A stretch of 64,000 bases of DNA from Deltaproteobacteria bacterium (GTDB lineage: Bacteria; Desulfobacterota; Desulfobulbia; Desulfobulbales; Desulfurivibrionaceae): the NCBI GenBank assembly GCA_021811385.1, contig JAJZPC010000002.1, positions 1 to 64,000 on the forward strand, written 5' to 3'. The notes under the pieces were generated by a model. That model made no database searches. It was given only the letters and a program-made list of their open reading frames with translations, and was not told the DNA's origin. Below, in pieces: positions 1-64,000 of this stretch. A program made the translations under genes and the position numbers. Numbering within the stretch: the stretch's first letter is position 1; every line of letters begins with the position of its first letter.

Positions 1-309
1 GCCGTTATTGCCGAGCTGCTTGATGAAGGGAAAGACCTCGTCGCGCAGCGTGACAAACATCTTCTCCGGCGCCGTCTCTTTAAAGCGCGACCAGCGCAGG
101 TGGTCCTGGGTTTTGGAGAAAACCGGCTCCTCAATGGGCTTGCCGGTGCGAGCCGCCTTGCTCTCTTTCAAAGTCTGTAGCTCATCGAGCCGCTTGATGA
201 AGAGCAGGTAGGTCAACTGCTCGATGACCGACAGTGGGTTCGAGATGCCCCCGGACCACATGGTGTCCCAAATTTTATCGATTTTGGATCGTATTTCGCC
301 GGTGATCAT
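1..309 (-). CDS. hsdM: Type I restriction-modification system methyltransferase subunit HsdM, N-terminal fragment (runs off window)
   Basis: Reverse-strand translation from ATG at 309: MITGEIRSKIDKIWDTMWSGGISNPLSVIEQLTYLLFIKRLDELQ..., typical HsdM N-terminus; open at the window edge. Confidence 0.85.
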   Translation of the reverse strand, partial: MITGEIRSKIDKIWDTMWSGGISNPLSVIEQLTYLLFIKRLDELQTLKESKAARTGKPIEEPVFSKTQDHLRWSRFKETAPEKMFVTLRDEVFPFIKQLGNNG

Positions 310-359
310 ATAATCTCGCTAAACTCGTCAAAGACGAGTGGATTGTTTTGTGAATGTGC

Positions 360-791
360 TCAAATAAAAACCGCAGGGGAAACCCCGAAGCGGGCTGCCA
401 GAGCCTTGGCCTGCCTGGCGTTGATCTCGCGTTTGCCCGTCAGGATCTCGCTCACCACGGATTGCCCGCCGATCTCCTCGGACAGATCGGTCTGCTTGAG
501 TCCGTGCTGCTCCATAAAAAACCGGAGAACGGCTCGTGGCTCCGCCTCCGGAACGGGATGATGTTGTGTCTCGTAATCCTCGACCAGTTGTCCGACCAGA
601 TCGAGAAAATCAGCAAGCTCATGGCCTTCGTCGTCGCCGACTGCATCGATGAGGCTGTGCAGCAGCGCAACCACCTCTTCAAATTGTGCCTCGGTGCGGA
701 TGGGCGTAAGGCGGACCGGCAGCGCTTCTTGCAACGAGCGCCACGCCGGAGCGATTACCGTCGGATCAATGGCATGGCCTGCGGGGATCAT
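360..791 (-). CDS. higA: HigA-type antitoxin, XRE/HTH domain
   Basis: C-terminal HTH (LKQTDLSEEIGGQSVVSEILTGKREINARQAKALAARFGVSP); overlaps the upstream toxin by 4 nt. Confidence 0.85.
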   Translation of the reverse strand: MIPAGHAIDPTVIAPAWRSLQEALPVRLTPIRTEAQFEEVVALLHSLIDAVGDDEGHELADFLDLVGQLVEDYETQHHPVPEAEPRAVLRFFMEQHGLKQTDLSEEIGGQSVVSEILTGKREINARQAKALAARFGVSPAVFI

Positions 792-1090
792 TTTCCTTTA
801 CTCCTGTTCTGTTTGCACCAGCGGTCATACTCGGGATGGGTGAACACATGCCGGATGTAGACCTTTTGCCGGTTGTAGTGGATCACGACGATTATCCGGA
901 AGCTGTTGCCGCCTATATCGAAAATCGTGTACGTATCCGCGTAGTCAGCCGACCGGAACGTTTCCCGCACGTCGCTGAAGCTGGAGAAGCTTGATCTGCT
1001 GACCACCCTGTACCAGGATTCCAGGGGAGATTTGGCGGTGGGGTGAATTTTCCAGAAATCCTCCAGCGCTTTCTTGGCGATCACGTGCAT
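788..1090 (-). CDS. higB: HigB-type mRNA interferase toxin
   Basis: MHVIAKKALEDFWKIHPTAKSPLESWYRVV...FDIGGNSFRIIVVIHYNRQKVYIRHVFTHPEYDRW matches HigB family; paired with higA. Confidence 0.88.
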   Translation of the reverse strand: MHVIAKKALEDFWKIHPTAKSPLESWYRVVSRSSFSSFSDVRETFRSADYADTYTIFDIGGNSFRIIVVIHYNRQKVYIRHVFTHPEYDRWCKQNRSKGK

Positions 1091-1103
1091 GGTTCAATCC
1101 AGT

Positions 1104-1122
1104 ATATCGCAATTTGCGATAT
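1104..1122. promoter_or_regulatory. Candidate HigA operator palindrome
   Basis: ATATCGCAA-T-TTGCGATAT: perfect 9-bp inverted repeat 13 bp upstream of higB start. Confidence 0.6.
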
Positions 1123-1622
1123 TTGAAACTGTTTTTTTTCTGCGGCTCGATTGCATGATTGTCTTGGGGGAAATCAGGGCCACTCTCCCAGTTTCTTTGC
1201 GGGGCAAAAGGCTCCTGTCACGCCGTCTTGACAGAATTTTTATGATAGGCGATGCTGAGTGCGCCGTCAACATAGATGCCTTCCAGATAGGAGAGTTTTC
1301 TTGGCATTGCTGCACCGTGCCCCTGGCAATGAGGAAGGTTGCTTTTCATAAAAGGCTTTACCCAGATCCTCGTTTTTCAGTGAGAGCTTGATGTCATCCA
1401 GGAGACGGTCGATGTCATCGTTTACAATGCAGGGGTTAATACGGGCGATGGGCTCTTGGAAAATGAATGGGAAGATGTTGGTGTCTTCGTCCCATGTAGC
1501 ATTTTTGAGGGAAAGGTATTGATATGACCAGATGCAGAATGCAGGGGATTTTGACCCGCGAGCCTTCGCTACAAACCATGCAAAAAATTCTCCGGCAAGC
1601 AGTTTCATCCTTTTGAAGTCAA

Positions 1623-2942
1623 TCAGACAATCCTGCCCAGCACCCCATCCTCGGTGAGCTCTTCCAGCCGCACCGTAACCAACTGGTTCACCAGCCCGCT
1701 GTCCCCGGCAAAGGATACCGGGATATAATTGCCGGTATAGCCCTTGAGCAAACATCCCTGCTTGCGTCCTTCCACCAGGATCTGGCGGACGCTGCCCAGA
1801 TGCTTGCGGTAAAAACCGCTCCGTTTTGTATGATGCAAATCCCGCAAGCGCGCAACCCTTTCCTCCTTGACCGGTTTGGGAACCTGGTCAGCCATGGCGG
1901 CGGCCGGGGTTCCCGGCCTTTTCGAATAGGGGAAGACATGGAGATAGCTCACCGGCAATGATTCGAGCAGACGGTAGGTGTTGGCAAAGGCTTCCTCGTC
2001 CTCGCCGGGAAAACCGACCAGCACGTCCACGCCGATGGCTGCGTCCGGCAGGCACGCCACGCTCCGTTCCACCACGTTAGCAAAGGCGGCGGCTGGATAA
2101 CGGCGGTTCATCCGCTTGAGTATCCCATCATCCCCGCTCTGTAACGGAATATGCAGATAGGGCATCACTGAGGCCGATTGGGCCATGAGATTCAGGAGCT
2201 CGTCCGTGACCTCGGTGGGCTCAAGCGAACTCAAACGGTAGCGCACCGGCAGGTCCCGGGCGACAAGCAGTCCGAGCAACTCGCGCAGGTTGGTTTTGGG
2301 GGTAAGATCCTGACCATAATGGCCAAGGTGGATGCCGGTGAGCACCTGTTCCTTGTAGCCCTGCGCAGCAAATATCTCGGCCTGGGCCACCACCTTGTCC
2401 GGGTCAAGGCTGCGGCTGCGCCCCCGGGCATAGGGCACGATGCAGTAGGAACAGAAGCTGTTGCAGCCGTCCTGCACCTTCAGATACGCCCTGGTCCGCG
2501 CTCCGAAGCTGGTGACGGTAAGAGGGCAAATCTCCTTGTGCCCACCGATATCGCCCAGATGCATTTCCAGATCACAGTGGCGGTCGGCCAGGGCCACTTC
2601 CACCAAGCGATGCTTGCAACCGTTGCCCACAATGCAGATGGGGCTGTCGGCGATCTCCAGGATCTCCTGGGCTCCAATCTGGGCATAGCAGCCGGTCACG
2701 ATCAACCGAGCCTCGGGATTGGCGCGCAAGGCCCGCCGGATCAACTGACGGGACTGCGCCCCGGCTCTGGCCGTCACCGCGCAGGTGTTGATGATATAGA
2801 TATCCGCCGGATGGGAAAAGGGAACCAGCTCCACTTCCCGCTGGGCAAGTTCCGAAAGGAAGGCCGCCGACTCAAACTGGTTGACCTTGCAGCCGAGGGT
2901 GGTAAGGGCGATCTTTTTTTTGTTCTGGCCTGTGATCTTCAT
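1623..2942 (-). CDS. mtaB: tRNA (N6-threonylcarbamoyladenosine37-C2)-methylthiotransferase MtaB
   Basis: MKITGQNKKKIALTTLGCKVNQFES...CNSFCSYCIVPYARGRSRS radical-SAM CxxxCxxC; start chosen downstream of the ORF-track start (2999). Confidence 0.92.
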   Translation of the reverse strand: MKITGQNKKKIALTTLGCKVNQFESAAFLSELAQREVELVPFSHPADIYIINTCAVTARAGAQSRQLIRRALRANPEARLIVTGCYAQIGAQEILEIADSPICIVGNGCKHRLVEVALADRHCDLEMHLGDIGGHKEICPLTVTSFGARTRAYLKVQDGCNSFCSYCIVPYARGRSRSLDPDKVVAQAEIFAAQGYKEQVLTGIHLGHYGQDLTPKTNLRELLGLLVARDLPVRYRLSSLEPTEVTDELLNLMAQSASVMPYLHIPLQSGDDGILKRMNRRYPAAAFANVVERSVACLPDAAIGVDVLVGFPGEDEEAFANTYRLLESLPVSYLHVFPYSKRPGTPAAAMADQVPKPVKEERVARLRDLHHTKRSGFYRKHLGSVRQILVEGRKQGCLLKGYTGNYIPVSFAGDSGLVNQLVTVRLEELTEDGVLGRIV

Positions 2943-3007
2943 GTCTGCGCCATACTGTGTGTGCTCCGGAGTTGCAACAACAAGGCCGATTTCCGGCACC
3001 TCCGTTC

Positions 3008-3050
3008 GTGTAACCGTTCAGCCGCCAAGCTCCGCTGCTGAACGGTTACG
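3008..3050 (-). repeat. Short hairpin abutting pyk stop; possible core-less relative of the structured 3'-end repeat
   Basis: GTAACCGTTCAG ... CTGAACGGTTAC perfect 12-bp dyad containing the pyk stop codon; arm resembles the 29.06 kb copy arm. Confidence 0.5.
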
Positions 3051-4482
3051 AAACATCGATGATTTTGAGGCTGTTGGTGGTCCCCGCCACCCCGGAGAGA
3101 CTGCCCGCGGTGATCACCAGCCGCCGCGTCCCGGACCGGACCAGCCCGGCGCCCTTCAGCAGCTCGGCCAGCTCGCGGTCCGACAGGGAGACGGAGGATA
3201 CATACAGGGGGAAAACCCCGGAAGAAAGGGCGAGAATATTGCGGACCGTCTGGTTATCGGTGACGGCCACAATCCAGGGCCGGGGCCGCAGCCGGGCGAT
3301 ACGCCTGGCCGTGGCCCCGGTGGCGGTTGGGGTAACGGCCAGGTCCACGGTGCGGTTCTCCAAAACATCGCAGGTGGCGCTGCTGATCAGATCATCGATG
3401 CTGTCTTCGGAGCGGATCGCGGCCCGGACCTCCAAGGCAACCCCGCCGCTCTTGACCAGGCCGCGCTCGGTCTGCCGGGCGATTTTCTTGGCAATACGCA
3501 CCACGGCCACCGGATCATGGCCGATGGCCGTCTCCTCGGAAAACATGATGGCATCGGCGCCGTCCAGGATGGCGTTGGCCACGTCGGTGACCTCGGCCCG
3601 GGTGGGCCGGGCGTTGTCCACCATGGACAAAAGCATCTGGGTGGCGACGATCACCGGCTTGGCCGCCATGTTGGCCCGGTGAATGATGTCCTTCTGGAGT
3701 CCGGGGATCTCCTCGATGGGCAGCTCGATGCCCAAATCGCCCCGAGCCACCATCACCGCATCGGCCTGCGCCAGAATGGAGTCCAGGTTGGCCACCGCCT
3801 GCCGCCGCTCGATCTTGGCCAACAGACAGGGGCGGTAGTTCCCGGTTTGCGGCAGGAGCGCGCGGGCGGCCAGCATATCCTCGGGGCTGCCGACAAAGGA
3901 GATGCAGATGACATCGGCCTTGTGCTGTATGGCAAAGGCGATGCCGCGCTTGTCTTCCTCGGTGAGCACCCCGGAAGGCGTATTATAGCCGGGGATATTG
4001 ACCCCCTTGTTGGACCGGACCACCCCGGCCACCAGGGCCTCGGTTTCAATGATCTCCCCCTCGATGGACTTGACCTTGAACTGCATCATGCCGTCGCCGA
4101 CAAAGATGATGGAGCCGGGCCGCACCCCTTGGGCCAGCCCGGAAATTTCATGGGGCAGAAAGATGCCCCTCCCCGGCCGGGCCTGGCTTGCGGGCCAGAA
4201 ACGGACCTTGGCCCCCCGCCGCACGGTGATCGGCTTTGGCACCGTGCCCAGCCGCATTTTCGGGCCTGGCAGGTCAACAATAATGGCCACCGGCCTCCCC
4301 ATCTCCCCGCTGATTTTCCGCAGGCTGGCGATCACCGCGGCGTGTTCCTCAAAGTCTCCGTGGGAGAGATTCAGGCGAAAGCCATCAACTCCGGCTGCCA
4401 TCAGCCGCCTCTGCACGGCCGGCAAAAAAGAGGCCGGGCCCAGGGTGGCCACAATCTTGGTCTTGGAGATGAATGCGCTCAT
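3046..4482 (-). CDS. pyk: Pyruvate kinase
   Basis: MSAFISKTKIVATLGPAS...DGFRLNLSHG...VMVARGDLGIELP motifs. Confidence 0.95.
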   Translation of the reverse strand: MSAFISKTKIVATLGPASFLPAVQRRLMAAGVDGFRLNLSHGDFEEHAAVIASLRKISGEMGRPVAIIVDLPGPKMRLGTVPKPITVRRGAKVRFWPASQARPGRGIFLPHEISGLAQGVRPGSIIFVGDGMMQFKVKSIEGEIIETEALVAGVVRSNKGVNIPGYNTPSGVLTEEDKRGIAFAIQHKADVICISFVGSPEDMLAARALLPQTGNYRPCLLAKIERRQAVANLDSILAQADAVMVARGDLGIELPIEEIPGLQKDIIHRANMAAKPVIVATQMLLSMVDNARPTRAEVTDVANAILDGADAIMFSEETAIGHDPVAVVRIAKKIARQTERGLVKSGGVALEVRAAIRSEDSIDDLISSATCDVLENRTVDLAVTPTATGATARRIARLRPRPWIVAVTDNQTVRNILALSSGVFPLYVSSVSLSDRELAELLKGAGLVRSGTRRLVITAGSLSGVAGTTNSLKIIDVS

Positions 4483-4608
4483 GATGTTCCTTGGTTTTTT
4501 CCGGTGATCAAGGCCTGTTTGCAAGCCTGGCAAACAAGGGCTTGGCAAACGCGGCATCGCTCTCAGTGTATCTTTTTTCCGCTGCGGCTGCCAGACACAA
4601 ATTTCGCT

Positions 4609-5676
4609 TCAGCGCGCAATCTCGCCGCATCCCAGAACCTCCTCTCCCTCATAAAAAACCGCGAACTGACCGGGGGTGACCGCGCGCTGGGGCTCGGCAA
4701 ATGTCAGCCGCACCCCGGTATCAAAGCCCACGATCTCTGCCTGGCAGGCTGGGTGCCGGGAACGGATTTTCACCGCGCAGACATGGGGAAAGGGTGGGGG
4801 ATGGCCGCGCAACCAATGCACCACCGGCAGCACCATCTCCCGCTGCCAGAGATCCGCGTCCTTGCCGACCACCACCACGTTGCGCTCCGGATCAAGCGAT
4901 GCCACATACCAGGGGGTGGCGTCCGGCAGACCCAATCCCCGCCGCTGGCCGATGGTATAGTGATGGATGCCCGCGTGTTGCCCAAGTTCCTTGCCCTGCA
5001 AGGTCAGCATCGGGCCGGGTCGCCCTTGCCCCTGGGAATGGGCGGCGAGAAACTCCGCCACCGACTGGTGCTTCAGAAAACAGATATCCTGGCTCTCCGG
5101 AGTATCCCGAAACGCCAAGCCAAAACCGGCAGCCAGCTCGTACACCTCCTCCTTCCGGAAATCACCCAAGGGAAAGCAGAGGCGGGCCAGTTGCTCCTGC
5201 CTGAGCAGCGCGAGAAAATAGGATTGATCCTTTTTAGGATCAATCCCTTTGAGCAGCCGATACCCGGCTTTCCCTTCCCCGCTGATCCGGACATAATGAC
5301 CGGTGGCCAGCAGATCCGCCCCGAGACCCTCCCGCGCCCGATCCAGCAGCAGGCCGCACTTGATGGCGCGGTTGCACACCACGCAGGGGTTGGGGGTTTT
5401 CCCGGCAAAATAGCCGGCGCAGAAATAGTCCACCACCTCCCGTTGGAAAGCTTCGGTCAGATCCACCACGGTAAGCGGGATCTGTAAAAAATCGGCCACC
5501 GCCCGGACCCGCTGCAGTTGCTCGGCCAGATCGGGCTGGGCCAAGGCCATGAAAACGCCCTGCACCCGCGCCCCCTGTTGTTGCAACAGGGCGGCGGCCA
5601 CCGAGGAGTCAACGCCGCCGCTCATGGCGACAACAATATTTTTTTGGTGTATAGTCGTTGCGAAACGCTCTGCCAT
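4609..5676 (-). CDS. mnmA: tRNA-specific 2-thiouridylase MnmA
   Basis: VVAMSGGVDSSVAAALL PP-loop; NPCVVCNRAIKCG; GHYVR; SQDICFL motifs. Confidence 0.95.
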   Translation of the reverse strand: MAERFATTIHQKNIVVAMSGGVDSSVAAALLQQQGARVQGVFMALAQPDLAEQLQRVRAVADFLQIPLTVVDLTEAFQREVVDYFCAGYFAGKTPNPCVVCNRAIKCGLLLDRAREGLGADLLATGHYVRISGEGKAGYRLLKGIDPKKDQSYFLALLRQEQLARLCFPLGDFRKEEVYELAAGFGLAFRDTPESQDICFLKHQSVAEFLAAHSQGQGRPGPMLTLQGKELGQHAGIHHYTIGQRRGLGLPDATPWYVASLDPERNVVVVGKDADLWQREMVLPVVHWLRGHPPPFPHVCAVKIRSRHPACQAEIVGFDTGVRLTFAEPQRAVTPGQFAVFYEGEEVLGCGEIAR

Positions 5677-5704
5677 CCGATCCCCAGCACGAAAAGGCTT
5701 GTTG

Positions 5705-6925
5705 ATGAAACTCCCGGAACTTCTTGCCCCAGCAGGTAATTTTGAAAAGATGCAGACCGCCATCCACTACGGTGCGGATGCAGTCTATCTCGGCGGCAAG
5801 AAATTCAGCCTCCGGGCCCATGCCACCAATTTCAGCGACGAGGAAATCGGCCAGGCCACAGCCTATGCCCACGAGCGCGGTGTGCAAGTATACACCACCC
5901 TCAACATCTTTGCCCACAATGACGATCTTGCCGACCTGCCCGAGTATCTGGCCGCTCTGCAAGAGGCCAAGGTGGACGGGCTGATCATCTCCGACCCGGG
6001 CATCCTCGCCGTGTCCCAACGGGTGGCGCCGGAAATCCCGATCCATCTCAGCACCCAGGCCAATGTCACCAATCTGGAAAGCGTCCGTTTCTGGGCGGGG
6101 CAAGGGGTCAAACGGCTCAATCTGGCCCGGGAGCTTTCCCTGGCCGAGATCAGCCAGATCCGGCAGGCCACCGAGGCGGAGCTGGAGATCTTCGTACACG
6201 GGGCGCTGTGCATCTCCTATTCGGGTCGCTGCCTCTTGAGCCTCTATCTTACGGGACGTGACGCCAACCAGGGCAACTGCGCCCATCCCTGCCGCTACCA
6301 CTACCGGCTGGAAGAGGAAAAACGGCCGGGCCAGTTCTTCCCGGTGGAGGAAGACAGCCGGGGCACCTATATCTTCAACGCCAAGGATCTCTGCCTCTTG
6401 CACCGGCTGCCCGATTTGATCCGGGGTGGGGCGGACAGCCTCAAGATCGAGGGGAGGATGAAGAGCGTCTACTATGTGGGGGCCATAACCCGCCTCTACC
6501 GGGCAGCCCTTGATTCCTGGGGTGCGCAGGGGCTTGACGCCGCCCTGCCCGAGTCCTTCCGGGAGGAGCTGCTGAAAATCGGTTCCCGCGGCTACACGGA
6601 AAACTTCTTCGACCAGCCGCCAAGCACAGCCGACATGCTCTACGACGGCCCCATGATCAGCTACGACTATGCCCCGGTGGGCATCGTCCGCCAGGCAGGC
6701 AGCCAGCCGGTTATTGAGACCCGCAACCCCATCGCGAAGGGCGACCGGGTGGAATACCTGGATCGCGGCCTCAACAACACCGCCCACACCGTGCTTTCTC
6801 TCTCCGGCCCAAACGGCGCCCAACTCACCCAGGCGAACCCGAACAGCCTTACCACCCTCACCCTTGACCCAGCTCCTGCAGTCTGTGAGATCAACGGTCT
6901 TTTTCGGAAAAAAATGGCCTCCTGA
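5705..6925 (+). CDS. Peptidase U32 family protein
   Basis: MKLPELLAPAGNFEKMQTAIHYGADAVYLGG...EIFVHGALCISYSGRCLLS...NCAHPCRY signature of U32 family. Confidence 0.93.
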   Translation: MKLPELLAPAGNFEKMQTAIHYGADAVYLGGKKFSLRAHATNFSDEEIGQATAYAHERGVQVYTTLNIFAHNDDLADLPEYLAALQEAKVDGLIISDPGILAVSQRVAPEIPIHLSTQANVTNLESVRFWAGQGVKRLNLARELSLAEISQIRQATEAELEIFVHGALCISYSGRCLLSLYLTGRDANQGNCAHPCRYHYRLEEEKRPGQFFPVEEDSRGTYIFNAKDLCLLHRLPDLIRGGADSLKIEGRMKSVYYVGAITRLYRAALDSWGAQGLDAALPESFREELLKIGSRGYTENFFDQPPSTADMLYDGPMISYDYAPVGIVRQAGSQPVIETRNPIAKGDRVEYLDRGLNNTAHTVLSLSGPNGAQLTQANPNSLTTLTLDPAPAVCEINGLFRKKMAS

Positions 6926-6970
6926 ACAAATAATGCCTATACTTGAAAAAACATGATGGACTCGCAACAA

Positions 6971-7053
6971 CGGTGCTTCGACAGGCTCAGCACGAACGAA
7001 AAAATCAATAATTTCAAATAACTACCGTTCGTGCTGAGCCTGTCGAAGCACCG
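6971..7053. repeat. REPIN-like inverted repeat (TTCGACAGGCTCAG family)
   Basis: cggtgcttcgacaggctcagcacgaacg / cgttcgtgctgagcctgtcgaagcaccg perfect 28-bp arms, AT-rich spacer, followed by TTTTT. Confidence 0.85.
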
Positions 7054-7105
7054 TTTTTATTGTCACAGGTTCCATCAATCAAATCACGAGGAGCGTCCCT
7101 TCGCC

Positions 7106-7609
7106 ATGCAGCACATTCTGAGCATCGTTATGATCCTGATCGGAGCAGTGGTCATGCTCTTCAGCTTCCTCAAGGCGCGGGAACTGCACATCCTCACCCC
7201 CTTCATCCCCGAGCGCAGCAAACCGCCGATCATCCGCGCCCTGCGTCTGCATCGCGGGCTGATGCTTTTTTTCCTGCTGATTTACTGCCTGGTGGCCGGG
7301 ATCTTTTTCCTTGATCTCCCCTTTGTCGGCGAGTTCCTCGTCGGCCTCGTTTTTCTGTCCGGGGCGATCTTCGTTCTCCTTGGGCTCCACGTCCAGATCA
7401 GAATGCTTCTTGAGATTAAAAACACCCTGCACGGCCTGTTGCCCATCTGCGCCTCCTGCAAAAAAATCCGCAGCCCCGATGGCGACCCCCATGACCCGGC
7501 CGCGTGGAGTAGCGTGGAAGCATTCATCTCCGCCAAGGCCTCGGTCGATTTCACCCACAGCATCTGCCCGGATTGCCTGAAAAAACTCTACCCAGATCTC
7601 TATAAATAA
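7106..7609 (+). CDS. Small integral membrane protein with C-terminal CxxC/CxxC motif
   Basis: Three hydrophobic segments then LLPICASCKKIRSPDG...FTHSICPDCLKKLYPDL, a C-terminal motif also found on some sensory proteins. Confidence 0.7.
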   Translation: MQHILSIVMILIGAVVMLFSFLKARELHILTPFIPERSKPPIIRALRLHRGLMLFFLLIYCLVAGIFFLDLPFVGEFLVGLVFLSGAIFVLLGLHVQIRMLLEIKNTLHGLLPICASCKKIRSPDGDPHDPAAWSSVEAFISAKASVDFTHSICPDCLKKLYPDLYK

Positions 7610-7617
7610 GTATCGCC

Positions 7618-8166
7618 ATGAGTTCTCCTCGCTTTGAGCCGTTTCAGGACCGCCTGAGCCGCGATATCCGCAATGGGCTTTCCGCGGCCCTGCCCCAGGC
7701 CTTGGCCCAGAATGATCTTGCCCCGGTCCGCGCCGTTGCCGCCCGATATCTGCACCCGGGGTTGGCCGCGCCCTATGTCGCCTATATCGAGGCGAGACTG
7801 ACGGGGTACGCCTTGGCCCTGACGACCATCAACCGCACCAAGGCCCTCACCCCCCAGGCCAAGGCGCTGGTGCTGTGGGATTTGGAGCTTTTTTTCGAGG
7901 TCCACGAAATTCTGGAACAGGCGTGGCATGGGGCGCATGGCGTGGAAAAAGAGATTCTCCAGGCCATGATCCGGGCGGCGGGTTTTTATATCAAAGGGGA
8001 GTATGGGTATTTCGAGGCAGGGGCCAAGATGGCCGATCGGGCCGTGGCAACACTCGAAAAAAACCGGCGGGAGTGCGCCGGTTTCGATGTGGATACGCTT
8101 TTGGAGAGTTTGCGCGGCTTGAATCCAATTCCGCCCAAGCTATCGCGGCAGGATCAGTCTCAGTGA
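7618..8166 (+). CDS. DUF309 domain-containing protein
   Basis: LWDLELFFEVHEILEQAWHGAHGVEKEILQAMIRAAGFYIK: DUF309 HE-x-W signature. Confidence 0.75.
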   Translation: MSSPRFEPFQDRLSRDIRNGLSAALPQALAQNDLAPVRAVAARYLHPGLAAPYVAYIEARLTGYALALTTINRTKALTPQAKALVLWDLELFFEVHEILEQAWHGAHGVEKEILQAMIRAAGFYIKGEYGYFEAGAKMADRAVATLEKNRRECAGFDVDTLLESLRGLNPIPPKLSRQDQSQ

Positions 8167-8537
8167 ATGACCCGATTGATTTTTCGTTCGAGAATCTCCA
8201 TGGTAAAGGGCTTGAGGATCAACTCATCCACCTTGAGCTGCACGGCCATGCTGATCTTGGCCGTGGTGGCCTCCGCCGTCACCATGATAAAGGGGATGTC
8301 TTTCAACATCTCACTGGAGCGTATCTCCCGCAGCAACTCAAACCCGCTCATCACCGGCATGTTCCAGTCGGAAATGACCAGATCTATCCTCGTGGCATGC
8401 AGAATTTTTAAGGCCTCGCTGCCATCCGGGGCTTCGTGAATATTGAAAAACCCCATCCCTTGCAACTGGATCTTCATGATATTGCGGAGTACCGCCGTAT
8501 CGTCCACGATGAGGATCTCTCTGTTCGCCTGGGTCAT
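8160..8537 (-). CDS. CheY-like single-domain response regulator
   Basis: ILIVDDTAVLRNIMKIQL...DLVISDWNMPVMSGFELLREIR...MVTAEA...ILKPF receiver motifs. Confidence 0.92.
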   Translation of the reverse strand: MTQANREILIVDDTAVLRNIMKIQLQGMGFFNIHEAPDGSEALKILHATRIDLVISDWNMPVMSGFELLREIRSSEMLKDIPFIMVTAEATTAKISMAVQLKVDELILKPFTMEILERKINRVIH

Positions 8538-8784
8538 TTTTCCTTTCCCCTGTGATAACGTGGTTGCAGGCTGCTCTCACTTATCTTCTCGGCCTGATTC
8601 GAAAAAGATATGAAATATATTTTCAAATCATGCCGGAGCAACCGTGGCTGCCAGCGCCTTTGCCGAGTTACTGCTCCATGGTTTACGGAAATAAATGATT
8701 CTGTTATGATCAGCACTTTTCGTGTGCTGTCTGTGCGATATTCCCGCCGAATCTCGGCATAAGCCCTACCCGGGAGGCTTTCTC

Positions 8785-9798
8785 ATGGCTGATTCAACCT
8801 TGCCGCCATTCATCCAGGCCCTGCTTCAATCCGACGCATACCCGCATCCCGCGCCGGAAATAACCCTGGTGCAAACCCATATCTCCTATGTGCTGCTGGC
8901 CGGCGACTTTGTCTACAAGATCAAAAAACCCGTTGATTTCGGATTTCTCAACTTCACCGCCCTGGAACAGCGCAAGCATTTTTGCGAAGAGGAGCTGGTC
9001 TTAAACCGGCGGCTGTGCCCCTCCCTGTACCTTGGCTTGACGGCGATCACCGAACAGGGCGGAACCTTTTCCCTGGACGGCCCCGGCACCCCGATAGAAT
9101 ACGCGGTGAAGATGGCGCGGATGCCGGAAGAGCGGATGATGGCCAAGGTCATCGCCCAAGGCGGGCTCACCAAGGATATCCTCGATAGGATCATCGCTAT
9201 CCTGGTCCCCTTTTACGCCAAGGCCGAGACCGGCCCGGCCATTGAAAAATTCGGCACGGCCCAGGCGGTGAGCGTCAATGTGCTGGAAAATTTTGAGCAG
9301 ACCCAGGGATTTGTCGGCTGCGCCGCCCTGAGCCAAGGGCAGTTCGAGGCAATCAGCGGCTACGCCCGCGATTTTCTCACACATGAGGATCTCTTTGCCG
9401 GTCGCATCGCTGCCGGGAGGGTCCGCGACTGCCACGGCGACCTCTATTCCGCCAACATCTGCCTGGCCGACGAGATCTACATCTACGACTGCATCGAGTT
9501 CAACCAGCGGTTCCGCTACTGCGATGTGGCAAGCGACGTGGCCTTTCTGGCCATGGATCTCGATTTCCACGGCCTGCCCGAACTTTCCGCGTATTTTATC
9601 GAACGATTCTGCCGGGCTGCGAACGACACCACCCTGCTGCCCATGCTCAACTTCTATAAATGCTACCGGGCTTATGTGCGCGGCAAGATCGGGCTGTTTA
9701 CCGCCCATGCCCCGGAGGTTGATCCAGCCACCGCCGAGAACTGCCTGAACCAGGCCAAAAAATACTTCGCCCTGGCTGAGCGCTATGCCGCAGCCTGA
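8785..9798 (+). CDS. Aminoglycoside phosphotransferase-like kinase (COG2187-type)
   Basis: VYKIKKPVDFGFLNFTALEQRKHFCEEELVLNRRL...CHGDLYSANICL...YDCIEFNQRFRYCDVASDVAFLAMDL. Confidence 0.8.
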   Translation: MADSTLPPFIQALLQSDAYPHPAPEITLVQTHISYVLLAGDFVYKIKKPVDFGFLNFTALEQRKHFCEEELVLNRRLCPSLYLGLTAITEQGGTFSLDGPGTPIEYAVKMARMPEERMMAKVIAQGGLTKDILDRIIAILVPFYAKAETGPAIEKFGTAQAVSVNVLENFEQTQGFVGCAALSQGQFEAISGYARDFLTHEDLFAGRIAAGRVRDCHGDLYSANICLADEIYIYDCIEFNQRFRYCDVASDVAFLAMDLDFHGLPELSAYFIERFCRAANDTTLLPMLNFYKCYRAYVRGKIGLFTAHAPEVDPATAENCLNQAKKYFALAERYAAA

Positions 9799-10351
9799 GC
9801 TGTTCATCTTTTTCGGCCTGATCGCCACGGGCAAGTCCACCGTGGCCCAGGCTTGGGCTACGCGGCGCACGCTTCGTTATTACAACTCCGACGTGGTGCG
9901 CAAGGAGCTGGCCGGTCTCTCTCCGCACGCCCGCCAGCGCGAAACCGCGGATCAGGGGATCTACACCAGCGAGTTCACGGCCAAAACCTATGGAGCCCTG
10001 CTCGAACGGGCCGAACATGATCTGGCCCAAGGCCAAGGCGTGGTGCTTGACGCCTCCTACCAGCGCAAGGCAGACCGCGACCAGGTGCGGATGCTTGCGC
10101 AGCGGTTGGGGGTTCGGCTATACTGTGTGCTCTGTGTCTGTCCGGAAGAGGAAATGAAGCGACGCATGGCCCAGAGAGCTCTTGACCCGCAGGCGGTATC
10201 GGACGGGCGTTGGGAGATTTACCTGAAGCAGAAAGAGCGGTTCGAACCCCCGGCTGAACTTGCCCCGGGGCAGCTCATAACCCTGTCAACCGATCTGCCG
10301 GTGGAGACTGTTTTAGACCAGCTTTCCGCCCACTTGGAGGCGCAGCCATGA
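9785..10351 (+). CDS. AAA family ATPase / P-loop kinase (COG0645-type)
   Basis: FIFFGLIATGKSTVAQAWA Walker A; VVLDASYQRKADRDQVRMLA; overlaps previous CDS by 14 nt. Confidence 0.8.
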   Translation: MPQPELFIFFGLIATGKSTVAQAWATRRTLRYYNSDVVRKELAGLSPHARQRETADQGIYTSEFTAKTYGALLERAEHDLAQGQGVVLDASYQRKADRDQVRMLAQRLGVRLYCVLCVCPEEEMKRRMAQRALDPQAVSDGRWEIYLKQKERFEPPAELAPGQLITLSTDLPVETVLDQLSAHLEAQP

Positions 10352-10782
10352 ATACGAGAATCTATGTTCTGAAGTTTCCCAAGGAAGTCATCGACCAGCC
10401 CATCATCAGCAATCTGGTCAAGAAATACGACCTTGAGTTCAACATCCTCAAGGCCACCATCCTGCTTCAGCAGGAAGGGGTCATGGTCCTCGAATTCCTC
10501 GGCCACAAGGCCAATGTCAAGAAGGGCATCGCCTATCTCAACGAGATGGGGGTTTCAGTGAAAAGCATGGCCGGCAATATCCACCGCGATGATGAAAAAT
10601 GCTATCAATGCGGGGCCTGCACCGGCGTTTGCCCCACCGGCGCCCTCTCCCTCCACCGGCCCGACATGGCGGTGCTGTTCGACGAGGAAAAATGCACGGC
10701 CTGCGGCCTCTGCGTCTCCGTCTGCCCGGCTCGGGCCATGGAGGTTTCCCTCAACGGCAGCGTGGCCGAGCTGGCGGCTTAG
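10348..10782 (+). CDS. NIL domain plus 2x4Fe-4S ferredoxin protein
   Basis: N-terminal NIL-like domain, then CYQCGACTGVCPTGAL and CTACGLCVSVCPARAM. Confidence 0.88.
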   Translation: MNTRIYVLKFPKEVIDQPIISNLVKKYDLEFNILKATILLQQEGVMVLEFLGHKANVKKGIAYLNEMGVSVKSMAGNIHRDDEKCYQCGACTGVCPTGALSLHRPDMAVLFDEEKCTACGLCVSVCPARAMEVSLNGSVAELAA

Positions 10783-10819
10783 CATGTAATTCCATTTCTA
10801 AATCAAAACGAGATTGTCG

Positions 10820-10875
10820 GTAGGAGCGGCTTCAGCCGCGAAACCACAGGACATCGCGGCTAAAGCCGCTCCTAC
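10820..10875. repeat. REP-like palindrome (GTAGGAGCGGCTTCAGCCGCG family)
   Basis: gtaggagcggcttcagccgcg ... cgcggctaaagccgctcctac inverted pair. Confidence 0.85.
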
Positions 10876-10918
10876 AGTATCTTGGTTTCACGGTTGAAAT
10901 AGAAATAGAATACCCCCC

Positions 10919-10993
10919 CGTTCGCGGTGAGTCTGTCGAACCGCTGCTTCCCTTGTCACGCCTGCCCTTCGACAAGGACTCAGGCCGAACGAC
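10919..10993. repeat. Degenerate TTCGACAGGCTCAG-family inverted repeat
   Basis: cgttcgcggtgagtctgtcgaacc ... cccttcgacaaggactcaggccgaacg. Confidence 0.65.
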
Positions 10994-11023
10994 TTCATCT
11001 CGTTGCCTGCCCCCCCGTGCATA

Positions 11024-13057
11024 CTAATCCCTGCGAATCTCCGCAATCCTCTCCGCCACGAGGGGGAAGCGGCCCAGGTCCGTGTGGGGCAGAAAATGGG
11101 AGGCAATGTACTGCTCCTGAAACACCGGCATCTCCGAAAGCTCGAAGCTGGTCATCTTCCGCACCACCTCCACCACATCCCGTCGGATATGGTTGCTCAT
11201 CTCGCTCATCCAGGCGCCCATGAGCGAGCCGTTCCCCACATAGAGCACCCGGCTGGCGTCCACCTGGGGCAGCAGCCCCACGGTCATGGCCGAATCCAGA
11301 TCGATATAGCTGCCAAAAGCGCCTGCCAGGATAACCTGCTCGATATCGGTGATGGCCAGCCCCACCTGCTCCACCAACGTGGTGATCCCCGCATAGATCG
11401 CCGCCTTGGCCCGGATGAAGTTTTCGATATCCACCTCGTTGATCACGATATCGTGGTCCGCGCCCGCCTCTTCCCGCCAGACCAGGACATACTCATAGCC
11501 GCTGCGCCCTTCCCGGATCCGGTCCGTGGCCAGATCCCGCCGGAATTTGCCGCTTCTGCCCACCACCCCCTGCTCGAACAGGGTGGCGATGATGGCCAGC
11601 AACCCCGAGCCGCAGATCCCCACCGGCGGTTTGTTGCCCAGGGTGATGTTCATCGGCTCAAGGGTCTGGGGGTTGAGGCTGAAATCCTCGATGGCGCCAA
11701 GGGCCGCCCGCATCCCGTGGGTAATGCCGCCGCCCTCAAAGGCAGGACCTGCGGAGCAGGCCGCGCACACCAGCCATTCCCGGTTGCCGACCACGATCTC
11801 CGCATTGGTGCCGATATCGATATACAGGGTGACAAGTTCGGTGCGGTACATGCCCGAGCCCATGACCCCGGCGACGATATCGCCGCCCACATAGCTGGAA
11901 ATGGACGGGTAGACCAGGGCCACGGCGGAGTGCGGCAGATTGATGCCCAGGTCGGTGGCGCGGATGGGCGGCAGAAAGGTGGTGACAGGCACATAGGGGG
12001 CGCGGCGGATGTTGTCCGGCTCGAGCCGGAGAAGCAGATGGGTCATGGTGGTGTTGCCAGCCAGGGTAATGGAGGTGATTTCCTCCCGGCTGATGCCGCC
12101 TTTTTCCCCGCTGTCCGCCGGCCTGGCCTGGGACAGCAAGGTGTCGAGGATGCTGTTGATGGTGGTCACCACCAGCTCCTGCATTTTTTCCAAGCCCTCC
12201 TTTTTTTCCGCAAAGATGATCCGGGAGATCACATCCTCGCCGTACCCGAGCTGGCCGTTGTATTCCCCGGCTCGGGCCAGCACCTTGCCGGAGTTGAGAT
12301 CCACCAGCACCCCGTACACTGAAGTGGTGCCGATGTCAAAGGCCAGGCCGAAGCTGCGGTGGGTCCAGTCGCCGCCCTGGATGTTGGTGAGATAGGATTT
12401 GCCCGATACATTCACCGGCCGGGCGCAGGTAACGGTGATCCGGAAATCGTCTTGCCGCAGTGCCTTGCGCAACATCCGCAAGACCGCAAGATTGAACACC
12501 ACCCGGTGTTCGTCGTGTCGGCTGCTGAGCAGATGGATAACCCGGCCGGCATCGGCCATGTTGTCCCCCGCGGTTGGCGGAGGAACATCCAGGCAGAGCT
12601 TTACCACCGGGGGAACAAACATCCCCTGCTCGCGAAGCGCTTCGATGTCGTAGACATGCATCCGGGCCCGATGCCTGAGCGGCACCGCTGTTCCCAAGCC
12701 CCCGCTTTTCAGGCCGGACGATTCCGGCACCCGAATGACGGCATCGCCGGCAATTGTCGCGGTGCAGGCTTGCCGGTAGCCGCTCTCCCTCTCCTGCAGG
12801 CTGAACTTTTCGCTCAGTCCCCCCGCAACCTCGCCCTTTTCTATGATCACCTTGCATTTGCCGCACACCCCACTGCCGCCGCAGGAGGCATTGATATGGA
12901 TGCCCGCCTCCCGGGCCGCCTTGATGATGGACATGCCCGGTCCGGCCTGCACGGTGCGGCCGCTGGGCTCAAAAACTATGGTGTGGGTCGCCTGACTCTC
13001 CGCCTCTTGCATTTCCCGGCCCCCTTGTGCCTGCCCGAATGCTTCTTCCCGCGACAC
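11024..13057 (-). CDS. ASKHA-domain [2Fe-2S] protein, RACo-like (reductive activator of corrinoid proteins; DUF4445)
   Basis: INASCGGSGVCGKCKVIIEKG ferredoxin motif; FGLAFDIGTTSVYGVLVDL; LYIDIGTNAEIVVG; ACSAGPAFEGGGI. Confidence 0.88.
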   Translation of the reverse strand: MSREEAFGQAQGGREMQEAESQATHTIVFEPSGRTVQAGPGMSIIKAAREAGIHINASCGGSGVCGKCKVIIEKGEVAGGLSEKFSLQERESGYRQACTATIAGDAVIRVPESSGLKSGGLGTAVPLRHRARMHVYDIEALREQGMFVPPVVKLCLDVPPPTAGDNMADAGRVIHLLSSRHDEHRVVFNLAVLRMLRKALRQDDFRITVTCARPVNVSGKSYLTNIQGGDWTHRSFGLAFDIGTTSVYGVLVDLNSGKVLARAGEYNGQLGYGEDVISRIIFAEKKEGLEKMQELVVTTINSILDTLLSQARPADSGEKGGISREEITSITLAGNTTMTHLLLRLEPDNIRRAPYVPVTTFLPPIRATDLGINLPHSAVALVYPSISSYVGGDIVAGVMGSGMYRTELVTLYIDIGTNAEIVVGNREWLVCAACSAGPAFEGGGITHGMRAALGAIEDFSLNPQTLEPMNITLGNKPPVGICGSGLLAIIATLFEQGVVGRSGKFRRDLATDRIREGRSGYEYVLVWREEAGADHDIVINEVDIENFIRAKAAIYAGITTLVEQVGLAITDIEQVILAGAFGSYIDLDSAMTVGLLPQVDASRVLYVGNGSLMGAWMSEMSNHIRRDVVEVVRKMTSFELSEMPVFQEQYIASHFLPHTDLGRFPLVAERIAEIRRD

Positions 13058-13152
13058 TCGCGCGTCGCTGCGCCTGATCTTTCATATCCTATACGGGGGC
13101 GCGACTTCCTGCAACGACCGTTTACAACATCACCTCTTCGCAATTGCCCACA

Positions 13153-13185
13153 AAAAAAGGCTCCCGCGCTTTAGCAGCGGAAGCC
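13153..13185 (-). terminator. Candidate intrinsic terminator downstream of RCKP small protein
   Basis: GGCTTCCGCTGCTAAAGCGCGGGAGCC hairpin then U-run on the minus strand. Confidence 0.6.
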
Positions 13186-13212
13186 TTCGCAGAAACCATT
13201 TCCTCGGGACGG

Positions 13213-13368
13213 CTATTTTTTGGCCTTGCAACCGCAGCCGCAACCGCCTCCGGAGGATTTCTCCTCTTGCTTGATCAGGCACTCGTTGCCGCCGCATTGG
13301 GAGCATTTCTTTGGCTTGCACCTGCCTTCCTTGGTTGCCCCGCACTTTTCACATTTAAATATCGCCAT
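13213..13368 (-). CDS. RCKP-type rubredoxin-like small metal-binding protein (51 aa; below ORF-track cutoff)
   Basis: Translated by eye: MAIFKCEKCGATKEGRCKPKKCSQCGGNECLIKQEEKSSGGGCGCGCKAKK*. Confidence 0.85.
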   Translation of the reverse strand: MAIFKCEKCGATKEGRCKPKKCSQCGGNECLIKQEEKSSGGGCGCGCKAKK

Positions 13369-13652
13369 GATGCCACCTCCTGTTGCGTGTTAATCGTTTA
13401 CGGTAAGAAAAGACGTTCTTCCTGCCGCAATATGCCTTCCTTGTCCCGCTTTGTGCCCGGGATTGCACCTCCTGCCGTTTCAGGAGATAAATTTCTCGCT
13501 TGGGCGCGGCAGGTGCATTATTCTTTTTCTGAAAACTCCGGCAGCGGCCTTAAGTGGATTATTAGGTCCTGCTCTCCCCTGTCTCTATTAGTAATTATTA
13601 TCAATAATAGCCTGTTTCCTGCTGCCGTGCAACAATAAATTGAGGGCACCCC

Positions 13653-14807
13653 ATGAACATCAACAGCGAACGCCTCGCCACGGTCTTTACGGCCATGTGC
13701 TCCATAGACAGCCCTTCCGGGGAAGAAGCCACGATGTCGGCCTTCCTGAAAGATCTCTTTGCGCAGGAATTTCCCGAAGCGGCCATTGCCGAAGACGACT
13801 CCACCCGAGCAACGGGCTCCGACGCCAACAATCTGGTGATTCACTTTCCCGGCACCCTTGCAGGAAAACCGATTTTTTTCAATTGCCATCTTGACACCGT
13901 TGAGCCTGCCAGGGGGGTCCAGGTCCTTCGGGAAGGCAGTCGATTCTCCAGCGCAGGGGACACCATTCTCGGCGGAGACGACAAGGCCGGCATCGCAATA
14001 CTCATCGAGGCCATCCGGTGCATCAAGGAGGCACAGCTTTGCCATCTGCCCTTCGATTTAGTTTTCACCACCAGCGAAGAGATCGGCCTGCGCGGCGCCA
14101 AGGCCCTGGACCTTTCACTGCTGCACGCCAAGGAAGGCTACGCACTGGACAGCTCCGGGGTCGACCTGCTCATTATCGGCGCTCCCGCAGCCAACCATTT
14201 CCGGTTCACCGTTACCGGCGCGGCAGCCCATGCCGGCTTGCACCCGGAGCGGGGGATCAACGCCATTCAACTTGCAGCCCGTTGCCTTGCCGACCTCCCG
14301 CTTGGGCGCATTGACGAAGAAAGCACCGCCAATATCGGCCGGATCTCCGGCGGCACGGCAACAAATATTATTCCGGAAACCGCTGTGGTGGAAGGAGAAA
14401 TACGGAGCCATTCCTCGGAAAAACTCGCCCGATATTCCAAACAGATCCAAGACACCATCCAAGGCGTCATCGACAGATGGACCCCCGGGCCCGGCGCACA
14501 CCTCGCTTCCGGCGTCCGCCCCCGCCTCGATTTTCAAATCAGCCAGGAATACCCGGCCATGCACCTGGACCGAAACGCCTCGGTCCTGAAACGGGTTGAC
14601 AAGGCCGCCGCCCTGTTGCAGCGGGAAATTCGCTACGAACGGGCCGGCGGCGGCAGCGACGCCAACATCTTCAACGGAAAAGGACTGCAAACCGCCATCA
14701 TCGGCATCGGCATGGATCATGTGCACAGCACCGACGAAACCATTGATCTGCGCGACATGGAACGCACCGCCGAGCTGGTAATCGCCATCCTAACCACCCA
14801 GGATTAA
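13653..14807 (+). CDS. M20 family metallopeptidase (PepT-like)
   Basis: FNCHLDTVEPARGV; ILGGDDKAGIAILIEA; TSEEIGLRGAKALD; GGGSDANIFNGKGLQT. Confidence 0.88.
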   Translation: MNINSERLATVFTAMCSIDSPSGEEATMSAFLKDLFAQEFPEAAIAEDDSTRATGSDANNLVIHFPGTLAGKPIFFNCHLDTVEPARGVQVLREGSRFSSAGDTILGGDDKAGIAILIEAIRCIKEAQLCHLPFDLVFTTSEEIGLRGAKALDLSLLHAKEGYALDSSGVDLLIIGAPAANHFRFTVTGAAAHAGLHPERGINAIQLAARCLADLPLGRIDEESTANIGRISGGTATNIIPETAVVEGEIRSHSSEKLARYSKQIQDTIQGVIDRWTPGPGAHLASGVRPRLDFQISQEYPAMHLDRNASVLKRVDKAAALLQREIRYERAGGGSDANIFNGKGLQTAIIGIGMDHVHSTDETIDLRDMERTAELVIAILTTQD

Positions 14808-14823
14808 AGAATAAATTCACAAA

Positions 14824-14839
14824 TGTTCCACGTGAAACA
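14824..14839. promoter_or_regulatory. parS: parS centromere-like site
   Basis: TGTTCCACGTGAAACA matches the parS consensus TGTTNCACGTGAAACA; about 185 bp upstream of parA. Confidence 0.92.
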
Positions 14840-15024
14840 TTCCCGGACGAAAAAGAAGCGCCTCGCCGCGAAAAAGTAAGCGACCTCCCCATGCAGAGTA
14901 TGGTACTATGCCCAACAGATGGGGCCAGAACACAGCTTTTCCATGCCCCCACACGCAACATGCCCGCGACGAAAAATCTGGCGAAATTCGGCCGGAAACC
15001 CGCATCAGGTGGAGGTTTTCAAGC

Positions 15025-15831
15025 ATGGGATATGACGCAAAAATTATTGCCCTGGCCAATCAAAAAGGAGGCGTGGGCAAGACGACCACCGCGATAAACC
15101 TGGCAGCCTCCGTGGCCCTGCTGGGGAAAAAAGTCCTGGTGGTGGATTCGGACCCCCAAGGGAACACCTCCAGCGGGCTGGGGGTGAGCCGCGCCGAAGG
15201 CGGAACCCACCTGTACCATTGCTACATGGGGGAGGCCGAGACGGCAGCGGTTGTCCAGCCGGCGGCGGGGGTAAAAAAACTTTCGGTTCTTCCCACCCAC
15301 ATCGACCTGATCGGGGTCGAAGTCGAACTGATGAGCGCGGTAAAGCGCGAACGCTATCTGGGCAATCTCCTGGCTCCGGTCCGTGGCGAGTACGACTACA
15401 TCTTCATCGACTGCCCCCCCTCCCTCGGTTTGTTGACCATCAACGCCCTCACCGCGGCGGACACGGTCCTCATCCCCTTGCAATGTGAATATTTCGCCCT
15501 TGAAGGCTTGAGCCAGTTGGTTCGAACCATTCGGTTGGTGAAAAACTCATACAACAAGAACCTTGCCATCGAGGGTCTCCTTCTGACCATGTACGACGGC
15601 AGAAACAAATTGACCCACCAGGTCGTCACCGAGGTGAAAAACCATTTTCAGGATCGGGTCTATGAGACGGTGATCCCCCGCAATGTCCGGCTCAGTGAGG
15701 CGCCGAGCCATGGCCAGGCGGCGATCGTCTACGACAAACGCTCAACCGGAGCACTGAGTTATTTGCAGCTCGGGAAAGAGTTTCTCCGCAAGCAGCCGAA
15801 GGCTGCGGCAAAAGAGGGAGTGAAATCATGA
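15025..15831 (+). CDS. parA: Chromosome partitioning ATPase ParA/Soj
   Basis: MGYDAKIIALANQKGGVGKTTTAINLAASVALLGKKVLVVDSDPQGN. Confidence 0.95.
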   Translation: MGYDAKIIALANQKGGVGKTTTAINLAASVALLGKKVLVVDSDPQGNTSSGLGVSRAEGGTHLYHCYMGEAETAAVVQPAAGVKKLSVLPTHIDLIGVEVELMSAVKRERYLGNLLAPVRGEYDYIFIDCPPSLGLLTINALTAADTVLIPLQCEYFALEGLSQLVRTIRLVKNSYNKNLAIEGLLLTMYDGRNKLTHQVVTEVKNHFQDRVYETVIPRNVRLSEAPSHGQAAIVYDKRSTGALSYLQLGKEFLRKQPKAAAKEGVKS

Positions 15832-16718
15832 TAAAAAAAACAACCTCGGCTCTTGGCAAGGGACTCGACGCCCTGCTGCCTTCCAGCGGCTCCGATGGCC
15901 GGGAATACTTCTTGTGCCCCATTGACGCCATTGAGGCCAACCCGAATCAGCCAAGAAAAGATATTAATGATACGGCCCTGGCCCAGCTTTCCGCTTCCAT
16001 CCAGGAAAAAGGCATCTTGCTGCCTCTGGTCGTCTGCGAGCATGGCGGAAAAGGGCGTTACCAGATCATCGCCGGAGAACGGCGATGGCGGGCGGCAAAA
16101 ATGGCGGGGCTGGACGAGGTTCCGGTTCTGGTGAAAGACGTCACCCCCTTGGATCGCCTTGAGCTCGCGCTCATCGAAAACATCCAGCGTCAGGACCTGA
16201 ATCCCCTGGAAGAGGCGGAAGCCTACCTTCGGTTGGTAAAGGAATTTCACCTGACCCAGGAAGAGGTGGCAAAACGGGTGGGCAAGGAGCGTTCAACCGT
16301 GGCCAATGCCCTGCGGATAAACCAACTGCCCGATTTTGCCAAGGAGGATCTGGCCCGCGGCACCTTGAGCATGGGGCACGCGCGAGTATTACTCAGCGTT
16401 GGCGACGAGACATCCATGCGCGAGGTCAGAAACGAGATTGTCGAGCAGGGACTGAACGTTCGACAGGCGGAGGCTTTGGCCCAGAAACAGAAAAAGAAAA
16501 TGGCCGGCGCAGCCAGTGGGGCAAAACGTGCACCACGGAAATCAGCCAATGAATTGCCGGAATCCTATTGCAAGTCCCTGGCCAACGGGCTGATCAACTA
16601 CCTGGATACCAAAGCGCGGATCATCCAAAGCGGTACCCGGGGAAAAGTGGAAATCGAATACTATTCCCACGACGACCTTGAACGGGTGTTGTCTCTTATC
16701 CTTCCCGGACAAAAATAG
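15828..16718 (+). CDS. parB: Chromosome partitioning protein ParB
   Basis: LGKGLDALLP...IEANPNQPRKDI...YQIIAGERRWRAAKMAGL...ALIENIQRQDLNPLEEAEAY. Confidence 0.95.
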   Translation: MIKKTTSALGKGLDALLPSSGSDGREYFLCPIDAIEANPNQPRKDINDTALAQLSASIQEKGILLPLVVCEHGGKGRYQIIAGERRWRAAKMAGLDEVPVLVKDVTPLDRLELALIENIQRQDLNPLEEAEAYLRLVKEFHLTQEEVAKRVGKERSTVANALRINQLPDFAKEDLARGTLSMGHARVLLSVGDETSMREVRNEIVEQGLNVRQAEALAQKQKKKMAGAASGAKRAPRKSANELPESYCKSLANGLINYLDTKARIIQSGTRGKVEIEYYSHDDLERVLSLILPGQK

Positions 16719-16823
16719 CTTTACTTTCAGATGGTTACCTAATAAACCCTGCCGGAAAACCCTATAGAGGACGCCAGGCAAGGACGCAGGGAAGAATATC
16801 CCCGTGAAGTAAAACAACTTGGA

Positions 16824-17624
16824 ATGCGCATGAATCAATTTGAAGAACAGGCCGAAATTATCCGGCAGGAAAAACTCACCCCGGAGATATTCCGCCTCAC
16901 CGTGAAAGCGCCGGAAATTGCAAGCCACGCCCTTCCCGGCCAGTTTGTCATGGTCCGAACCGCTCCCTGTTACGATCCACTTCTCCGGCGGCCCCTGTCC
17001 ATCCACCAGACCATTGGCAACCAGCAGGTTCAGCTCCTCTACAAGGTTGTGGGCAAGGGCACTCGGATGCTCGCCGCAATGAGGCCTGGTCACACCCTGA
17101 ACCTGACCGGGCCGCTTGGCAACGGTTTTGCTTTCAAGAATCGACCGGCGATCTGCCTGATTGGCGGCGGCATGGGGATTGCCCCCCTGTATTTTCTCGC
17201 CAGAGAGATCCTGCGCGTAACCACGCCGCCGAAATGTGTCGTTTTGCTCGGCGGTCGCACAGCCGCGGAACTTGGCCCCCTGCCAAGGGATTTCAAGGAT
17301 ATCGGCATGACGGAAATCCATAGTGCCACCGACGACGGAAGCCTTGGGCACCATGGCTTTGTGGCAGAACTCCTCCCAAAACACCTGGACTCCGGCCATG
17401 ACTGGACGGTCTGCGCCTGCGGCCCGCATCCGATGATGAAGGCGGTTGTAGGCCAGTGCCGGCAGCAGGGCTGGCAGTGCCAGGTTTCCCTGGAAACCAT
17501 GATGGCCTGCGGGATCTCAGCCTGCCTCGGCTGCGCGATCCCCCGGGCCGACCTCTCCGGCCCCTATCTGCATGTCTGCAAGGACGGCCCGGTTTTCAAC
17601 GCCGAGGAGGTAGCCTGGCTATGA
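16824..17624 (+). CDS. pyrK: Dihydroorotate dehydrogenase electron transfer subunit
   Basis: FAD/NAD(P) reductase fold with terminal [13 protein letters not shown]...[16 protein letters not shown] [2Fe-2S] motif; overlaps pyrD. Confidence 0.9.
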
Positions 17625-18541
17625 ACCAACCGGATCTGCGCGTCACCATCGGCGCCCTCGTTTTCAAGAATCCCGTGCTCACCGCCTCCGGCACTTTTGG
17701 GTATGCCAAGGAATTCGCGCCCTACGTCAATCTCCATCATCTGGGCGGCGTGGTGGTCAAGGGGATCTCGCTGGAACCGCGCCGGGGAAATCCACCGCCC
17801 CGCATCGTGGAAACCGCCGGAGGCATGCTCAATGCCATCGGTTTGGAAAATGTGGGCGTTGACCGCTTCATTGCTGAAAAAATGGACTACTTGCGAGGGA
17901 TCGGCACCAGGGTGATCGTCAATATCCTGGGCGACAGCCTGGAAGAGTATCAAACCCTGGCTCAGCGGCTCAGCGAGGTGGAGGGGATCAGCGCCCTTGA
18001 GGTCAATATCTCCTGCCCCAATGTGAAAAAAGGCGGGGTCGCCTTTGGCACCGATCCGGCAATGGCCGAAGCCGTTACCAGAGCAGTATGCGCGCACACC
18101 GCCCTGCCGGTGATTGTCAAACTCTCCCCCAACGTCACCGACATCACCGCCATCGCCAAGGCCGTGGAGGCAGGCGGGGCCCAGGCGGTTTCCCTGATCA
18201 ACACCCTGCTCGGCATGGCCATCGACATCCGGAGCCGCAGGCCGAGGCTGGCCAACATCGTGGGGGGGCTCTCAGGCCCGGCGATCAAGCCCATTGCCTT
18301 GCGCATGGTCTGGCAGGTAGCCCAGGCCGTGAAGATTCCGGTGATCGGCATCGGCGGCATCACCACCACGGAGGATGCGCTGGAATTTCTCTTGGCAGGC
18401 GCCACGGCCATCGAAGTCGGCACCGCGAACTTCGTCAACCCTCGGGCCAGTGAGGAAATCGTCGAAGGACTTGGCCGTTATGTTACGGAGAATAGGCTTA
18501 ATGGGATCAGCGAGGTGATTGGGGGGCTTGTTCTGGACTGA
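17621..18541 (+). CDS. pyrD: Dihydroorotate dehydrogenase (class 1B)
   Basis: [14 protein letters not shown]-like; [40 protein letters not shown]. Confidence 0.94.
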
Positions 18542-18560
18542 TTTTTTGTGTGGGGAAAAG

Positions 18561-18730
18561 CACCATTCGACAGGACCCTCCTGAACTTGCCGAAGGGCTC
18601 AGGACGCAAGGAAAAATCACATCTGCGGTTCGACAGGCTCACCACGAACGGAAGAATCAATCGATAAAAAAAAGTCCGCTCATCCTGAGCCCTTCGACAA
18701 GCTCAGGAGAGCCCTGTCGAAGGATCACCG
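18561..18730. repeat. Cluster of TTCGACAGGCTCAG-family repeats
   Basis: Three or more arms: attcgacaggaccctcctgaac, gcggttcgacaggctcaccacgaacgg, cctgagcccttcgacaagctcaggagagccctgtcgaagg. Confidence 0.8.
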
Positions 18731-18733
18731 TCT

Positions 18734-19009
18734 TTACTTCGATCGCGCCAAACGAGAAACTGCAACCCAATCACCCCGCATCATGGCTTCTTTCTTCTTG
18801 CGGTTCCAACCCTTGATTTGCCTCTCAGCCGACAAAGCTTCTTCCCGCGTGACAAACTCCTGAGGCCAAGCAAGCTCCACCGGTAAACGGGTTGCCGTGT
18901 ATCCATCGCATTCTCCATTCTGATGTTGAGCGATACGATTATCAAGGTTGTCGGTATGTCCGGTATAATAGCTCCCGTCGGCACACTGAAGGATATACAC
19001 CCAAAACAT
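18734..19009 (-). CDS. Solitary GIY-YIG nuclease family protein
   Basis: MFWVYILQCADGSYYTGHTDNLDNRIAQHQNGECDGYTATRLPVELAWPQEFVTREEALSAERQIKGWNRKKKEAMM. Confidence 0.92.
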   Translation of the reverse strand: MFWVYILQCADGSYYTGHTDNLDNRIAQHQNGECDGYTATRLPVELAWPQEFVTREEALSAERQIKGWNRKKKEAMMRGDWVAVSRLARSK

Positions 19010-19052
19010 TTCTAGACTCTTGAAAAATGCTTTTTGTGCTTCGAAAAATCAA

Positions 19053-19129
19053 CCCTTCGACAGGCTCAGGATGAACGGAAAAATCAATGAATTAAAAAAC
19101 TTCCGTTCGCCCTGAGCCTGTCGAAGGGC
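19053..19129. repeat. REPIN-like TTCGACAGGCTCAG inverted repeat
   Basis: cccttcgacaggctcaggatgaacgg - AT-rich spacer - ccgttcgccctgagcctgtcgaaggg. Confidence 0.85.
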
Positions 19130-19171
19130 TGCCTTAAGATTCCCCCAGAAAATACGGAATGCAAAAAGACT

Positions 19172-19759
19172 TCACATCTCCACCGTCACCGCACCAAAAT
19201 CATCCCTGCTCAGCATCGCCACCTGGGCATTGCCCACCTTTACCCCCCTGAAATCCGCAATGGGCCGCGCCAGATAATGCAGCAGCAGCGTCCGGATCAC
19301 GATCAAATGGCTCACCAGCAGCAGGCTCTGGCCGGGATATTCACGAAAAAGTGATTCAACAAAAGCAACCGCCCTCCCCTGCACCTCGGCGATGGTTTCG
19401 CAGCCAGGCACGCAAAATCCTGCCGGATCAGCGAGCCAGGTGGGATATTCAGGCCCGAACCTCGCCCGGATCGCCTCCTTGGTCAACCCGTCCCAGTGGG
19501 GAATGCTGATCTCGTTTAAGGCCTCGTCCGCTGCAACAGGCACACCAAGTATCTCTCCGACAATCCCGGCCGATTGCCTGGTCCGCGCCAGAGGGCCGCA
19601 GAATATCCTGCCAATGCCTCGACCGGCCAGCATATGTCCAACATCCGCAAGCTGGGCCTCACCCTCCGGGTGCAGGGGTTCTTGGGTGCGACCGGCAAAA
19701 ACATCGTTCTTGTTTGCCGCGGTCAAGCCATGCCGGATGAGATAGATGGTGGTTTTCAT
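19172..19759 (-). CDS. Histidine phosphatase family protein
   Basis: TTIYLIRHGLTAANKNDVFAGRTQEPLHPEGEAQ...LLVSHLIVIRTLL RHG/histidine motifs. Confidence 0.9.
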   Translation of the reverse strand: MKTTIYLIRHGLTAANKNDVFAGRTQEPLHPEGEAQLADVGHMLAGRGIGRIFCGPLARTRQSAGIVGEILGVPVAADEALNEISIPHWDGLTKEAIRARFGPEYPTWLADPAGFCVPGCETIAEVQGRAVAFVESLFREYPGQSLLLVSHLIVIRTLLLHYLARPIADFRGVKVGNAQVAMLSRDDFGAVTVEM

Positions 19760-19794
19760 GGTTGCCCTATAACTATATAACTAACGCGAAAACA

Positions 19795-19890
19795 CCCTTC
19801 GACAGGCTCAGGGCGAACGGTAAGCTATCTTCAATTATGAATCTTTCCGCTCGTGGTGATCCTTCGACGCTGTTCAGGAGAGCCCGGTCA
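19795..19890. repeat. TTCGACAGGCTCAG-family repeat, degenerate right arm
   Basis: cccttcgacaggctcagggcgaacgg ... ccgctcgtggtgatccttcgacgctgttcagg. Confidence 0.7.
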
Positions 19891-20060
19891 ATCACAAAAA
19901 AATTTTGCCGGAATCTCTAAAGCTACTTCAACCGCGTTACAACAGCATCGTAGCCACCCGGCTCTACAAAAAACTCTTGCCCTTCCGCGTTTCTTCGGAG
20001 TAAGCTCCAGGCTTTAAACTCTACGGAAAATCACTCTTCTTTTCAATAAGGAAACCGGTC

Positions 20061-21746
20061 ATGCCCAAACAAACCAAGCGTACAGTCACAGCCGTGCTCG
20101 CCGCACTGATATTCGTCATGCATCTTGCGCTGCCGGCGGTCGGGGCTGCACAAACCGGCCGGATCGCCTTTCTGCCCTTCAAGGCCAATGCCCCCCAGGA
20201 CATGAGCTATCTGACCAACGGCATCCGCGACATGCTTGCCAGCCGTATTGCCTCGGAGATCGGCCTCACCGTGATCGACAAAACGGTGGTGGATAAGGCC
20301 TTGGCCGGCGCCGGAACCCCGAACCAGACAGAGGCATTTCTCAAGCTGGCCAAGACTCTCCAGGCCGACTTCCTGGTGGTCGGCAGCCTCACCGCCATGG
20401 GCAGCAGTCTTTCGCTGGATGCCAAGGTCTTCGAGGTCGCCAAGGGGGCGCCGCGTAATTTTTATGCCACGGCCAAGAATGAAAGCGAGATTATCCAAAG
20501 CATCGACTCCCTGGCCTGGGATATAAGCGAGAAGGTCTTCGCCCACAAGCGCCCGGCCTCAGCCCTGGCCCAACCCCAGGCCGCCGCTCAGTCAGGCGCC
20601 CAGGCCCAGCCGCAGTATGCCACCGCCCATCCGGATAGGGCCTTTGCCGGTCGCACCGGCATGGGAGGAGGCTCGCCCTTTATCTACCCCAAGGGCATCA
20701 CCAGCGAGTTCCAGAAAACCCAGAATATGAAGCTGTCCCTCCAGTTCATGGAAATGGCCGACCTTGACGGCGACGGCCAGGATGAGGTCATCTTCGCCGA
20801 CAACGATTCGGTCCAGATCTTCAAGCGCGACAGCAATCGGCTGAGCAAGGTCGGCCAGATTCGCGGCAAGGTTGGATACCGCATCCACGCCATCACCGTG
20901 GCGGACCTCAACAAAAACGGCAAGCCGGAAATCTATGTGAGCGCCGCGGACAACAAGCAGCCCAACTCCTTTGCTTTCGAATGGCTTGGCGCGGATAAGG
21001 CCAACTATATTTTCGAAAATGCCAGGTGGTATGTCCGGGCCATGTCCGTGCCCGGAGAAGGCTTGGTGCTGGCCGGTCAGCGCGCCGATTCCGACAAGGC
21101 CGTGGCTCCAGGCATCTTCCGCCTCGATCTGGCCAATGGTGCGCTGAAAGCGGGCAGCTCCATGGAAGTCCCGGCCAGCGTCAATCTGTTTGAGTTCACC
21201 ATTGCCGATCTGGACAACGACGGCAGCCGGGAGATCGTTGCCATCGACCAGTACGACCGTCTCCAGGTGCTCCGCGCCGGCGGTACCGTGCTCTGGAAAA
21301 GTGATGAATTTTACGGCGGCACCACCCGCTTTATCGGCGGCACGGAAGGCTTCGGTGCCGGCAAGGCCAGCAGCCAGGAAGGCTCGGAACGCATCTACAT
21401 CCCCTCGCGGATCATCGTCTATGACGTGAATGGCGACGGCCAGATGGACGTCATCATCAACAAGAACCTCTCCACCTCGTCGCGCCTTTTTGAAAACATG
21501 AAAAACTACCCCTCCGGCGAGATCCACGCCTTGAGCTGGAACGGCATCGCCCTGTCCGAGCTGTGGCGGACCCGAAAGATCGACGGCTATATCGTGGACT
21601 ACCTGCTGCGCCCCAATGCGGACAAGAAGGGCGCGGAGCTGCTGGTCGGCCTGATCTTGGGCAGCAGCTCGATGGATCTTTTTGCTGAGCAGACTTCCAC
21701 CATGCTCATCTATCAGTTGGATTTCACCAAGAAGACGGAACAGTGA
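20061..21746 (+). CDS. Secreted protein with TolB-like/FlgO-like N-domain and FG-GAP/VCBS-like repeats
   Basis: Signal peptide; RIAFLPFKANAPQDMSYLTNGIRDMLASRI; repeated DLDGDGQDEVIFAD, DLNKNGKPEIYV, DLDNDGSREIVAID, DVNGDGQMDVIINK. Confidence 0.75.
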   Translation: MPKQTKRTVTAVLAALIFVMHLALPAVGAAQTGRIAFLPFKANAPQDMSYLTNGIRDMLASRIASEIGLTVIDKTVVDKALAGAGTPNQTEAFLKLAKTLQADFLVVGSLTAMGSSLSLDAKVFEVAKGAPRNFYATAKNESEIIQSIDSLAWDISEKVFAHKRPASALAQPQAAAQSGAQAQPQYATAHPDRAFAGRTGMGGGSPFIYPKGITSEFQKTQNMKLSLQFMEMADLDGDGQDEVIFADNDSVQIFKRDSNRLSKVGQIRGKVGYRIHAITVADLNKNGKPEIYVSAADNKQPNSFAFEWLGADKANYIFENARWYVRAMSVPGEGLVLAGQRADSDKAVAPGIFRLDLANGALKAGSSMEVPASVNLFEFTIADLDNDGSREIVAIDQYDRLQVLRAGGTVLWKSDEFYGGTTRFIGGTEGFGAGKASSQEGSERIYIPSRIIVYDVNGDGQMDVIINKNLSTSSRLFENMKNYPSGEIHALSWNGIALSELWRTRKIDGYIVDYLLRPNADKKGAELLVGLILGSSSMDLFAEQTSTMLIYQLDFTKKTEQ

Positions 21747-21788
21747 AACGGCGACAGTCAGTTTGTAGCTGACAGCCATCAGTCGTCA

Positions 21789-21830
21789 GCTTCGGCCGGG
21801 AAGGATCGTCTTTCCCGGCCGAAGCTTTTT
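21789..21830 (+). terminator. Intrinsic terminator
   Basis: gcttcggccgggaa ggatcgtc tttcccggccgaagc + TTTTT. Confidence 0.85.
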
Positions 21831-22015
21831 AAGGGCTTGGCATTTCATTTATGGCAATTCTGATTAACAACAGGTGCACATTAAAAGCTGATGACCGGCG
21901 CCTCTTCCGGTAAAAAAAATTACACCCCGGTAAAAAAAACTTGACTTTACTTTGGGAAATTTGCTTTAACGAGCTTGAGTCTTTTTTTTATTAACACTTA
22001 TCAAGGAGATAAGAG

Positions 22016-23359
22016 ATGAAAAAAGTATTATCTACCGTAGCAGCACTGGGCCTGGTCGCGGGACTGGCTTCAACTGCAGCAGCCGTTGAGTTCAAGATGA
22101 GCGGCAAGTATCTGGTCGAAGGCGCCTATCTTTCCGACGCACGCGGCACCGGGTTGGACGTTACCGAGGCGGCTGGCCAAAACACCCCCTCCGATGCTTA
22201 CTGGCTACACACCTTTGAGATCAAGCCCACCATGAAGGTCAACGACAAGATCTCCATGGGTGCGACGATCCGTTTGGCGGACGACACCTTCTGGGGTAGC
22301 CAGGATGACACCAGCACCACCGGGTCGAATGTTAATACGACCACTAGCGACATGTATGTCCACCATCTGTACATGGACTATGCCTCACCCATCGGCAAGA
22401 TGCGCTTCGGCCGTGTTCCGGCTGGTCCTTACGGTACCGCCTTCAACGATCCTGACAAGCGCGCTGATCGGGTCATGATCTGGCCCTCCATCCTGGCCAG
22501 TGGCCCTTGGTCCACCCTGTTCTACATCCAGAAGAACACGGATAATTTCAATCAAGCAGGTTACCTTGATGAAACCGATGCTGATTCCGACACCTATACT
22601 GCCCGTCTGTACTACAAGACCGACAGCCTGGATTCCGGTCTGCACTACAGCTACACGAACGCCATGACCGACATCACCAAGTCCGACCGCAAGCATGAAG
22701 TGACCGCCTACGGGAAGTACAAGATGGACAACCTCTTCCTGAACGCCGAGCTGACCCACTTCTTCGGCGAGCAGGACAATGACGCGGCAGCCACCCTTGA
22801 CCGCGACTATGATTCCTGGGGCGGCATGCTGCAGGTCGGCGCCAAGCTTGATGCCCTGACCCCGAGCCTCATGTACTTCTATGCTTCCGGCCAGGATATG
22901 GGCGAAACCGCAGCCAACGGCGGCGATCTCGAGAATTTCCTCGGCAACACCGCCGCCAGCACCGGCACCGGCGATCAGTTCGAGCCCCTCTACATCCTCA
23001 CCGGCCGCCACACCGGCATGCTGAACAATGACATCTTCGCTGTCAATACCACCATGGCCACCGCTGGCGTACACGCCGTTGTTGCCGCAGCCGATTATGC
23101 GGTTTCCAACCAGTTGAGCCTGCACGGCGCCATCGGCTATGCACAGGCGGACGAGGCAGAGATTGCCGGCTACACCAACCGTGACGACGACTACGGCTGG
23201 GAGTACAACGTCGGCGCAGCCTACAAGCTGCTCGACAACCTGACCTACGAGGCCCATTTCGGCTACCTCGATACCGGTGATTTCTTCAAATCCACCGCTA
23301 CCACCGACGACACCGAGAATGTTTACCTCCTGACCCATTCTCTGACCATGACCTTCTAA
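22016..23359 (+). CDS. Outer-membrane beta-barrel porin-like protein
   Basis: Signal peptide MKKVLSTVAALGLVAGLASTAAAVEFKMSGKYLVEG; alternating strands; C-terminal YLLTHSLTMTF (terminal F). Confidence 0.82.
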   Translation: MKKVLSTVAALGLVAGLASTAAAVEFKMSGKYLVEGAYLSDARGTGLDVTEAAGQNTPSDAYWLHTFEIKPTMKVNDKISMGATIRLADDTFWGSQDDTSTTGSNVNTTTSDMYVHHLYMDYASPIGKMRFGRVPAGPYGTAFNDPDKRADRVMIWPSILASGPWSTLFYIQKNTDNFNQAGYLDETDADSDTYTARLYYKTDSLDSGLHYSYTNAMTDITKSDRKHEVTAYGKYKMDNLFLNAELTHFFGEQDNDAAATLDRDYDSWGGMLQVGAKLDALTPSLMYFYASGQDMGETAANGGDLENFLGNTAASTGTGDQFEPLYILTGRHTGMLNNDIFAVNTTMATAGVHAVVAAADYAVSNQLSLHGAIGYAQADEAEIAGYTNRDDDYGWEYNVGAAYKLLDNLTYEAHFGYLDTGDFFKSTATTDDTENVYLLTHSLTMTF

Positions 23360-23410
23360 TTTCGCCTATGCCTTGCGCATAGCGGTTTAGTTGGTTGCTG
23401 TACACATCAA

Positions 23411-23442
23411 GCCCTGCCGGATTTTCCGGCAGGGCTTTTTTT
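23411..23442 (+). terminator. Intrinsic terminator downstream of porin
   Basis: gccctgccgg atttt ccggcagggc + TTTTTTTT. Confidence 0.92.
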
Positions 23443-23515
23443 TGCGCATTGACAACCACGCGACAATCCATTACCGTAAAGTAGTGTATTGTAAAAAAAG
23501 TAAGGAGGCGACACA

Positions 23516-23755
23516 ATGGCGACAGCAACAGTCACCAGCAAAGGACAGGTCACCATCCCAAAAGAAATACGGGATTACCTCAAACTCAGGACGGGCGGGC
23601 GGCTTGAATTTTTAGTCGATCCGCAGGGGAGTGTGCGCATTGCCCCGGCAACGGCAGAGGCGCGACAGCTCAAAGGCATGATTGCTCCCGCAGAGAAGGC
23701 TGTCAGCCTTGAAGACATGCAGGCAGCCATAGAACAGGAAGGCGGAAGGTCATGA
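23516..23755 (+). CDS. AbrB/SpoVT/MazE-fold antitoxin
   Basis: ATATVTSKGQVTIPKEIRDYLKLRTGGRLEFLVDPQGSVRI. Confidence 0.92.
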   Translation: MATATVTSKGQVTIPKEIRDYLKLRTGGRLEFLVDPQGSVRIAPATAEARQLKGMIAPAEKAVSLEDMQAAIEQEGGRS

Positions 23756-24162
23756 CAGGACTCGACACAAATGTCCTGGTACGATACATCGTCCAGGATG
23801 ATGCCGAACAGTCATTGGCAGCCACCGCGCTTATTGAAGGCGGGGAACACGCAGGAGAAATTTTCTTTATCAACCAGATTGTTCTCTGTGAGGTGGTTTG
23901 GGTTGTGAAACGCTGCTACAGCGGCGACCGGGAAGCGATTGGGCGGATGGTCGAACAACTCCTGCGAACCGCCTCGTTCCGGGTTCAGCGTTCGGCAGAG
24001 GTTTGGAGTGCCCTCAATATCTACCGGAAAACCACAGCGGATTTTGCCGACTGTCTCATCGCCTGCGGCAATCAGGTCGCCGATTGCCGGGAAACCGCCA
24101 CCTTTGACCGACAAGCCGCACAAACAGCAGGATTTCGCCTCGTTTCCTCCCCGGCACAATAG
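23752..24162 (+). CDS. vapC: PIN-domain VapC-type toxin
   Basis: MTGLDTNVLVRYIVQDDAEQ...ADFADCLIACGNQVADCRETATFDRQAAQTAGF; 4-nt overlap with antitoxin. Confidence 0.9.
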   Translation: MTGLDTNVLVRYIVQDDAEQSLAATALIEGGEHAGEIFFINQIVLCEVVWVVKRCYSGDREAIGRMVEQLLRTASFRVQRSAEVWSALNIYRKTTADFADCLIACGNQVADCRETATFDRQAAQTAGFRLVSSPAQ

Positions 24163-24335
24163 GGCCGCTGTTTCCCCCTGTTTTTTTGACGTTCCTCTCT
24201 CTCCCCTCATTTCTTGACAATTCCTCAGAGGTGAGATATGAATACCTGTTTTTCTGCCATTTTCTCTGATTGACGCATTTTTCCCGAAGATAAAAACTCC
24301 GGGTGTTTTTATCTTCGGTGCAGGCGAGGCACGCA

Positions 24336-25622
24336 ATGACCATTCAGGCCCTGAAAGGCTTTAAGGATATTCTCCCCGACGAGGTTCGGATTTGGCAGCA
24401 TGTCGAGGCAACGGCCAGGGACATCTTCCAGCGCTTCGGCTTCACCGAGATCCGGGTGCCGATATTGGAAAAAACCGAGCTGTTCGCCCGCTCCATCGGT
24501 GAAGCCACCGACATCGTCGAAAAAGAGATGTACTCCTTTGCCGACCGCAACGGCGATTCGGTCACCATGCGGCCGGAAGGCACCGCCTCGGTGCTGCGCG
24601 CCTTTATCGAACATGGCCTCCAGGCCAAGCTTCCGGTGCAGCGGCTCTATACCATCGGCCCCATGTTCCGGCACGAACGCCCCCAGAAAGGGCGGTTGCG
24701 GCAGTTTCACCAGATGAGCGTCGAGGTGTTGGGGTTGGATCACCCCCGGTTGGATGCCGAACTCATCGCCATGGGCTGGCTGATTCTTGAAGAGCTGGGA
24801 TTGACCACAAGTCTGCAGATCAACTCCCTGGGCTGCCCGGCCTGCCGTCCGGCCTACAAGGAGGGTCTAGTGGCTTTCCTCGCCGCACGCAAAGAGCATA
24901 TCTGCGAGGATTGCCAACGCCGCAGCCAGACTAATCCGCTGAGGGTACTGGACTGCAAAAGCAGCCATTGCCAGGAACAGTATACGGCCGCGCCTGCCAT
25001 TATCGACCATCTCTGCCAGGGTTGCGCCGAACATTTCCGCAAGACCAAGGAAAGCCTTGATCTCCTGGCGGTTCCCTATGCGGTGAACCCGTTCATGGTT
25101 CGCGGCCTGGATTATTACACCCGCACCACCTTTGAGCTGATCACCGACGCCTTGGGCGCCCAGAGCGCGGTGGGCGCGGGGGGCCGCTACGACGGGTTGG
25201 TGGAACAGTTGGGCGGGGCAAAGAACATGCCCGGCATCGGCTTTGCCATGGGCATGGAGCGGCTGGTCCTGCTGCTGAGCCAGCAGAACGCAGGAGCCTG
25301 CCCTGAGGCCGCCACAGACCTCTTTGTCGCCGCCCTGGGCGAGGAAGCCGCGGTGCGGGCTTTCCCGCTGGTGCATCTGTTGCGGCGCAAAGGACTGCAA
25401 GTGGCCATGGACCTTGAAGGCAAGAGCCTGAAAAGCCAGATGAAGCAGGCGGATCGGGCCAAGGCGCGCTTTGTGCTCATTCTGGGCGAGGAAGAGCTTG
25501 CCAAGGGCGAAGCGGTGCTGCGCGACATGGACAGCAAGGAGCAGCAGCAAGTGGAGCTGGCGGGGTCGCAAGAGGCCTTGTGCGCGATGCTGATTGCGGC
25601 TGTCGCCCACAGAGAAAATTAA
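24336..25622 (+). CDS. hisS: Histidyl-tRNA synthetase
   Basis: MTIQALKGFKDILPDEVRIW...MRPEGTASVLRAFIEH...GLDYYTRTTFEL...AVGAGGRYDGLV. Confidence 0.96.
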   Translation: MTIQALKGFKDILPDEVRIWQHVEATARDIFQRFGFTEIRVPILEKTELFARSIGEATDIVEKEMYSFADRNGDSVTMRPEGTASVLRAFIEHGLQAKLPVQRLYTIGPMFRHERPQKGRLRQFHQMSVEVLGLDHPRLDAELIAMGWLILEELGLTTSLQINSLGCPACRPAYKEGLVAFLAARKEHICEDCQRRSQTNPLRVLDCKSSHCQEQYTAAPAIIDHLCQGCAEHFRKTKESLDLLAVPYAVNPFMVRGLDYYTRTTFELITDALGAQSAVGAGGRYDGLVEQLGGAKNMPGIGFAMGMERLVLLLSQQNAGACPEAATDLFVAALGEEAAVRAFPLVHLLRRKGLQVAMDLEGKSLKSQMKQADRAKARFVLILGEEELAKGEAVLRDMDSKEQQQVELAGSQEALCAMLIAAVAHREN

Positions 25623-25670
25623 CAGTGCAAAAATGGCAGTAGTATCCGCTTAACGAGCATGATCCAAAAA

Positions 25671-25776
25671 TTCCCTCTCCCCTCGCGGGGGAGGGTTAGG
25701 GTGGGGGGGATTTGCCAAATCTGACGCTCTCTGCAACGTCACCCACCCCCAGCCCCTCCCGTCAAGGGAGGGGAGT
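25671..25776. repeat. CCCTCTCCCC/GGGGAGGG palindromic intergenic repeat
   Basis: ttccctctcccctcgcgggggagggttagggtgggggg ... acccacccccagcccctcccgtcaagggagggg. Confidence 0.75.
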
Positions 25777-25901
25777 ATAATGCACACACTAACCCGGCAG
25801 CGCTGAATGATATGCTGTCCACCGTGTTTACGCATCCCGCGCCTCTGCGCCTTTGCGTTACAACTTTTTTCATTTTTCACTACCTATAAAGGAGCAGTCC
25901 T

Positions 25902-27686
25902 ATGGAATCCATGGGAGGACTCAAGCGCACCCACCATTGCAATGCCTTGACCCAAGCCGATGTCGGCAAAGAGATTATTCTCATGGGTTGGGTGCTGCGG
26001 CGCCGCGACCATGGCGGGGTTATTTTCATCGATCTGCGCGACCGCTGGGGTCTTACCCAGGTGGTGTTCAACCCCGAGATCAACGCCGAGGTGCATGCCA
26101 AGGCGCACAACATCCGAAGCGAATGGGTGCTGGCCATCCGGGGCATAGTTGAAGCCCGGCCCGACGGCATGGTCAACCCTAAGCTGGCCACCGGCGAGAT
26201 CGAGGTGCGGGTCTTGGAGCTGCGCATCCTCAACCAGAGCAAAACCCCGCCTTTTCCGCTGGACGAGGAAACCGAGATTTCCGAGGGATTGCGCCTCAAG
26301 TACCGCTACATCGACCTGCGGCGACCCAACATGGCCGAGGGCCTCATCATGCGGCACAAAGCAGCCCAGGCCATCCGCACCTATCTCAACAACGAAAACT
26401 TTTTGGAGATCGAAACCCCGGTGCTCACCCGCTCCACCCCGGAAGGGGCCAGGGATTATCTGGTGCCGAGCCGGGTCAACCAGGGGAAATTCTTCGCCCT
26501 GCCCCAGTCGCCGCAGCTCTTCAAGCAGCTTCTGATGGTGGCGGGCATGGACCGCTATTACCAGATCGTCCGCTGCTTCCGCGACGAGGATCTCCGCGCC
26601 GACCGGCAGCCCGAGTTCACCCAGGTGGATATGGAGCTTTCCTTTGTCGAGGAGGAGGACATCTACACCGTGGGCGAAGGGTTGATGCAGCTTTTATTCA
26701 AGGAGACCATCGGGTTGGAGCTCAACCTGCCGTTTGCGCGCATGACCTATGAAGAAGCGATGAACCGCTATGGCTGCGACAAGCCGGACACCCGCTTCGG
26801 CCTGGAGCTGATCAGCCTCACCGAAGAGGTGCGCAACTGCGGCTTCCAGGTGTTCCGCACCGTGGTGGAAAAGGGCGGCATGGTCAAGGCCATCAACGCC
26901 AAAGGGTGCGCCCATTTTTCCCGCAAGGATCTGGACGACCTCACCGGGTACGTGGGCAATTTCGGGGCCAAGGGGCTGGCCTGGGTCAAGGTCAAGCCGG
27001 AGGGCGAATGGCAGTCGCCCATTGCCAAGTTCTTCTCCGACGAGGAGCGGGCAGGCATGGCCAAAACCCTGGGTGCCGAGACCGACGACCTGCTCTTTTT
27101 CGTGGCCGACCAGCCCAATGTGGTGCACCAGGCATTGTCCGAGTTGCGCCTTGAACTGGGTCGCCGCCTCAACCTCATCGACAAGAAGCGGTTCAACTTC
27201 CTCTGGGTCTGCGACTTCCCGCTTTTGGAGTACGACCATGAGCAGAAGCGCCATACGGCCGTGCATCACCCCTTTACCGCGCCCAACGAGGAAGACATCC
27301 CCCTCATGGACACCGAGCCGGGCAAGATGCGCAGCCGCGCCTACGACCTGGTTCTGAATGGCACCGAGATCGGCGGCGGCTCCATCCGCATCCACCAGAA
27401 GGCGATGCAGGAACGGGTCTTTGCAGCACTGGGGATTTCCGAGGAGGAGGTCTCGGACAAATTCGACTTCCTGGTCAAGGCGCTTGAGCTTGGCGCGCCG
27501 CCTCACGGCGGCATGGCCTTTGGCTTGGACCGCTTGATGATGATTCTGCTGGGCCGCGACTCCATCCGCGATGTCATCGCCTTCCCCAAGACCCAGAAGG
27601 CGACCTGCCCGCTCACCGACGCCCCCTCGGCAGTGGCACGAAAACAGCTCACCGAGCTGGGGTTGCGGCCGGACTGGAAGGAGTAG
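25902..27686 (+). CDS. aspS: Aspartyl-tRNA synthetase
   Basis: [22 protein letters not shown]...[15 protein letters not shown]...[23 protein letters not shown]...[16 protein letters not shown]. Confidence 0.96.
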
Positions 27687-27746
27687 GGAGAGGAGCAAGG
27701 CGAAAGGAAAAAGGTTTACGGAACCCACCAAAAAACCTTTATCCTT

Positions 27747-28145
27747 TCACCTCGCACCTTGCTCCGCGAGTATATCTCGAACCATCTCCCGGATCTGCGG
27801 TTCCGGATCATCGGCCAGGGGCTTGATATACGCCAGCGCCTCGGGGGTGCCGATGATGCCCAGCAGATTCACGGCCTCGCCGCGCATCCACGGGGTTTCC
27901 TCACCAAGGATCGGGAGCAGGGCAGGGATGGCCAAGGCCACCTCCTGCTCCCGAATCTGCTTCAGCTCTTCAAACAGCACCGCCATTCCCATCCGCACCA
28001 TAAAGCGCTCGTCGCGCAACAGCTCGCCGCTGAGCGCGTAAAGAGAAGTGTCCTGCTTGAACATGGCCATGATGTTTTCCACATGGCCCATCTCCAAAAA
28101 ATCGGCGATAACCGCGATCAATTCCGTCTGTTCTTTTTTGAGCAT
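27747..28145 (-). CDS. HEAT-repeat-like small protein
   Basis: MLKKEQTELIAVIADFLEMGHVENIMAMF...GEETPWMRGEAVNLLGIIGTPEALAYIKPLADDPEPQIREMVRDIL; start moved inside the ORF because the longer ORF reads through a REP-like repeat. Confidence 0.65.
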   Translation of the reverse strand: MLKKEQTELIAVIADFLEMGHVENIMAMFKQDTSLYALSGELLRDERFMVRMGMAVLFEELKQIREQEVALAIPALLPILGEETPWMRGEAVNLLGIIGTPEALAYIKPLADDPEPQIREMVRDILAEQGAR

Positions 28146-28182
28146 GGGTGTTCCTTTGGAAAAAATGGGCTGGTAACAACAG

Positions 28183-28256
28183 CCCTTCGACAAGCTCAGG
28201 GCGAACGGATGTTTAACGTATTGATATTCCGTTCGTGCTGAGCCTGTCGAAGCACC
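28183..28256. repeat. REPIN-like TTCGACAAGCTCAG inverted repeat
   Basis: cccttcgacaagctcagggcgaacgg ... ccgttcgtgctgagcctgtcgaagcacc. Confidence 0.82.
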
Positions 28257-28298
28257 AGCTTGAAACAAATTCCGAACGGCGCCAAATCCATCGATCTT

Positions 28299-28991
28299 TC
28301 ACCTTGCACCTTTCTCCTTACTCGTTTCGGGGATAAGTTCCTTGAAGGTAACCACCGAGAGGTAATCCTCGGAGTGGGCAACCGGCTTGCGGCTGCTGGG
28401 CCGGGCGACAAAGATGAGAACCCCCATGCCGTAAAGCCGGGCCGAGGCCAGCACCTTTGCGGTATCATCGGCCAGCATGGTCCTTTTTTTATCATAGCCC
28501 AGCATCGCTTCCAGACCCTGCCAGAAGACGGGATCTTCCTTGGCCATCCCCACCTCCTCCGCGCAGATGATCCGATCGAAATAACCGGCCAGGGCGGTTT
28601 TTTCCATCTTGATGGCCAGGGTCTTGCTGTGGGCGTTGGTCACCAGATAGATCTTTTTGCCGGACTTGCGACAAAACCGGAGAAAATCCACCACATGGGG
28701 ATGCACCCCAATGAGGTGGTTGATCTTCATCTTGAGAGCCGGGATATCGAGGCCCAGTTCATTGGACCAGAAATCCAGGTCGGTCCAGGCCAGGGTGCCT
28801 TCCCGCCCCTTATAGCGGGACAGCAGTTCAAGCCTGGCCTCGTCAATGGAGAGATCGTGCTCCAGGGCATAGTGCTCCGGCACATAATGCTCCCAGAAAT
28901 AATCGTCAAAATGGCGGTCCAGCAGGGTGCCGTCCATGTCCAGCAGGACCGTGTCGATTGCCTGCCAGTTCAGGATTGGTGTTTGTGTCAT
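28299..28991 (-). CDS. HAD family hydrolase, YrfG-like (GMP/IMP nucleotidase)
   Basis: WQAIDTVLLDMDGTLLDRHFDDYFWEHYVPEHYA...LVTNAHSKTLAIKMEKT...AKEDPVFWQGLE. Confidence 0.85.
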   Translation of the reverse strand: MTQTPILNWQAIDTVLLDMDGTLLDRHFDDYFWEHYVPEHYALEHDLSIDEARLELLSRYKGREGTLAWTDLDFWSNELGLDIPALKMKINHLIGVHPHVVDFLRFCRKSGKKIYLVTNAHSKTLAIKMEKTALAGYFDRIICAEEVGMAKEDPVFWQGLEAMLGYDKKRTMLADDTAKVLASARLYGMGVLIFVARPSSRKPVAHSEDYLSVVTFKELIPETSKEKGAR

Positions 28992-29035
28992 ATGCGCTCG
29001 TCAGGCCAGGCCCTGTGGCTTTTTATTTGGTAACT

Positions 29036-29176
29036 ACGAAAAGTAGCGAAACCAACGGAGGTAACTGTTCAGCAGTGCCGCAGATGCTAGGAAGAGACCG
29101 GCGAAGTGTGCTAGTGCACATGAGCCGGCCGATGACAACGCAGATGTGGTGCTGCTGAACAGTTACCCTACTTTTC
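29036..29176 (-). repeat. Structured 3'-end repeat, copy 1 (rapZ/yrfG junction)
   Basis: Arms GGTAACTGTTCAGCAG (29060-29075) / CTGCTGAACAGTTACC (29152-29167), 16/16 complementary; core shared with 31.7 and 55.6 kb copies. Confidence 0.85.
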
Positions 29177-30058
29177 AATATCCCGATGAAACAGCTTCAC
29201 CACCCATTTGCCCCCGAAAAGATGGCCGTGGAGTTCCTCGGCCACGGCCACGGAGCGGTGTTTCCCGCCGGTGCAACCCACCGCGATGGTGAGGTAGGCC
29301 TTGCCTGCCTGTTCAAATTCGGGGAGCAAAAAATCGAGCAGGGCGTGCAGGTGAACGAGAAATTGGCTGCCGCTGGCATTGTCCAGGGCATGACCGGCCA
29401 CCGCCGCGTCCAGGCCGGTTTTTTCCTTGAGCTCCGCCACATAATAGGGGTTGGGCAAAAAACGGACGTCAAAGAGCAGATCCGCCTCGCTGGGCAGCCC
29501 ATGCTTATGGCCAAAAGAAAGGACATTGACCCGCATGGCGGCAACCGGGGAGGCATCGTCCAGCAGGAGCTTGTGCCGCAATTCCGTGGGGGTCAGGGTG
29601 CTGGTGTCGATCACCCGGTCGGCCAATTGCCGGAGTCCGGCCAGCCGCTTCTTCTCCGAGGAGATCCCGTCCTGGACCAACCCGACCTGGGCCAGGGGAT
29701 GGGCGCGCCGCAACTGGCTGTAGCGGCGGAGCAGGACCGTGTCGTTGGCTTCGAGAAAAATGATCTGCGCCAGGGCGGTCTTGGGTTTCACCTCTTTGAG
29801 CACCCCGGCCAGGGCCGGGGCGAGCTCGGCATCCCTGGCATCCATGACCAGGGCCAAACGGTGCGGACCGTCCGCCCGCCTGGCCATGCCGTCGAGCAGG
29901 GGCAACAGGAGAAAAACCGGGAGATTGTCGATGCACAGGAAACCGGCATCCTCGAAGACATTGAGGGCCGTGGACTTGCCTGCCCCGGAAAGGCCGGTGA
30001 TGATGGTCAGGGTCAGGGGATGGCCGTTGGCTTCATGCATGGCGGTGTGATGCGGCAA
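29168..30058 (-). CDS. rapZ: RNase adapter protein RapZ / YvcJ family nucleotide-binding protein
   Basis: LTIITGLSGAGKSTALNVFEDAGFLCIDNLPV...FDVRFLPNPYYV...IAVGCTGGKHRSVAVAEEL. Confidence 0.94.
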   Translation of the reverse strand: MPHHTAMHEANGHPLTLTIITGLSGAGKSTALNVFEDAGFLCIDNLPVFLLLPLLDGMARRADGPHRLALVMDARDAELAPALAGVLKEVKPKTALAQIIFLEANDTVLLRRYSQLRRAHPLAQVGLVQDGISSEKKRLAGLRQLADRVIDTSTLTPTELRHKLLLDDASPVAAMRVNVLSFGHKHGLPSEADLLFDVRFLPNPYYVAELKEKTGLDAAVAGHALDNASGSQFLVHLHALLDFLLPEFEQAGKAYLTIAVGCTGGKHRSVAVAEELHGHLFGGKWVVKLFHRDIEK

Positions 30059-30079
30059 GGGTGGACATAACCATGCGGG

Positions 30080-31543
30080 TCAGCTCAGTTTGGGTTTTTT
30101 CCGGAATTTTGAAGGGAGAATCCCCATCTGCTCGCGATACTTGGCCACGGTGCGGCGGGCCAGCTTGATATCCTCCTTGGCGAAGATATCGGCGATGGCA
30201 TTGTCGCTCAAAGGGTCCTGGTGGTCTTCGCCGGCGATGATGGTGCGGATGCGCTCCTTGATGGATTCCGAGGCCATGGCGTCGCCGCCGTCGTGACGGC
30301 TGATGGAGGAGTTGAAGAAGTACTTCAGCTCAAAGGTGCCCTGGGGAGTGTGCACGTACTTGTTGCTGGTCACCCGGCTGATCGTGGATTCGTGCATGCC
30401 GAGATCCTCGGCCACGTCCCGGAGGACCAGGGGCTTGAGAAAGGCGATTCCTTTTTCAAAAAAATCGTACTGAAACTTGAGCAGCGACTCCACCACCCGG
30501 TAGATGGTGCGCTGCCGCTGATGAATGCTTTTTATCAGCCACAGAGCCGATTTCAGTTTGTCCTGCACATAATTCTTGGTGTCGGCCGGGGCGCCGGAAT
30601 CCTTTTTCAGGATATCCTTGTAATAGTTGCTGACCTTGAGGCGGGGCAACCCTTCATCGTTGAGCAAAATGACATACTCCCCGCCGATCTTGTGCACATA
30701 GACATCCGGGATGATGTACTGGGGCTCGTCCTCGGAATAGATTCTGCCCGGGTGCGGGTCCAGCTCGGTGATCACCTTGATTGCCGCGAGGATTTCCTCG
30801 ATGGGGCGGCCCGTCCCCCTGGCAATGGCGGCAAAATTGCGGTTTTCCAGGGTATGCAGATGCTCGCGCACTATAATGGCGGCCAGAGACCCGCCAAGCC
30901 CCAGGCGGCCGAGCTGCAGCAGCAGGCAATCCTTGAGATCCCGGGCTCCGACCCCGGCCGGGTCCATCTCCTGGACCACACCGATCATCCGATGGGCCAG
31001 TTCCGGATCGCAGCCCGTGCCCTGGACGATCTCCGCCTCCGTCACCTCCAGGAACCCGTCCCTGTCAAGATTGCCGATGACGAAATGCCCGACCTCCTTT
31101 TCCTCATCGGTGAGATGAGAAAGGGTCAGTTGCCAGGAAAGATGGGAATGAAGGTCCGGTTTGGTGGTCAGGATGTCAAGGCGGGAGGGCAGGTCGTTGT
31201 CGTCCTTGCCCCGGGCGGAGAAACCGCTTTCATACTCATTGCTGTAATTTTCCCAGTCGATTTCCCTTAACGAGGAATCGCTTTCCATCTGGACCTCGGT
31301 AGTCCTTTCCGGCTCGGGCAGGGGGGCGTCAAGCGCCTCGTGACCATGCCCCTCCAGCTCTGCCTCGGGCTGGTCCGGGCTTTCCGTTATTTCTTCCAGC
31401 ACCGGATTGATCTCGATTTCCTGCTGGATCGTTTCGGCAAGCTCAAGCCGGGAAAGCTGCAGCAACTTGATCGCCTGCTGCAACTGGGGGGTCATCACCA
31501 GTTGCTGGCTGAGTTTCAGTTGCTGTCGCAGTTCAAGGGCCAT
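30080..31543 (-). CDS. rpoN: RNA polymerase sigma-54 factor
   Basis: MALELRQQLKLSQQLVMTPQLQQAIKLLQLSRLEL...RRTVAKYREQMGILPS RpoN box. Confidence 0.96.
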   Translation of the reverse strand: MALELRQQLKLSQQLVMTPQLQQAIKLLQLSRLELAETIQQEIEINPVLEEITESPDQPEAELEGHGHEALDAPLPEPERTTEVQMESDSSLREIDWENYSNEYESGFSARGKDDNDLPSRLDILTTKPDLHSHLSWQLTLSHLTDEEKEVGHFVIGNLDRDGFLEVTEAEIVQGTGCDPELAHRMIGVVQEMDPAGVGARDLKDCLLLQLGRLGLGGSLAAIIVREHLHTLENRNFAAIARGTGRPIEEILAAIKVITELDPHPGRIYSEDEPQYIIPDVYVHKIGGEYVILLNDEGLPRLKVSNYYKDILKKDSGAPADTKNYVQDKLKSALWLIKSIHQRQRTIYRVVESLLKFQYDFFEKGIAFLKPLVLRDVAEDLGMHESTISRVTSNKYVHTPQGTFELKYFFNSSISRHDGGDAMASESIKERIRTIIAGEDHQDPLSDNAIADIFAKEDIKLARRTVAKYREQMGILPSKFRKKPKLS

Positions 31544-31697
31544 GTCCGCCGAAATCCTTTGCTACAAAAGATACACAGGGTGCAGCGCGGGATTGCGCAG
31601 CCCTTGTCTGAGTATAATACTCCATGACGGCAAGGTTTTTGCAAGAAGAATTTAGGGGAACAAAGAAAGAAGGGATATTTTGTTACGATGGCTGACA

Positions 31698-31812
31698 GAA
31701 AGAAACCGCCCAGCAGTGCCGCAGATGCTAGGAAGAGGCCGGCGAAGTGTGCTATATTGCACACGAGCCGACCGATGACAACGCAGATGCGGTGCTGCTG
31801 GGCGGTTTCTAC
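31698..31812 (-). repeat. Structured 3'-end repeat, copy 2 (lptB/rpoN junction)
   Basis: Arms AGAAACCGCCCAGCAG (31701-31716) / CTGCTGGGCGGTTTCT (31795-31810), 16/16 complementary; shared core. Confidence 0.88.
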
Positions 31813-32531
31813 AGGGTAAAGTTTTCTCCGAGGTACATCCGCCGGGCTTCCTCGCTGCCCACAATCGCTTCGGCGTCGCCATGGATCAGGATCTTTCCCT
31901 GGCTGACGATATAGGCATGATCACAGACGGAAAGGGTTTCCCGGACATTGTGATCGGAGATCAGCACCCCCAGGCCGCGGGTTTTCAGATTGCCGATGAT
32001 CTGCTGGAGATCGGCCACCGATAACGGATCGATCCCGGCAAAGGGCTCGTCCAGCAAAATAAAATGCGGATTGGTGGCCAGGGCCCGCATGATCTCCACC
32101 CGGCGGCGTTCGCCCCCGGAGAGGGAATGACCCCGGTTGCCGGCCAGATGGCTGATCTTCAGGTCTTCCATGAGCTGGCCGACCCGGGTGTTGATCTCTT
32201 TTTTGGCAAGACCGAGCGGCTCAAGGACGATGCGGACATTTTCCTCCACGGTGAGTTTTTTAAAGACCGAGGACTCCTGCGGCAGATAGGAGAGTCCCTT
32301 GACTGCCCGCTGGTGGATGGGCAGGGAGGTGATATCCTCGCCATCGAGCAGGATCACGCCTGCGTCCGGCCGGACAAAACCGGCAATGGCATAGAAGGTG
32401 GTGGTTTTTCCGGCCCCGTTCGGACCGAGCAACCCGACCACCGTGCCGGTCTCAACCCGCAGGCTGATCCCGTCGACAACCGTCCGGTTTTTATAGCGTT
32501 TGACAATCTCTTGTGTTTCGAGAACAGACAA
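31809..32531 (-). CDS. lptB: LPS export ABC transporter ATP-binding protein LptB
   Basis: [23 protein letters not shown]...[38 protein letters not shown]; start (TTG) uncertain. Confidence 0.93.
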
Positions 32532-32545
32532 GGGGGCCTCCGTCT

Positions 32546-33103
32546 TTACTGTTGCTGACCGCTCTGCGGCCCTTCGCCGCCGGGATAGAAAAAGGCCTTG
32601 ACCCGCTCGCCTTTTTTCTCGCCCCGTTCCACGATGCTCTTGCCCTGGTCGAGGAAAACGACAACGGTGTGGCCGGTAACCAGGTTGTTGTCCTGCCAAA
32701 CCTTGCTGTTGCCGATGAGAATCATCTTGCGCTCGGCCTCGTAATACTCCATTTTGTCGCCGGTGCCGGTCATCCCGTCATTCTGGATTTCCACGTTGCC
32801 CGAGGCAAACAACTTTTTGAGACTCCGCTCCTCGCTCTGGGGCAATTTGGCTTTTTCCTCGTTGGAAAGATAATATACCGTCATTTCCGCGGCGCGGATC
32901 ACCAACTGGCCCTGCTTGGCATCCACGTTTCCGGAAAAAAGAACCGCATTGTCATTCTTCATGGAAACCATGCGGTCCGCCTCGACATGAATCGGCGGCT
33001 TGTTGCTTGCCGGGGCAGAGGCAGGCGCAGCCAAACAGGGGGCGGCGAGCAGAAGGGGGGCCACAAGCGAAATCCGGCGGAAAATACGCAGCAATGGTTT
33101 CAT
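32546..33103 (-). CDS. lptA: LptA/OstA-like LPS transport periplasmic protein
   Basis: Signal peptide; [45 protein letters not shown]; adjacent to lptB. Confidence 0.85.
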
Positions 33104-33331
33104 ATTTTTTAGGTTCCTTATGGTGCTGATGAACTCTGAATATATAAAGATACCAGCATCAGGGGTTCTCGGCAATCGCTTTGCCGGAAACGAGCGACTG
33201 TTTTTTGCCTGCCTATCTTCTTTACAGATTGCCGCCGGCAGTATATATCTTGCGTACTATCAAGACAATGCGGCTGATTTTTTCCGGAAAATCCAGCCTC
33301 CAGACCACTCAACCATTACAGACAGATTGCC

Positions 33332-34210
33332 ATGCTCACAGGTATCGAAAAAGCCAAAACCCTCATCGAGTCCTTGCCGTACATCAAGAAATTTTACGGC
33401 AAAACCGTGGTCATCAAATACGGCGGCCATGCCATGGTGGACGAGGAACTAAAAAAGAGCTTCGCCCTGGACATCATCTTGATGAAATACGTCGGCATCA
33501 ACCCGGTGGTGGTGCATGGCGGCGGCCCGCAGATCAACAAATTCCTGAACAAGATGAATATCAAGAGCGATTATGTGCAGGGCATGCGGATCACCGACGG
33601 CGAAACCATGGACGTGGTGGAGATGGTCCTGGTGGGCAAGGTGAACAAGGAGATCGTCAGCCTGATCAACTTCCACGGCGGCAAGGCCGTTGGCCTTTCC
33701 GGCCGCGACGGCGACCTGATCAAGGCGAAAAAAATGCAGCTCATGAAGGCGCAGGCCGAAAACACCCCGCCGGAAATCATCGACATCGGCCGGGTGGGGG
33801 AGGTGACCATGGTCAACCCGCAGATCCTGCACACCCTGGACGCCCAGGACTTTATCCCGGTCATCGCTCCGGTGGGCGTGGGCGAAGACGGGCAGGCGTA
33901 CAACATCAACGCCGATCTCGTGGCCGGAGCCATCGCCACCCATCTCAAGGCGGAAAAGCTCATCCTGCTCACCGACGTGGCCGGGGTCTTGGACAAGGAG
34001 GGCACGCTCATCTCCTCCATGACCTGCGACGCAGCGGATCAATACATCAAGGACGAGGTCATCGGCGGCGGCATGATCCCCAAGGTCAAGTGCTGCCAGG
34101 GCGTGGTCCGCGCCGGAGTGGGCAAGGCGCACATCATCGACGGCAGGGTGGAGCATGCCATTCTGCTCGAAATGTTCACCCAGCAAGGCGTGGGAACCGA
34201 GGTGGTATGA
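33332..34210 (+). CDS. argB: Acetylglutamate kinase
   Basis: [48 protein letters not shown]. Confidence 0.96.
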
Positions 34211-35409
34211 TGACGAATGCGGAATGGATCGAAAAAAGCAATGGTTCTTTCATGACCACCTATGGCCGGTACCCGGCGGTGATGGTCGAGGGGCGGGGCT
34301 GCCTGCTCAAGGACGCCGACGGCAGGGAATATCTGGATTGCCTGGCCGGCATCGCAGTCTGCAGCCTGGGCCACTGCCATCCGGCGATCACCGAGGCGAT
34401 CTGCCGCCAGGCCTCCACCCTGGTGCATGTCTCCAACCTCTACCACACAATGCCGCAAACCGAGCTGGCCGGGCTGCTGATCAGCCATTCCTTTGCAGAC
34501 CGGGTGTTTCTGTGCAACTCCGGGGCCGAGGCCAACGAAGCCGCGATCAAGCTGGCGCGCAAGGCAAGCCCCGCCGGAAAATACGAGATCATCTCCCTGG
34601 CCGGCTCGTTTCACGGCCGGACCCTGGCCACCGTGGCCGCCACGGGGCAGGAGAAATTCCACCAGGGGTTCGAACCGCTGCCCCAGGGGTTCCGGCATGC
34701 GCCCTTCGGCGATCTCAACGCCCTGGAGGCGATGATTGGCCCGGAGACCTGCGCCATTCTCTGCGAGCCCTTGCAGGGAGAAGGCGGGGTGCGACCATTG
34801 CCCCCTGAGTATCTGGCCGGTATCCGCCAGCTCTGCGACACGCACAATCTGCTCTTGATCTTTGATGAGATCCAGGTGGGCATGGGCAGAAGTGGCACCC
34901 TCTTTGCCTACGAGCAGTGCGGGGTGACCCCCGACATCCTTACCCTGGCCAAGGCCCTGGGCAACGGCTTGCCCATCGGCGCCATGCTGGCCAAGGAACC
35001 GGTGGCCAAGGCCTTCGAGCCGGGCAGCCACGCCTCGACCTTCGGCGGCAACCCGGTGGTCTGCGCCGCTGCGGTGGCCACCGTGCGGATCATGCTGGAA
35101 GATGGTTTTCTCGCCGAGGTCCAGGCAAAAGGCGCTTATCTGGCAGAGCGCCTCACCGGGCTGGCCGAAAAATATCCGGCCATGGCAACCCCTGCCCGGG
35201 GGCTTGGCCTGATCCAGGGGCTGCCCCTGACCGAGGCGTGGCTTGACAAGGGTCCGGCCATGGTCAACCTCCTCTTTGAAAAAGGGGTGCTCCTCAACTT
35301 TGCCGGAGGCAAGGTGCTGCGCTGTCTGCCGCCGCTCATCATCAGCCGCGCCGAGATAGATCGGTTGATCCAGGCCCTGGACGAGGTCTTTGCCGAGCTG
35401 AGCCGATAG
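34207..35409 (+). CDS. argD: Acetylornithine aminotransferase
   Basis: [18 protein letters not shown]...[17 protein letters not shown]-like; [37 protein letters not shown]. Confidence 0.95.
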
Positions 35410-35477
35410 CCCCATCTTTTTTCGACGAAAAATCCCTTTGCAAAAAAAAAGTTTTTTTGTATGACTTGTAGTTTGGC

Positions 35478-35535
35478 CCAACCAGAGGGAGGCAGTGTCC
35501 GTTTCCCTCTGGCAATGGTTGGACTGACATTTTTT
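35478..35535 (+). terminator. Candidate terminator/attenuator between argD and argF
   Basis: CCAACCAGAGGGA ... TCCCTCTGGcaatGGTTGG followed by actgacatttttttg. Confidence 0.55.
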
Positions 35536-35647
35536 TGAGCCGGCCTCCTGGATCCTGCCCCGCGCCGTGTTCCCGGCAGGATGTCCTGAGCAAAAAGAGA
35601 GCTTTCCCCGGAACCGCGAGGGAGAGGTTGGCAGAGAGAACAAAACC

Positions 35648-36559
35648 ATGACACAGCATCTACTGGCATTACAGGACTTCAGCAAAGAGCAGCTTGGCGC
35701 CTACATCGAAAAGGCCCTGCTGCTTAAGAAAGAAGCCAAGGCAGGAATCCGCCACCAGCAGCTGGCCGGAAAAACCGTGGCCCTCATCTTTGAAAAGCCC
35801 TCCACCCGGACCAGGGTCTCCTTTGAGGCCGCCATGTATGGGTTGGGCGGCCAGGTGATCTATCTCTCCGGCCGGGACACCCAACTGGCCCGCAACGAGC
35901 CCCTCAAGGACATGGCCCGGGTCATGGCCCGATATGTGGACGGCATGGTCGTGCGCACCTATGGCCAGGCCATTGTCGACGAGCTGGCCGGATATTCCTC
36001 GGTGCCGGTGATCAACGCCCTCACCGATCTGCACCATCCCTGCCAGGTGCTGAGCGACATCATGACCGTGATCGAGCACAAGGGCGAGGTGGCTAAGCTT
36101 CATGTCGCCTGGCTGGGCGACGGCAACAACATGGCCAACTCCTGGATCCAGGCCGCGGCCCGTTTCGGCTTCGCCCTGACCCTGGCGTGTCCTGCGGGTT
36201 ATGATCCCAATCCCGCCATTCTCGCGGCGGCCCAAGCCGTGGCAAGCAAGCCCATCCGGGTGGTGCGCGACCCGGTGGAGGCGGTGCGGGAGGCGGACGT
36301 GATCAATACCGACGTCTGGGCCAGCATGGGCCAGGAGTCCGAGCAGGAGGCGCGGATCACGGTGTTCCGGCCGTATCAGGTGAATGCTGCCCTGGTGGCG
36401 CAAGCCAGGCCGGGGGCCATTGTCCTCCACTGCCTACCGGCCCACCGCGACGAGGAAATCTCCGAAGAGGTGCTGGAGGGACCGCAATGCGTCGCCTTTG
36501 ACCAGGCCGAGAACAAGCTCCATATCCACAAGGCCATTCTGGCCATGCATCTGGCCTGA
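35648..36559 (+). CDS. argF: Ornithine carbamoyltransferase
   Basis: FEKPSTRTRVSFEAAMYGLGG...HHPCQVLSDIMTV...LHCLPAHRDEEIS. Confidence 0.96.
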   Translation: MTQHLLALQDFSKEQLGAYIEKALLLKKEAKAGIRHQQLAGKTVALIFEKPSTRTRVSFEAAMYGLGGQVIYLSGRDTQLARNEPLKDMARVMARYVDGMVVRTYGQAIVDELAGYSSVPVINALTDLHHPCQVLSDIMTVIEHKGEVAKLHVAWLGDGNNMANSWIQAAARFGFALTLACPAGYDPNPAILAAAQAVASKPIRVVRDPVEAVREADVINTDVWASMGQESEQEARITVFRPYQVNAALVAQARPGAIVLHCLPAHRDEEISEEVLEGPQCVAFDQAENKLHIHKAILAMHLA

Positions 36560-36604
36560 GAACAGGCCACAACCGAAGACAAGCACTCTGGGAGAACACG
36601 GCCA

Positions 36605-37816
36605 ATGGCTGCCAATATAAACAAGATCGTTCTCGCCTATTCCGGCGGGTTGGACACCTCGGTTATCCTTAAATGGTTGCGGGAAGAGTATCAGGTTCCG
36701 GTGGTCGCCTTTGCCGCCGATGTGGGCCAGGAGGAGGATTGGGACAAGGTGCGGGCCAAGGGTATGGCCACCGGCGCCGAGAAGGTGATCATCTCCGACC
36801 TGCGCGAAGAGTTTGTCCGCGACTATGTCTTCCCGGCCTTCCGGGCCAACGCCATCTACGAGGGCTCCTACCTCTTGGGCACCTCCCTGGCCAGGCCGGT
36901 CATCGCCCGGGAACAGGTGAGGATCGCCGAGGCGGAAGGGGCGGATGCCGTGAGCCACGGCGCCACTGGCAAGGGCAACGACCAGGTCCGCTTCGAGCTG
37001 ACCTATCTGGCCTTAAACCCCAGGCTGACCATCATCGCGCCCTGGCGGATCTGGGATCTCAACTCCCGGACCAAGCTCATGGCCTATGCGGAAAAGCACG
37101 CCATCCCCGTGCCGGTGACCAAGGAGAAGCCTTACAGCTCCGACGAGAATCTTCTGCACATCAGCTTTGAGGGCGGCATCCTGGAAGATCCGTGGAACGA
37201 GCCGGAGGAGTCCATGTTCAAGCTCTCCGTCTCCCCGGAAAAAGCCCCGGACACACCGACCTATATCGAGATGGAGTTTGCGGGCGGCAACCCGGTGGCC
37301 ATCAATGGCGAGAAGCTCAGCCCTGCGGCCATGCTGGCCCGCCTCAACGCCCTGGGCGGCGCCAACGGCATCGGCCGCTTGGACATGGTGGAGAACCGCT
37401 TCGTGGGCATGAAATCCCGCGGGGTGTACGAAACCCCGGGCGGCACCATATTGCGTTGCGCTCACCGCGATCTCGAAACCATCACCCTGGACCGCGAGGT
37501 CATGAAGATCCGCGACAGCCTGATCCCCCGCTATGCCGAGCTCGTTTACAACGGCTTCTGGTTCTCGCCGGAGATGAAGCTGCTGCAAAAGACCATGGAC
37601 AATGCGCAGGAAACCGTGAACGGCGTGGTGCGGCTCAAGCTGATCAAGGGCAACTGCATCCCGGTGGGGCGCAAATCCGATCAGTCGCTCTACCAGGAAA
37701 GCTTTGCCACCTTTGAGGAAGACCAGGTCTACACCCAATCGGATGCCGGCGGCTTTATCCGCCTCAACGCCCTGCGGTTGACCATCCAGGCCCTGGTGGA
37801 AAAGAAGAAGAAATAA
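36605..37816 (+). CDS. argG: Argininosuccinate synthase
   Basis: [19 protein letters not shown]...[14 protein letters not shown]. Confidence 0.97.
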
Positions 37817-37840
37817 CTCCGGTACAAAGCAGAGACGACA

Positions 37841-39256
37841 ATGGCATCCTCTTCACAAGAGAAGAAAAAGGCCCCGGCCAAGCTGTGGGGCGGCAGGTTC
37901 GCGGAAAAGACCGCCGCTTCGGTGGAGGCCTTCACCGCCTCCATCCACTACGACGCCAGGCTGTATAGGCACGACATCGCCGGGAGCCGGGCGCACGCCA
38001 AGATGCTCGCCAAGCAGGGGTTGATCAGCGCCAAGGAGCGGGACCAGATCGTCAAGGGGTTAGGCCAGATCGAGCGGGAGATCGAAAATGGAACCTTTGT
38101 CTTCCGGCCCGAGCTAGAAGACATCCACATGAACATCGAAAAGACTCTGGTGGAAAAGATCGGCCCGGCCGGGGAAAAGCTGCACACGGCGCGAAGCCGC
38201 AACGATCAGGTGGCCCTGGATGTGCGCCTCTATCTCCGGGAGGAATGCCGCAACCTCATCGAACTGCTCGCTGGCCTGCAAAAGGGTTTTGTGGTGCTGG
38301 CCCGCAAATACCAGCATGCGGTGATGCCCGGCTACACCCACCTGCAGCGGGCGCAGCCGGTCCTGGTGGCCCACCACATGCTGGCCTATTACGAGATGTT
38401 CGGCCGCGACCGGGAACGGTTCAGCGACGCCTTGAAACGGATCAATGTCATGCCCCTGGGCGCTGCGGCCCTGGCCGGAACCGGTCTGCCCATCGACCGG
38501 GAGTTTGTCGCCAAGGAACTGGGTTTCCCCAAGGTCACCGCCAACAGCATGGACACCGTGGGGGACCGGGATTTCATCATCGAATTCATGTCCGCAGCCA
38601 GCCTGGTGCAGATTCACTTGAGTCGGCTCTCCGAGGAGCTGGTCCTCTGGACCACCGAGGAGTTTTCCTTCGTGACCCTAGCGGACAGCTTCTGCACCGG
38701 CAGCTCCATCATGCCCCAGAAGAAAAACCCGGATATCCCGGAGTTGATCCGGGGCAAGAGCGGCCGGGTGGTGGGCAACCTCATGAGCCTCTTGATGCTG
38801 CTCAAGGGTCTGCCCATGACCTACAACCGCGACCTGCAGGAAGACAAGGAGCCTCTGTTCGACACGGTGGACACGGTTTCCCAGTCCGTGGCGATCATGG
38901 CCCAGTTGCTCGGCAACCTGAAGTTCAACGAGGCGCGGCTGGCCAAAGGCCTTGGCGGCGGCTACATGACCGCCACCGATCTGGCGGATTATCTGGTGCT
39001 CAAAAATATCCCCTTCCGCCAGGCCCACGCCATTGTCGGCCGCACCGTAGCGTATGCCATCGACAAGGGTAAAGAACTCACCGAATTGACCGTCCAGGAG
39101 CTGCAAAAATTCTCCGAGGTCATCGAGGGAGATGTTTTCAAAGTGCTCTCCATCGAAGGCTCGGTTGCGAGCAGGGTCTCCCTGGGCGGCACCTCGGGCA
39201 AGATGGTGGCCAAGGCCTTGAAACGGGCGGAAAAAGAGATGGGGATAACGGCATGA
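37841..39256 (+). CDS. argH: Argininosuccinate lyase
   Basis: [21 protein letters not shown]...[18 protein letters not shown]...[12 protein letters not shown]. Confidence 0.97.
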
Positions 39257-40317
39257 AGCCTGAAGCTGTCCGGATGCGCATTTTTACCCTCGCCTTGGTC
39301 GCGCTCGTCGCTTTGTCCGGCTGCGGCAAGAAGACCCGGCCAGTGCCGCCCGACACGGTTCTGCCAGCGCCCATCAGCGACTTGAGCTATCAGCTTGACG
39401 AAAAAGGGGTAACGCTCAACTGGTCCTATCCCCGGGCAACCGTGCAGGGCGAACGGCTGCCGTACCGGATTGAAAAATTCGAGCTGTTGCGCGCGGTTAT
39501 CCCTATCAAGGATTACTGCGCCGACTGCCCCATCCCCTTTGGCCCTTCCATTGAGATCAGGGCGGAGAGCAGCGACAAGGGCAAGGTTTTCTACGAAGAA
39601 ACCCTGCTCAGGCCCAATCACCGCTATGTGTACCGGGTGCGCAGCAAGGCGGGCTGGTTTGTCAGCAGCGATGATTCCAACACCGTTTCGGTGGTCTGGG
39701 ATACCCCCCTCCTTGCGCCTCTCAATTTCACGGTCGAAGAAAGCGACAAGGCCATTACCCTGCGCTGGCAAGCGCCTGCGGGGCTGTTGGATGGGACCCC
39801 GGTTTCCGACCCGATCCGCTATCAGGTTTTCCGCTCGACCGATGGCGGCGAGACCTTTACCGAAATGCCGGGCGGACTGAGCGAGGGTTTGACCTTTACG
39901 GATAAAGGGCTGCGCAATGGCAAGGCCTACGTCTACAAGGTGCGGGCCATGCGGCTGCATGCGGGGACCACGGCGGCAGGGATGACCAGTGAGCCCTTGA
40001 GCGCAACGCCGCGCGACCTCACCCCTCCGGCGCCGCCCCAAAAGGTGCGCGCCGTGGCCAGCGGCACCGGGGTCAAGATTCTCTGGGAGACGGTTGCCGA
40101 ACCCGATCTGGCAGGCTTTCGCATCTACCGCCGCGCAGCCAAAAGCTCGACCCCGAAACCCATCGGCCAGGTGGACGGGGCAGGCCTTTCCTTTGAGGAT
40201 GCAAAAGCGCCCAAGGAAAGAGGGCTCTGGTATTACTCGGTCACCGCCTTTGACCAAGCCAGGCCTGCCAACGAAAGCACCTACTCCATGGAAGCCACCT
40301 ACGAGGTGGCGGAGTAA
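39253..40317 (+). CDS. Lipoprotein with fibronectin type III-like domains
   Basis: Lipobox LVALSGCGKK; repeated LNWSYPRA / ITLRWQAPAG / VKILWETVAEPDLAGFRIYR FN3-like segments. Confidence 0.75.
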   Translation: MKPEAVRMRIFTLALVALVALSGCGKKTRPVPPDTVLPAPISDLSYQLDEKGVTLNWSYPRATVQGERLPYRIEKFELLRAVIPIKDYCADCPIPFGPSIEIRAESSDKGKVFYEETLLRPNHRYVYRVRSKAGWFVSSDDSNTVSVVWDTPLLAPLNFTVEESDKAITLRWQAPAGLLDGTPVSDPIRYQVFRSTDGGETFTEMPGGLSEGLTFTDKGLRNGKAYVYKVRAMRLHAGTTAAGMTSEPLSATPRDLTPPAPPQKVRAVASGTGVKILWETVAEPDLAGFRIYRRAAKSSTPKPIGQVDGAGLSFEDAKAPKERGLWYYSVTAFDQARPANESTYSMEATYEVAE

Positions 40318-40354
40318 TACCTGTTTATTGCCGTGTTTTTTAGGAAAACGAACC

Positions 40355-41620
40355 ATGCATGATTTTCAGTACAAAAATGACACCCTGCAGTGCGAGGATG
40401 TTCCCGTGCCAGTCGTGGCAGCAGCGGTGGGCACTCCCTTCTATCTGTACAGCTCCGCCACCCTGAGCCGCCATTTTGCCGCCTTTGACCGCGCCTTTGC
40501 CGACATCCCCCATATCACCTGCTTCGCGGCCAAGTCCTGCGCCAACATCGCCATCCTCCGCCTGTTCGCCTCCCTTGGCGGCGGCGCGGACATCGTCTCC
40601 GGCGGCGAGCTGTTCCGGGCCCGCACCGCCGGGGTTGATCCCAAGAAGATCGTCTATTCGGGAGTGGGCAAAACCGCGGTCGAGATCCGCGAGGCCCTTT
40701 CCGCAGGCATCCTCATGCTCAATGTGGAATCCGAGCAGGAGCTGGCCCAGATCCAGACGGTGGCCGCGGAAATGGGGCTCAAAGCCCCGGTCTCCTTCCG
40801 GGTGAACCCGGACGTGGACCCCAAGACCCACGCTTACATCTCCACCGGCTTGGCCAAGAACAAGTTCGGCATCCCCATCGGTGAGGCGCTGCGGGTCTAT
40901 CTCGCAGCCAGCAAGTTGCCCAATATCGAAATCAAGGGGGTGAGCTGCCATATCGGCTCCCAGCTCACTGTAGTCTCTCCCTTTGTCGAATCGCTGGCCA
41001 AGGTGAAACGCTTCATCGGGCAGCTTGGTGAGCAGGGGATACAGATCACCCATCTCGACCTGGGAGGGGGCTTGGGCATCCGTTACAACAGTGAGGAGCC
41101 GCCCGAGCCCGCGGAGTATGCCCAGGCCATCAAGCAGGAGCTGGGTGATCTGAATTGCACCCTGGTTCTCGAACCGGGCCGCGTTTTGGTGGGCAATGCC
41201 GGGGCGCTGGTGACCAAGGTGCTCTACACCAAGGAAGGGCTCAAGAAATTCATCATCGTCGATGCCGGGATGAACGACCTGGCCCGCCCAAGCCTCTACG
41301 ACGCCTTCCATCACATCCAGGCCGTGGAGCAACCCGGCCGGGAGCAGGCAGTGGCCGACGTGGTGGGGCCGATCTGCGAAACCGGTGATTTTCTCGCCCG
41401 GGAACGATCCATGCCCAATGTGGAGGCCGACGATCTCCTGGCCGTGATGAGCGCCGGGGCGTACGGCTTTTCCATGTCCTCGAACTACAACTCCCGGCCC
41501 CGGGTGGCCGAGGTTCTGGTGCATGGGGACGCGTTTCATGTGATCCGGGCCAGGGAAACCTACGAAACCTTGATCCAGGGGGAAAGCATCCCTGAATTCC
41601 TTAAGCAGCAGGGCGCATGA
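40355..41620 (+). CDS. lysA: Diaminopimelate decarboxylase
   Basis: FAAKSCANIAILRLFASLGGGADIVSGGEL...CHIGSQLTVVSPF...LDLGGGLGIRY...GPICETGDFLA. Confidence 0.96.
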   Translation: MHDFQYKNDTLQCEDVPVPVVAAAVGTPFYLYSSATLSRHFAAFDRAFADIPHITCFAAKSCANIAILRLFASLGGGADIVSGGELFRARTAGVDPKKIVYSGVGKTAVEIREALSAGILMLNVESEQELAQIQTVAAEMGLKAPVSFRVNPDVDPKTHAYISTGLAKNKFGIPIGEALRVYLAASKLPNIEIKGVSCHIGSQLTVVSPFVESLAKVKRFIGQLGEQGIQITHLDLGGGLGIRYNSEEPPEPAEYAQAIKQELGDLNCTLVLEPGRVLVGNAGALVTKVLYTKEGLKKFIIVDAGMNDLARPSLYDAFHHIQAVEQPGREQAVADVVGPICETGDFLARERSMPNVEADDLLAVMSAGAYGFSMSSNYNSRPRVAEVLVHGDAFHVIRARETYETLIQGESIPEFLKQQGA

Positions 41621-42459
41621 CCATGCAGTTTCCCATCGAGTTCACCAAGATGAGCGGCACCGGCAATGACTTCATCCTCATTGACCACCGCGCCCCGTTT
41701 CTGAGCAGGGAAGAGATGCCCGGTTTTGCCAGGGCCGTATGCGAACGGCGGGTTTCCGCAGGCGCGGACGGCCTGATCCTGATCGAAAACAGCGAGGCCG
41801 CGGATTTCCGCTGGCAGTTCTTGAACGCTGACGGCAGCTGGGCCGAGATGTGCGGCAACGGCGCCCGCTGCGCCGCCCGTTTTGCTTTTGCCTTGGGCAT
41901 CGCCCCCCCGCGGATGCGTTTTGAAACCGTGGCCGGAATCATCGAGGCCGAGGTCACGGGTCAGTCGGTCAAGCTCAAGATGACCTCGCCCAACGGTTTG
42001 CGGCTGCACGAGAAGCTCATGGTCAACGGAGAGGAGCAGGTGGTGCACAGCCTCAACACCGGGGTGCCCCACGCCGTACTCTTCATGGAGGACATCCGAC
42101 AGGCCCCGGTTATGGAGTGGGGGAGGGCGATCCGCTTCCACGAGCACTTCCAGCCCGCCGGAACCAATGTCAATTTCGTGCAAAAACAGGGTGGCAACGG
42201 ACTGATCGTCCGCACCTACGAGCGCGGGGTCGAAGGGGAAACCCTGGCCTGCGGCACCGGGGCGGTGTCCTCGGCCGTCATCGCCGGGCTGCTCGGCCAG
42301 GTGCATCCGCCGGTGACGGTGACCACCTCCGGGGGTGAGCAGCTGATCATCCATTACGCCCTTGCCGGGCAGGAGATTAGCGACGTCTATCTGGAAGGAC
42401 CGGCCAATTTTATCTACGAAGGCCGGCTGCACGCCGAAGCGGTACGGAAGAAATCATAG
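41617..42459 (+). CDS. dapF: Diaminopimelate epimerase
   Basis: FTKMSGTGNDFILID...NADGSWAEMCGNGARC...ERGVEGETLACGTGAVSSA. Confidence 0.96.
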   Translation: MTMQFPIEFTKMSGTGNDFILIDHRAPFLSREEMPGFARAVCERRVSAGADGLILIENSEAADFRWQFLNADGSWAEMCGNGARCAARFAFALGIAPPRMRFETVAGIIEAEVTGQSVKLKMTSPNGLRLHEKLMVNGEEQVVHSLNTGVPHAVLFMEDIRQAPVMEWGRAIRFHEHFQPAGTNVNFVQKQGGNGLIVRTYERGVEGETLACGTGAVSSAVIAGLLGQVHPPVTVTTSGGEQLIIHYALAGQEISDVYLEGPANFIYEGRLHAEAVRKKS

Positions 42460-42511
42460 GGCTGCGCGCCCTTTTCGTGTTTGAGCGATAATAAGGAAGC
42501 AGGAGGAAGGT

Positions 42512-43396
42512 ATGAACAAGTTTCGCGGCGCCTATGTGGCCATTGTCACGCCCTTTACCAAGGACGGCAAGGTCGATGAAAAAGGATTGAAGGATCTCAT
42601 CGAGTTTCAGGTCAAGAACGGCACCCACGGTATTGTGCCCTGCGGCACCACCGGCGAGTCCGCCACCTTGACCCATGAGGAGCACCACCGGGTGGTGGAG
42701 CTGACCATCAAGACCGTCAAGGGCAGGGTGCCGGTGTTGGCCGGAACCGGCTCCAACTCCACGAGCGAATCCATCGAGCTGACCCGGGCCGCCAAGGCCG
42801 CGGGGGCCGACGGCGCCCTGATGATCACGCCCTATTACAACAAGCCTACCCAGGAAGGGCTGTACCAGCATTTCAAGGCGGTGGCCGAGGCGGTGGACAT
42901 CCCCATCATCCTCTACAACGTGCCCAGCCGGACCAGCGTCAACATGCTGCCCGAGACCGTGGCCCGCTGCGCCAAGATCAAGAACATCGTCGGGGTGAAA
43001 GAGGCCACCGCGGATCTCAACCAGATCAGCCAGGTCATCCGCCTCTGCCCCAAAAATTTCGCGGTGCTGTCCGGCGACGATTTTACCTGCATGGCCACCG
43101 TGGCCATCGGCGGCGCCGGGGTCATCTCCGTCACCTCCAACGTGGACCCCAAGGGCATGGCGCAGATGATGGACGCAGCCCTGGCCGGTGATTTTGTCAA
43201 GGCCCGCAAGCTGCATTACAAGCTCTTCCCGCTCATGGGCGCGATGTTCATCGAGACCAACCCGACCCCGGCCAAGACGGCCCTGGCCATAATGGGCAAG
43301 ATCAAGAACAGCGCCCCGCGTCTGCCCCTGTACAAAATGAGCGAGGCAAGCACCGAAAAGCTCAAGAAGGTTCTGGCCGACTGCGGGCTGGTATAA
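42512..43396 (+). CDS. dapA: 4-hydroxy-tetrahydrodipicolinate synthase
   Basis: GAYVAIVTPFTKDGKVDEKGL...GTTGESATLTHEEH...YNVPSRTSVNMLPET. Confidence 0.96.
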   Translation: MNKFRGAYVAIVTPFTKDGKVDEKGLKDLIEFQVKNGTHGIVPCGTTGESATLTHEEHHRVVELTIKTVKGRVPVLAGTGSNSTSESIELTRAAKAAGADGALMITPYYNKPTQEGLYQHFKAVAEAVDIPIILYNVPSRTSVNMLPETVARCAKIKNIVGVKEATADLNQISQVIRLCPKNFAVLSGDDFTCMATVAIGGAGVISVTSNVDPKGMAQMMDAALAGDFVKARKLHYKLFPLMGAMFIETNPTPAKTALAIMGKIKNSAPRLPLYKMSEASTEKLKKVLADCGLV

Positions 43397-43406
43397 GGAG
43401 AAAATC

Positions 43407-44216
43407 ATGACCAAGGTTATTGTCGCCGGGGCCGCAGGCCGTATGGGCCGCCGGATCAGCTATATGGTGCACCAGCAGGAAGGGTTGACCCTGGCCGGAG
43501 GCTTTGAACGGCCCGATGGCCCGGAGCTTGGCAAGGATCTCGGCGAGCTGGCCGGCATCGGCGCACTGGGCGTTACCGTGGCGGACAGCTTCGAGGCGGT
43601 CAAGGACCAGGGCGAGGTGGTTATTGACTTCACCTTCCACGAGGCCACCATGGCCCTGGCCCGCAAGGCTGCCCAGGCGAAAAAGGCCATGGTCATCGGG
43701 ACCACCGGCCTGACTGCGGACAATCTGGCCGAGCTTAAGGAATTGAGCCGCAATTTCCCCTGCGTCCAGTCGCCCAACATGGCGGTGGGCGTCAACGTGC
43801 TGTTCAAGATCGCCCGCAAGATGGCAGCCCTGCTGGGCGATGCCTACGATATCGAGATCGTCGAGGCCCACCACCGGATGAAAAAGGACGCGCCCAGCGG
43901 CACGGCCCTGAAGCTCGGGGAGATGGTGGCCGAAGGCGTGCACCGCAATCTTGCCGAGGTGGGGGTCTATTCCCGCCACGGCATGATCGGCGAGCGCACC
44001 GACAAGGAAATCGGCATCCAGACCATCCGGGCCGGGGATATCGTGGGCGAGCACACCGTGTATTTTGCCGGGGCAGGGGAGAGGCTGGAACTCAGCCACC
44101 GCGCCCACAGCCGGGACAACTTCGCCCGGGGCGCGGCCCTGGCCGCCGCTTGGGTGGTGAACCAGCCCAACGGCCTCTACACCATGTTCGACGTGCTGGG
44201 CTTGCAGGATATTTAG
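43407..44216 (+). CDS. dapB: 4-hydroxy-tetrahydrodipicolinate reductase
   Basis: VIVAGAAGRMGRRI...VVIDFTFHEATMA...EAHHRMKKDAPSGTAL. Confidence 0.96.
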   Translation: MTKVIVAGAAGRMGRRISYMVHQQEGLTLAGGFERPDGPELGKDLGELAGIGALGVTVADSFEAVKDQGEVVIDFTFHEATMALARKAAQAKKAMVIGTTGLTADNLAELKELSRNFPCVQSPNMAVGVNVLFKIARKMAALLGDAYDIEIVEAHHRMKKDAPSGTALKLGEMVAEGVHRNLAEVGVYSRHGMIGERTDKEIGIQTIRAGDIVGEHTVYFAGAGERLELSHRAHSRDNFARGAALAAAWVVNQPNGLYTMFDVLGLQDI

Positions 44217-44283
44217 GGGCCGTACGAAATGATTATTTCGTTACGCAGCCCCTTATGCCGACCAATGGCGGCTTAGGAGTTTG

Positions 44284-44431
44284 CTTGCAAAACTCTTCCA
44301 CATTGACTCCCCCTCCCTCGACGGGAGGGGGCCGGGGGGAGGGTGAAGTCGCAACCCGCCGCTCCGGCTGTTTCCCCCTCTCCCTAACCCTCCCCCCAGG
44401 GGGGAGGGAACTTTTGGGAATTTTGCAAGAG
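44284..44431. repeat. CCCTCCCC-family palindromic intergenic repeat with CTTGCAAAA/TTTTGCAAG outer arms
   Basis: cttgcaaaactcttcc ... ccctccctcgacgggaggg ... ccctaaccctccccccaggggggaggg ... aattttgcaag. Confidence 0.65.
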
Positions 44432-44436
44432 GCTCC

Positions 44437-44955
44437 ATGGCAAACCAGCAACAAGCCTTTATCGGCCTGGGCTCCAATCTCGGCGACACCCAGGCCAACC
44501 TGCTCGGCGCCTGGCAGCGGTTGGGCCAGGTGGCGGGAATCAGCCTGATCCGGCTCTCCAGCCCGTACCGGACACAACCTGTCGGCATGGACACAGCCCA
44601 CTGGTTCACCAATGCCGTGGGCGAAATCTTCACCACCCTGTCGCCCACCGAGCTGCTGGCCGCCATGCTTGCCATCGAAACCAAACTGGGCCGGGATCGC
44701 ACCCTGACCCAGGACAGGCCCGTTGATCTGGACCTGCTCTACTACGGAGACCTGATGCTAGAAAGCCCAACCCTGACCGTGCCCCATCCGCGGATCGCCG
44801 ACCGGCTTTTCGTGCTGGCGCCCCTGGCGGAGGTTGCTCCGGCGCAGGTGCACCCGCGCCTTGGCCGGACCAGCCTGGAGCTCTGCCGGGCACTCGGAGC
44901 GCAAACAGGGGTGGAGCGGCAGGAATGGCGAAACAGGGGGCCTTTCGGTGTTTAA
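44437..44955 (+). CDS. folK: 2-amino-4-hydroxy-6-hydroxymethyldihydropteridine diphosphokinase
   Basis: AFIGLGSNLGDTQANL...SPYRTQPVG...DRPVDLDLLYYGD...VPHPRIADRLFVLAPLAEVAP. Confidence 0.95.
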   Translation: MANQQQAFIGLGSNLGDTQANLLGAWQRLGQVAGISLIRLSSPYRTQPVGMDTAHWFTNAVGEIFTTLSPTELLAAMLAIETKLGRDRTLTQDRPVDLDLLYYGDLMLESPTLTVPHPRIADRLFVLAPLAEVAPAQVHPRLGRTSLELCRALGAQTGVERQEWRNRGPFGV

Positions 44956-45229
44956 GCTTTTCATCTACGCGCTCTTTCTCTATGTCCTGTACCGGTTGCT
45001 GACGGGCGGCCGGAGAAAAAAAACCGTCAGCAATGGCCGGAAAACCACGGGTTCAGGCGAACTGGCCGCCCATGACCAACTGGTGGAAGACCCGGTCTGC
45101 CATATCTATATTCCCAAAAGGCAGGCAATTGTGTTACAAGATGGGGATACGGTTGTATATTTTTGCAGTGAACAATGCCGGAAGATGTATTGCGACGCCC
45201 AGACAACAAATCGCCAGGAGAACGGCTGA
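44948..45229 (+). CDS. Membrane-anchored YHS/TRASH-like small protein (GTG start)
   Basis: (V)FKLFIYALFLYVLYRLLTGG...VEDPVCHIYIPKRQAIVLQDGDTVVYFCSEQCRKMY. Confidence 0.65.
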   Translation: MFKLFIYALFLYVLYRLLTGGRRKKTVSNGRKTTGSGELAAHDQLVEDPVCHIYIPKRQAIVLQDGDTVVYFCSEQCRKMYCDAQTTNRQENG

Positions 45230-45270
45230 TTTCGAGTCCCGTTAAAAAATGATCCCGTAGGAGAGAATAG

Positions 45271-45918
45271 ATGAAGTTTTTTATCGACACCGCCAACCTG
45301 GAAGAAATCAAAAAAGCCGTGGACATGGGCATGGTGGACGGAGTTACCACCAACCCTTCGCTGATCGCCAGGGAAAATAAGCCCTTTGTTGAGATCATCA
45401 AGGATATCTGTAAGATCGTGGACGGCCCGATCAGCGCCGAGGTTATTGCGCTTGACGCCGAGGGCATGGTCCGCGAGGGCCGCGAGCTGGCCGCCATCCA
45501 TTCGAACATCGTGATCAAGATCCCCATGACCACCGAAGGCCTCAAGGCAGTCAAGACGCTGGCCGATGAGAAAATCAGAACCAATGTGACCCTGATCTTT
45601 TCCGCCAGCCAGGCCTTGATGGCCGCCAAGGCCGGGGCCAGCTACGCAAGCCCCTTTGTCGGTCGGCTGGATGACATCTCCCAGAACGGCATGGATCTGA
45701 TCAGCGACATCATGAACATCTACGACAACTACGGCTATGCCACCGAGGTGATCGTCGCCAGCATCCGCAACCCCATCCATGTGGTGGACGCGGCCCTGCT
45801 GGGCGCCCACATCGCCACTATCCCCTTCAAGGTCATTGCCCAGCTTGCCCGGCATCCGCTCACCGACCTCGGCATGGAACAATTTTTGGCCGACTGGGAA
45901 AAAAGAGCAAAAGCGTAG
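45271..45918 (+). CDS. fsa: Fructose-6-phosphate aldolase / transaldolase-like (TalC family)
   Basis: [33 protein letters not shown]...[16 protein letters not shown]...[19 protein letters not shown]. Confidence 0.93.
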
Positions 45919-45958
45919 TATACTGTTGGTGCAGGCGCATCTGCCCGGAGACAAAAAC

Positions 45959-46627
45959 ATGGCGCAGACACGGAAATCAGACGGACACAAGGGGAAAACC
46001 CGGACCCGGACGGCAGGACCACTCCTGGCCGTGCTGGTCTGGGCAATGCTGCTGGTGCCGGATTCCGCCCAGGCGACGATCTATACCTTTGTCGACAAGC
46101 ATGGCACCGTGCATTTCACCAATGTGCCCAACGACCCTCGCTACAAGGCCGGAGTGATCCGCCCGCACTCCCGGGGGAGCAGATCGCCGCGGCCCGGTGA
46201 TCCGCGCCTCTATGAAGAGCATATCCAGAGGGCGGCCAGCCACTACGCAATGGACCCCCTGTTGATCAAGGCCGTGATCAAGACCGAATCCAACTTCGAC
46301 TGCATGGCCGTTTCCTCCAAGGGAGCCCAGGGCCTCATGCAGTTGATGCCGGGAACCGCCGCCGATCTGAATGTCTGGAACCCTTTCGACCCCAAGGAAA
46401 ACATCTTCGGCGGCACCAATTACCTGCGCCAGATGCTGGCCCGGTTCGGCGGCAACATCAGACTTGCCCTGGCCGCTTACAACGCCGGGCCAAACAGGGT
46501 TGAGGCCGCCCAGGGAATTCCCTTGATCCCGGAAACCCAGCAGTATGTGGCACGAGTTCTTCAGCACTACCGGCAGATGTCAGCCGCGTCCTCTCCGTCC
46601 TCCCGCTGGCTGGGAGCGGCCAATTAA
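45959..46627 (+). CDS. DUF4124-like plus lytic transglycosylase (SLT) protein
   Basis: ATIYTFVDKHGTVHFTNVPND; YAMDPLLIKAVIKTESNFDCMAVSSKGAQGLMQLMPGTAADLNV...NIRLALAAYNAGPNRV. Confidence 0.93.
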   Translation: MAQTRKSDGHKGKTRTRTAGPLLAVLVWAMLLVPDSAQATIYTFVDKHGTVHFTNVPNDPRYKAGVIRPHSRGSRSPRPGDPRLYEEHIQRAASHYAMDPLLIKAVIKTESNFDCMAVSSKGAQGLMQLMPGTAADLNVWNPFDPKENIFGGTNYLRQMLARFGGNIRLALAAYNAGPNRVEAAQGIPLIPETQQYVARVLQHYRQMSAASSPSSRWLGAAN

Positions 46628-46631
46628 GACC

Positions 46632-47201
46632 ATGAGCCGGCACGCGATCCTCACCATTCCCAATATGCTCACCGGCTACCGCTTTGCGGTGGCGCCGGTC
46701 CTGCTCTTTTTTCTCTATCCCCAACCCAGCGTCGGAGTCAGCCTTTTCGCCTTTCTGCTTTTCCTCACCGGAGCGCTCACCGATCTTGCGGACGGCTATT
46801 ACGCCAGAAAGCATAAGATCGAAACGGTCCTGGGCAAATTGATGGATCCGGTGGCCGACAAGGTGCTGGTCTGTGCGGCCTTGATCATGCTGATCCCCAT
46901 GGACAAGATTCCGGCCTGGCTGGTGTTCATCATCCTGGCCCGGGAGTTGGTGATCACCGGGCTCCGGGGGGTGGCGGCCTCTTCGGGCATCGTCATCGCG
47001 GCCAGCGGCATGGGCAAATTGAAGAGCATTTTGCAGTACACCGCGCTCTGCGTGCTAATCTTTCCCCTGGGGGTGGTGGACATCCCTTTCCTGCACGAAC
47101 TGGGCAAGGGAATCCTCTATATTTCCGCCTTCATGACGGTGTGGTCTGGGGTGGATTACTTCTACAGGTTCCAGAAGATTTTCCTGGGAACCTCCCACTG
47201 A
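46632..47201 (+). CDS. pgsA: CDP-diacylglycerol-glycerol-3-phosphate 3-phosphatidyltransferase
   Basis: ILTIPNMLTGYRFAVAP...LTDLADGYYARKHKIETVLGKLMDPVADKVL. Confidence 0.93.
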   Translation: MSRHAILTIPNMLTGYRFAVAPVLLFFLYPQPSVGVSLFAFLLFLTGALTDLADGYYARKHKIETVLGKLMDPVADKVLVCAALIMLIPMDKIPAWLVFIILARELVITGLRGVAASSGIVIAASGMGKLKSILQYTALCVLIFPLGVVDIPFLHELGKGILYISAFMTVWSGVDYFYRFQKIFLGTSH

Positions 47202-47301
47202 AACAGCAACAAGGGAAGTGGTTCTTTAGGGCTTGACAGCTCTCGGCAAGGCTTCTATAGTGTTCGTCCTATGCCGCTGTCACGGGGCACATCGCCATTC
47301 A

Positions 47302-47388
47302 GCCGGAGTGGTGAAACTGGTAGACGCACGGGACTCAAAATCCCGCGGGGGCAACCCCATGTCGGTTCGATTCCGACCTCCGGCACCA
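47302..47388 (+). tRNA. tRNA-Leu(CAA), CCA encoded
   Basis: gccggagtggtgaaactggtagacgcacgggaCTCAAAAtcccgc...ggttcgattccgacctccggcacca; complete cloverleaf with long variable arm. Confidence 0.95.
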
Positions 47389-47422
47389 TTGCATTATCCG
47401 ATACCGTCCGGTATCGACCTAA

Positions 47423-47455
47423 AAGCCCTGAGAAATCAGGGCTTTTTCTTTTTCT
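47423..47455 (+). terminator. Intrinsic terminator after tRNA-Leu
   Basis: agccctgagaaatcagggct + TTTTCTTTTT. Confidence 0.8.
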
Positions 47456-47776
47456 GTTGTCCCGTAATGTCCCTCCTGATATGCTAAAATCCAGTAGTTT
47501 TGGGGCCTCATTAGGGGCCTTGGGGACCTCGCGAAATAAAAGGCCCCTAACTGGAAAAAAGCTTGCCCCTGCGCTTGCTTTTCTTTGCCTGATAAAAACC
47601 GGGCTCCGGCCCCTATTTCTTCTATTTCTTCGACTTCGCCTTATATGAACTGCAGGAGACCGTAAAAAGGTTGGGCATGGACGACGCTGCCGACCTGCTT
47701 GCAGTAATGGTCAATGGAGACCGTTTGAAGGATATTTCCGACCTTCCGCTTGATCTTGCTGTTTGAGGGGCTCCCC

Positions 47777-48196
47777 ATGGGGATGAGCCGAAGCGAGAAT
47801 ATGCGGCGAATCCGCAGCAAAGACACATCCCCCGAACTTAAGGTCCGCTCTCTGGCTCACCGTCTCGGCTTCCGTTTCCGTCTTCACCGCAAAGACCTCC
47901 CCGGAAAGCCCGATCTGGTTTTTCCTGTCCGTAAAAAAATAATTTTTGTTCACGGTTGCTTCTGGCATAGGCATGATTGTCCAGAAGGTTTACGGAAACC
48001 AAAATCAAACCGTTCATACTGGATTCCCAAAATAGAACGGAACCAGCAGCGCGACACTGAGAACATCAATCGCCTCCGTGTTGCCCGTTGGGATGTCCTT
48101 GTCGTTTGGGAATGCGAAATAAAAGCACATGAGCATCTCGCCAAAAAACTCATTGAATTTCTAACAAAAAGTCCACCTAACAAAAGGGCCAACTGA
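47777..48196 (+). CDS. vsr: Very short patch repair endonuclease (Vsr)
   Basis: MSRSENMRRIRSKDTSPELKVRSLAHRLGFRFRLHRKDLPGKPDLVFPVRKKIIFVHGCFWHRHDC. Confidence 0.94.
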   Translation: MGMSRSENMRRIRSKDTSPELKVRSLAHRLGFRFRLHRKDLPGKPDLVFPVRKKIIFVHGCFWHRHDCPEGLRKPKSNRSYWIPKIERNQQRDTENINRLRVARWDVLVVWECEIKAHEHLAKKLIEFLTKSPPNKRAN

Positions 48197-48526
48197 CGCG
48201 GGGAGCGCGACGGCATGCCCGGCAAGTCTATTGGAGCGCCGCAGCTTACGTGGGCGATGCGTCGGCTGTGCGGATGTTTTGCGGCTGAACTGGAACACCT
48301 AAGGACATAAGGCAGAATGCGGATTCAATTCCCTTCGCAATAAAAAGCATCTGCCTAAATTTGAGCCTTTTACAAGCCCGAATGATCAGTATCATTTTCT
48401 CATCTTTTCGTATTTGTGTTAGGGGGAGTATTCTGCTAGGGTATTTCGGTTACGCAATAATATAAGACTAATATTACCCCGGCATTATTGGTGAAATGGA
48501 CGTTCGTATTAATTTAGGAGAGAAAT

Positions 48527-49405
48527 ATGCGATTGAGAGAAATGCAAAAAATAATTTCACAGGCAAATATTGAAGAAGGAAAATTGGTTTCTGTACAATC
48601 TGGCATGAGTAACATTAATAACTTCAAGAAATTATTAAGTATTGTGGGAAACCTGCCAATATTTGATGATGAAATAAAATATATTTATGAGTCTCCCCTC
48701 TATGAAACTAGCTCAGACTCCATGCAGATATCTTCAGATAGCGTAAGAAGAGAAATTTTTCGTCGCGCTAATCATATATATTTTTCCACCATTTCTCTTG
48801 TTAGATTATTTGGCAATATGATTGATGAACTTAATGATGAAACTATATCAATCAAGATAAGAGAAAGTTCTGATTTTGATATAATCATAAAAGATCTAGA
48901 AAAAATACAATCATGCATTTCTCAAATCATAAATCACCCAGAAATTGGTGGGAAGCTTGAGCTAAACTCATGGGAGTATGGATCAAAGTGGATGAATTTA
49001 TATCTTGGCTCTATACTAGCCGTAAGCATTGTTGCGAGTGCTGCTTGGTCAGGAGCTGTTGTAAACAAAAAAATTCAAGAAGGTAGAATTCTATCAGAAT
49101 ATGCACGAGGGTTATCAATAAAGAATGAAGCCATGGAAGAGATTAGAATCAAGCAAGAAGAGGCAATAACACGACTTATAAATGAAGAAGCAAAACGAAT
49201 TCAAGTTGAATTTTACAATAATGACAATAACAATGAGGATCTTGAAAGATTAAAATATTCCATAAAAATGTTTTCAGAACTTATTGAAAATGGAACAGAG
49301 GTGCATCCAGCATTGACAGCGCCTGAAACAGTACAAAATCTTTTCCCTGATTTTGCTAAGCTTGACACAATTACTTCGAAGATAAAGCTTCTGTCTGATA
49401 AATAA
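48527..49405 (+). CDS. AT-rich hypothetical protein with one TM segment and charged coiled-coil-like C-terminal region
   Basis: Long ORF in AT-rich DNA; TM-like LYLGSILAVSIVASAAWSGAVV followed by EEIRIKQEEAITRLINEEAKRI; no family recognised. Confidence 0.6.
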   Translation: MRLREMQKIISQANIEEGKLVSVQSGMSNINNFKKLLSIVGNLPIFDDEIKYIYESPLYETSSDSMQISSDSVRREIFRRANHIYFSTISLVRLFGNMIDELNDETISIKIRESSDFDIIIKDLEKIQSCISQIINHPEIGGKLELNSWEYGSKWMNLYLGSILAVSIVASAAWSGAVVNKKIQEGRILSEYARGLSIKNEAMEEIRIKQEEAITRLINEEAKRIQVEFYNNDNNNEDLERLKYSIKMFSELIENGTEVHPALTAPETVQNLFPDFAKLDTITSKIKLLSDK

Positions 49406-49542
49406 GCTGTCAAATAGGCTTATTAAGCATAATCGAACATCAGGTTTATTTTTTTATATGATCAAAATTTGGGGGCCTTCTTAAAATTTCTATTACAGAT
49501 TATATTGTTATTGCAATATGCTACATGTACAGAGATAGTATT

Positions 49543-50724
49543 CACCTGACACTGCCACCCTTGGCGGGGTGATAAATTACGCCGCTTTTTTTGTTTTTGC
49601 CTCTACGCCGTTCTTTGGTAACTCGTCAGTAAAAGCCCGGGATGGCGTCCGGCCATTCATATTGCGCCCCTGGTGGGTACGTTCTGTGTTGTAGACCTTC
49701 AGGTAAGCATCAAGGTCTACCTGCATCTGCTCCACGGTTTCATACCACTTCTTTCGGCCTTGCAGGCGGAAATGTTCATCGAGCAAGGTGCGGTGTAGCC
49801 GTTCCACAAATCCGTTGCTTTGCGGCCGACGCACTCTGGTAGTGCGGTGTTCGATCCCCTCAAGCTGCAAGAACAACTCGTAAGGATGACGATCAGGGCG
49901 GCCGCAGAACTCCCGCCCGTTGTCGGATAGGATAGTTGTGATCCGCGCTTCGTGTTGCTCGAAAAACGGCAATACGTCCTCGTTGAGCACATGTACCGCC
50001 GTTACCGGCAGCTTGGAGGTGTAGAGACGGCCCCAGGCATAACGGGAATGGCAATCAATGACAGACTGGAGATATACCCGGCCAACACCCTTGAGAACAC
50101 CGACGAAAAAGGTGTCCACCGCTACGAGATCGCCGGTGTGCCTGGTTTCGATGTGCCGCTCACGGAACTCCGGGCTGAACCGTTCCAGCAGGCGAACTTG
50201 GGTGTCGCTGAGATCCAGTTTCTGCTCACGAACTGTTTTTTCGAGGCGCAAAAGCCGGTCGTGCCGACTCTGAAGATTGTGGCGACTCCACACACCCCGG
50301 ACACCACCGGCGCTGACCTGAACGTTTTGCAGGACAAGTTGTTGAGCGACCCGCACCGGTCCGTGGGTTGGCTGATGCAGGCTGTATTCCAGGATTACTT
50401 TTTCAACCTCCTCGCTGACCCGGTTTGGGTGCGGCCCCTTGGGGCCGGGGAGACGATCCAGTAGGCCTTGGGCTCCATGGGTCTGAAAGTTGCGGCGAAT
50501 CTCGTAAAATTGCTGCCGGGAATAGCCCATCACCTGGCAGGCCTTGCTGACGTTGTTTAATTCCGAAGCGAGTTCTAGCAAACTGAGCTTCCTTCGTGCT
50601 ACTTTGTGTTTGGTGGTCATGACGCTCTCCTGTTTTGAGGTTGTTGATGAAGCTTCGCAACTCCATCTTTACCCCAACCAAGGGAGGCATGACCACCTCT
50701 TCATAAGAGGCTGACTGTCAGGTT
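49543..50724 (-). mobile_element. IS481-family-like insertion sequence
   Basis: Transposase ORF bounded by candidate ends ACCTGACACTG... (left) and ...CAGTCAGGTT (right; reverse complement CCTGACTG/CCTGACAGTC). Confidence 0.65.
49577..50620 (-). CDS. IS481-like transposase, HTH plus integrase core (DDE)
   Basis: LLELASELNNVSKACQVMGYSRQQFYEIRR...TGDLVAVDTFFVG...TTILSDNGREFCGRPD...TRVRRPQSNGFVERLHRTLLDEHF. Confidence 0.92.
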   Translation of the reverse strand: MTTKHKVARRKLSLLELASELNNVSKACQVMGYSRQQFYEIRRNFQTHGAQGLLDRLPGPKGPHPNRVSEEVEKVILEYSLHQPTHGPVRVAQQLVLQNVQVSAGGVRGVWSRHNLQSRHDRLLRLEKTVREQKLDLSDTQVRLLERFSPEFRERHIETRHTGDLVAVDTFFVGVLKGVGRVYLQSVIDCHSRYAWGRLYTSKLPVTAVHVLNEDVLPFFEQHEARITTILSDNGREFCGRPDRHPYELFLQLEGIEHRTTRVRRPQSNGFVERLHRTLLDEHFRLQGRKKWYETVEQMQVDLDAYLKVYNTERTHQGRNMNGRTPSRAFTDELPKNGVEAKTKKAA

Positions 50725-50944
50725 ATAACCATCTCAATACATGCTACACAACAAGTTCGAATAAGACCTCCGCACCATACACGACAAGGGTTTTCAGGGT
50801 TTCCCCTGAAAACCCTTTTTTTGGCCCACCGCTGTTCTTTGCCAAAATGTGGTATAAGAAAAGAGAGAAAATCCAGCGTTGCTCAAGAACCTTCCCCTGG
50901 CCGCCACACCATCTGGCCAGGAAATCCGAGGAGGAAAACCGCGC

Positions 50945-53485
50945 ATGCTTGACCAAGTTTTTCCGGCGCTGATCCAAAACGCCGCCCTGCTGCTGGCCAT
51001 GGCCTTTATCTATGACGTGACCACCACGCGCTACAGGTTGAAACAGCCGGGTTTGCCGATGCAACTCTCCATCGGCATGGCCCTCGGACTCCTCGGCATT
51101 ATCATCATGCTCTCCCCCTGGCGCTATGTGCCAGGGATTGTCTTTGACACCCGCTCGGTGCTGCTCGGCATCTCGGGCCTTTTTTTCGGGGTGGCCCCAA
51201 CCGCCATGGCCATGGCAATGACCGCCGCCTTTCGCCTCTTCCAAGGCGGCGCCGCGGCCTGGACAGGGGTGGCGGTCATCCTGAGCACCGGCGCCATCGG
51301 CCTCGTCTGGCAGCAGCACCGCCGCCGGCCGCTGAAAGATCTTACCTGGAAGGACCTGTACCTCTTCGGATTCCTCGTCCATCTTGACATGCTGGCAATG
51401 ATGCTCACCCTGCCGTGGAACACGGCCCGGCAGGTGCTTGCCCAGATCAGCCTGCCGGTGCTGACAATCTGTCCTCTTGCCACGGCCTTGCTGGGACTCC
51501 TCATGGTCAACCGGCTGCGGCGGGAGGATTTCATCACGCAACTGCAAGCAGGGAAAGAACAGCTTCGCCTGGCGCTCATGGCTGCCAACCAGGGACTCTA
51601 CGACCTCAATGTCCAGACCGGCGAAGCCACGGTCAGTCCGGAATACGCCACCATGCTCGAATACGATCCGGATGAATTTCATGAGACCAACGCCAAATGG
51701 ATCGAGCGGCTGCACCCCGCTGACCGGGAATCCGTAGCCGCGGCGTATCGCGATTACATCGCGGGCAAGACTCCGGAGTACCGTGTGGAGTTCCGGCAAC
51801 AAACCAAAGCGGGGGAGTGGAAATGGATTCTCTCCCTCGGCAAGGTGGTGGAATACGACTCCACCGGCCGCCCCCTGCGCATGCTCGGCACCCACACCGA
51901 TATCACCGAGCGCAAGCAAGCCGAAGAGGCGCTTGAGGAAAGCGAAAAACGATTCCGTTCCCTGTTTGAGGATGTTCCCAATATCGCGGTGCAAGGCTAT
52001 GACCGGCAACGCCGCGTTGTTTTCTGGAACACGGCAAGCGAGGGGCTGTATGGTTTTTCGCGGGAGGAAGCGCTGGGGCGGCACCTTGAAGAGCTCATCA
52101 TTCCGCCGGAGATGCGGGACGGGGTCATTGAGGCGATCAACTCCTGGCTGAATCAAGGAATCGCGATTCCGGCCGGAGAATTGGTGCTGCAAAAAAAGGG
52201 GGGGCAACCCGTCAACGTTTTCTCAAGCCATGTCATGCAACTCAACATCCACGGTGAAGCCGAGATGTACTGCGTTGATATTGACCTCACCGAACGCAAA
52301 CGGAGCGAAGCGGAAAGGGATAAACTGCAGGCCCAACTGCTCCAATCCCAAAAGATGGAGCTGGTGGGCAGACTGGCCGGCGGAGTGGCCCATGACTTCA
52401 ACAACATGCTGCAGACGATAATCGGGTACAGCGATCTCGCCCTCGCCCAGATTGAGGCGGCAAGCCCCGTGCATGATGGGCTTCTGGAAATCCGCAAGGC
52501 AGCGATGCGTTCCGCCGATCTCACCCGTCAGCTCCTCGCCTTTGCCCGCAAGCAGGCGGTGAGCCCTAAAATCCTCGACCTGAACGACACCGTTGCCGGC
52601 ATGCTGAAAATGCTCCAGCGGCTCATCGGCGAGGATATCGATCTTGCCTGGGTGCCTGGCCATTCCCTGTGGCCCGTGAAAATTGACCCTTCCCAACTCG
52701 ATCAGATCCTGGCCAACCTGGCGGTCAACGCCCGTGACGCCATTACCGACACCGGCAAAATCACCATCGAAACGGAAAATATCTCCCTGAATGCCGCCTA
52801 TTGCGCCGACCACCCGGAAACCATTCCCGGCGAATATGTCCTGTTGGTGGTGAGCGACAACGGCTGCGGCATGGACAAGGAAACCCTGGCCCAGATCTTC
52901 GAGCCTTTCTTCACCACCAAGATGCAGGGCAAGGGCACCGGTCTGGGGCTGGCCACCGTCTATGGCATCGTCCGGCAGAACAACGGCTTTATCAATGTGT
53001 ACAGCGAGCCCGGCCAGGGCACCACCTTCCGCATCTATCTGCCCAGCTTCGCCAACGAAATGGTTTCAGCGGAGATTCGCCGGGAAGAAGAAGCCCGCGG
53101 GGGCACGGAAACGGTGCTGGTGGTGGAAGACGATGCCGCGATTCTGAATCTCGGCACGACGATTCTCCAACGCCTGGGATACACGGTGCTTGCCGCCAAC
53201 ACGCCCATGGCGGCCCTTGAGCTGGCCACAGAATATGCCGGGGAAATAGACCTGCTCATCACCGACGTGGTGATGCCCGAAATGAATGGCCGCGAGCTGG
53301 TGCAGCGGCTCTCCGCCCTCCGCCCGGCAATGCACTGTCTCTACATGTCGGGTTATACGGCAAACGTCATCGCCCATCACGGCGTCTTGGACCCGGGCAT
53401 CCACTTTATCCAGAAGCCTTTTTCCATCGACGACCTGGCCCGCTCGGTTCGAGAAACCCTGCGAGACGAGAAAAAAAATCCGTAA
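50945..53485 (+). CDS. Hybrid sensor histidine kinase: 5TMR-LYT-like membrane domain, PAS domains, HisKA/HATPase, receiver
   Basis: [27 protein letters not shown] segments; [52 protein letters not shown]...[12 protein letters not shown]. Confidence 0.92.
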
Positions 53486-53617
53486 CCCATGCGGCGGCAT
53501 TAAATTGTTAATTCCCCTTTCTTTCCGGCGGGAGAACGTGATAAACTTTTCTGGCTCGCTTGAAAACACGCCGATGAAAAAGGGTTTTTCCGTTACAATC
53601 AGCCTCGGGACAAAGAC

Positions 53618-54121
53618 ATGACACAGGAACCCGCACAAAAGATTTTCGTGAAAGAGGATAACAGCGCGAAAATACACTGCGAGTCATGCGGGCTGATAAA
53701 AACGGTGTATCTGCAGAATCTTTCCTCCCTGACGTCCGTGGTTCGGATTCGCTGCGCCTGCGCCGCTGTTTTTCCGGTGCGGTTCGAGTACCGGAAATTT
53801 TATCGCAAGGCCACCAATCTTGAAGGAACCTACCAGATGCTTTTCGATGAGAGGGATATCCCCGAATTTTCCCAGGCCAAAAAAACCATAAACTGCCGGA
53901 TTGAAAACATCTCCATGCATGGCGCCGGAGTCACGGTTCTTGGCCGGCACAGGATCGTAACGCAGGCCCGGCTCATCCTGGGCTTTACCTTGGATAACCC
54001 CAAAAGAACCTGGATAGAAAAAACCGGCGTGGTGCAACTGGTCGAAGGGCCTTACCTTGGGCTGCGTTTTGACGAACCCGCCAGCACCGACAGGGAACTG
54101 GGCTTTTATTTGATGCCATAG
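53618..54121 (+). CDS. PilZ domain-containing protein
   Basis: RKFYRKATNLEGTYQM...INCRIENISMHGAGVTVLGRHRI...VVQLVEGPYLGLRF. Confidence 0.75.
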   Translation: MTQEPAQKIFVKEDNSAKIHCESCGLIKTVYLQNLSSLTSVVRIRCACAAVFPVRFEYRKFYRKATNLEGTYQMLFDERDIPEFSQAKKTINCRIENISMHGAGVTVLGRHRIVTQARLILGFTLDNPKRTWIEKTGVVQLVEGPYLGLRFDEPASTDRELGFYLMP

Positions 54122-54206
54122 CCTGCTCTCCTGGGTCGAAACCGCGGCACAGCCTCCCTTGTGTGTCCCCGGCGCCTTCATCCCTTCCTCCCCATCGCCA
54201 TGACCA

Positions 54207-55559
54207 TTGCCAGGACTTTTCTTTGTGCCGACCCATGACCTGTTCATAACCAATGCCACGCTTCTGGCGAATCCGGCCGACGGCCGGGTGCAGGAGGCGG
54301 CCTACCTTGCCGTGCGGGACGGGGCCATTGCCGGAATCGGCGCCATGGCCGACCTGCCCGTGCCAGCCCCAGCCCTGGCGGAGCGGATCATTGATGCCGC
54401 AGACAACCTGGTCATGCCGGGGCTGATCAACTGCCACTGCCATGGCGCCATGACCCTCTTCCGGGGGCTGGCGGATGACCTGCCGCTCATGACCTGGCTC
54501 ACGGAGCACATCTTCCCCAGCGAGGCGCGGCTGGTCGATGCGGAGATGGTCTATTGGTGCAGCAAGCTTGCCGCCGCCGAGATGATCCTGGGTGGCACCA
54601 CCACGGTGGCGGACGCTTATTTCCATGAAGATGCGGCGGCGCGGGCCTTTTGCGAGGCGGGAATGCGGGCGGTGGCTGCCCAGGGGATCATCGATTTTCC
54701 CGCCCCGGGCGTGCCGGACCCGAAAGAAAACATCACGCAGGCAGCAAATTTTCTCTCGGCCTGGCAGGGGAAAAACTCCCTGCTCACCCCGGCCCTGTTT
54801 TGCCATTCCCCTTACACCTGCGGCGCGGATACCCTGCAACGGGCCAAGGAATTGGCCCGCGAGGCAGGCAGCCTTTTTTTCATCCATCTTGCCGAAACCA
54901 AAGGGGAGGTGGCGCAGAGCACGAGACAGCACGGCCGCACCCCGGCGGGGTTGCTCCACTCCCTCGGGTTGCTGGATGAACAGACAATCTGCGTGCACTC
55001 TGTCTGGCTGGGAAAGGAGGACATCGAACTGCTGCGGGAGAGCGGGGCCAAGATGGTCACCTGCCCGGAGAGCAACATGAAGCTCGGCTCTGGCATCGCA
55101 CCCCTGGCCGCGCTCCTCGCCGCCGGGGTTCCGGTGGGCTTGGGCACGGACGGCTGCGCCAGCAATAACGATCTGGATCTTTTTCAGGAGATGGGATGTT
55201 GCGCCAGGCTGCACAAGGTTGCCGCCCTTGAGCCGACCCGGATGCCTGCCGCCGGAGTGCTGGGCATGGCCACCGGCGGGGGCGCCGGGGTGCTGGGCAT
55301 GGCCGGGCAGACCGGCCGCCTGGCCATCGGGATGCGGGCGGACTGCATCATCATCGACCACAACCAGCCCCGCCTCACCCCCTTTCATAACTCGGCAACC
55401 CTGGTTTATGCCGGAAGGGGCAGCGATGTCTCCACCGTAATCATTGACGGCAGGGTGATCATGGAGGAGAGACGGCTTCTTTCCTTTGATCTGGAAGAGG
55501 CTCTGGGCGAGGTCCGGCGGTTGGCCAGACGGGTGAAGAGCAGGGGAGTGAAAGGGTGA
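54207..55559 (+). CDS. Amidohydrolase, TrzA/ATZ (MtaD-like SAH/MTA deaminase) family
   Basis: LVMPGLINCHCHGAMTLFRGLADDLPLMTWLTEHIFPSEARLV...VHSVWL...GLGTDGCASNNDLDLFQEM. Confidence 0.92.
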   Translation: MPGLFFVPTHDLFITNATLLANPADGRVQEAAYLAVRDGAIAGIGAMADLPVPAPALAERIIDAADNLVMPGLINCHCHGAMTLFRGLADDLPLMTWLTEHIFPSEARLVDAEMVYWCSKLAAAEMILGGTTTVADAYFHEDAAARAFCEAGMRAVAAQGIIDFPAPGVPDPKENITQAANFLSAWQGKNSLLTPALFCHSPYTCGADTLQRAKELAREAGSLFFIHLAETKGEVAQSTRQHGRTPAGLLHSLGLLDEQTICVHSVWLGKEDIELLRESGAKMVTCPESNMKLGSGIAPLAALLAAGVPVGLGTDGCASNNDLDLFQEMGCCARLHKVAALEPTRMPAAGVLGMATGGGAGVLGMAGQTGRLAIGMRADCIIIDHNQPRLTPFHNSATLVYAGRGSDVSTVIIDGRVIMEERRLLSFDLEEALGEVRRLARRVKSRGVKG

Positions 55560-55599
55560 GCGGCGTGAAGCAAAATCAGGAACAGACTCGGAGCTTGAA

Positions 55600-55742
55600 C
55601 CAGAGTAATCGGTCACAGGGTGCCGCAGATGCGCGAAAGAGGCCTGAGAAGTGTGCTATTGCACACGAACAGGCCGATGACAGCTAAGCGAGCGTGAGCG
55701 AGACTGCGAAGCAGATGCGGTGCCCTGTGGCCGATTACGGGT
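55600..55742 (-). repeat. Structured 3'-end repeat, copy 3 (pcm 3' end)
   Basis: Arms GTAATCGGTCACAGGG (55605-55620) / CCCTGTGGCCGATTAC (55723-55738), 15/16 plus one possible G-U; shared core with an about 27-nt insertion. Confidence 0.85.
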
Positions 55743-56396
55743 TTAGGCCGCCTTCCAGCCATAGGTGCCGACCAGCTTGACAAAGCGAACGCTTTCCACC
55801 TCGGTGGTTGTCACCACGCCCCCTTCTTTTCTGACGACCATGAGGGTTTGCCCTTCCAGATCACCCACCGGTAAAACCATGACCCCCGGGTCGGCCAACT
55901 GATCCACCAGCGGCTGCGGAATCAGCGGCCCGGCGGCGGTGACGATGATCGCCGCAAAGGGGGCATTTTCCGGCCAGCCTTCGGTGCCGTCCGCGACCTT
56001 GCTCATGATGTTGTAGAGCTGGAGCCGGTCGAAGGTGCGCCGGGCGCGGGCCAGCAGGGGCTTGATCCGTTCGACCGTATACACCCGCTCGCAGAGCGCG
56101 GCGAGAATAGCGGACTGATAGCCGCAGCCGGTGCCGATCTCAAGCACCTTCTCCTGCCCGGTGAGCTGGAGCAACTGGGTCATGAGGGCCACCACATAGG
56201 GCTGGGAAATGGTCTGCCCCTGGCCGATGGGCAGGGGAAAATCCCCATAGGCTTGGGCATGCAGCGCATCGGAGACAAAAAGATGGCGGGGAACCACCTC
56301 CATGGCATGGAGCACCGCCGGATCATCGATGCCCCTGGGGAGCAATTGCTCCTCGACCATGCGGGTCCGGAATTTTTCGTACTTGTTACTCCGCAC
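55743..56396 (-). CDS. pcm: Protein-L-isoaspartate O-methyltransferase
   Basis: MVEEQLLPRGIDDPAVLHAMEVVPRHLFV...GQTISQPYVVALMTQLL...VLEIGTGCGYQSAILA; GTG start inferred. Confidence 0.94.
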   Translation of the reverse strand: MRSNKYEKFRTRMVEEQLLPRGIDDPAVLHAMEVVPRHLFVSDALHAQAYGDFPLPIGQGQTISQPYVVALMTQLLQLTGQEKVLEIGTGCGYQSAILAALCERVYTVERIKPLLARARRTFDRLQLYNIMSKVADGTEGWPENAPFAAIIVTAAGPLIPQPLVDQLADPGVMVLPVGDLEGQTLMVVRKEGGVVTTTEVESVRFVKLVGTYGWKAA

Positions 56397-56778
56397 GCGG
56401 TCCACTAACGTCAATGCCGCTTTCCTTGAGTTCCTCTTCGTTGTAGGCGCGATAGAGGCAGGTGGAAACCGTGTCCCCGGCAAAGGTTATGGTCACCACA
56501 TCATAGTTTTCCGAACCGAGCTTGGCCCCGATGTAAGGGGTTTTTCTCAGAAGGCTTTGCTTCACCTCGCGGTAGACCCAGATCTCGCCTTGCTCTCCTT
56601 TCTGTTTGTAATCGGGGGCGCCAAGGGTGGCAAGCACCTCCTTCTGGGTCAGGTTGGGCGTAATCAGGCAGATATCCGATGAAAGATGGCGCACTGGTTC
56701 CCGGTAAAAACAGCCTGAACCGAGAAACCCCAGCAGACAGAGGCACACGACAAAACGCACGGGGAAACCATATCTCAT
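56386..56778 (-). CDS. Small lipoprotein, SmpA/BamE-like
   Basis: Lipobox LLGFLGSGCF; PNLTQKEVLATLGAPDYKQKGEQGEIWVY. Confidence 0.6.
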   Translation of the reverse strand: MRYGFPVRFVVCLCLLGFLGSGCFYREPVRHLSSDICLITPNLTQKEVLATLGAPDYKQKGEQGEIWVYREVKQSLLRKTPYIGAKLGSENYDVVTITFAGDTVSTCLYRAYNEEELKESGIDVSGPRAE

Positions 56779-57036
56779 TTTTCTCTCCTCCGAGAAAAGG
56801 GTTGGCGCAAACGCACGGGCGGGAAAAAAGTAGCGCGATTGGCTCTATTTTGCAAGAAACCGTCCGCCGGGTTTTACCCGGCTGGCCACACTGCAATTGC
56901 TTTTTTGCAACGGATACGGGAGAATGTCTTGACCATCCGTGAAGATATATAATAAAGTTGTAGCGTTATCCATACTTTTTTTCTTGACGGGCCAGCAGTT
57001 TGAACGCCGGCCCCACTGTAAGAAGGGAGATCCACC

Positions 57037-57837
57037 ATGCGTTGCCCGAAATGCGGCTATATCTCGTTTGACCGGCAAAGATCCTGCGGCAAGTGCAGCA
57101 ATGACTTAACCGCCGTGGCGGAACAGCTCCAAGGCACGGCGGGCAAGGCCGCGGCCCCGTTTTTCCTTGGCGCGGTCCTGGGGCAACAAACACCCGTCTA
57201 CAATGAGCAAAGCTCCGCTCTCCACGAGGATGAGGAAGAAGAGACTCTTACCTTGGACGAGCTGGAGGCGGAAGCTCCGGTCGCGGACGAAGAAGAGCTC
57301 GATTTCGCAGGAGCCCCCCTGGACGAGGACGACCTGCAAGACCAGCCCCTGCCATCCCTCGGTCTCGAAGATATCGATGTTTCAGACCTTGTGCCGCCCC
57401 GGGAAGAGGAAGAAGAACCGGTGCTCTCCCTTGAAGACGAACACACGGAAGCAAGCCTGGCCCAAGAGGCAGAGGATTCCCTCATGGGGATGGATCTTCC
57501 CAGCCTTGAGCCCGAAGACCTTTTCGGGGTTGGCGAACACGAAAACCTCCCCGGCGATCGCGGCAACGAAGCAGAGCCCTCGTCCGCCACGGAAGACGAG
57601 GAGATTATCGACCTCTCCTCCCTGATGGGTTTTGAGGAAACGCCGGCGAACCCTGCGGCGGCCACGGAAGACCGCGATGTTCTGGATCTTTCCTTTGGCG
57701 ATGCGCCTGAAGAGCTGCATTTAAGCCTGGACGATGGCGAGCATCCACCGGCTCCGGCCGAGGCGCCCAAAAAAACGGCAAGCACGCTGGCCGACATCCC
57801 GGATCTTGGCCTGACCCTGGAAAACGATGATCAATAA
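57037..57837 (+). CDS. Zinc-ribbon protein with long acidic low-complexity region
   Basis: MRCPKCGYISFDRQRSCGKCSNDL; then D/E-rich repeats (LDEDDLQDQPLPSLGLEDIDVSDLVPPREEEEEP). Confidence 0.7.
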   Translation: MRCPKCGYISFDRQRSCGKCSNDLTAVAEQLQGTAGKAAAPFFLGAVLGQQTPVYNEQSSALHEDEEEETLTLDELEAEAPVADEEELDFAGAPLDEDDLQDQPLPSLGLEDIDVSDLVPPREEEEEPVLSLEDEHTEASLAQEAEDSLMGMDLPSLEPEDLFGVGEHENLPGDRGNEAEPSSATEDEEIIDLSSLMGFEETPANPAAATEDRDVLDLSFGDAPEELHLSLDDGEHPPAPAEAPKKTASTLADIPDLGLTLENDDQ

Positions 57838-58309
57838 GGCAAACGAGACGCCCACACCGGGCGAACCCGTCCCCACGCCCCAATACGCAGGATTCCTGGC
57901 CCGCGGCATGGCCATGGGCATCGATATCCTCCTGATCCACCTTCTCTATTTCTGTTGCCTGTGCGCGGTGGTTGCGGCCCTGTGGGCGCATTCCCCTCAC
58001 TGGCTGGCCCTGATTCCCTCCCTCCTCATGTGCCTGCTCTTGTTCCTGCTTTCTTTTCCCCTGTTCGTGGCGGTATATTTTTTGGCGCTCCATGGTTGGC
58101 AGGGGCAGACCCTGGGCAAGATGTTTTTGGGCCTCCGGGTGGTGCGGGACGACGGCGGGGAGGTGACTCCGGGCCTGGCCTTTCTCCGCTTTATCGGCTT
58201 TTGCCTCTCGATCCTTCCCTGTGGGCTCGGGCTTTTCTGGAGCCTTGTCGACCAGGAAAAATGCGCCTGGCACGACCATCTGGCCGCCACCCGGGTGGTT
58301 ATGAAATAA
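57827..58309 (+). CDS. RDD family membrane protein
   Basis: YAGFLARGMAMGIDILLIHLL...LHGWQGQTLGKMFLGLRVVRDDGGEVTPGLAFLRFIGFCLSILPCGLGLFWSLVDQEKCAWHDHLAATRVV. Confidence 0.88.
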   Translation: MINKANETPTPGEPVPTPQYAGFLARGMAMGIDILLIHLLYFCCLCAVVAALWAHSPHWLALIPSLLMCLLLFLLSFPLFVAVYFLALHGWQGQTLGKMFLGLRVVRDDGGEVTPGLAFLRFIGFCLSILPCGLGLFWSLVDQEKCAWHDHLAATRVVMK

Positions 58310-58371
58310 GCCTGCCCGTGAAATTAGGTTGACAAGCAGGACAGATTTCAATATATGATAGCTACTTTTTT

Positions 58372-58447
58372 GCCGGGATAGCTCAGTCGGTAGAGCATCG
58401 GACTGAAAATCCGAGTGTCCCTGGTTCGAATCCTGGTCCCGGCACCA
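58372..58447 (+). tRNA. tRNA-Phe(GAA), CCA encoded
   Basis: gccgggatagctcagtcggtagagcatcggaCTGAAAAtccgagtgtccctggttcgaatcctggtcccggcacca. Confidence 0.97.
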
Positions 58448-58455
58448 GTAAATCA

Positions 58456-58492
58456 AAGGCCTGCAAGGATTTTTCCTTGCAGGCCTTTTTCT
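58456..58492 (+). terminator. Intrinsic terminator after tRNA-Phe
   Basis: aaggcctgcaaggatttttccttgcaggcc + TTTTTCTTTT. Confidence 0.92.
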
Positions 58493-58686
58493 TTTGGCGC
58501 ACCGTCCGTGGGAGAGCAATCGTTGCTTTTCGGCAAACAAGACTCCTGCACCGCGCGGTGCGCAAAGCGGTGGCAGGCGCGGCCCAGGTCGCTGTCCACC
58601 ACCTGCCAGTGGAAGTTTTTTCTCTAGCGCGGGAGGGGGGCAGCGGGTATGCTGCCTGCGCATAACGTACAGGCGGACCATCTCCT

Positions 58687-59928
58687 ATGAAGCCACAGCA
58701 CACAACCACCCTTTCCCAAATCTTCAGCCTGCCGGTCATTGTCGCCGCCCTGGGCTATTTCGTCGATATCTACGACCTGGTGCTCTTCAGCATCGTCAGG
58801 GTGCCGAGCCTCAAGGCCCTGGGGTTTTCCGGTCAGGCGCTGATCGATAACGGCGTCTTTCTTTTGAACATGCAGATGGCCGGGATGCTGGCGGGCGGGA
58901 TTCTCTGGGGTATTCTCGGGGATCGCAAGGGAAGGCTCACGATCATGTTCGCCTCGATCTGTATCTATTCGCTTGCCAACCTGGCCAACGGGTTCGCCAC
59001 CTCGCTGCCGGCCTACGCCGCGCTGAGGTTCATTGCCGGCATCGGCCTGGCCGGAGAGCTGGGCGCGGGCATCACCCTGGTCTCCGAGATCCTGCACAAA
59101 AGCATCCGGGGATACGGCACCATGCTGGTCGCCTCGGTGGGCGTCTCCGGGGCCATTCTCGCCAATCTGGTGGCCTCCGCCTTTGACTGGCGCACCGCCT
59201 TTGTCATCGGCGGCATCCTCGGTTTGTTGCTGCTCATCACTCGAATCAGGGTGGCCGAGTCGGGCATGTTCCGGGCCATGGGGGGAAAGGTTGGAATGAG
59301 CCGGGGGAATTTCCTGGCCCTGTTCACCGATTGGCAACGCTTCCGCCGCTACCTCAATTCGATTATGATCGGCATTCCCATCTGGTTCGTGGTCGGGGTG
59401 CTGATCACCTTTTCCCCGGAATTTGCTCTCTCCCTCAATATCACCGGGTCGGTCTCGGCCGGGAATGCGGTAATGTTTTGTTACCTGGGCTTGATCTTCG
59501 GCGATTTCTCCAGCGGCTTTTTGAGCCAGCTTCTGCAGAGCCGGAAAAAGGCGATCACCCTCTTCATGCTCATGACCGTGGCGGGAATCGGTCTGTATTT
59601 CCTGCAGAGCGGCCAAAGCCCCGCCTTCTTCTACGGGGTCTGCACCCTGCTTGGCTTTGCCGGCGGCTACTGGGCGATTTTCGTCACCGTGGCGGCGGAA
59701 CAGTTCGGCACCAACCTGCGGGCCACGGTGGCCACCACGGTGCCCAACTTCGTCCGCGGCATGGTGGTGCCCATCACCATGCTGTTTCAGTTGGGTCGCA
59801 GCTACCTCAGCCTGGAGTCCAGCGCCTTGCTGGTCGGCGCAGCATGCCTGGTGGCGGCCTTCCTGGCCCTGGCCGGACTGGAAGAGACCTTCCACAAGGA
59901 TCTGGACTATTTCGAGGAGTTTCTCTAG
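58687..59928 (+). CDS. MFS transporter
   Basis: 12-TM pattern; ILGDRKGRLTIMFASICIYSLANLANGF; sugar/metabolite:H+ symporter-like. Confidence 0.88.
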   Translation: MKPQHTTTLSQIFSLPVIVAALGYFVDIYDLVLFSIVRVPSLKALGFSGQALIDNGVFLLNMQMAGMLAGGILWGILGDRKGRLTIMFASICIYSLANLANGFATSLPAYAALRFIAGIGLAGELGAGITLVSEILHKSIRGYGTMLVASVGVSGAILANLVASAFDWRTAFVIGGILGLLLLITRIRVAESGMFRAMGGKVGMSRGNFLALFTDWQRFRRYLNSIMIGIPIWFVVGVLITFSPEFALSLNITGSVSAGNAVMFCYLGLIFGDFSSGFLSQLLQSRKKAITLFMLMTVAGIGLYFLQSGQSPAFFYGVCTLLGFAGGYWAIFVTVAAEQFGTNLRATVATTVPNFVRGMVVPITMLFQLGRSYLSLESSALLVGAACLVAAFLALAGLEETFHKDLDYFEEFL

Positions 59929-59945
59929 CCGGAGGCGGCAAGCGC

Positions 59946-61334
59946 TCAACCCAGCCCAAATTTTTTCATCTGATACCGCAGGGTGTCGTAGGAAATGCCC
60001 AACAGCTTGGCGGCCTTGGTCTGGTTGGCATTGGTCCTTTCCAGGGCCTGCCGGATAAGATCCTTTTCCAGCTCCTCCAGGGAAAGCCCCTCTTCCGGCA
60101 GGATGATCCGCGCGGAACCGGACGACCCGCTGTCCGCCCACCCCCCCAGCTTGGGGAGAAGTTGCTCCCGGGTGATGGTTTCCATCTCCTCAAGCACCAC
60201 GCAACGCTCGATGATGTTGCGCAACTCCCGCACATTTCCGGGCCAGCCATAGGCCAGCAGGGCCTTTTCCGCCTCACCGGAGAATTCCTTGATGCCCTTC
60301 TTGAGATATTTGTTGGCAAAATAGCGGAGAAAATGGTTGGCAAGCAACAGGATGTCCTCGCCCCGTTCCCGCAGGGGCGGCAGCTCCATGGCAAAGGCGC
60401 TCAGCCGGAAAAACAGATCCTTGCGGAAGCCCCCTTGTTCCGCCGCGGCCTTGAGGTCCTTATTGGTGGTCACGATCACCGTGGCCTGCACGGGCAGATC
60501 CACACTGCCCCCCAACCGCCGCACCGTTCTTTCCTCCAGAACCCGCAAGAGTTTTGCCTGGAGATCGAGACGCATATCCCCGATTTCATCCAGCAGCAGG
60601 GTGCCGTCCGCCGCCAGTTCGAAGATCCCCTTCTTGTCGGTGCGGGCGTCGGTGAAGGCGCCTTTTGCATGGCCGAACAATTCGCTTTCAATAAGGTTTT
60701 CCGGCAAGGCCGTGCAGTTGACGGCGAAAAACGGACCCTGGCCATTGCCTTCGGCCTTCTGCCGCCGGCAATGGAGATAGCGGGCCAAAACCTCCTTGCC
60801 GCTGCCGGACTCCCCGGTGACGAGGATGGTCTCCGCCCTGGCCTGAACCAATTTCTCCGCTGTCTTGAGAATATCCTGCATCTGGGGAGATTCGCCGACC
60901 AAGCCGTGTTCAAAATAGGGACAAATTCTTTCCCGGTGATAGTCGATCTCCGCTTTGCGCCGGATATTTTCGATGATGTTGCCGGTGATGATTTTTATCT
61001 CGTCGAGATTGAACGGCTTGGTGAAATATTCAACCGCCCCGAGCTTCATGGCGCGGATGGCTGATTCCGCCGAATCATCGGCGGTCAGCATGACCACTTC
61101 GGCGCCAACCTCTTCCTTTTTCAGCGCGGCAAGGATGTCGAAGCCGTTTATTTCCTCGGCCAGATCGACATCGAGAAAAACGATGTCCGGCTGCCAGGCA
61201 AGGATATTGGCGACAACATCCTGCGGGGTGGTTTGAAAATGCACCTCATAGCCCTCGCTTTTCAAGGCCCTGGCAAGCATGCTGACGATGAGTTCGTCAT
61301 CGTCCACGGCAAAAATTCTTCCCCTGATTTTCAT
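59946..61334 (-). CDS. Sigma-54-dependent NtrC-family response regulator
   Basis: IFAVDDDELIVSML receiver; ESGSGKEVLARYLH; ESELFGHAKGAFTDA; Fis-type HTH NQTKAAKLLGISYDTLRYQMKKFGL. Confidence 0.95.
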   Translation of the reverse strand: MKIRGRIFAVDDDELIVSMLARALKSEGYEVHFQTTPQDVVANILAWQPDIVFLDVDLAEEINGFDILAALKKEEVGAEVVMLTADDSAESAIRAMKLGAVEYFTKPFNLDEIKIITGNIIENIRRKAEIDYHRERICPYFEHGLVGESPQMQDILKTAEKLVQARAETILVTGESGSGKEVLARYLHCRRQKAEGNGQGPFFAVNCTALPENLIESELFGHAKGAFTDARTDKKGIFELAADGTLLLDEIGDMRLDLQAKLLRVLEERTVRRLGGSVDLPVQATVIVTTNKDLKAAAEQGGFRKDLFFRLSAFAMELPPLRERGEDILLLANHFLRYFANKYLKKGIKEFSGEAEKALLAYGWPGNVRELRNIIERCVVLEEMETITREQLLPKLGGWADSGSSGSARIILPEEGLSLEELEKDLIRQALERTNANQTKAAKLLGISYDTLRYQMKKFGLG

Positions 61335-63178
61335 GGGCTTTCATCCTCGATTGTTTGTTCTACCGGCAGGGTGATGGTAACGGCCGTCCCCTGGCCCACA
61401 ACGCTGGCAATTTCGATCTCGCCGTGGTGTTGCTCCACAAGACGCCGAGTTATTGCCAATCCCAGCCCGCTCCCCTTGGGCTTGGTGGTGTAAAACGGCT
61501 GAAAGACCTTGGCGCATGCTTCTTCACTCATGCCCTTCCCCGTATCGCCGATCACCACCTCCACGGTCCCGCCCCGGCCCGGTTTGGTGCTCACGGTGAT
61601 GGTGCCCCCCGCGGGGGTCGCCTCCATGGCATTGAGCAGCAAATTCAGGATCACCTGCTGCATCTGGCCGGGGTCCGCCAGGATCATGGGCAGACCCGGG
61701 TCAAGGTTGCGAGCCAATTGCAACCCCTTGCGGCTGGTCGCTGCATATTCCGGGGAGTTGAGCAGCAGAGCCGTATTCCGCAAGGCGTTTTCAAGCTGCT
61801 GGTTGAGGTCTATCCGGGAAAAAACCGGCCTGGGCGCCCTGGCGTAGTTGAGGAGATTTTTCAGCAAGGATTCGATTCTCTGCACCTCGCCGATAGTCCG
61901 GGTAAAAATCGCCTTGTCTTCCGGGGAAAGCGCCAACTCGTCCAGCAAAACTTCCATGGAGACCTTGATCCCGGCCAGGGGATTTTTGATCTCATGGACC
62001 AGACCGGCCGCCATCTGGCCGACCATGGCCAGTTGCCGCGAGCGCTGCAACGCCGCCTCGGTCTGGTTTCGTGCGGTCACATCCCGGTCAAAGGCCAAGA
62101 TATATTTGCGCCCTTCGATTTCCAGCAGCCCGGCCCGAACCTCCACCGGAAAAACCGTGCCGTCCTTCTTCCGGTGTTCCACCAAGGCTTCTAGCCGCCC
62201 GCCCGCCAAGATGTCTCGAATCCGCGCCGGAGCTTGCGCCGCGCTCTCAAGTGTGTCGATATCCTGAATGGACAGGGCGCAAAGCTCGTCAACCGTGTAG
62301 CCGTGCATGGTTGCCGCGGCTTGATTGGCCGCGATGATTCTCCCTGCCGCTTCTCCCTCTCCCTCCATGATGAAAATGGCGTCATCCGCCGACTCAAAGA
62401 GAATCCTGTAGCGGTTCTGTTCGGCAATGACCGCCTCGCACTGCTTTTTCAACGAAACAGCCATCTCATTGAAGGCGGTGGCCAGCGTGTTGAATTCATC
62501 GGGAAGCTGCGCATCAATGGTGTGGGTCAACTCCCCGGCCTTGATTTTCTCCGTTGCCCCGATGAGCACGGACAAAGACGAGGAAAACCGTTTGACAAAA
62601 AGGAAGGTGAAAATAAGAAAAATCACGGGCGCGAGAGTCACCAATCCCAACAGGATATTTTTCGCTCGGGCAACTTCCTCCCGGGTTTTGGCAATTTTCG
62701 GAGACATTTTATCCGAAGAAAAAAGCACCAGACCGTCAATTTCCTCAAGAAGCCGCTCGCCCGAGGCAGAGGCGTTTTTTTCTTCCCTGTCCCGCCGCTC
62801 GTGGTTTGCCCTGAGCGTATACACCCGGCTCGCCTTTTTCAGATACGCCTCGATGCCTTGCCGCAAATGGGTCAACCGTTGCCTCGTGGGTTCGGCATGG
62901 TGGCATTTGAAGCACCCTTCTCCGGCGAGATGCAACGCCTCGCCATTCTCGACAAAATCTCCGATGCTGGTGCGGTGCTGGGAGGTGGTGAGATAGAGGT
63001 CCGACTGGATGATTTTGACCTTGTTGCGCAGGTTGTCGCGGAGAAAATCCATTTGGTGGAGGGCGAGAACCTTCTCAAGGTTGTCAACGACCCGGGCATT
63101 GGTAACGGCAATATACACCCCGCCAACCCCAAAGAAAAAAACCAGCAGTATGAAGCCGAGTATCGCTTTTATGCGCAT
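61331..63178 (-). CDS. Sensor histidine kinase with putative c-type heme (CxxCH) sensor domain, HAMP, PAS
   Basis: EGCFKCHHAEP in periplasmic region; HAMP-like after TM2; PAS; MAAGLVHEIKNPLAGIKVSMEVL; GSGLGLAITRRLVEQHHG. Confidence 0.92.
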   Translation of the reverse strand: MRIKAILGFILLVFFFGVGGVYIAVTNARVVDNLEKVLALHQMDFLRDNLRNKVKIIQSDLYLTTSQHRTSIGDFVENGEALHLAGEGCFKCHHAEPTRQRLTHLRQGIEAYLKKASRVYTLRANHERRDREEKNASASGERLLEEIDGLVLFSSDKMSPKIAKTREEVARAKNILLGLVTLAPVIFLIFTFLFVKRFSSSLSVLIGATEKIKAGELTHTIDAQLPDEFNTLATAFNEMAVSLKKQCEAVIAEQNRYRILFESADDAIFIMEGEGEAAGRIIAANQAAATMHGYTVDELCALSIQDIDTLESAAQAPARIRDILAGGRLEALVEHRKKDGTVFPVEVRAGLLEIEGRKYILAFDRDVTARNQTEAALQRSRQLAMVGQMAAGLVHEIKNPLAGIKVSMEVLLDELALSPEDKAIFTRTIGEVQRIESLLKNLLNYARAPRPVFSRIDLNQQLENALRNTALLLNSPEYAATSRKGLQLARNLDPGLPMILADPGQMQQVILNLLLNAMEATPAGGTITVSTKPGRGGTVEVVIGDTGKGMSEEACAKVFQPFYTTKPKGSGLGLAITRRLVEQHHGEIEIASVVGQGTAVTITLPVEQTIEDESP

Positions 63179-63244
63179 GGGGTCACGGCCGCGACACCGG
63201 CGGTTGGCGTTGCAGGGATGGCAGAGAGCACAGGCCGGCTGGTG

Positions 63245-64000
63245 TCAATCATTGACATACTCATAGGTTGCCAGGTTCAAGCCGATGCGTTCGGCATACT
63301 CAATAACAGGTCCGTAATCCTGCGCCGCGGTTGCAATAAAGCGGCTGGCCCCGAATTGGGCCAGCGCCCGGCGACCTTCCGCATCCTGGTCCATGGAAAG
63401 CAGGCTGTTTGTAATGATGGTTTTCAGGGCGGGGTCCAGATCGTGCCGCACCGACAGGGTGTTTGCCGGAACTTTCGGGGAGGTGGCGAGAATTTCCAGT
63501 TCCGCGGTGATCCTGGGGTTTTCCTTGGCCAGCCGGTAAAAAACGAGATCCTTGGCCGCGCCGAGGTCCGCTTTGCCCTCCAGAACATCCTGGATGGCAT
63601 CCTCATGGGTGCCGCTGAAATAGCTCTCCTTGAACCAGGACCGGTAATCCGCAATACCGTGCGTCCGGAAGAAATACAGGGGCAGAAGCCAGCCGGCCGT
63701 GGTGGCCTTGTCCACAAAGACAAAGACCTTGCCCCGCATATCCCGCGCCGTTTTTATGCCACTGTCCTTTCTGGCGAAGACCATGCCGTGATAGGTGGAG
63801 ACTCCGCCTTCGTATTCAGGCCTGGCCACTGGTTCAACCCCCAATTTCTTGATGGCCAGGGCACCGGTGAAGCTGCCGAAAAAAGCGCCGTCCAGCCCCT
63901 CGATTTGAAAATTATCCAGGATATTGCCGTAGCGGGAAAGGATTTTGAGCTCCACAACCGCCCCGGTTTTTTGCGACAGATACGAGGCAATGGGCGCGTA
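63245..64000 (-). CDS. Phosphate/phosphonate-type (PhnD-like) periplasmic binding protein, partial at window edge
   Basis: VELKILSRYGNILDNFQIEGLDGAFFGSFTGALAIKKLGVEPVARPEYEGG...YFSGTHEDAIQDVLEGKADLGAAKDLVF. Confidence 0.82.
   Translation of the reverse strand, partial: YAPIASYLSQKTGAVVELKILSRYGNILDNFQIEGLDGAFFGSFTGALAIKKLGVEPVARPEYEGGVSTYHGMVFARKDSGIKTARDMRGKVFVFVDKATTAGWLLPLYFFRTHGIADYRSWFKESYFSGTHEDAIQDVLEGKADLGAAKDLVFYRLAKENPRITAELEILATSPKVPANTLSVRHDLDPALKTIITNSLLSMDQDAEGRRALAQFGASRFIATAAQDYGPVIEYAERIGLNLATYEYVND

Follow-up and report, generated by a model that had tools for sequence, protein, structure and literature searches.

A probable IS66-type MITE of Desulfobulbales carries a covarying hairpin that abuts stop codons and may be kept paired as RNA

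Among described bacterial repeats, ERIC, NEMIS/Correia and RUP resemble the one reported here in being ∼107–155 bp long, intergenic, abundant and non-autonomous. RUP has been linked to an IS in trans, and the RNA folds of ERIC and NEMIS affect neighbouring mRNAs (PMC2229807). The ends and duplications of these three are of TA type according to the table in PMC2229807, in contrast to the GTAA ends and 8-bp duplications described below, and they differ further from our repeat in its IS66 link, its tight placement at stop codons and its folded strand, which is mostly antisense to the adjoining gene. YPAL (Yersinia palindromic sequences) is comparable in size and likewise palindromic, occurs at filled and empty sites and is transcribed together with upstream genes, but has internal inverted repeats and duplications of 3 to 26 bp rather than terminal repeats and a constant 8 bp (PMC2229807). 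REP/REPIN sequences with their RAYT are likewise palindromes present in high copy near gene 3′ ends; the element described here differs in being far longer, in having terminal repeats and target duplications, and in its association with IS66 and not with a RAYT.

The repeat was found in a 64,000-nucleotide stretch of DNA (the window) from a 2.6-Mb Desulfobulbales MAG of 108 contigs and 75% completeness. A first-pass annotation, made from the letters of the window alone, had described three intergenic copies with copy-specific, mutually complementary arms around a common core, all in one orientation and each abutting the stop codon of a minus-strand gene (rapZ, lptB and pcm), and every part of that description was borne out (Table 1). 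It had also called the repeat dispersed. A search with copy 1 as the query, followed by a profile search, recovered 40 copies in this genome, far beyond chance.

Table 1. Repeat copies and adjoining genes in the window
Feature	Position	Strand	Remarks
Copy 1, left-end remnant (GTAACTACGAAAAGTAGCGAAACCAACGGAG; GTAACTACGAAAAGTAGCGAAACC...), shortened	29030..29060	+	Alignment by eye to GTAACTATCCAGCTTGATGCCGGAATGGAACGAAAACCACGGAAT, the ∼45-bp extension found in other copies
Copy 1, hairpin unit, 106 bp; right arm is the right terminal inverted repeat	29061..29166	+ (folded strand)	
rapZ ORF; stop codon 1 bp from copy 1	29168..30058	-	Name from first-pass annotation and sequence
Copy 2, hairpin unit, arms GAAACCGCCCAGCAG/CTGCTGGGCGGTTTC	31702..31809	+	Shares its final base with the end of the lptB stop codon (1-bp overlap)
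lptB ORF; terminates at copy 2	31809..32531	-	Name from first-pass annotation and sequence
Copy 3, hairpin unit, arms GTAATCGGTCACAGG/CCTGTGGCCGATTAC	55605..55738	+	
Copy 3, additional 26-nt insert GCTAAGCGAGCGTGAGCGAGACTGCG	55683..55708	+	Missing in paralogous/homeologous locus L032 (contig C61)
pcm ORF; stop codon 4 bp from copy 3	55743..56405	-	Name from first-pass annotation and sequence

Two versions of the pcm region, similarly flanked, are present in the assembly (window 55605–56405, and L032 on G000:C61), and the 26-nt insert is found in the repeat of one version and absent from that of the other, which points to a duplication or to mixed strains in the MAG. Beside copy 1, at window ∼28180–28290, ORF translations reading ...FALSLSKG... 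and ...LRQAQHERN... are as expected of a dispersed CTTGACAAGCTCAGC-type repeat.

The full element is ∼150 bp long and consists of a ∼45-bp left end, made up of the left terminal repeat (GTAACTATCCAGC...) and a further ∼30 bp, followed by the 106-bp hairpin, whose 3′ (right) arm is itself the right terminal inverted repeat. The ∼45-bp left extension is present in several copies, where it begins with GTAACTATCCAGCTTG. On the + strand of the window, the consensus of the hairpin over the 40 copies is GTAACTGTTCAGCAGTGCCGCAGATGCGCGGAAGAGGCCTGCGAAGTGTGCTATTGCACATGAGCAGGCCGATGACAAAGCAGATGCGGTGCTGCTGGACAGTTAC. The arms of all these copies are variants of a single arm, with the consensus GTAACTGTTCAGCAG, and their changes are compensated. 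The apparent absence of conserved terminal repeats in the first-pass annotation was therefore an effect of its small sample, and the single-arm consensus rules out the host-derived arms proposed there. The arms are the element's own, one of them being the terminal inverted repeat common to IS66-family transposons with 8-bp target duplications, and for the same reasons the idea of a core that inserts into existing terminator loops finds no support. A short sequence left of copy 1, GAAAAGTAG (29038–29046), had been taken for an inverted duplicate of the rapZ end. It sits within the left-end remnant, which is also found in the ortholog L113, and since L113 reads GGAAAGTAG there, the likeness to the rapZ end looks fortuitous.

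In its long form the repeat is flanked by 8-bp duplications, such as AAAATTAC (L017), TATTTTTT (L039), ATTTCCTG (L005) and AAGCTTGC (L034). Target duplications matching at ≥7 of 8 bp were found in 62 of 213 elements, compared with 0–2 when left and right flanks were shuffled. The relative G043 carries near-identical 153-bp copies with 8-bp duplications and a second subfamily with exact GTAACTATCCAGC ends. Two variant loci were seen in the genome of the window: at L034 (G000:C96, ∼9400–10010) an IS200-like tnpA (∼142 aa) is inserted between the left end and the hairpin, the outer 8-bp duplication being intact, and at L045 (G000:C15:426–465) a lone left end (GTAACTATCCAGCTCCGGGCTGGAAAGG), lacking the hairpin, immediately precedes a likely hydrogenase large-subunit gene.

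Elements of related genomes connect these ends to transposases. In G048, a 1729-bp element encodes a 475-aa IS66-family transposase (PF03050, E=5.7e-47; NF033517, E=3.4e-86); the two ends of the element carry GTAACTATCCAGCT, and its 8-bp duplication is GAATATTT. This element (L108) is complete and holds no such hairpin. A search of 258 genomes of the order gave seven further IS66 loci, which have ends such as GTAACTATTCAGC, GTAACTACTCAGCC and GTAACTACTCAC, with exact 8-bp duplications. The GTAACTATCCAGC terminal repeats are common to the MITEs and to the IS66 loci L108/L167, and seven other loci show small variations. Ends and duplication length held in common with IS66-family elements of the same order identify the repeat as an IS66-type MITE. 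The autonomous elements, which we take to be of the single-ORF, ISBst12-like type, have the terminal repeat GTAACTAYYCAGC and the 8-bp target duplication in common with it, but are 1.6–1.7 kb long with a transposase gene, whereas the repeat is ∼150 bp and non-coding. No IS66 transposase was found in the genome of the window or in several copy-rich relatives, which casts doubt on the link and counts against our main explanation (set out below), while the ends common to eight IS66 loci support it. Judged from these sequences, IS66-family transposases of related genomes probably move the repeat in trans.

The fold of the hairpin was set by hand as 38 pairs and tested against 500 shuffles. Over the 40 copies, 96.5% of paired cells are complementary and 22 of the 38 pairs have changed on both sides, compared with a shuffle mean of 8.3 and none of the 500 shuffles reaching the observed value (uncorrected for phylogeny); sliding the partners abolishes the signal. 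The covarying structure noticed in three copies thus holds for the family. The non-Watson–Crick cells are strongly biased to one strand, with 160 G.T and 13 A.C (40 copies, uncorrected for phylogeny). The folding energies differ between strands as well, being -72.5 kcal/mol for the consensus and -53.1 for its reverse strand, and -54.9 and -15.5 kcal/mol, respectively, for the alignment. Of 207 copies, 170 retain two adjacent G.T wobbles (positions 16–17 with 90–91). In two internal loops GA faces GA, in 179 of 207 copies for one loop and 179 of 209 for the other; these loops may form sheared G.A pairs or a kink-turn-like motif. Covariation beyond column make-up, combined with a bias to one strand, is the pattern of a functional structured RNA (again uncorrected for phylogeny), and pairing that is kept while the letters change suggests that the fold itself does something.

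Orthologous sites allow the same changes to be followed in place. Among congeners, G004 has an empty rapZ site, G015 and G007 a filled one, and G014 and G005 a decayed one. In other congeneric loci (L112, L115, L116, L126 and L118, L123), the rapZ spacer holds other repeats, namely a CCCTCCCCCC...GGGAGGGGGAG palindrome and CCTTCGACAGGCTCAGG-type sequences. The lptB site is filled in seven species, and its six congener orthologs have other, mostly complementary arms (e.g. CCGCCCAGCAG/CTGCTGGGCGG, CCGTGCCGCGG/CTGCGGCACGG and CCGTCTAGCAG/CTGCTGGATGG), so that at orthologous sites the arms are rewritten and the pairing is retained. Double changes from one Watson–Crick pair to another number 55 (in 23 orthologous groups), against ∼22 double changes of any kind expected if the two sides were independent. 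Paired and unpaired bases change at an equal rate (0.102), and thus the pairing itself is what is kept. Single changes comprise 152 G.T and 66 A.C. In (-,-) contexts G.T outnumbers A.C less strongly (103:54) than elsewhere (49:12), a difference that selection on the transcribed strand would predict, although these counts are small and non-independent. The G.T bias and the in-place compensation form the basis on which we infer selection on a structured RNA.

These data can also be read at the level of DNA, the arms being kept complementary by hairpin-templated (quasipalindrome) correction or by exchange between copies, and the core binding a protein for transposition, with no function of the RNA in the host. 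In the complete genome G019, arm position 5 takes each of the four Watson–Crick pairs (18, 10, 9 and 5), with mismatches in 0 of 42, which could reflect either strong selection or arm-to-arm DNA copying. Identical 26-nt inserts occupy fixed loop sites of different loci and are missing from the ortholog (L053/L262, L215/L281), a pattern suggestive of a secondary insertion or of copies exchanging sequence, and the core recurs in a second mobile element (see below). However, copying predicts perfect arms on both strands alike, contrary to the G.T excess and the retained tandem wobbles, and immobile copies should be free to lose their pairing, yet it is kept at orthologous sites. We consider a purely DNA-level device improbable, if still a serious alternative.

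Genes around the copies were called with a small home-made codon-usage caller. A minus-strand gene lies to the right of 31 of the 40 copies in the genome of the window, and in 28 its stop codon falls -5 to +7 bp from the right end, whereas the chance that a random insertable position in the window lies ≤5 bp from a stop in that orientation is 0.026. Over 222 elements, 113 of 141 right-side stops lie no more than 5 bp from the right end; 35 of these stops overlap it by 4–5 bp, the TAA of the terminal repeat being placed to serve as the stop (about a quarter of stop-side cases). The position recurs in several lineages, and in G019 35 of 49 copies lie within -4 to +8 bp of a stop. Between tandem genes one orientation predominates (97:41 overall, 20:4 in the genome of the window and 23:3 in G019), such that the folded strand is mostly antisense to the gene whose stop codon the repeat abuts. 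With respect to replication, no clear orientation bias was seen in G019, as judged by eye with the origin assumed at base 1.

This placement could come about if the transposase simply targeted gene ends, with no later retention and no effect on the host. Some copies with intact duplications have a stop codon inside or adjoining the 8-bp duplication, and guaA-like gene ends have been struck in several lineages. Against this, the 13 young copies in G043 lie scattered, every one more than 10 bp from the nearest stop, and the bias in orientation between tandem genes is left to explain. We think targeting alone less likely than not, and the stop-proximal copies of G019, set beside the young copies of G043, are read mainly as retention after insertion, to which some insertion targeting to stops may add.

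Gene 3′ ends and strong hairpins would also suit an intrinsic terminator duplicated many times. A run of ≥4 T within 12 nt is infrequent after the copies, at 10.8% in one direction and 7.7% in the other, compared with a background of 3.7%, and the unit is mobile, with target duplications; on the T-run frequencies we rejected the terminator, which is very improbable. Position after stop codons and a single folded strand are features of attC sites and of terminator targeting, and the same two features of the repeat recall an attC-like, IS200/IS605/REP-like or group IIC intron-like target or product of single-strand hairpin chemistry. To our knowledge, none of these mechanisms makes terminal repeats and 8-bp duplications. 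Elements of the IS200/IS605 or REP/RAYT kind would have neither duplication nor terminal repeats, and here both are present. An integron attC site would be expected in a cassette array beside an integron integrase and to have attC core boxes. Copies of the repeat are dispersed singly at housekeeping genes, and the sole IS200-like tnpA seen is the later insertion at L034. The target duplications led us to discard the attC, RAYT and group IIC ideas, to which we attach hardly any weight.

From the mobility, fold and stop-codon placement described above, we favour as probable the reading of the repeat as a non-autonomous MITE (∼150 bp) of the single-ORF IS66 type, whose hairpin is kept paired after insertion and would have a role at transcript ends. 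The IS66-family transposases of related genomes would move it in trans. Most surviving copies meet a stop codon with their right end, and for about a quarter of the stop-side cases the TAA of the terminal repeat is in place as that stop. The hairpin is then kept paired, with a G.U-type bias on one strand and the RNA as the molecule presumably selected. As its likeliest effect on the host, such a hairpin would put a stable double-stranded knob at the transcript end, with a core that resembles protein-binding sites (GA/GA loops, tandem G.U), and might shield the end of the gene from exonucleases, or from antisense or readthrough transcription. The 3′-UTR structured RNA put forward in the first-pass annotation may still apply, but between tandem genes the strand with the conserved fold mostly lies antisense to the gene that the copy abuts, an arrangement that suits no standard 3′-UTR role and counts against our main explanation. 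Insulation against antisense or readthrough transcription would fit such a strand. By analogy, ERIC, NEMIS/Correia, RUP and YPAL may work alike at the RNA level.

A related hairpin core is held by a ∼257-bp element in other Desulfobacterota families (L347, L352, L353, L358 and L364–L383). This element consists of an outer stem, the core hairpin, a CCC-NNN-GGG mini-hairpin in some copies, and a third stem. It terminates in (A/T)CCCRGATTATGC, and of the 13 loci with scorable ends, in a set that lists most loci once per strand, 12 show a matching TNA duplication of 3 bp. BLAST matches, partial ones included, number 43 in G590, 47 in G497, 45 in G608 and 32 in G593. Related multi-branch elements at L348, L349 and L357 have the same core and other outer stems (TCCTAAATTGAGC/GCTCAATTTAGGA; CCTGAATTTTGCA/TGCAAGATTCAGG). 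No transposase partner was found for this second carrier, and the one 1.4-kb candidate for an autonomous partner, in G590, proved to be a pair of distinct short repeats flanking host genes. With other ends and a TNA duplication, the ∼257-bp element indicates that two different transposon classes carry a related core. It is tempting to see the core as an independent functional RNA module spread by at least two unrelated classes of non-autonomous transposon (IS66-type with 8 bp, ∼257 bp with TNA) and kept folded by hosts at dozens of gene ends, a tentative proposal towards which we lean less than away; the two carriers may instead reflect common descent with swapped ends.

The family is missing from Rfam, where no relevant match was obtained at the gathering score or at E up to 5, in line with the first-pass annotation, which had recognised no named family. 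Plasmid, phage and viral-contig collections gave no match, and no description of the repeat was found in the openly licensed texts searched. A covariance model found matches in 52 of 58 relatives, which fall into 26 of 30 genera (with up to 67 candidates per genome scored), and in G019 it matched no fewer than 148 places (up to 150 scored); carriers include Desulfobulbaceae, Desulfurivibrio and 'Deltaproteobacteria' MAGs. With 9 candidates scored per genome across the phylum, at least 30 of 395 genomes match, at least 21 of them outside the order. The first-pass reading is partly supported overall, holding for a dispersed, covarying, stop-abutting repeat with empty sites and no Rfam family, and finding no support for host-derived arms, missing terminal repeats or terminator-loop insertion.

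MITE-borne hairpins are known, and whether their folds matter after insertion can rarely be tested. In these sulfur-cycling Desulfobulbales, the repeat offers congeneric orthologs in which arms are rewritten, pairing is kept and one strand is preferred, in dozens to >100 copies per genome at stop codons, and the second carrier gives an independent comparison for the question of the fold. If the fold is functional, dozens of transcript ends throughout a bacterial order would owe their present form to one mobile element.
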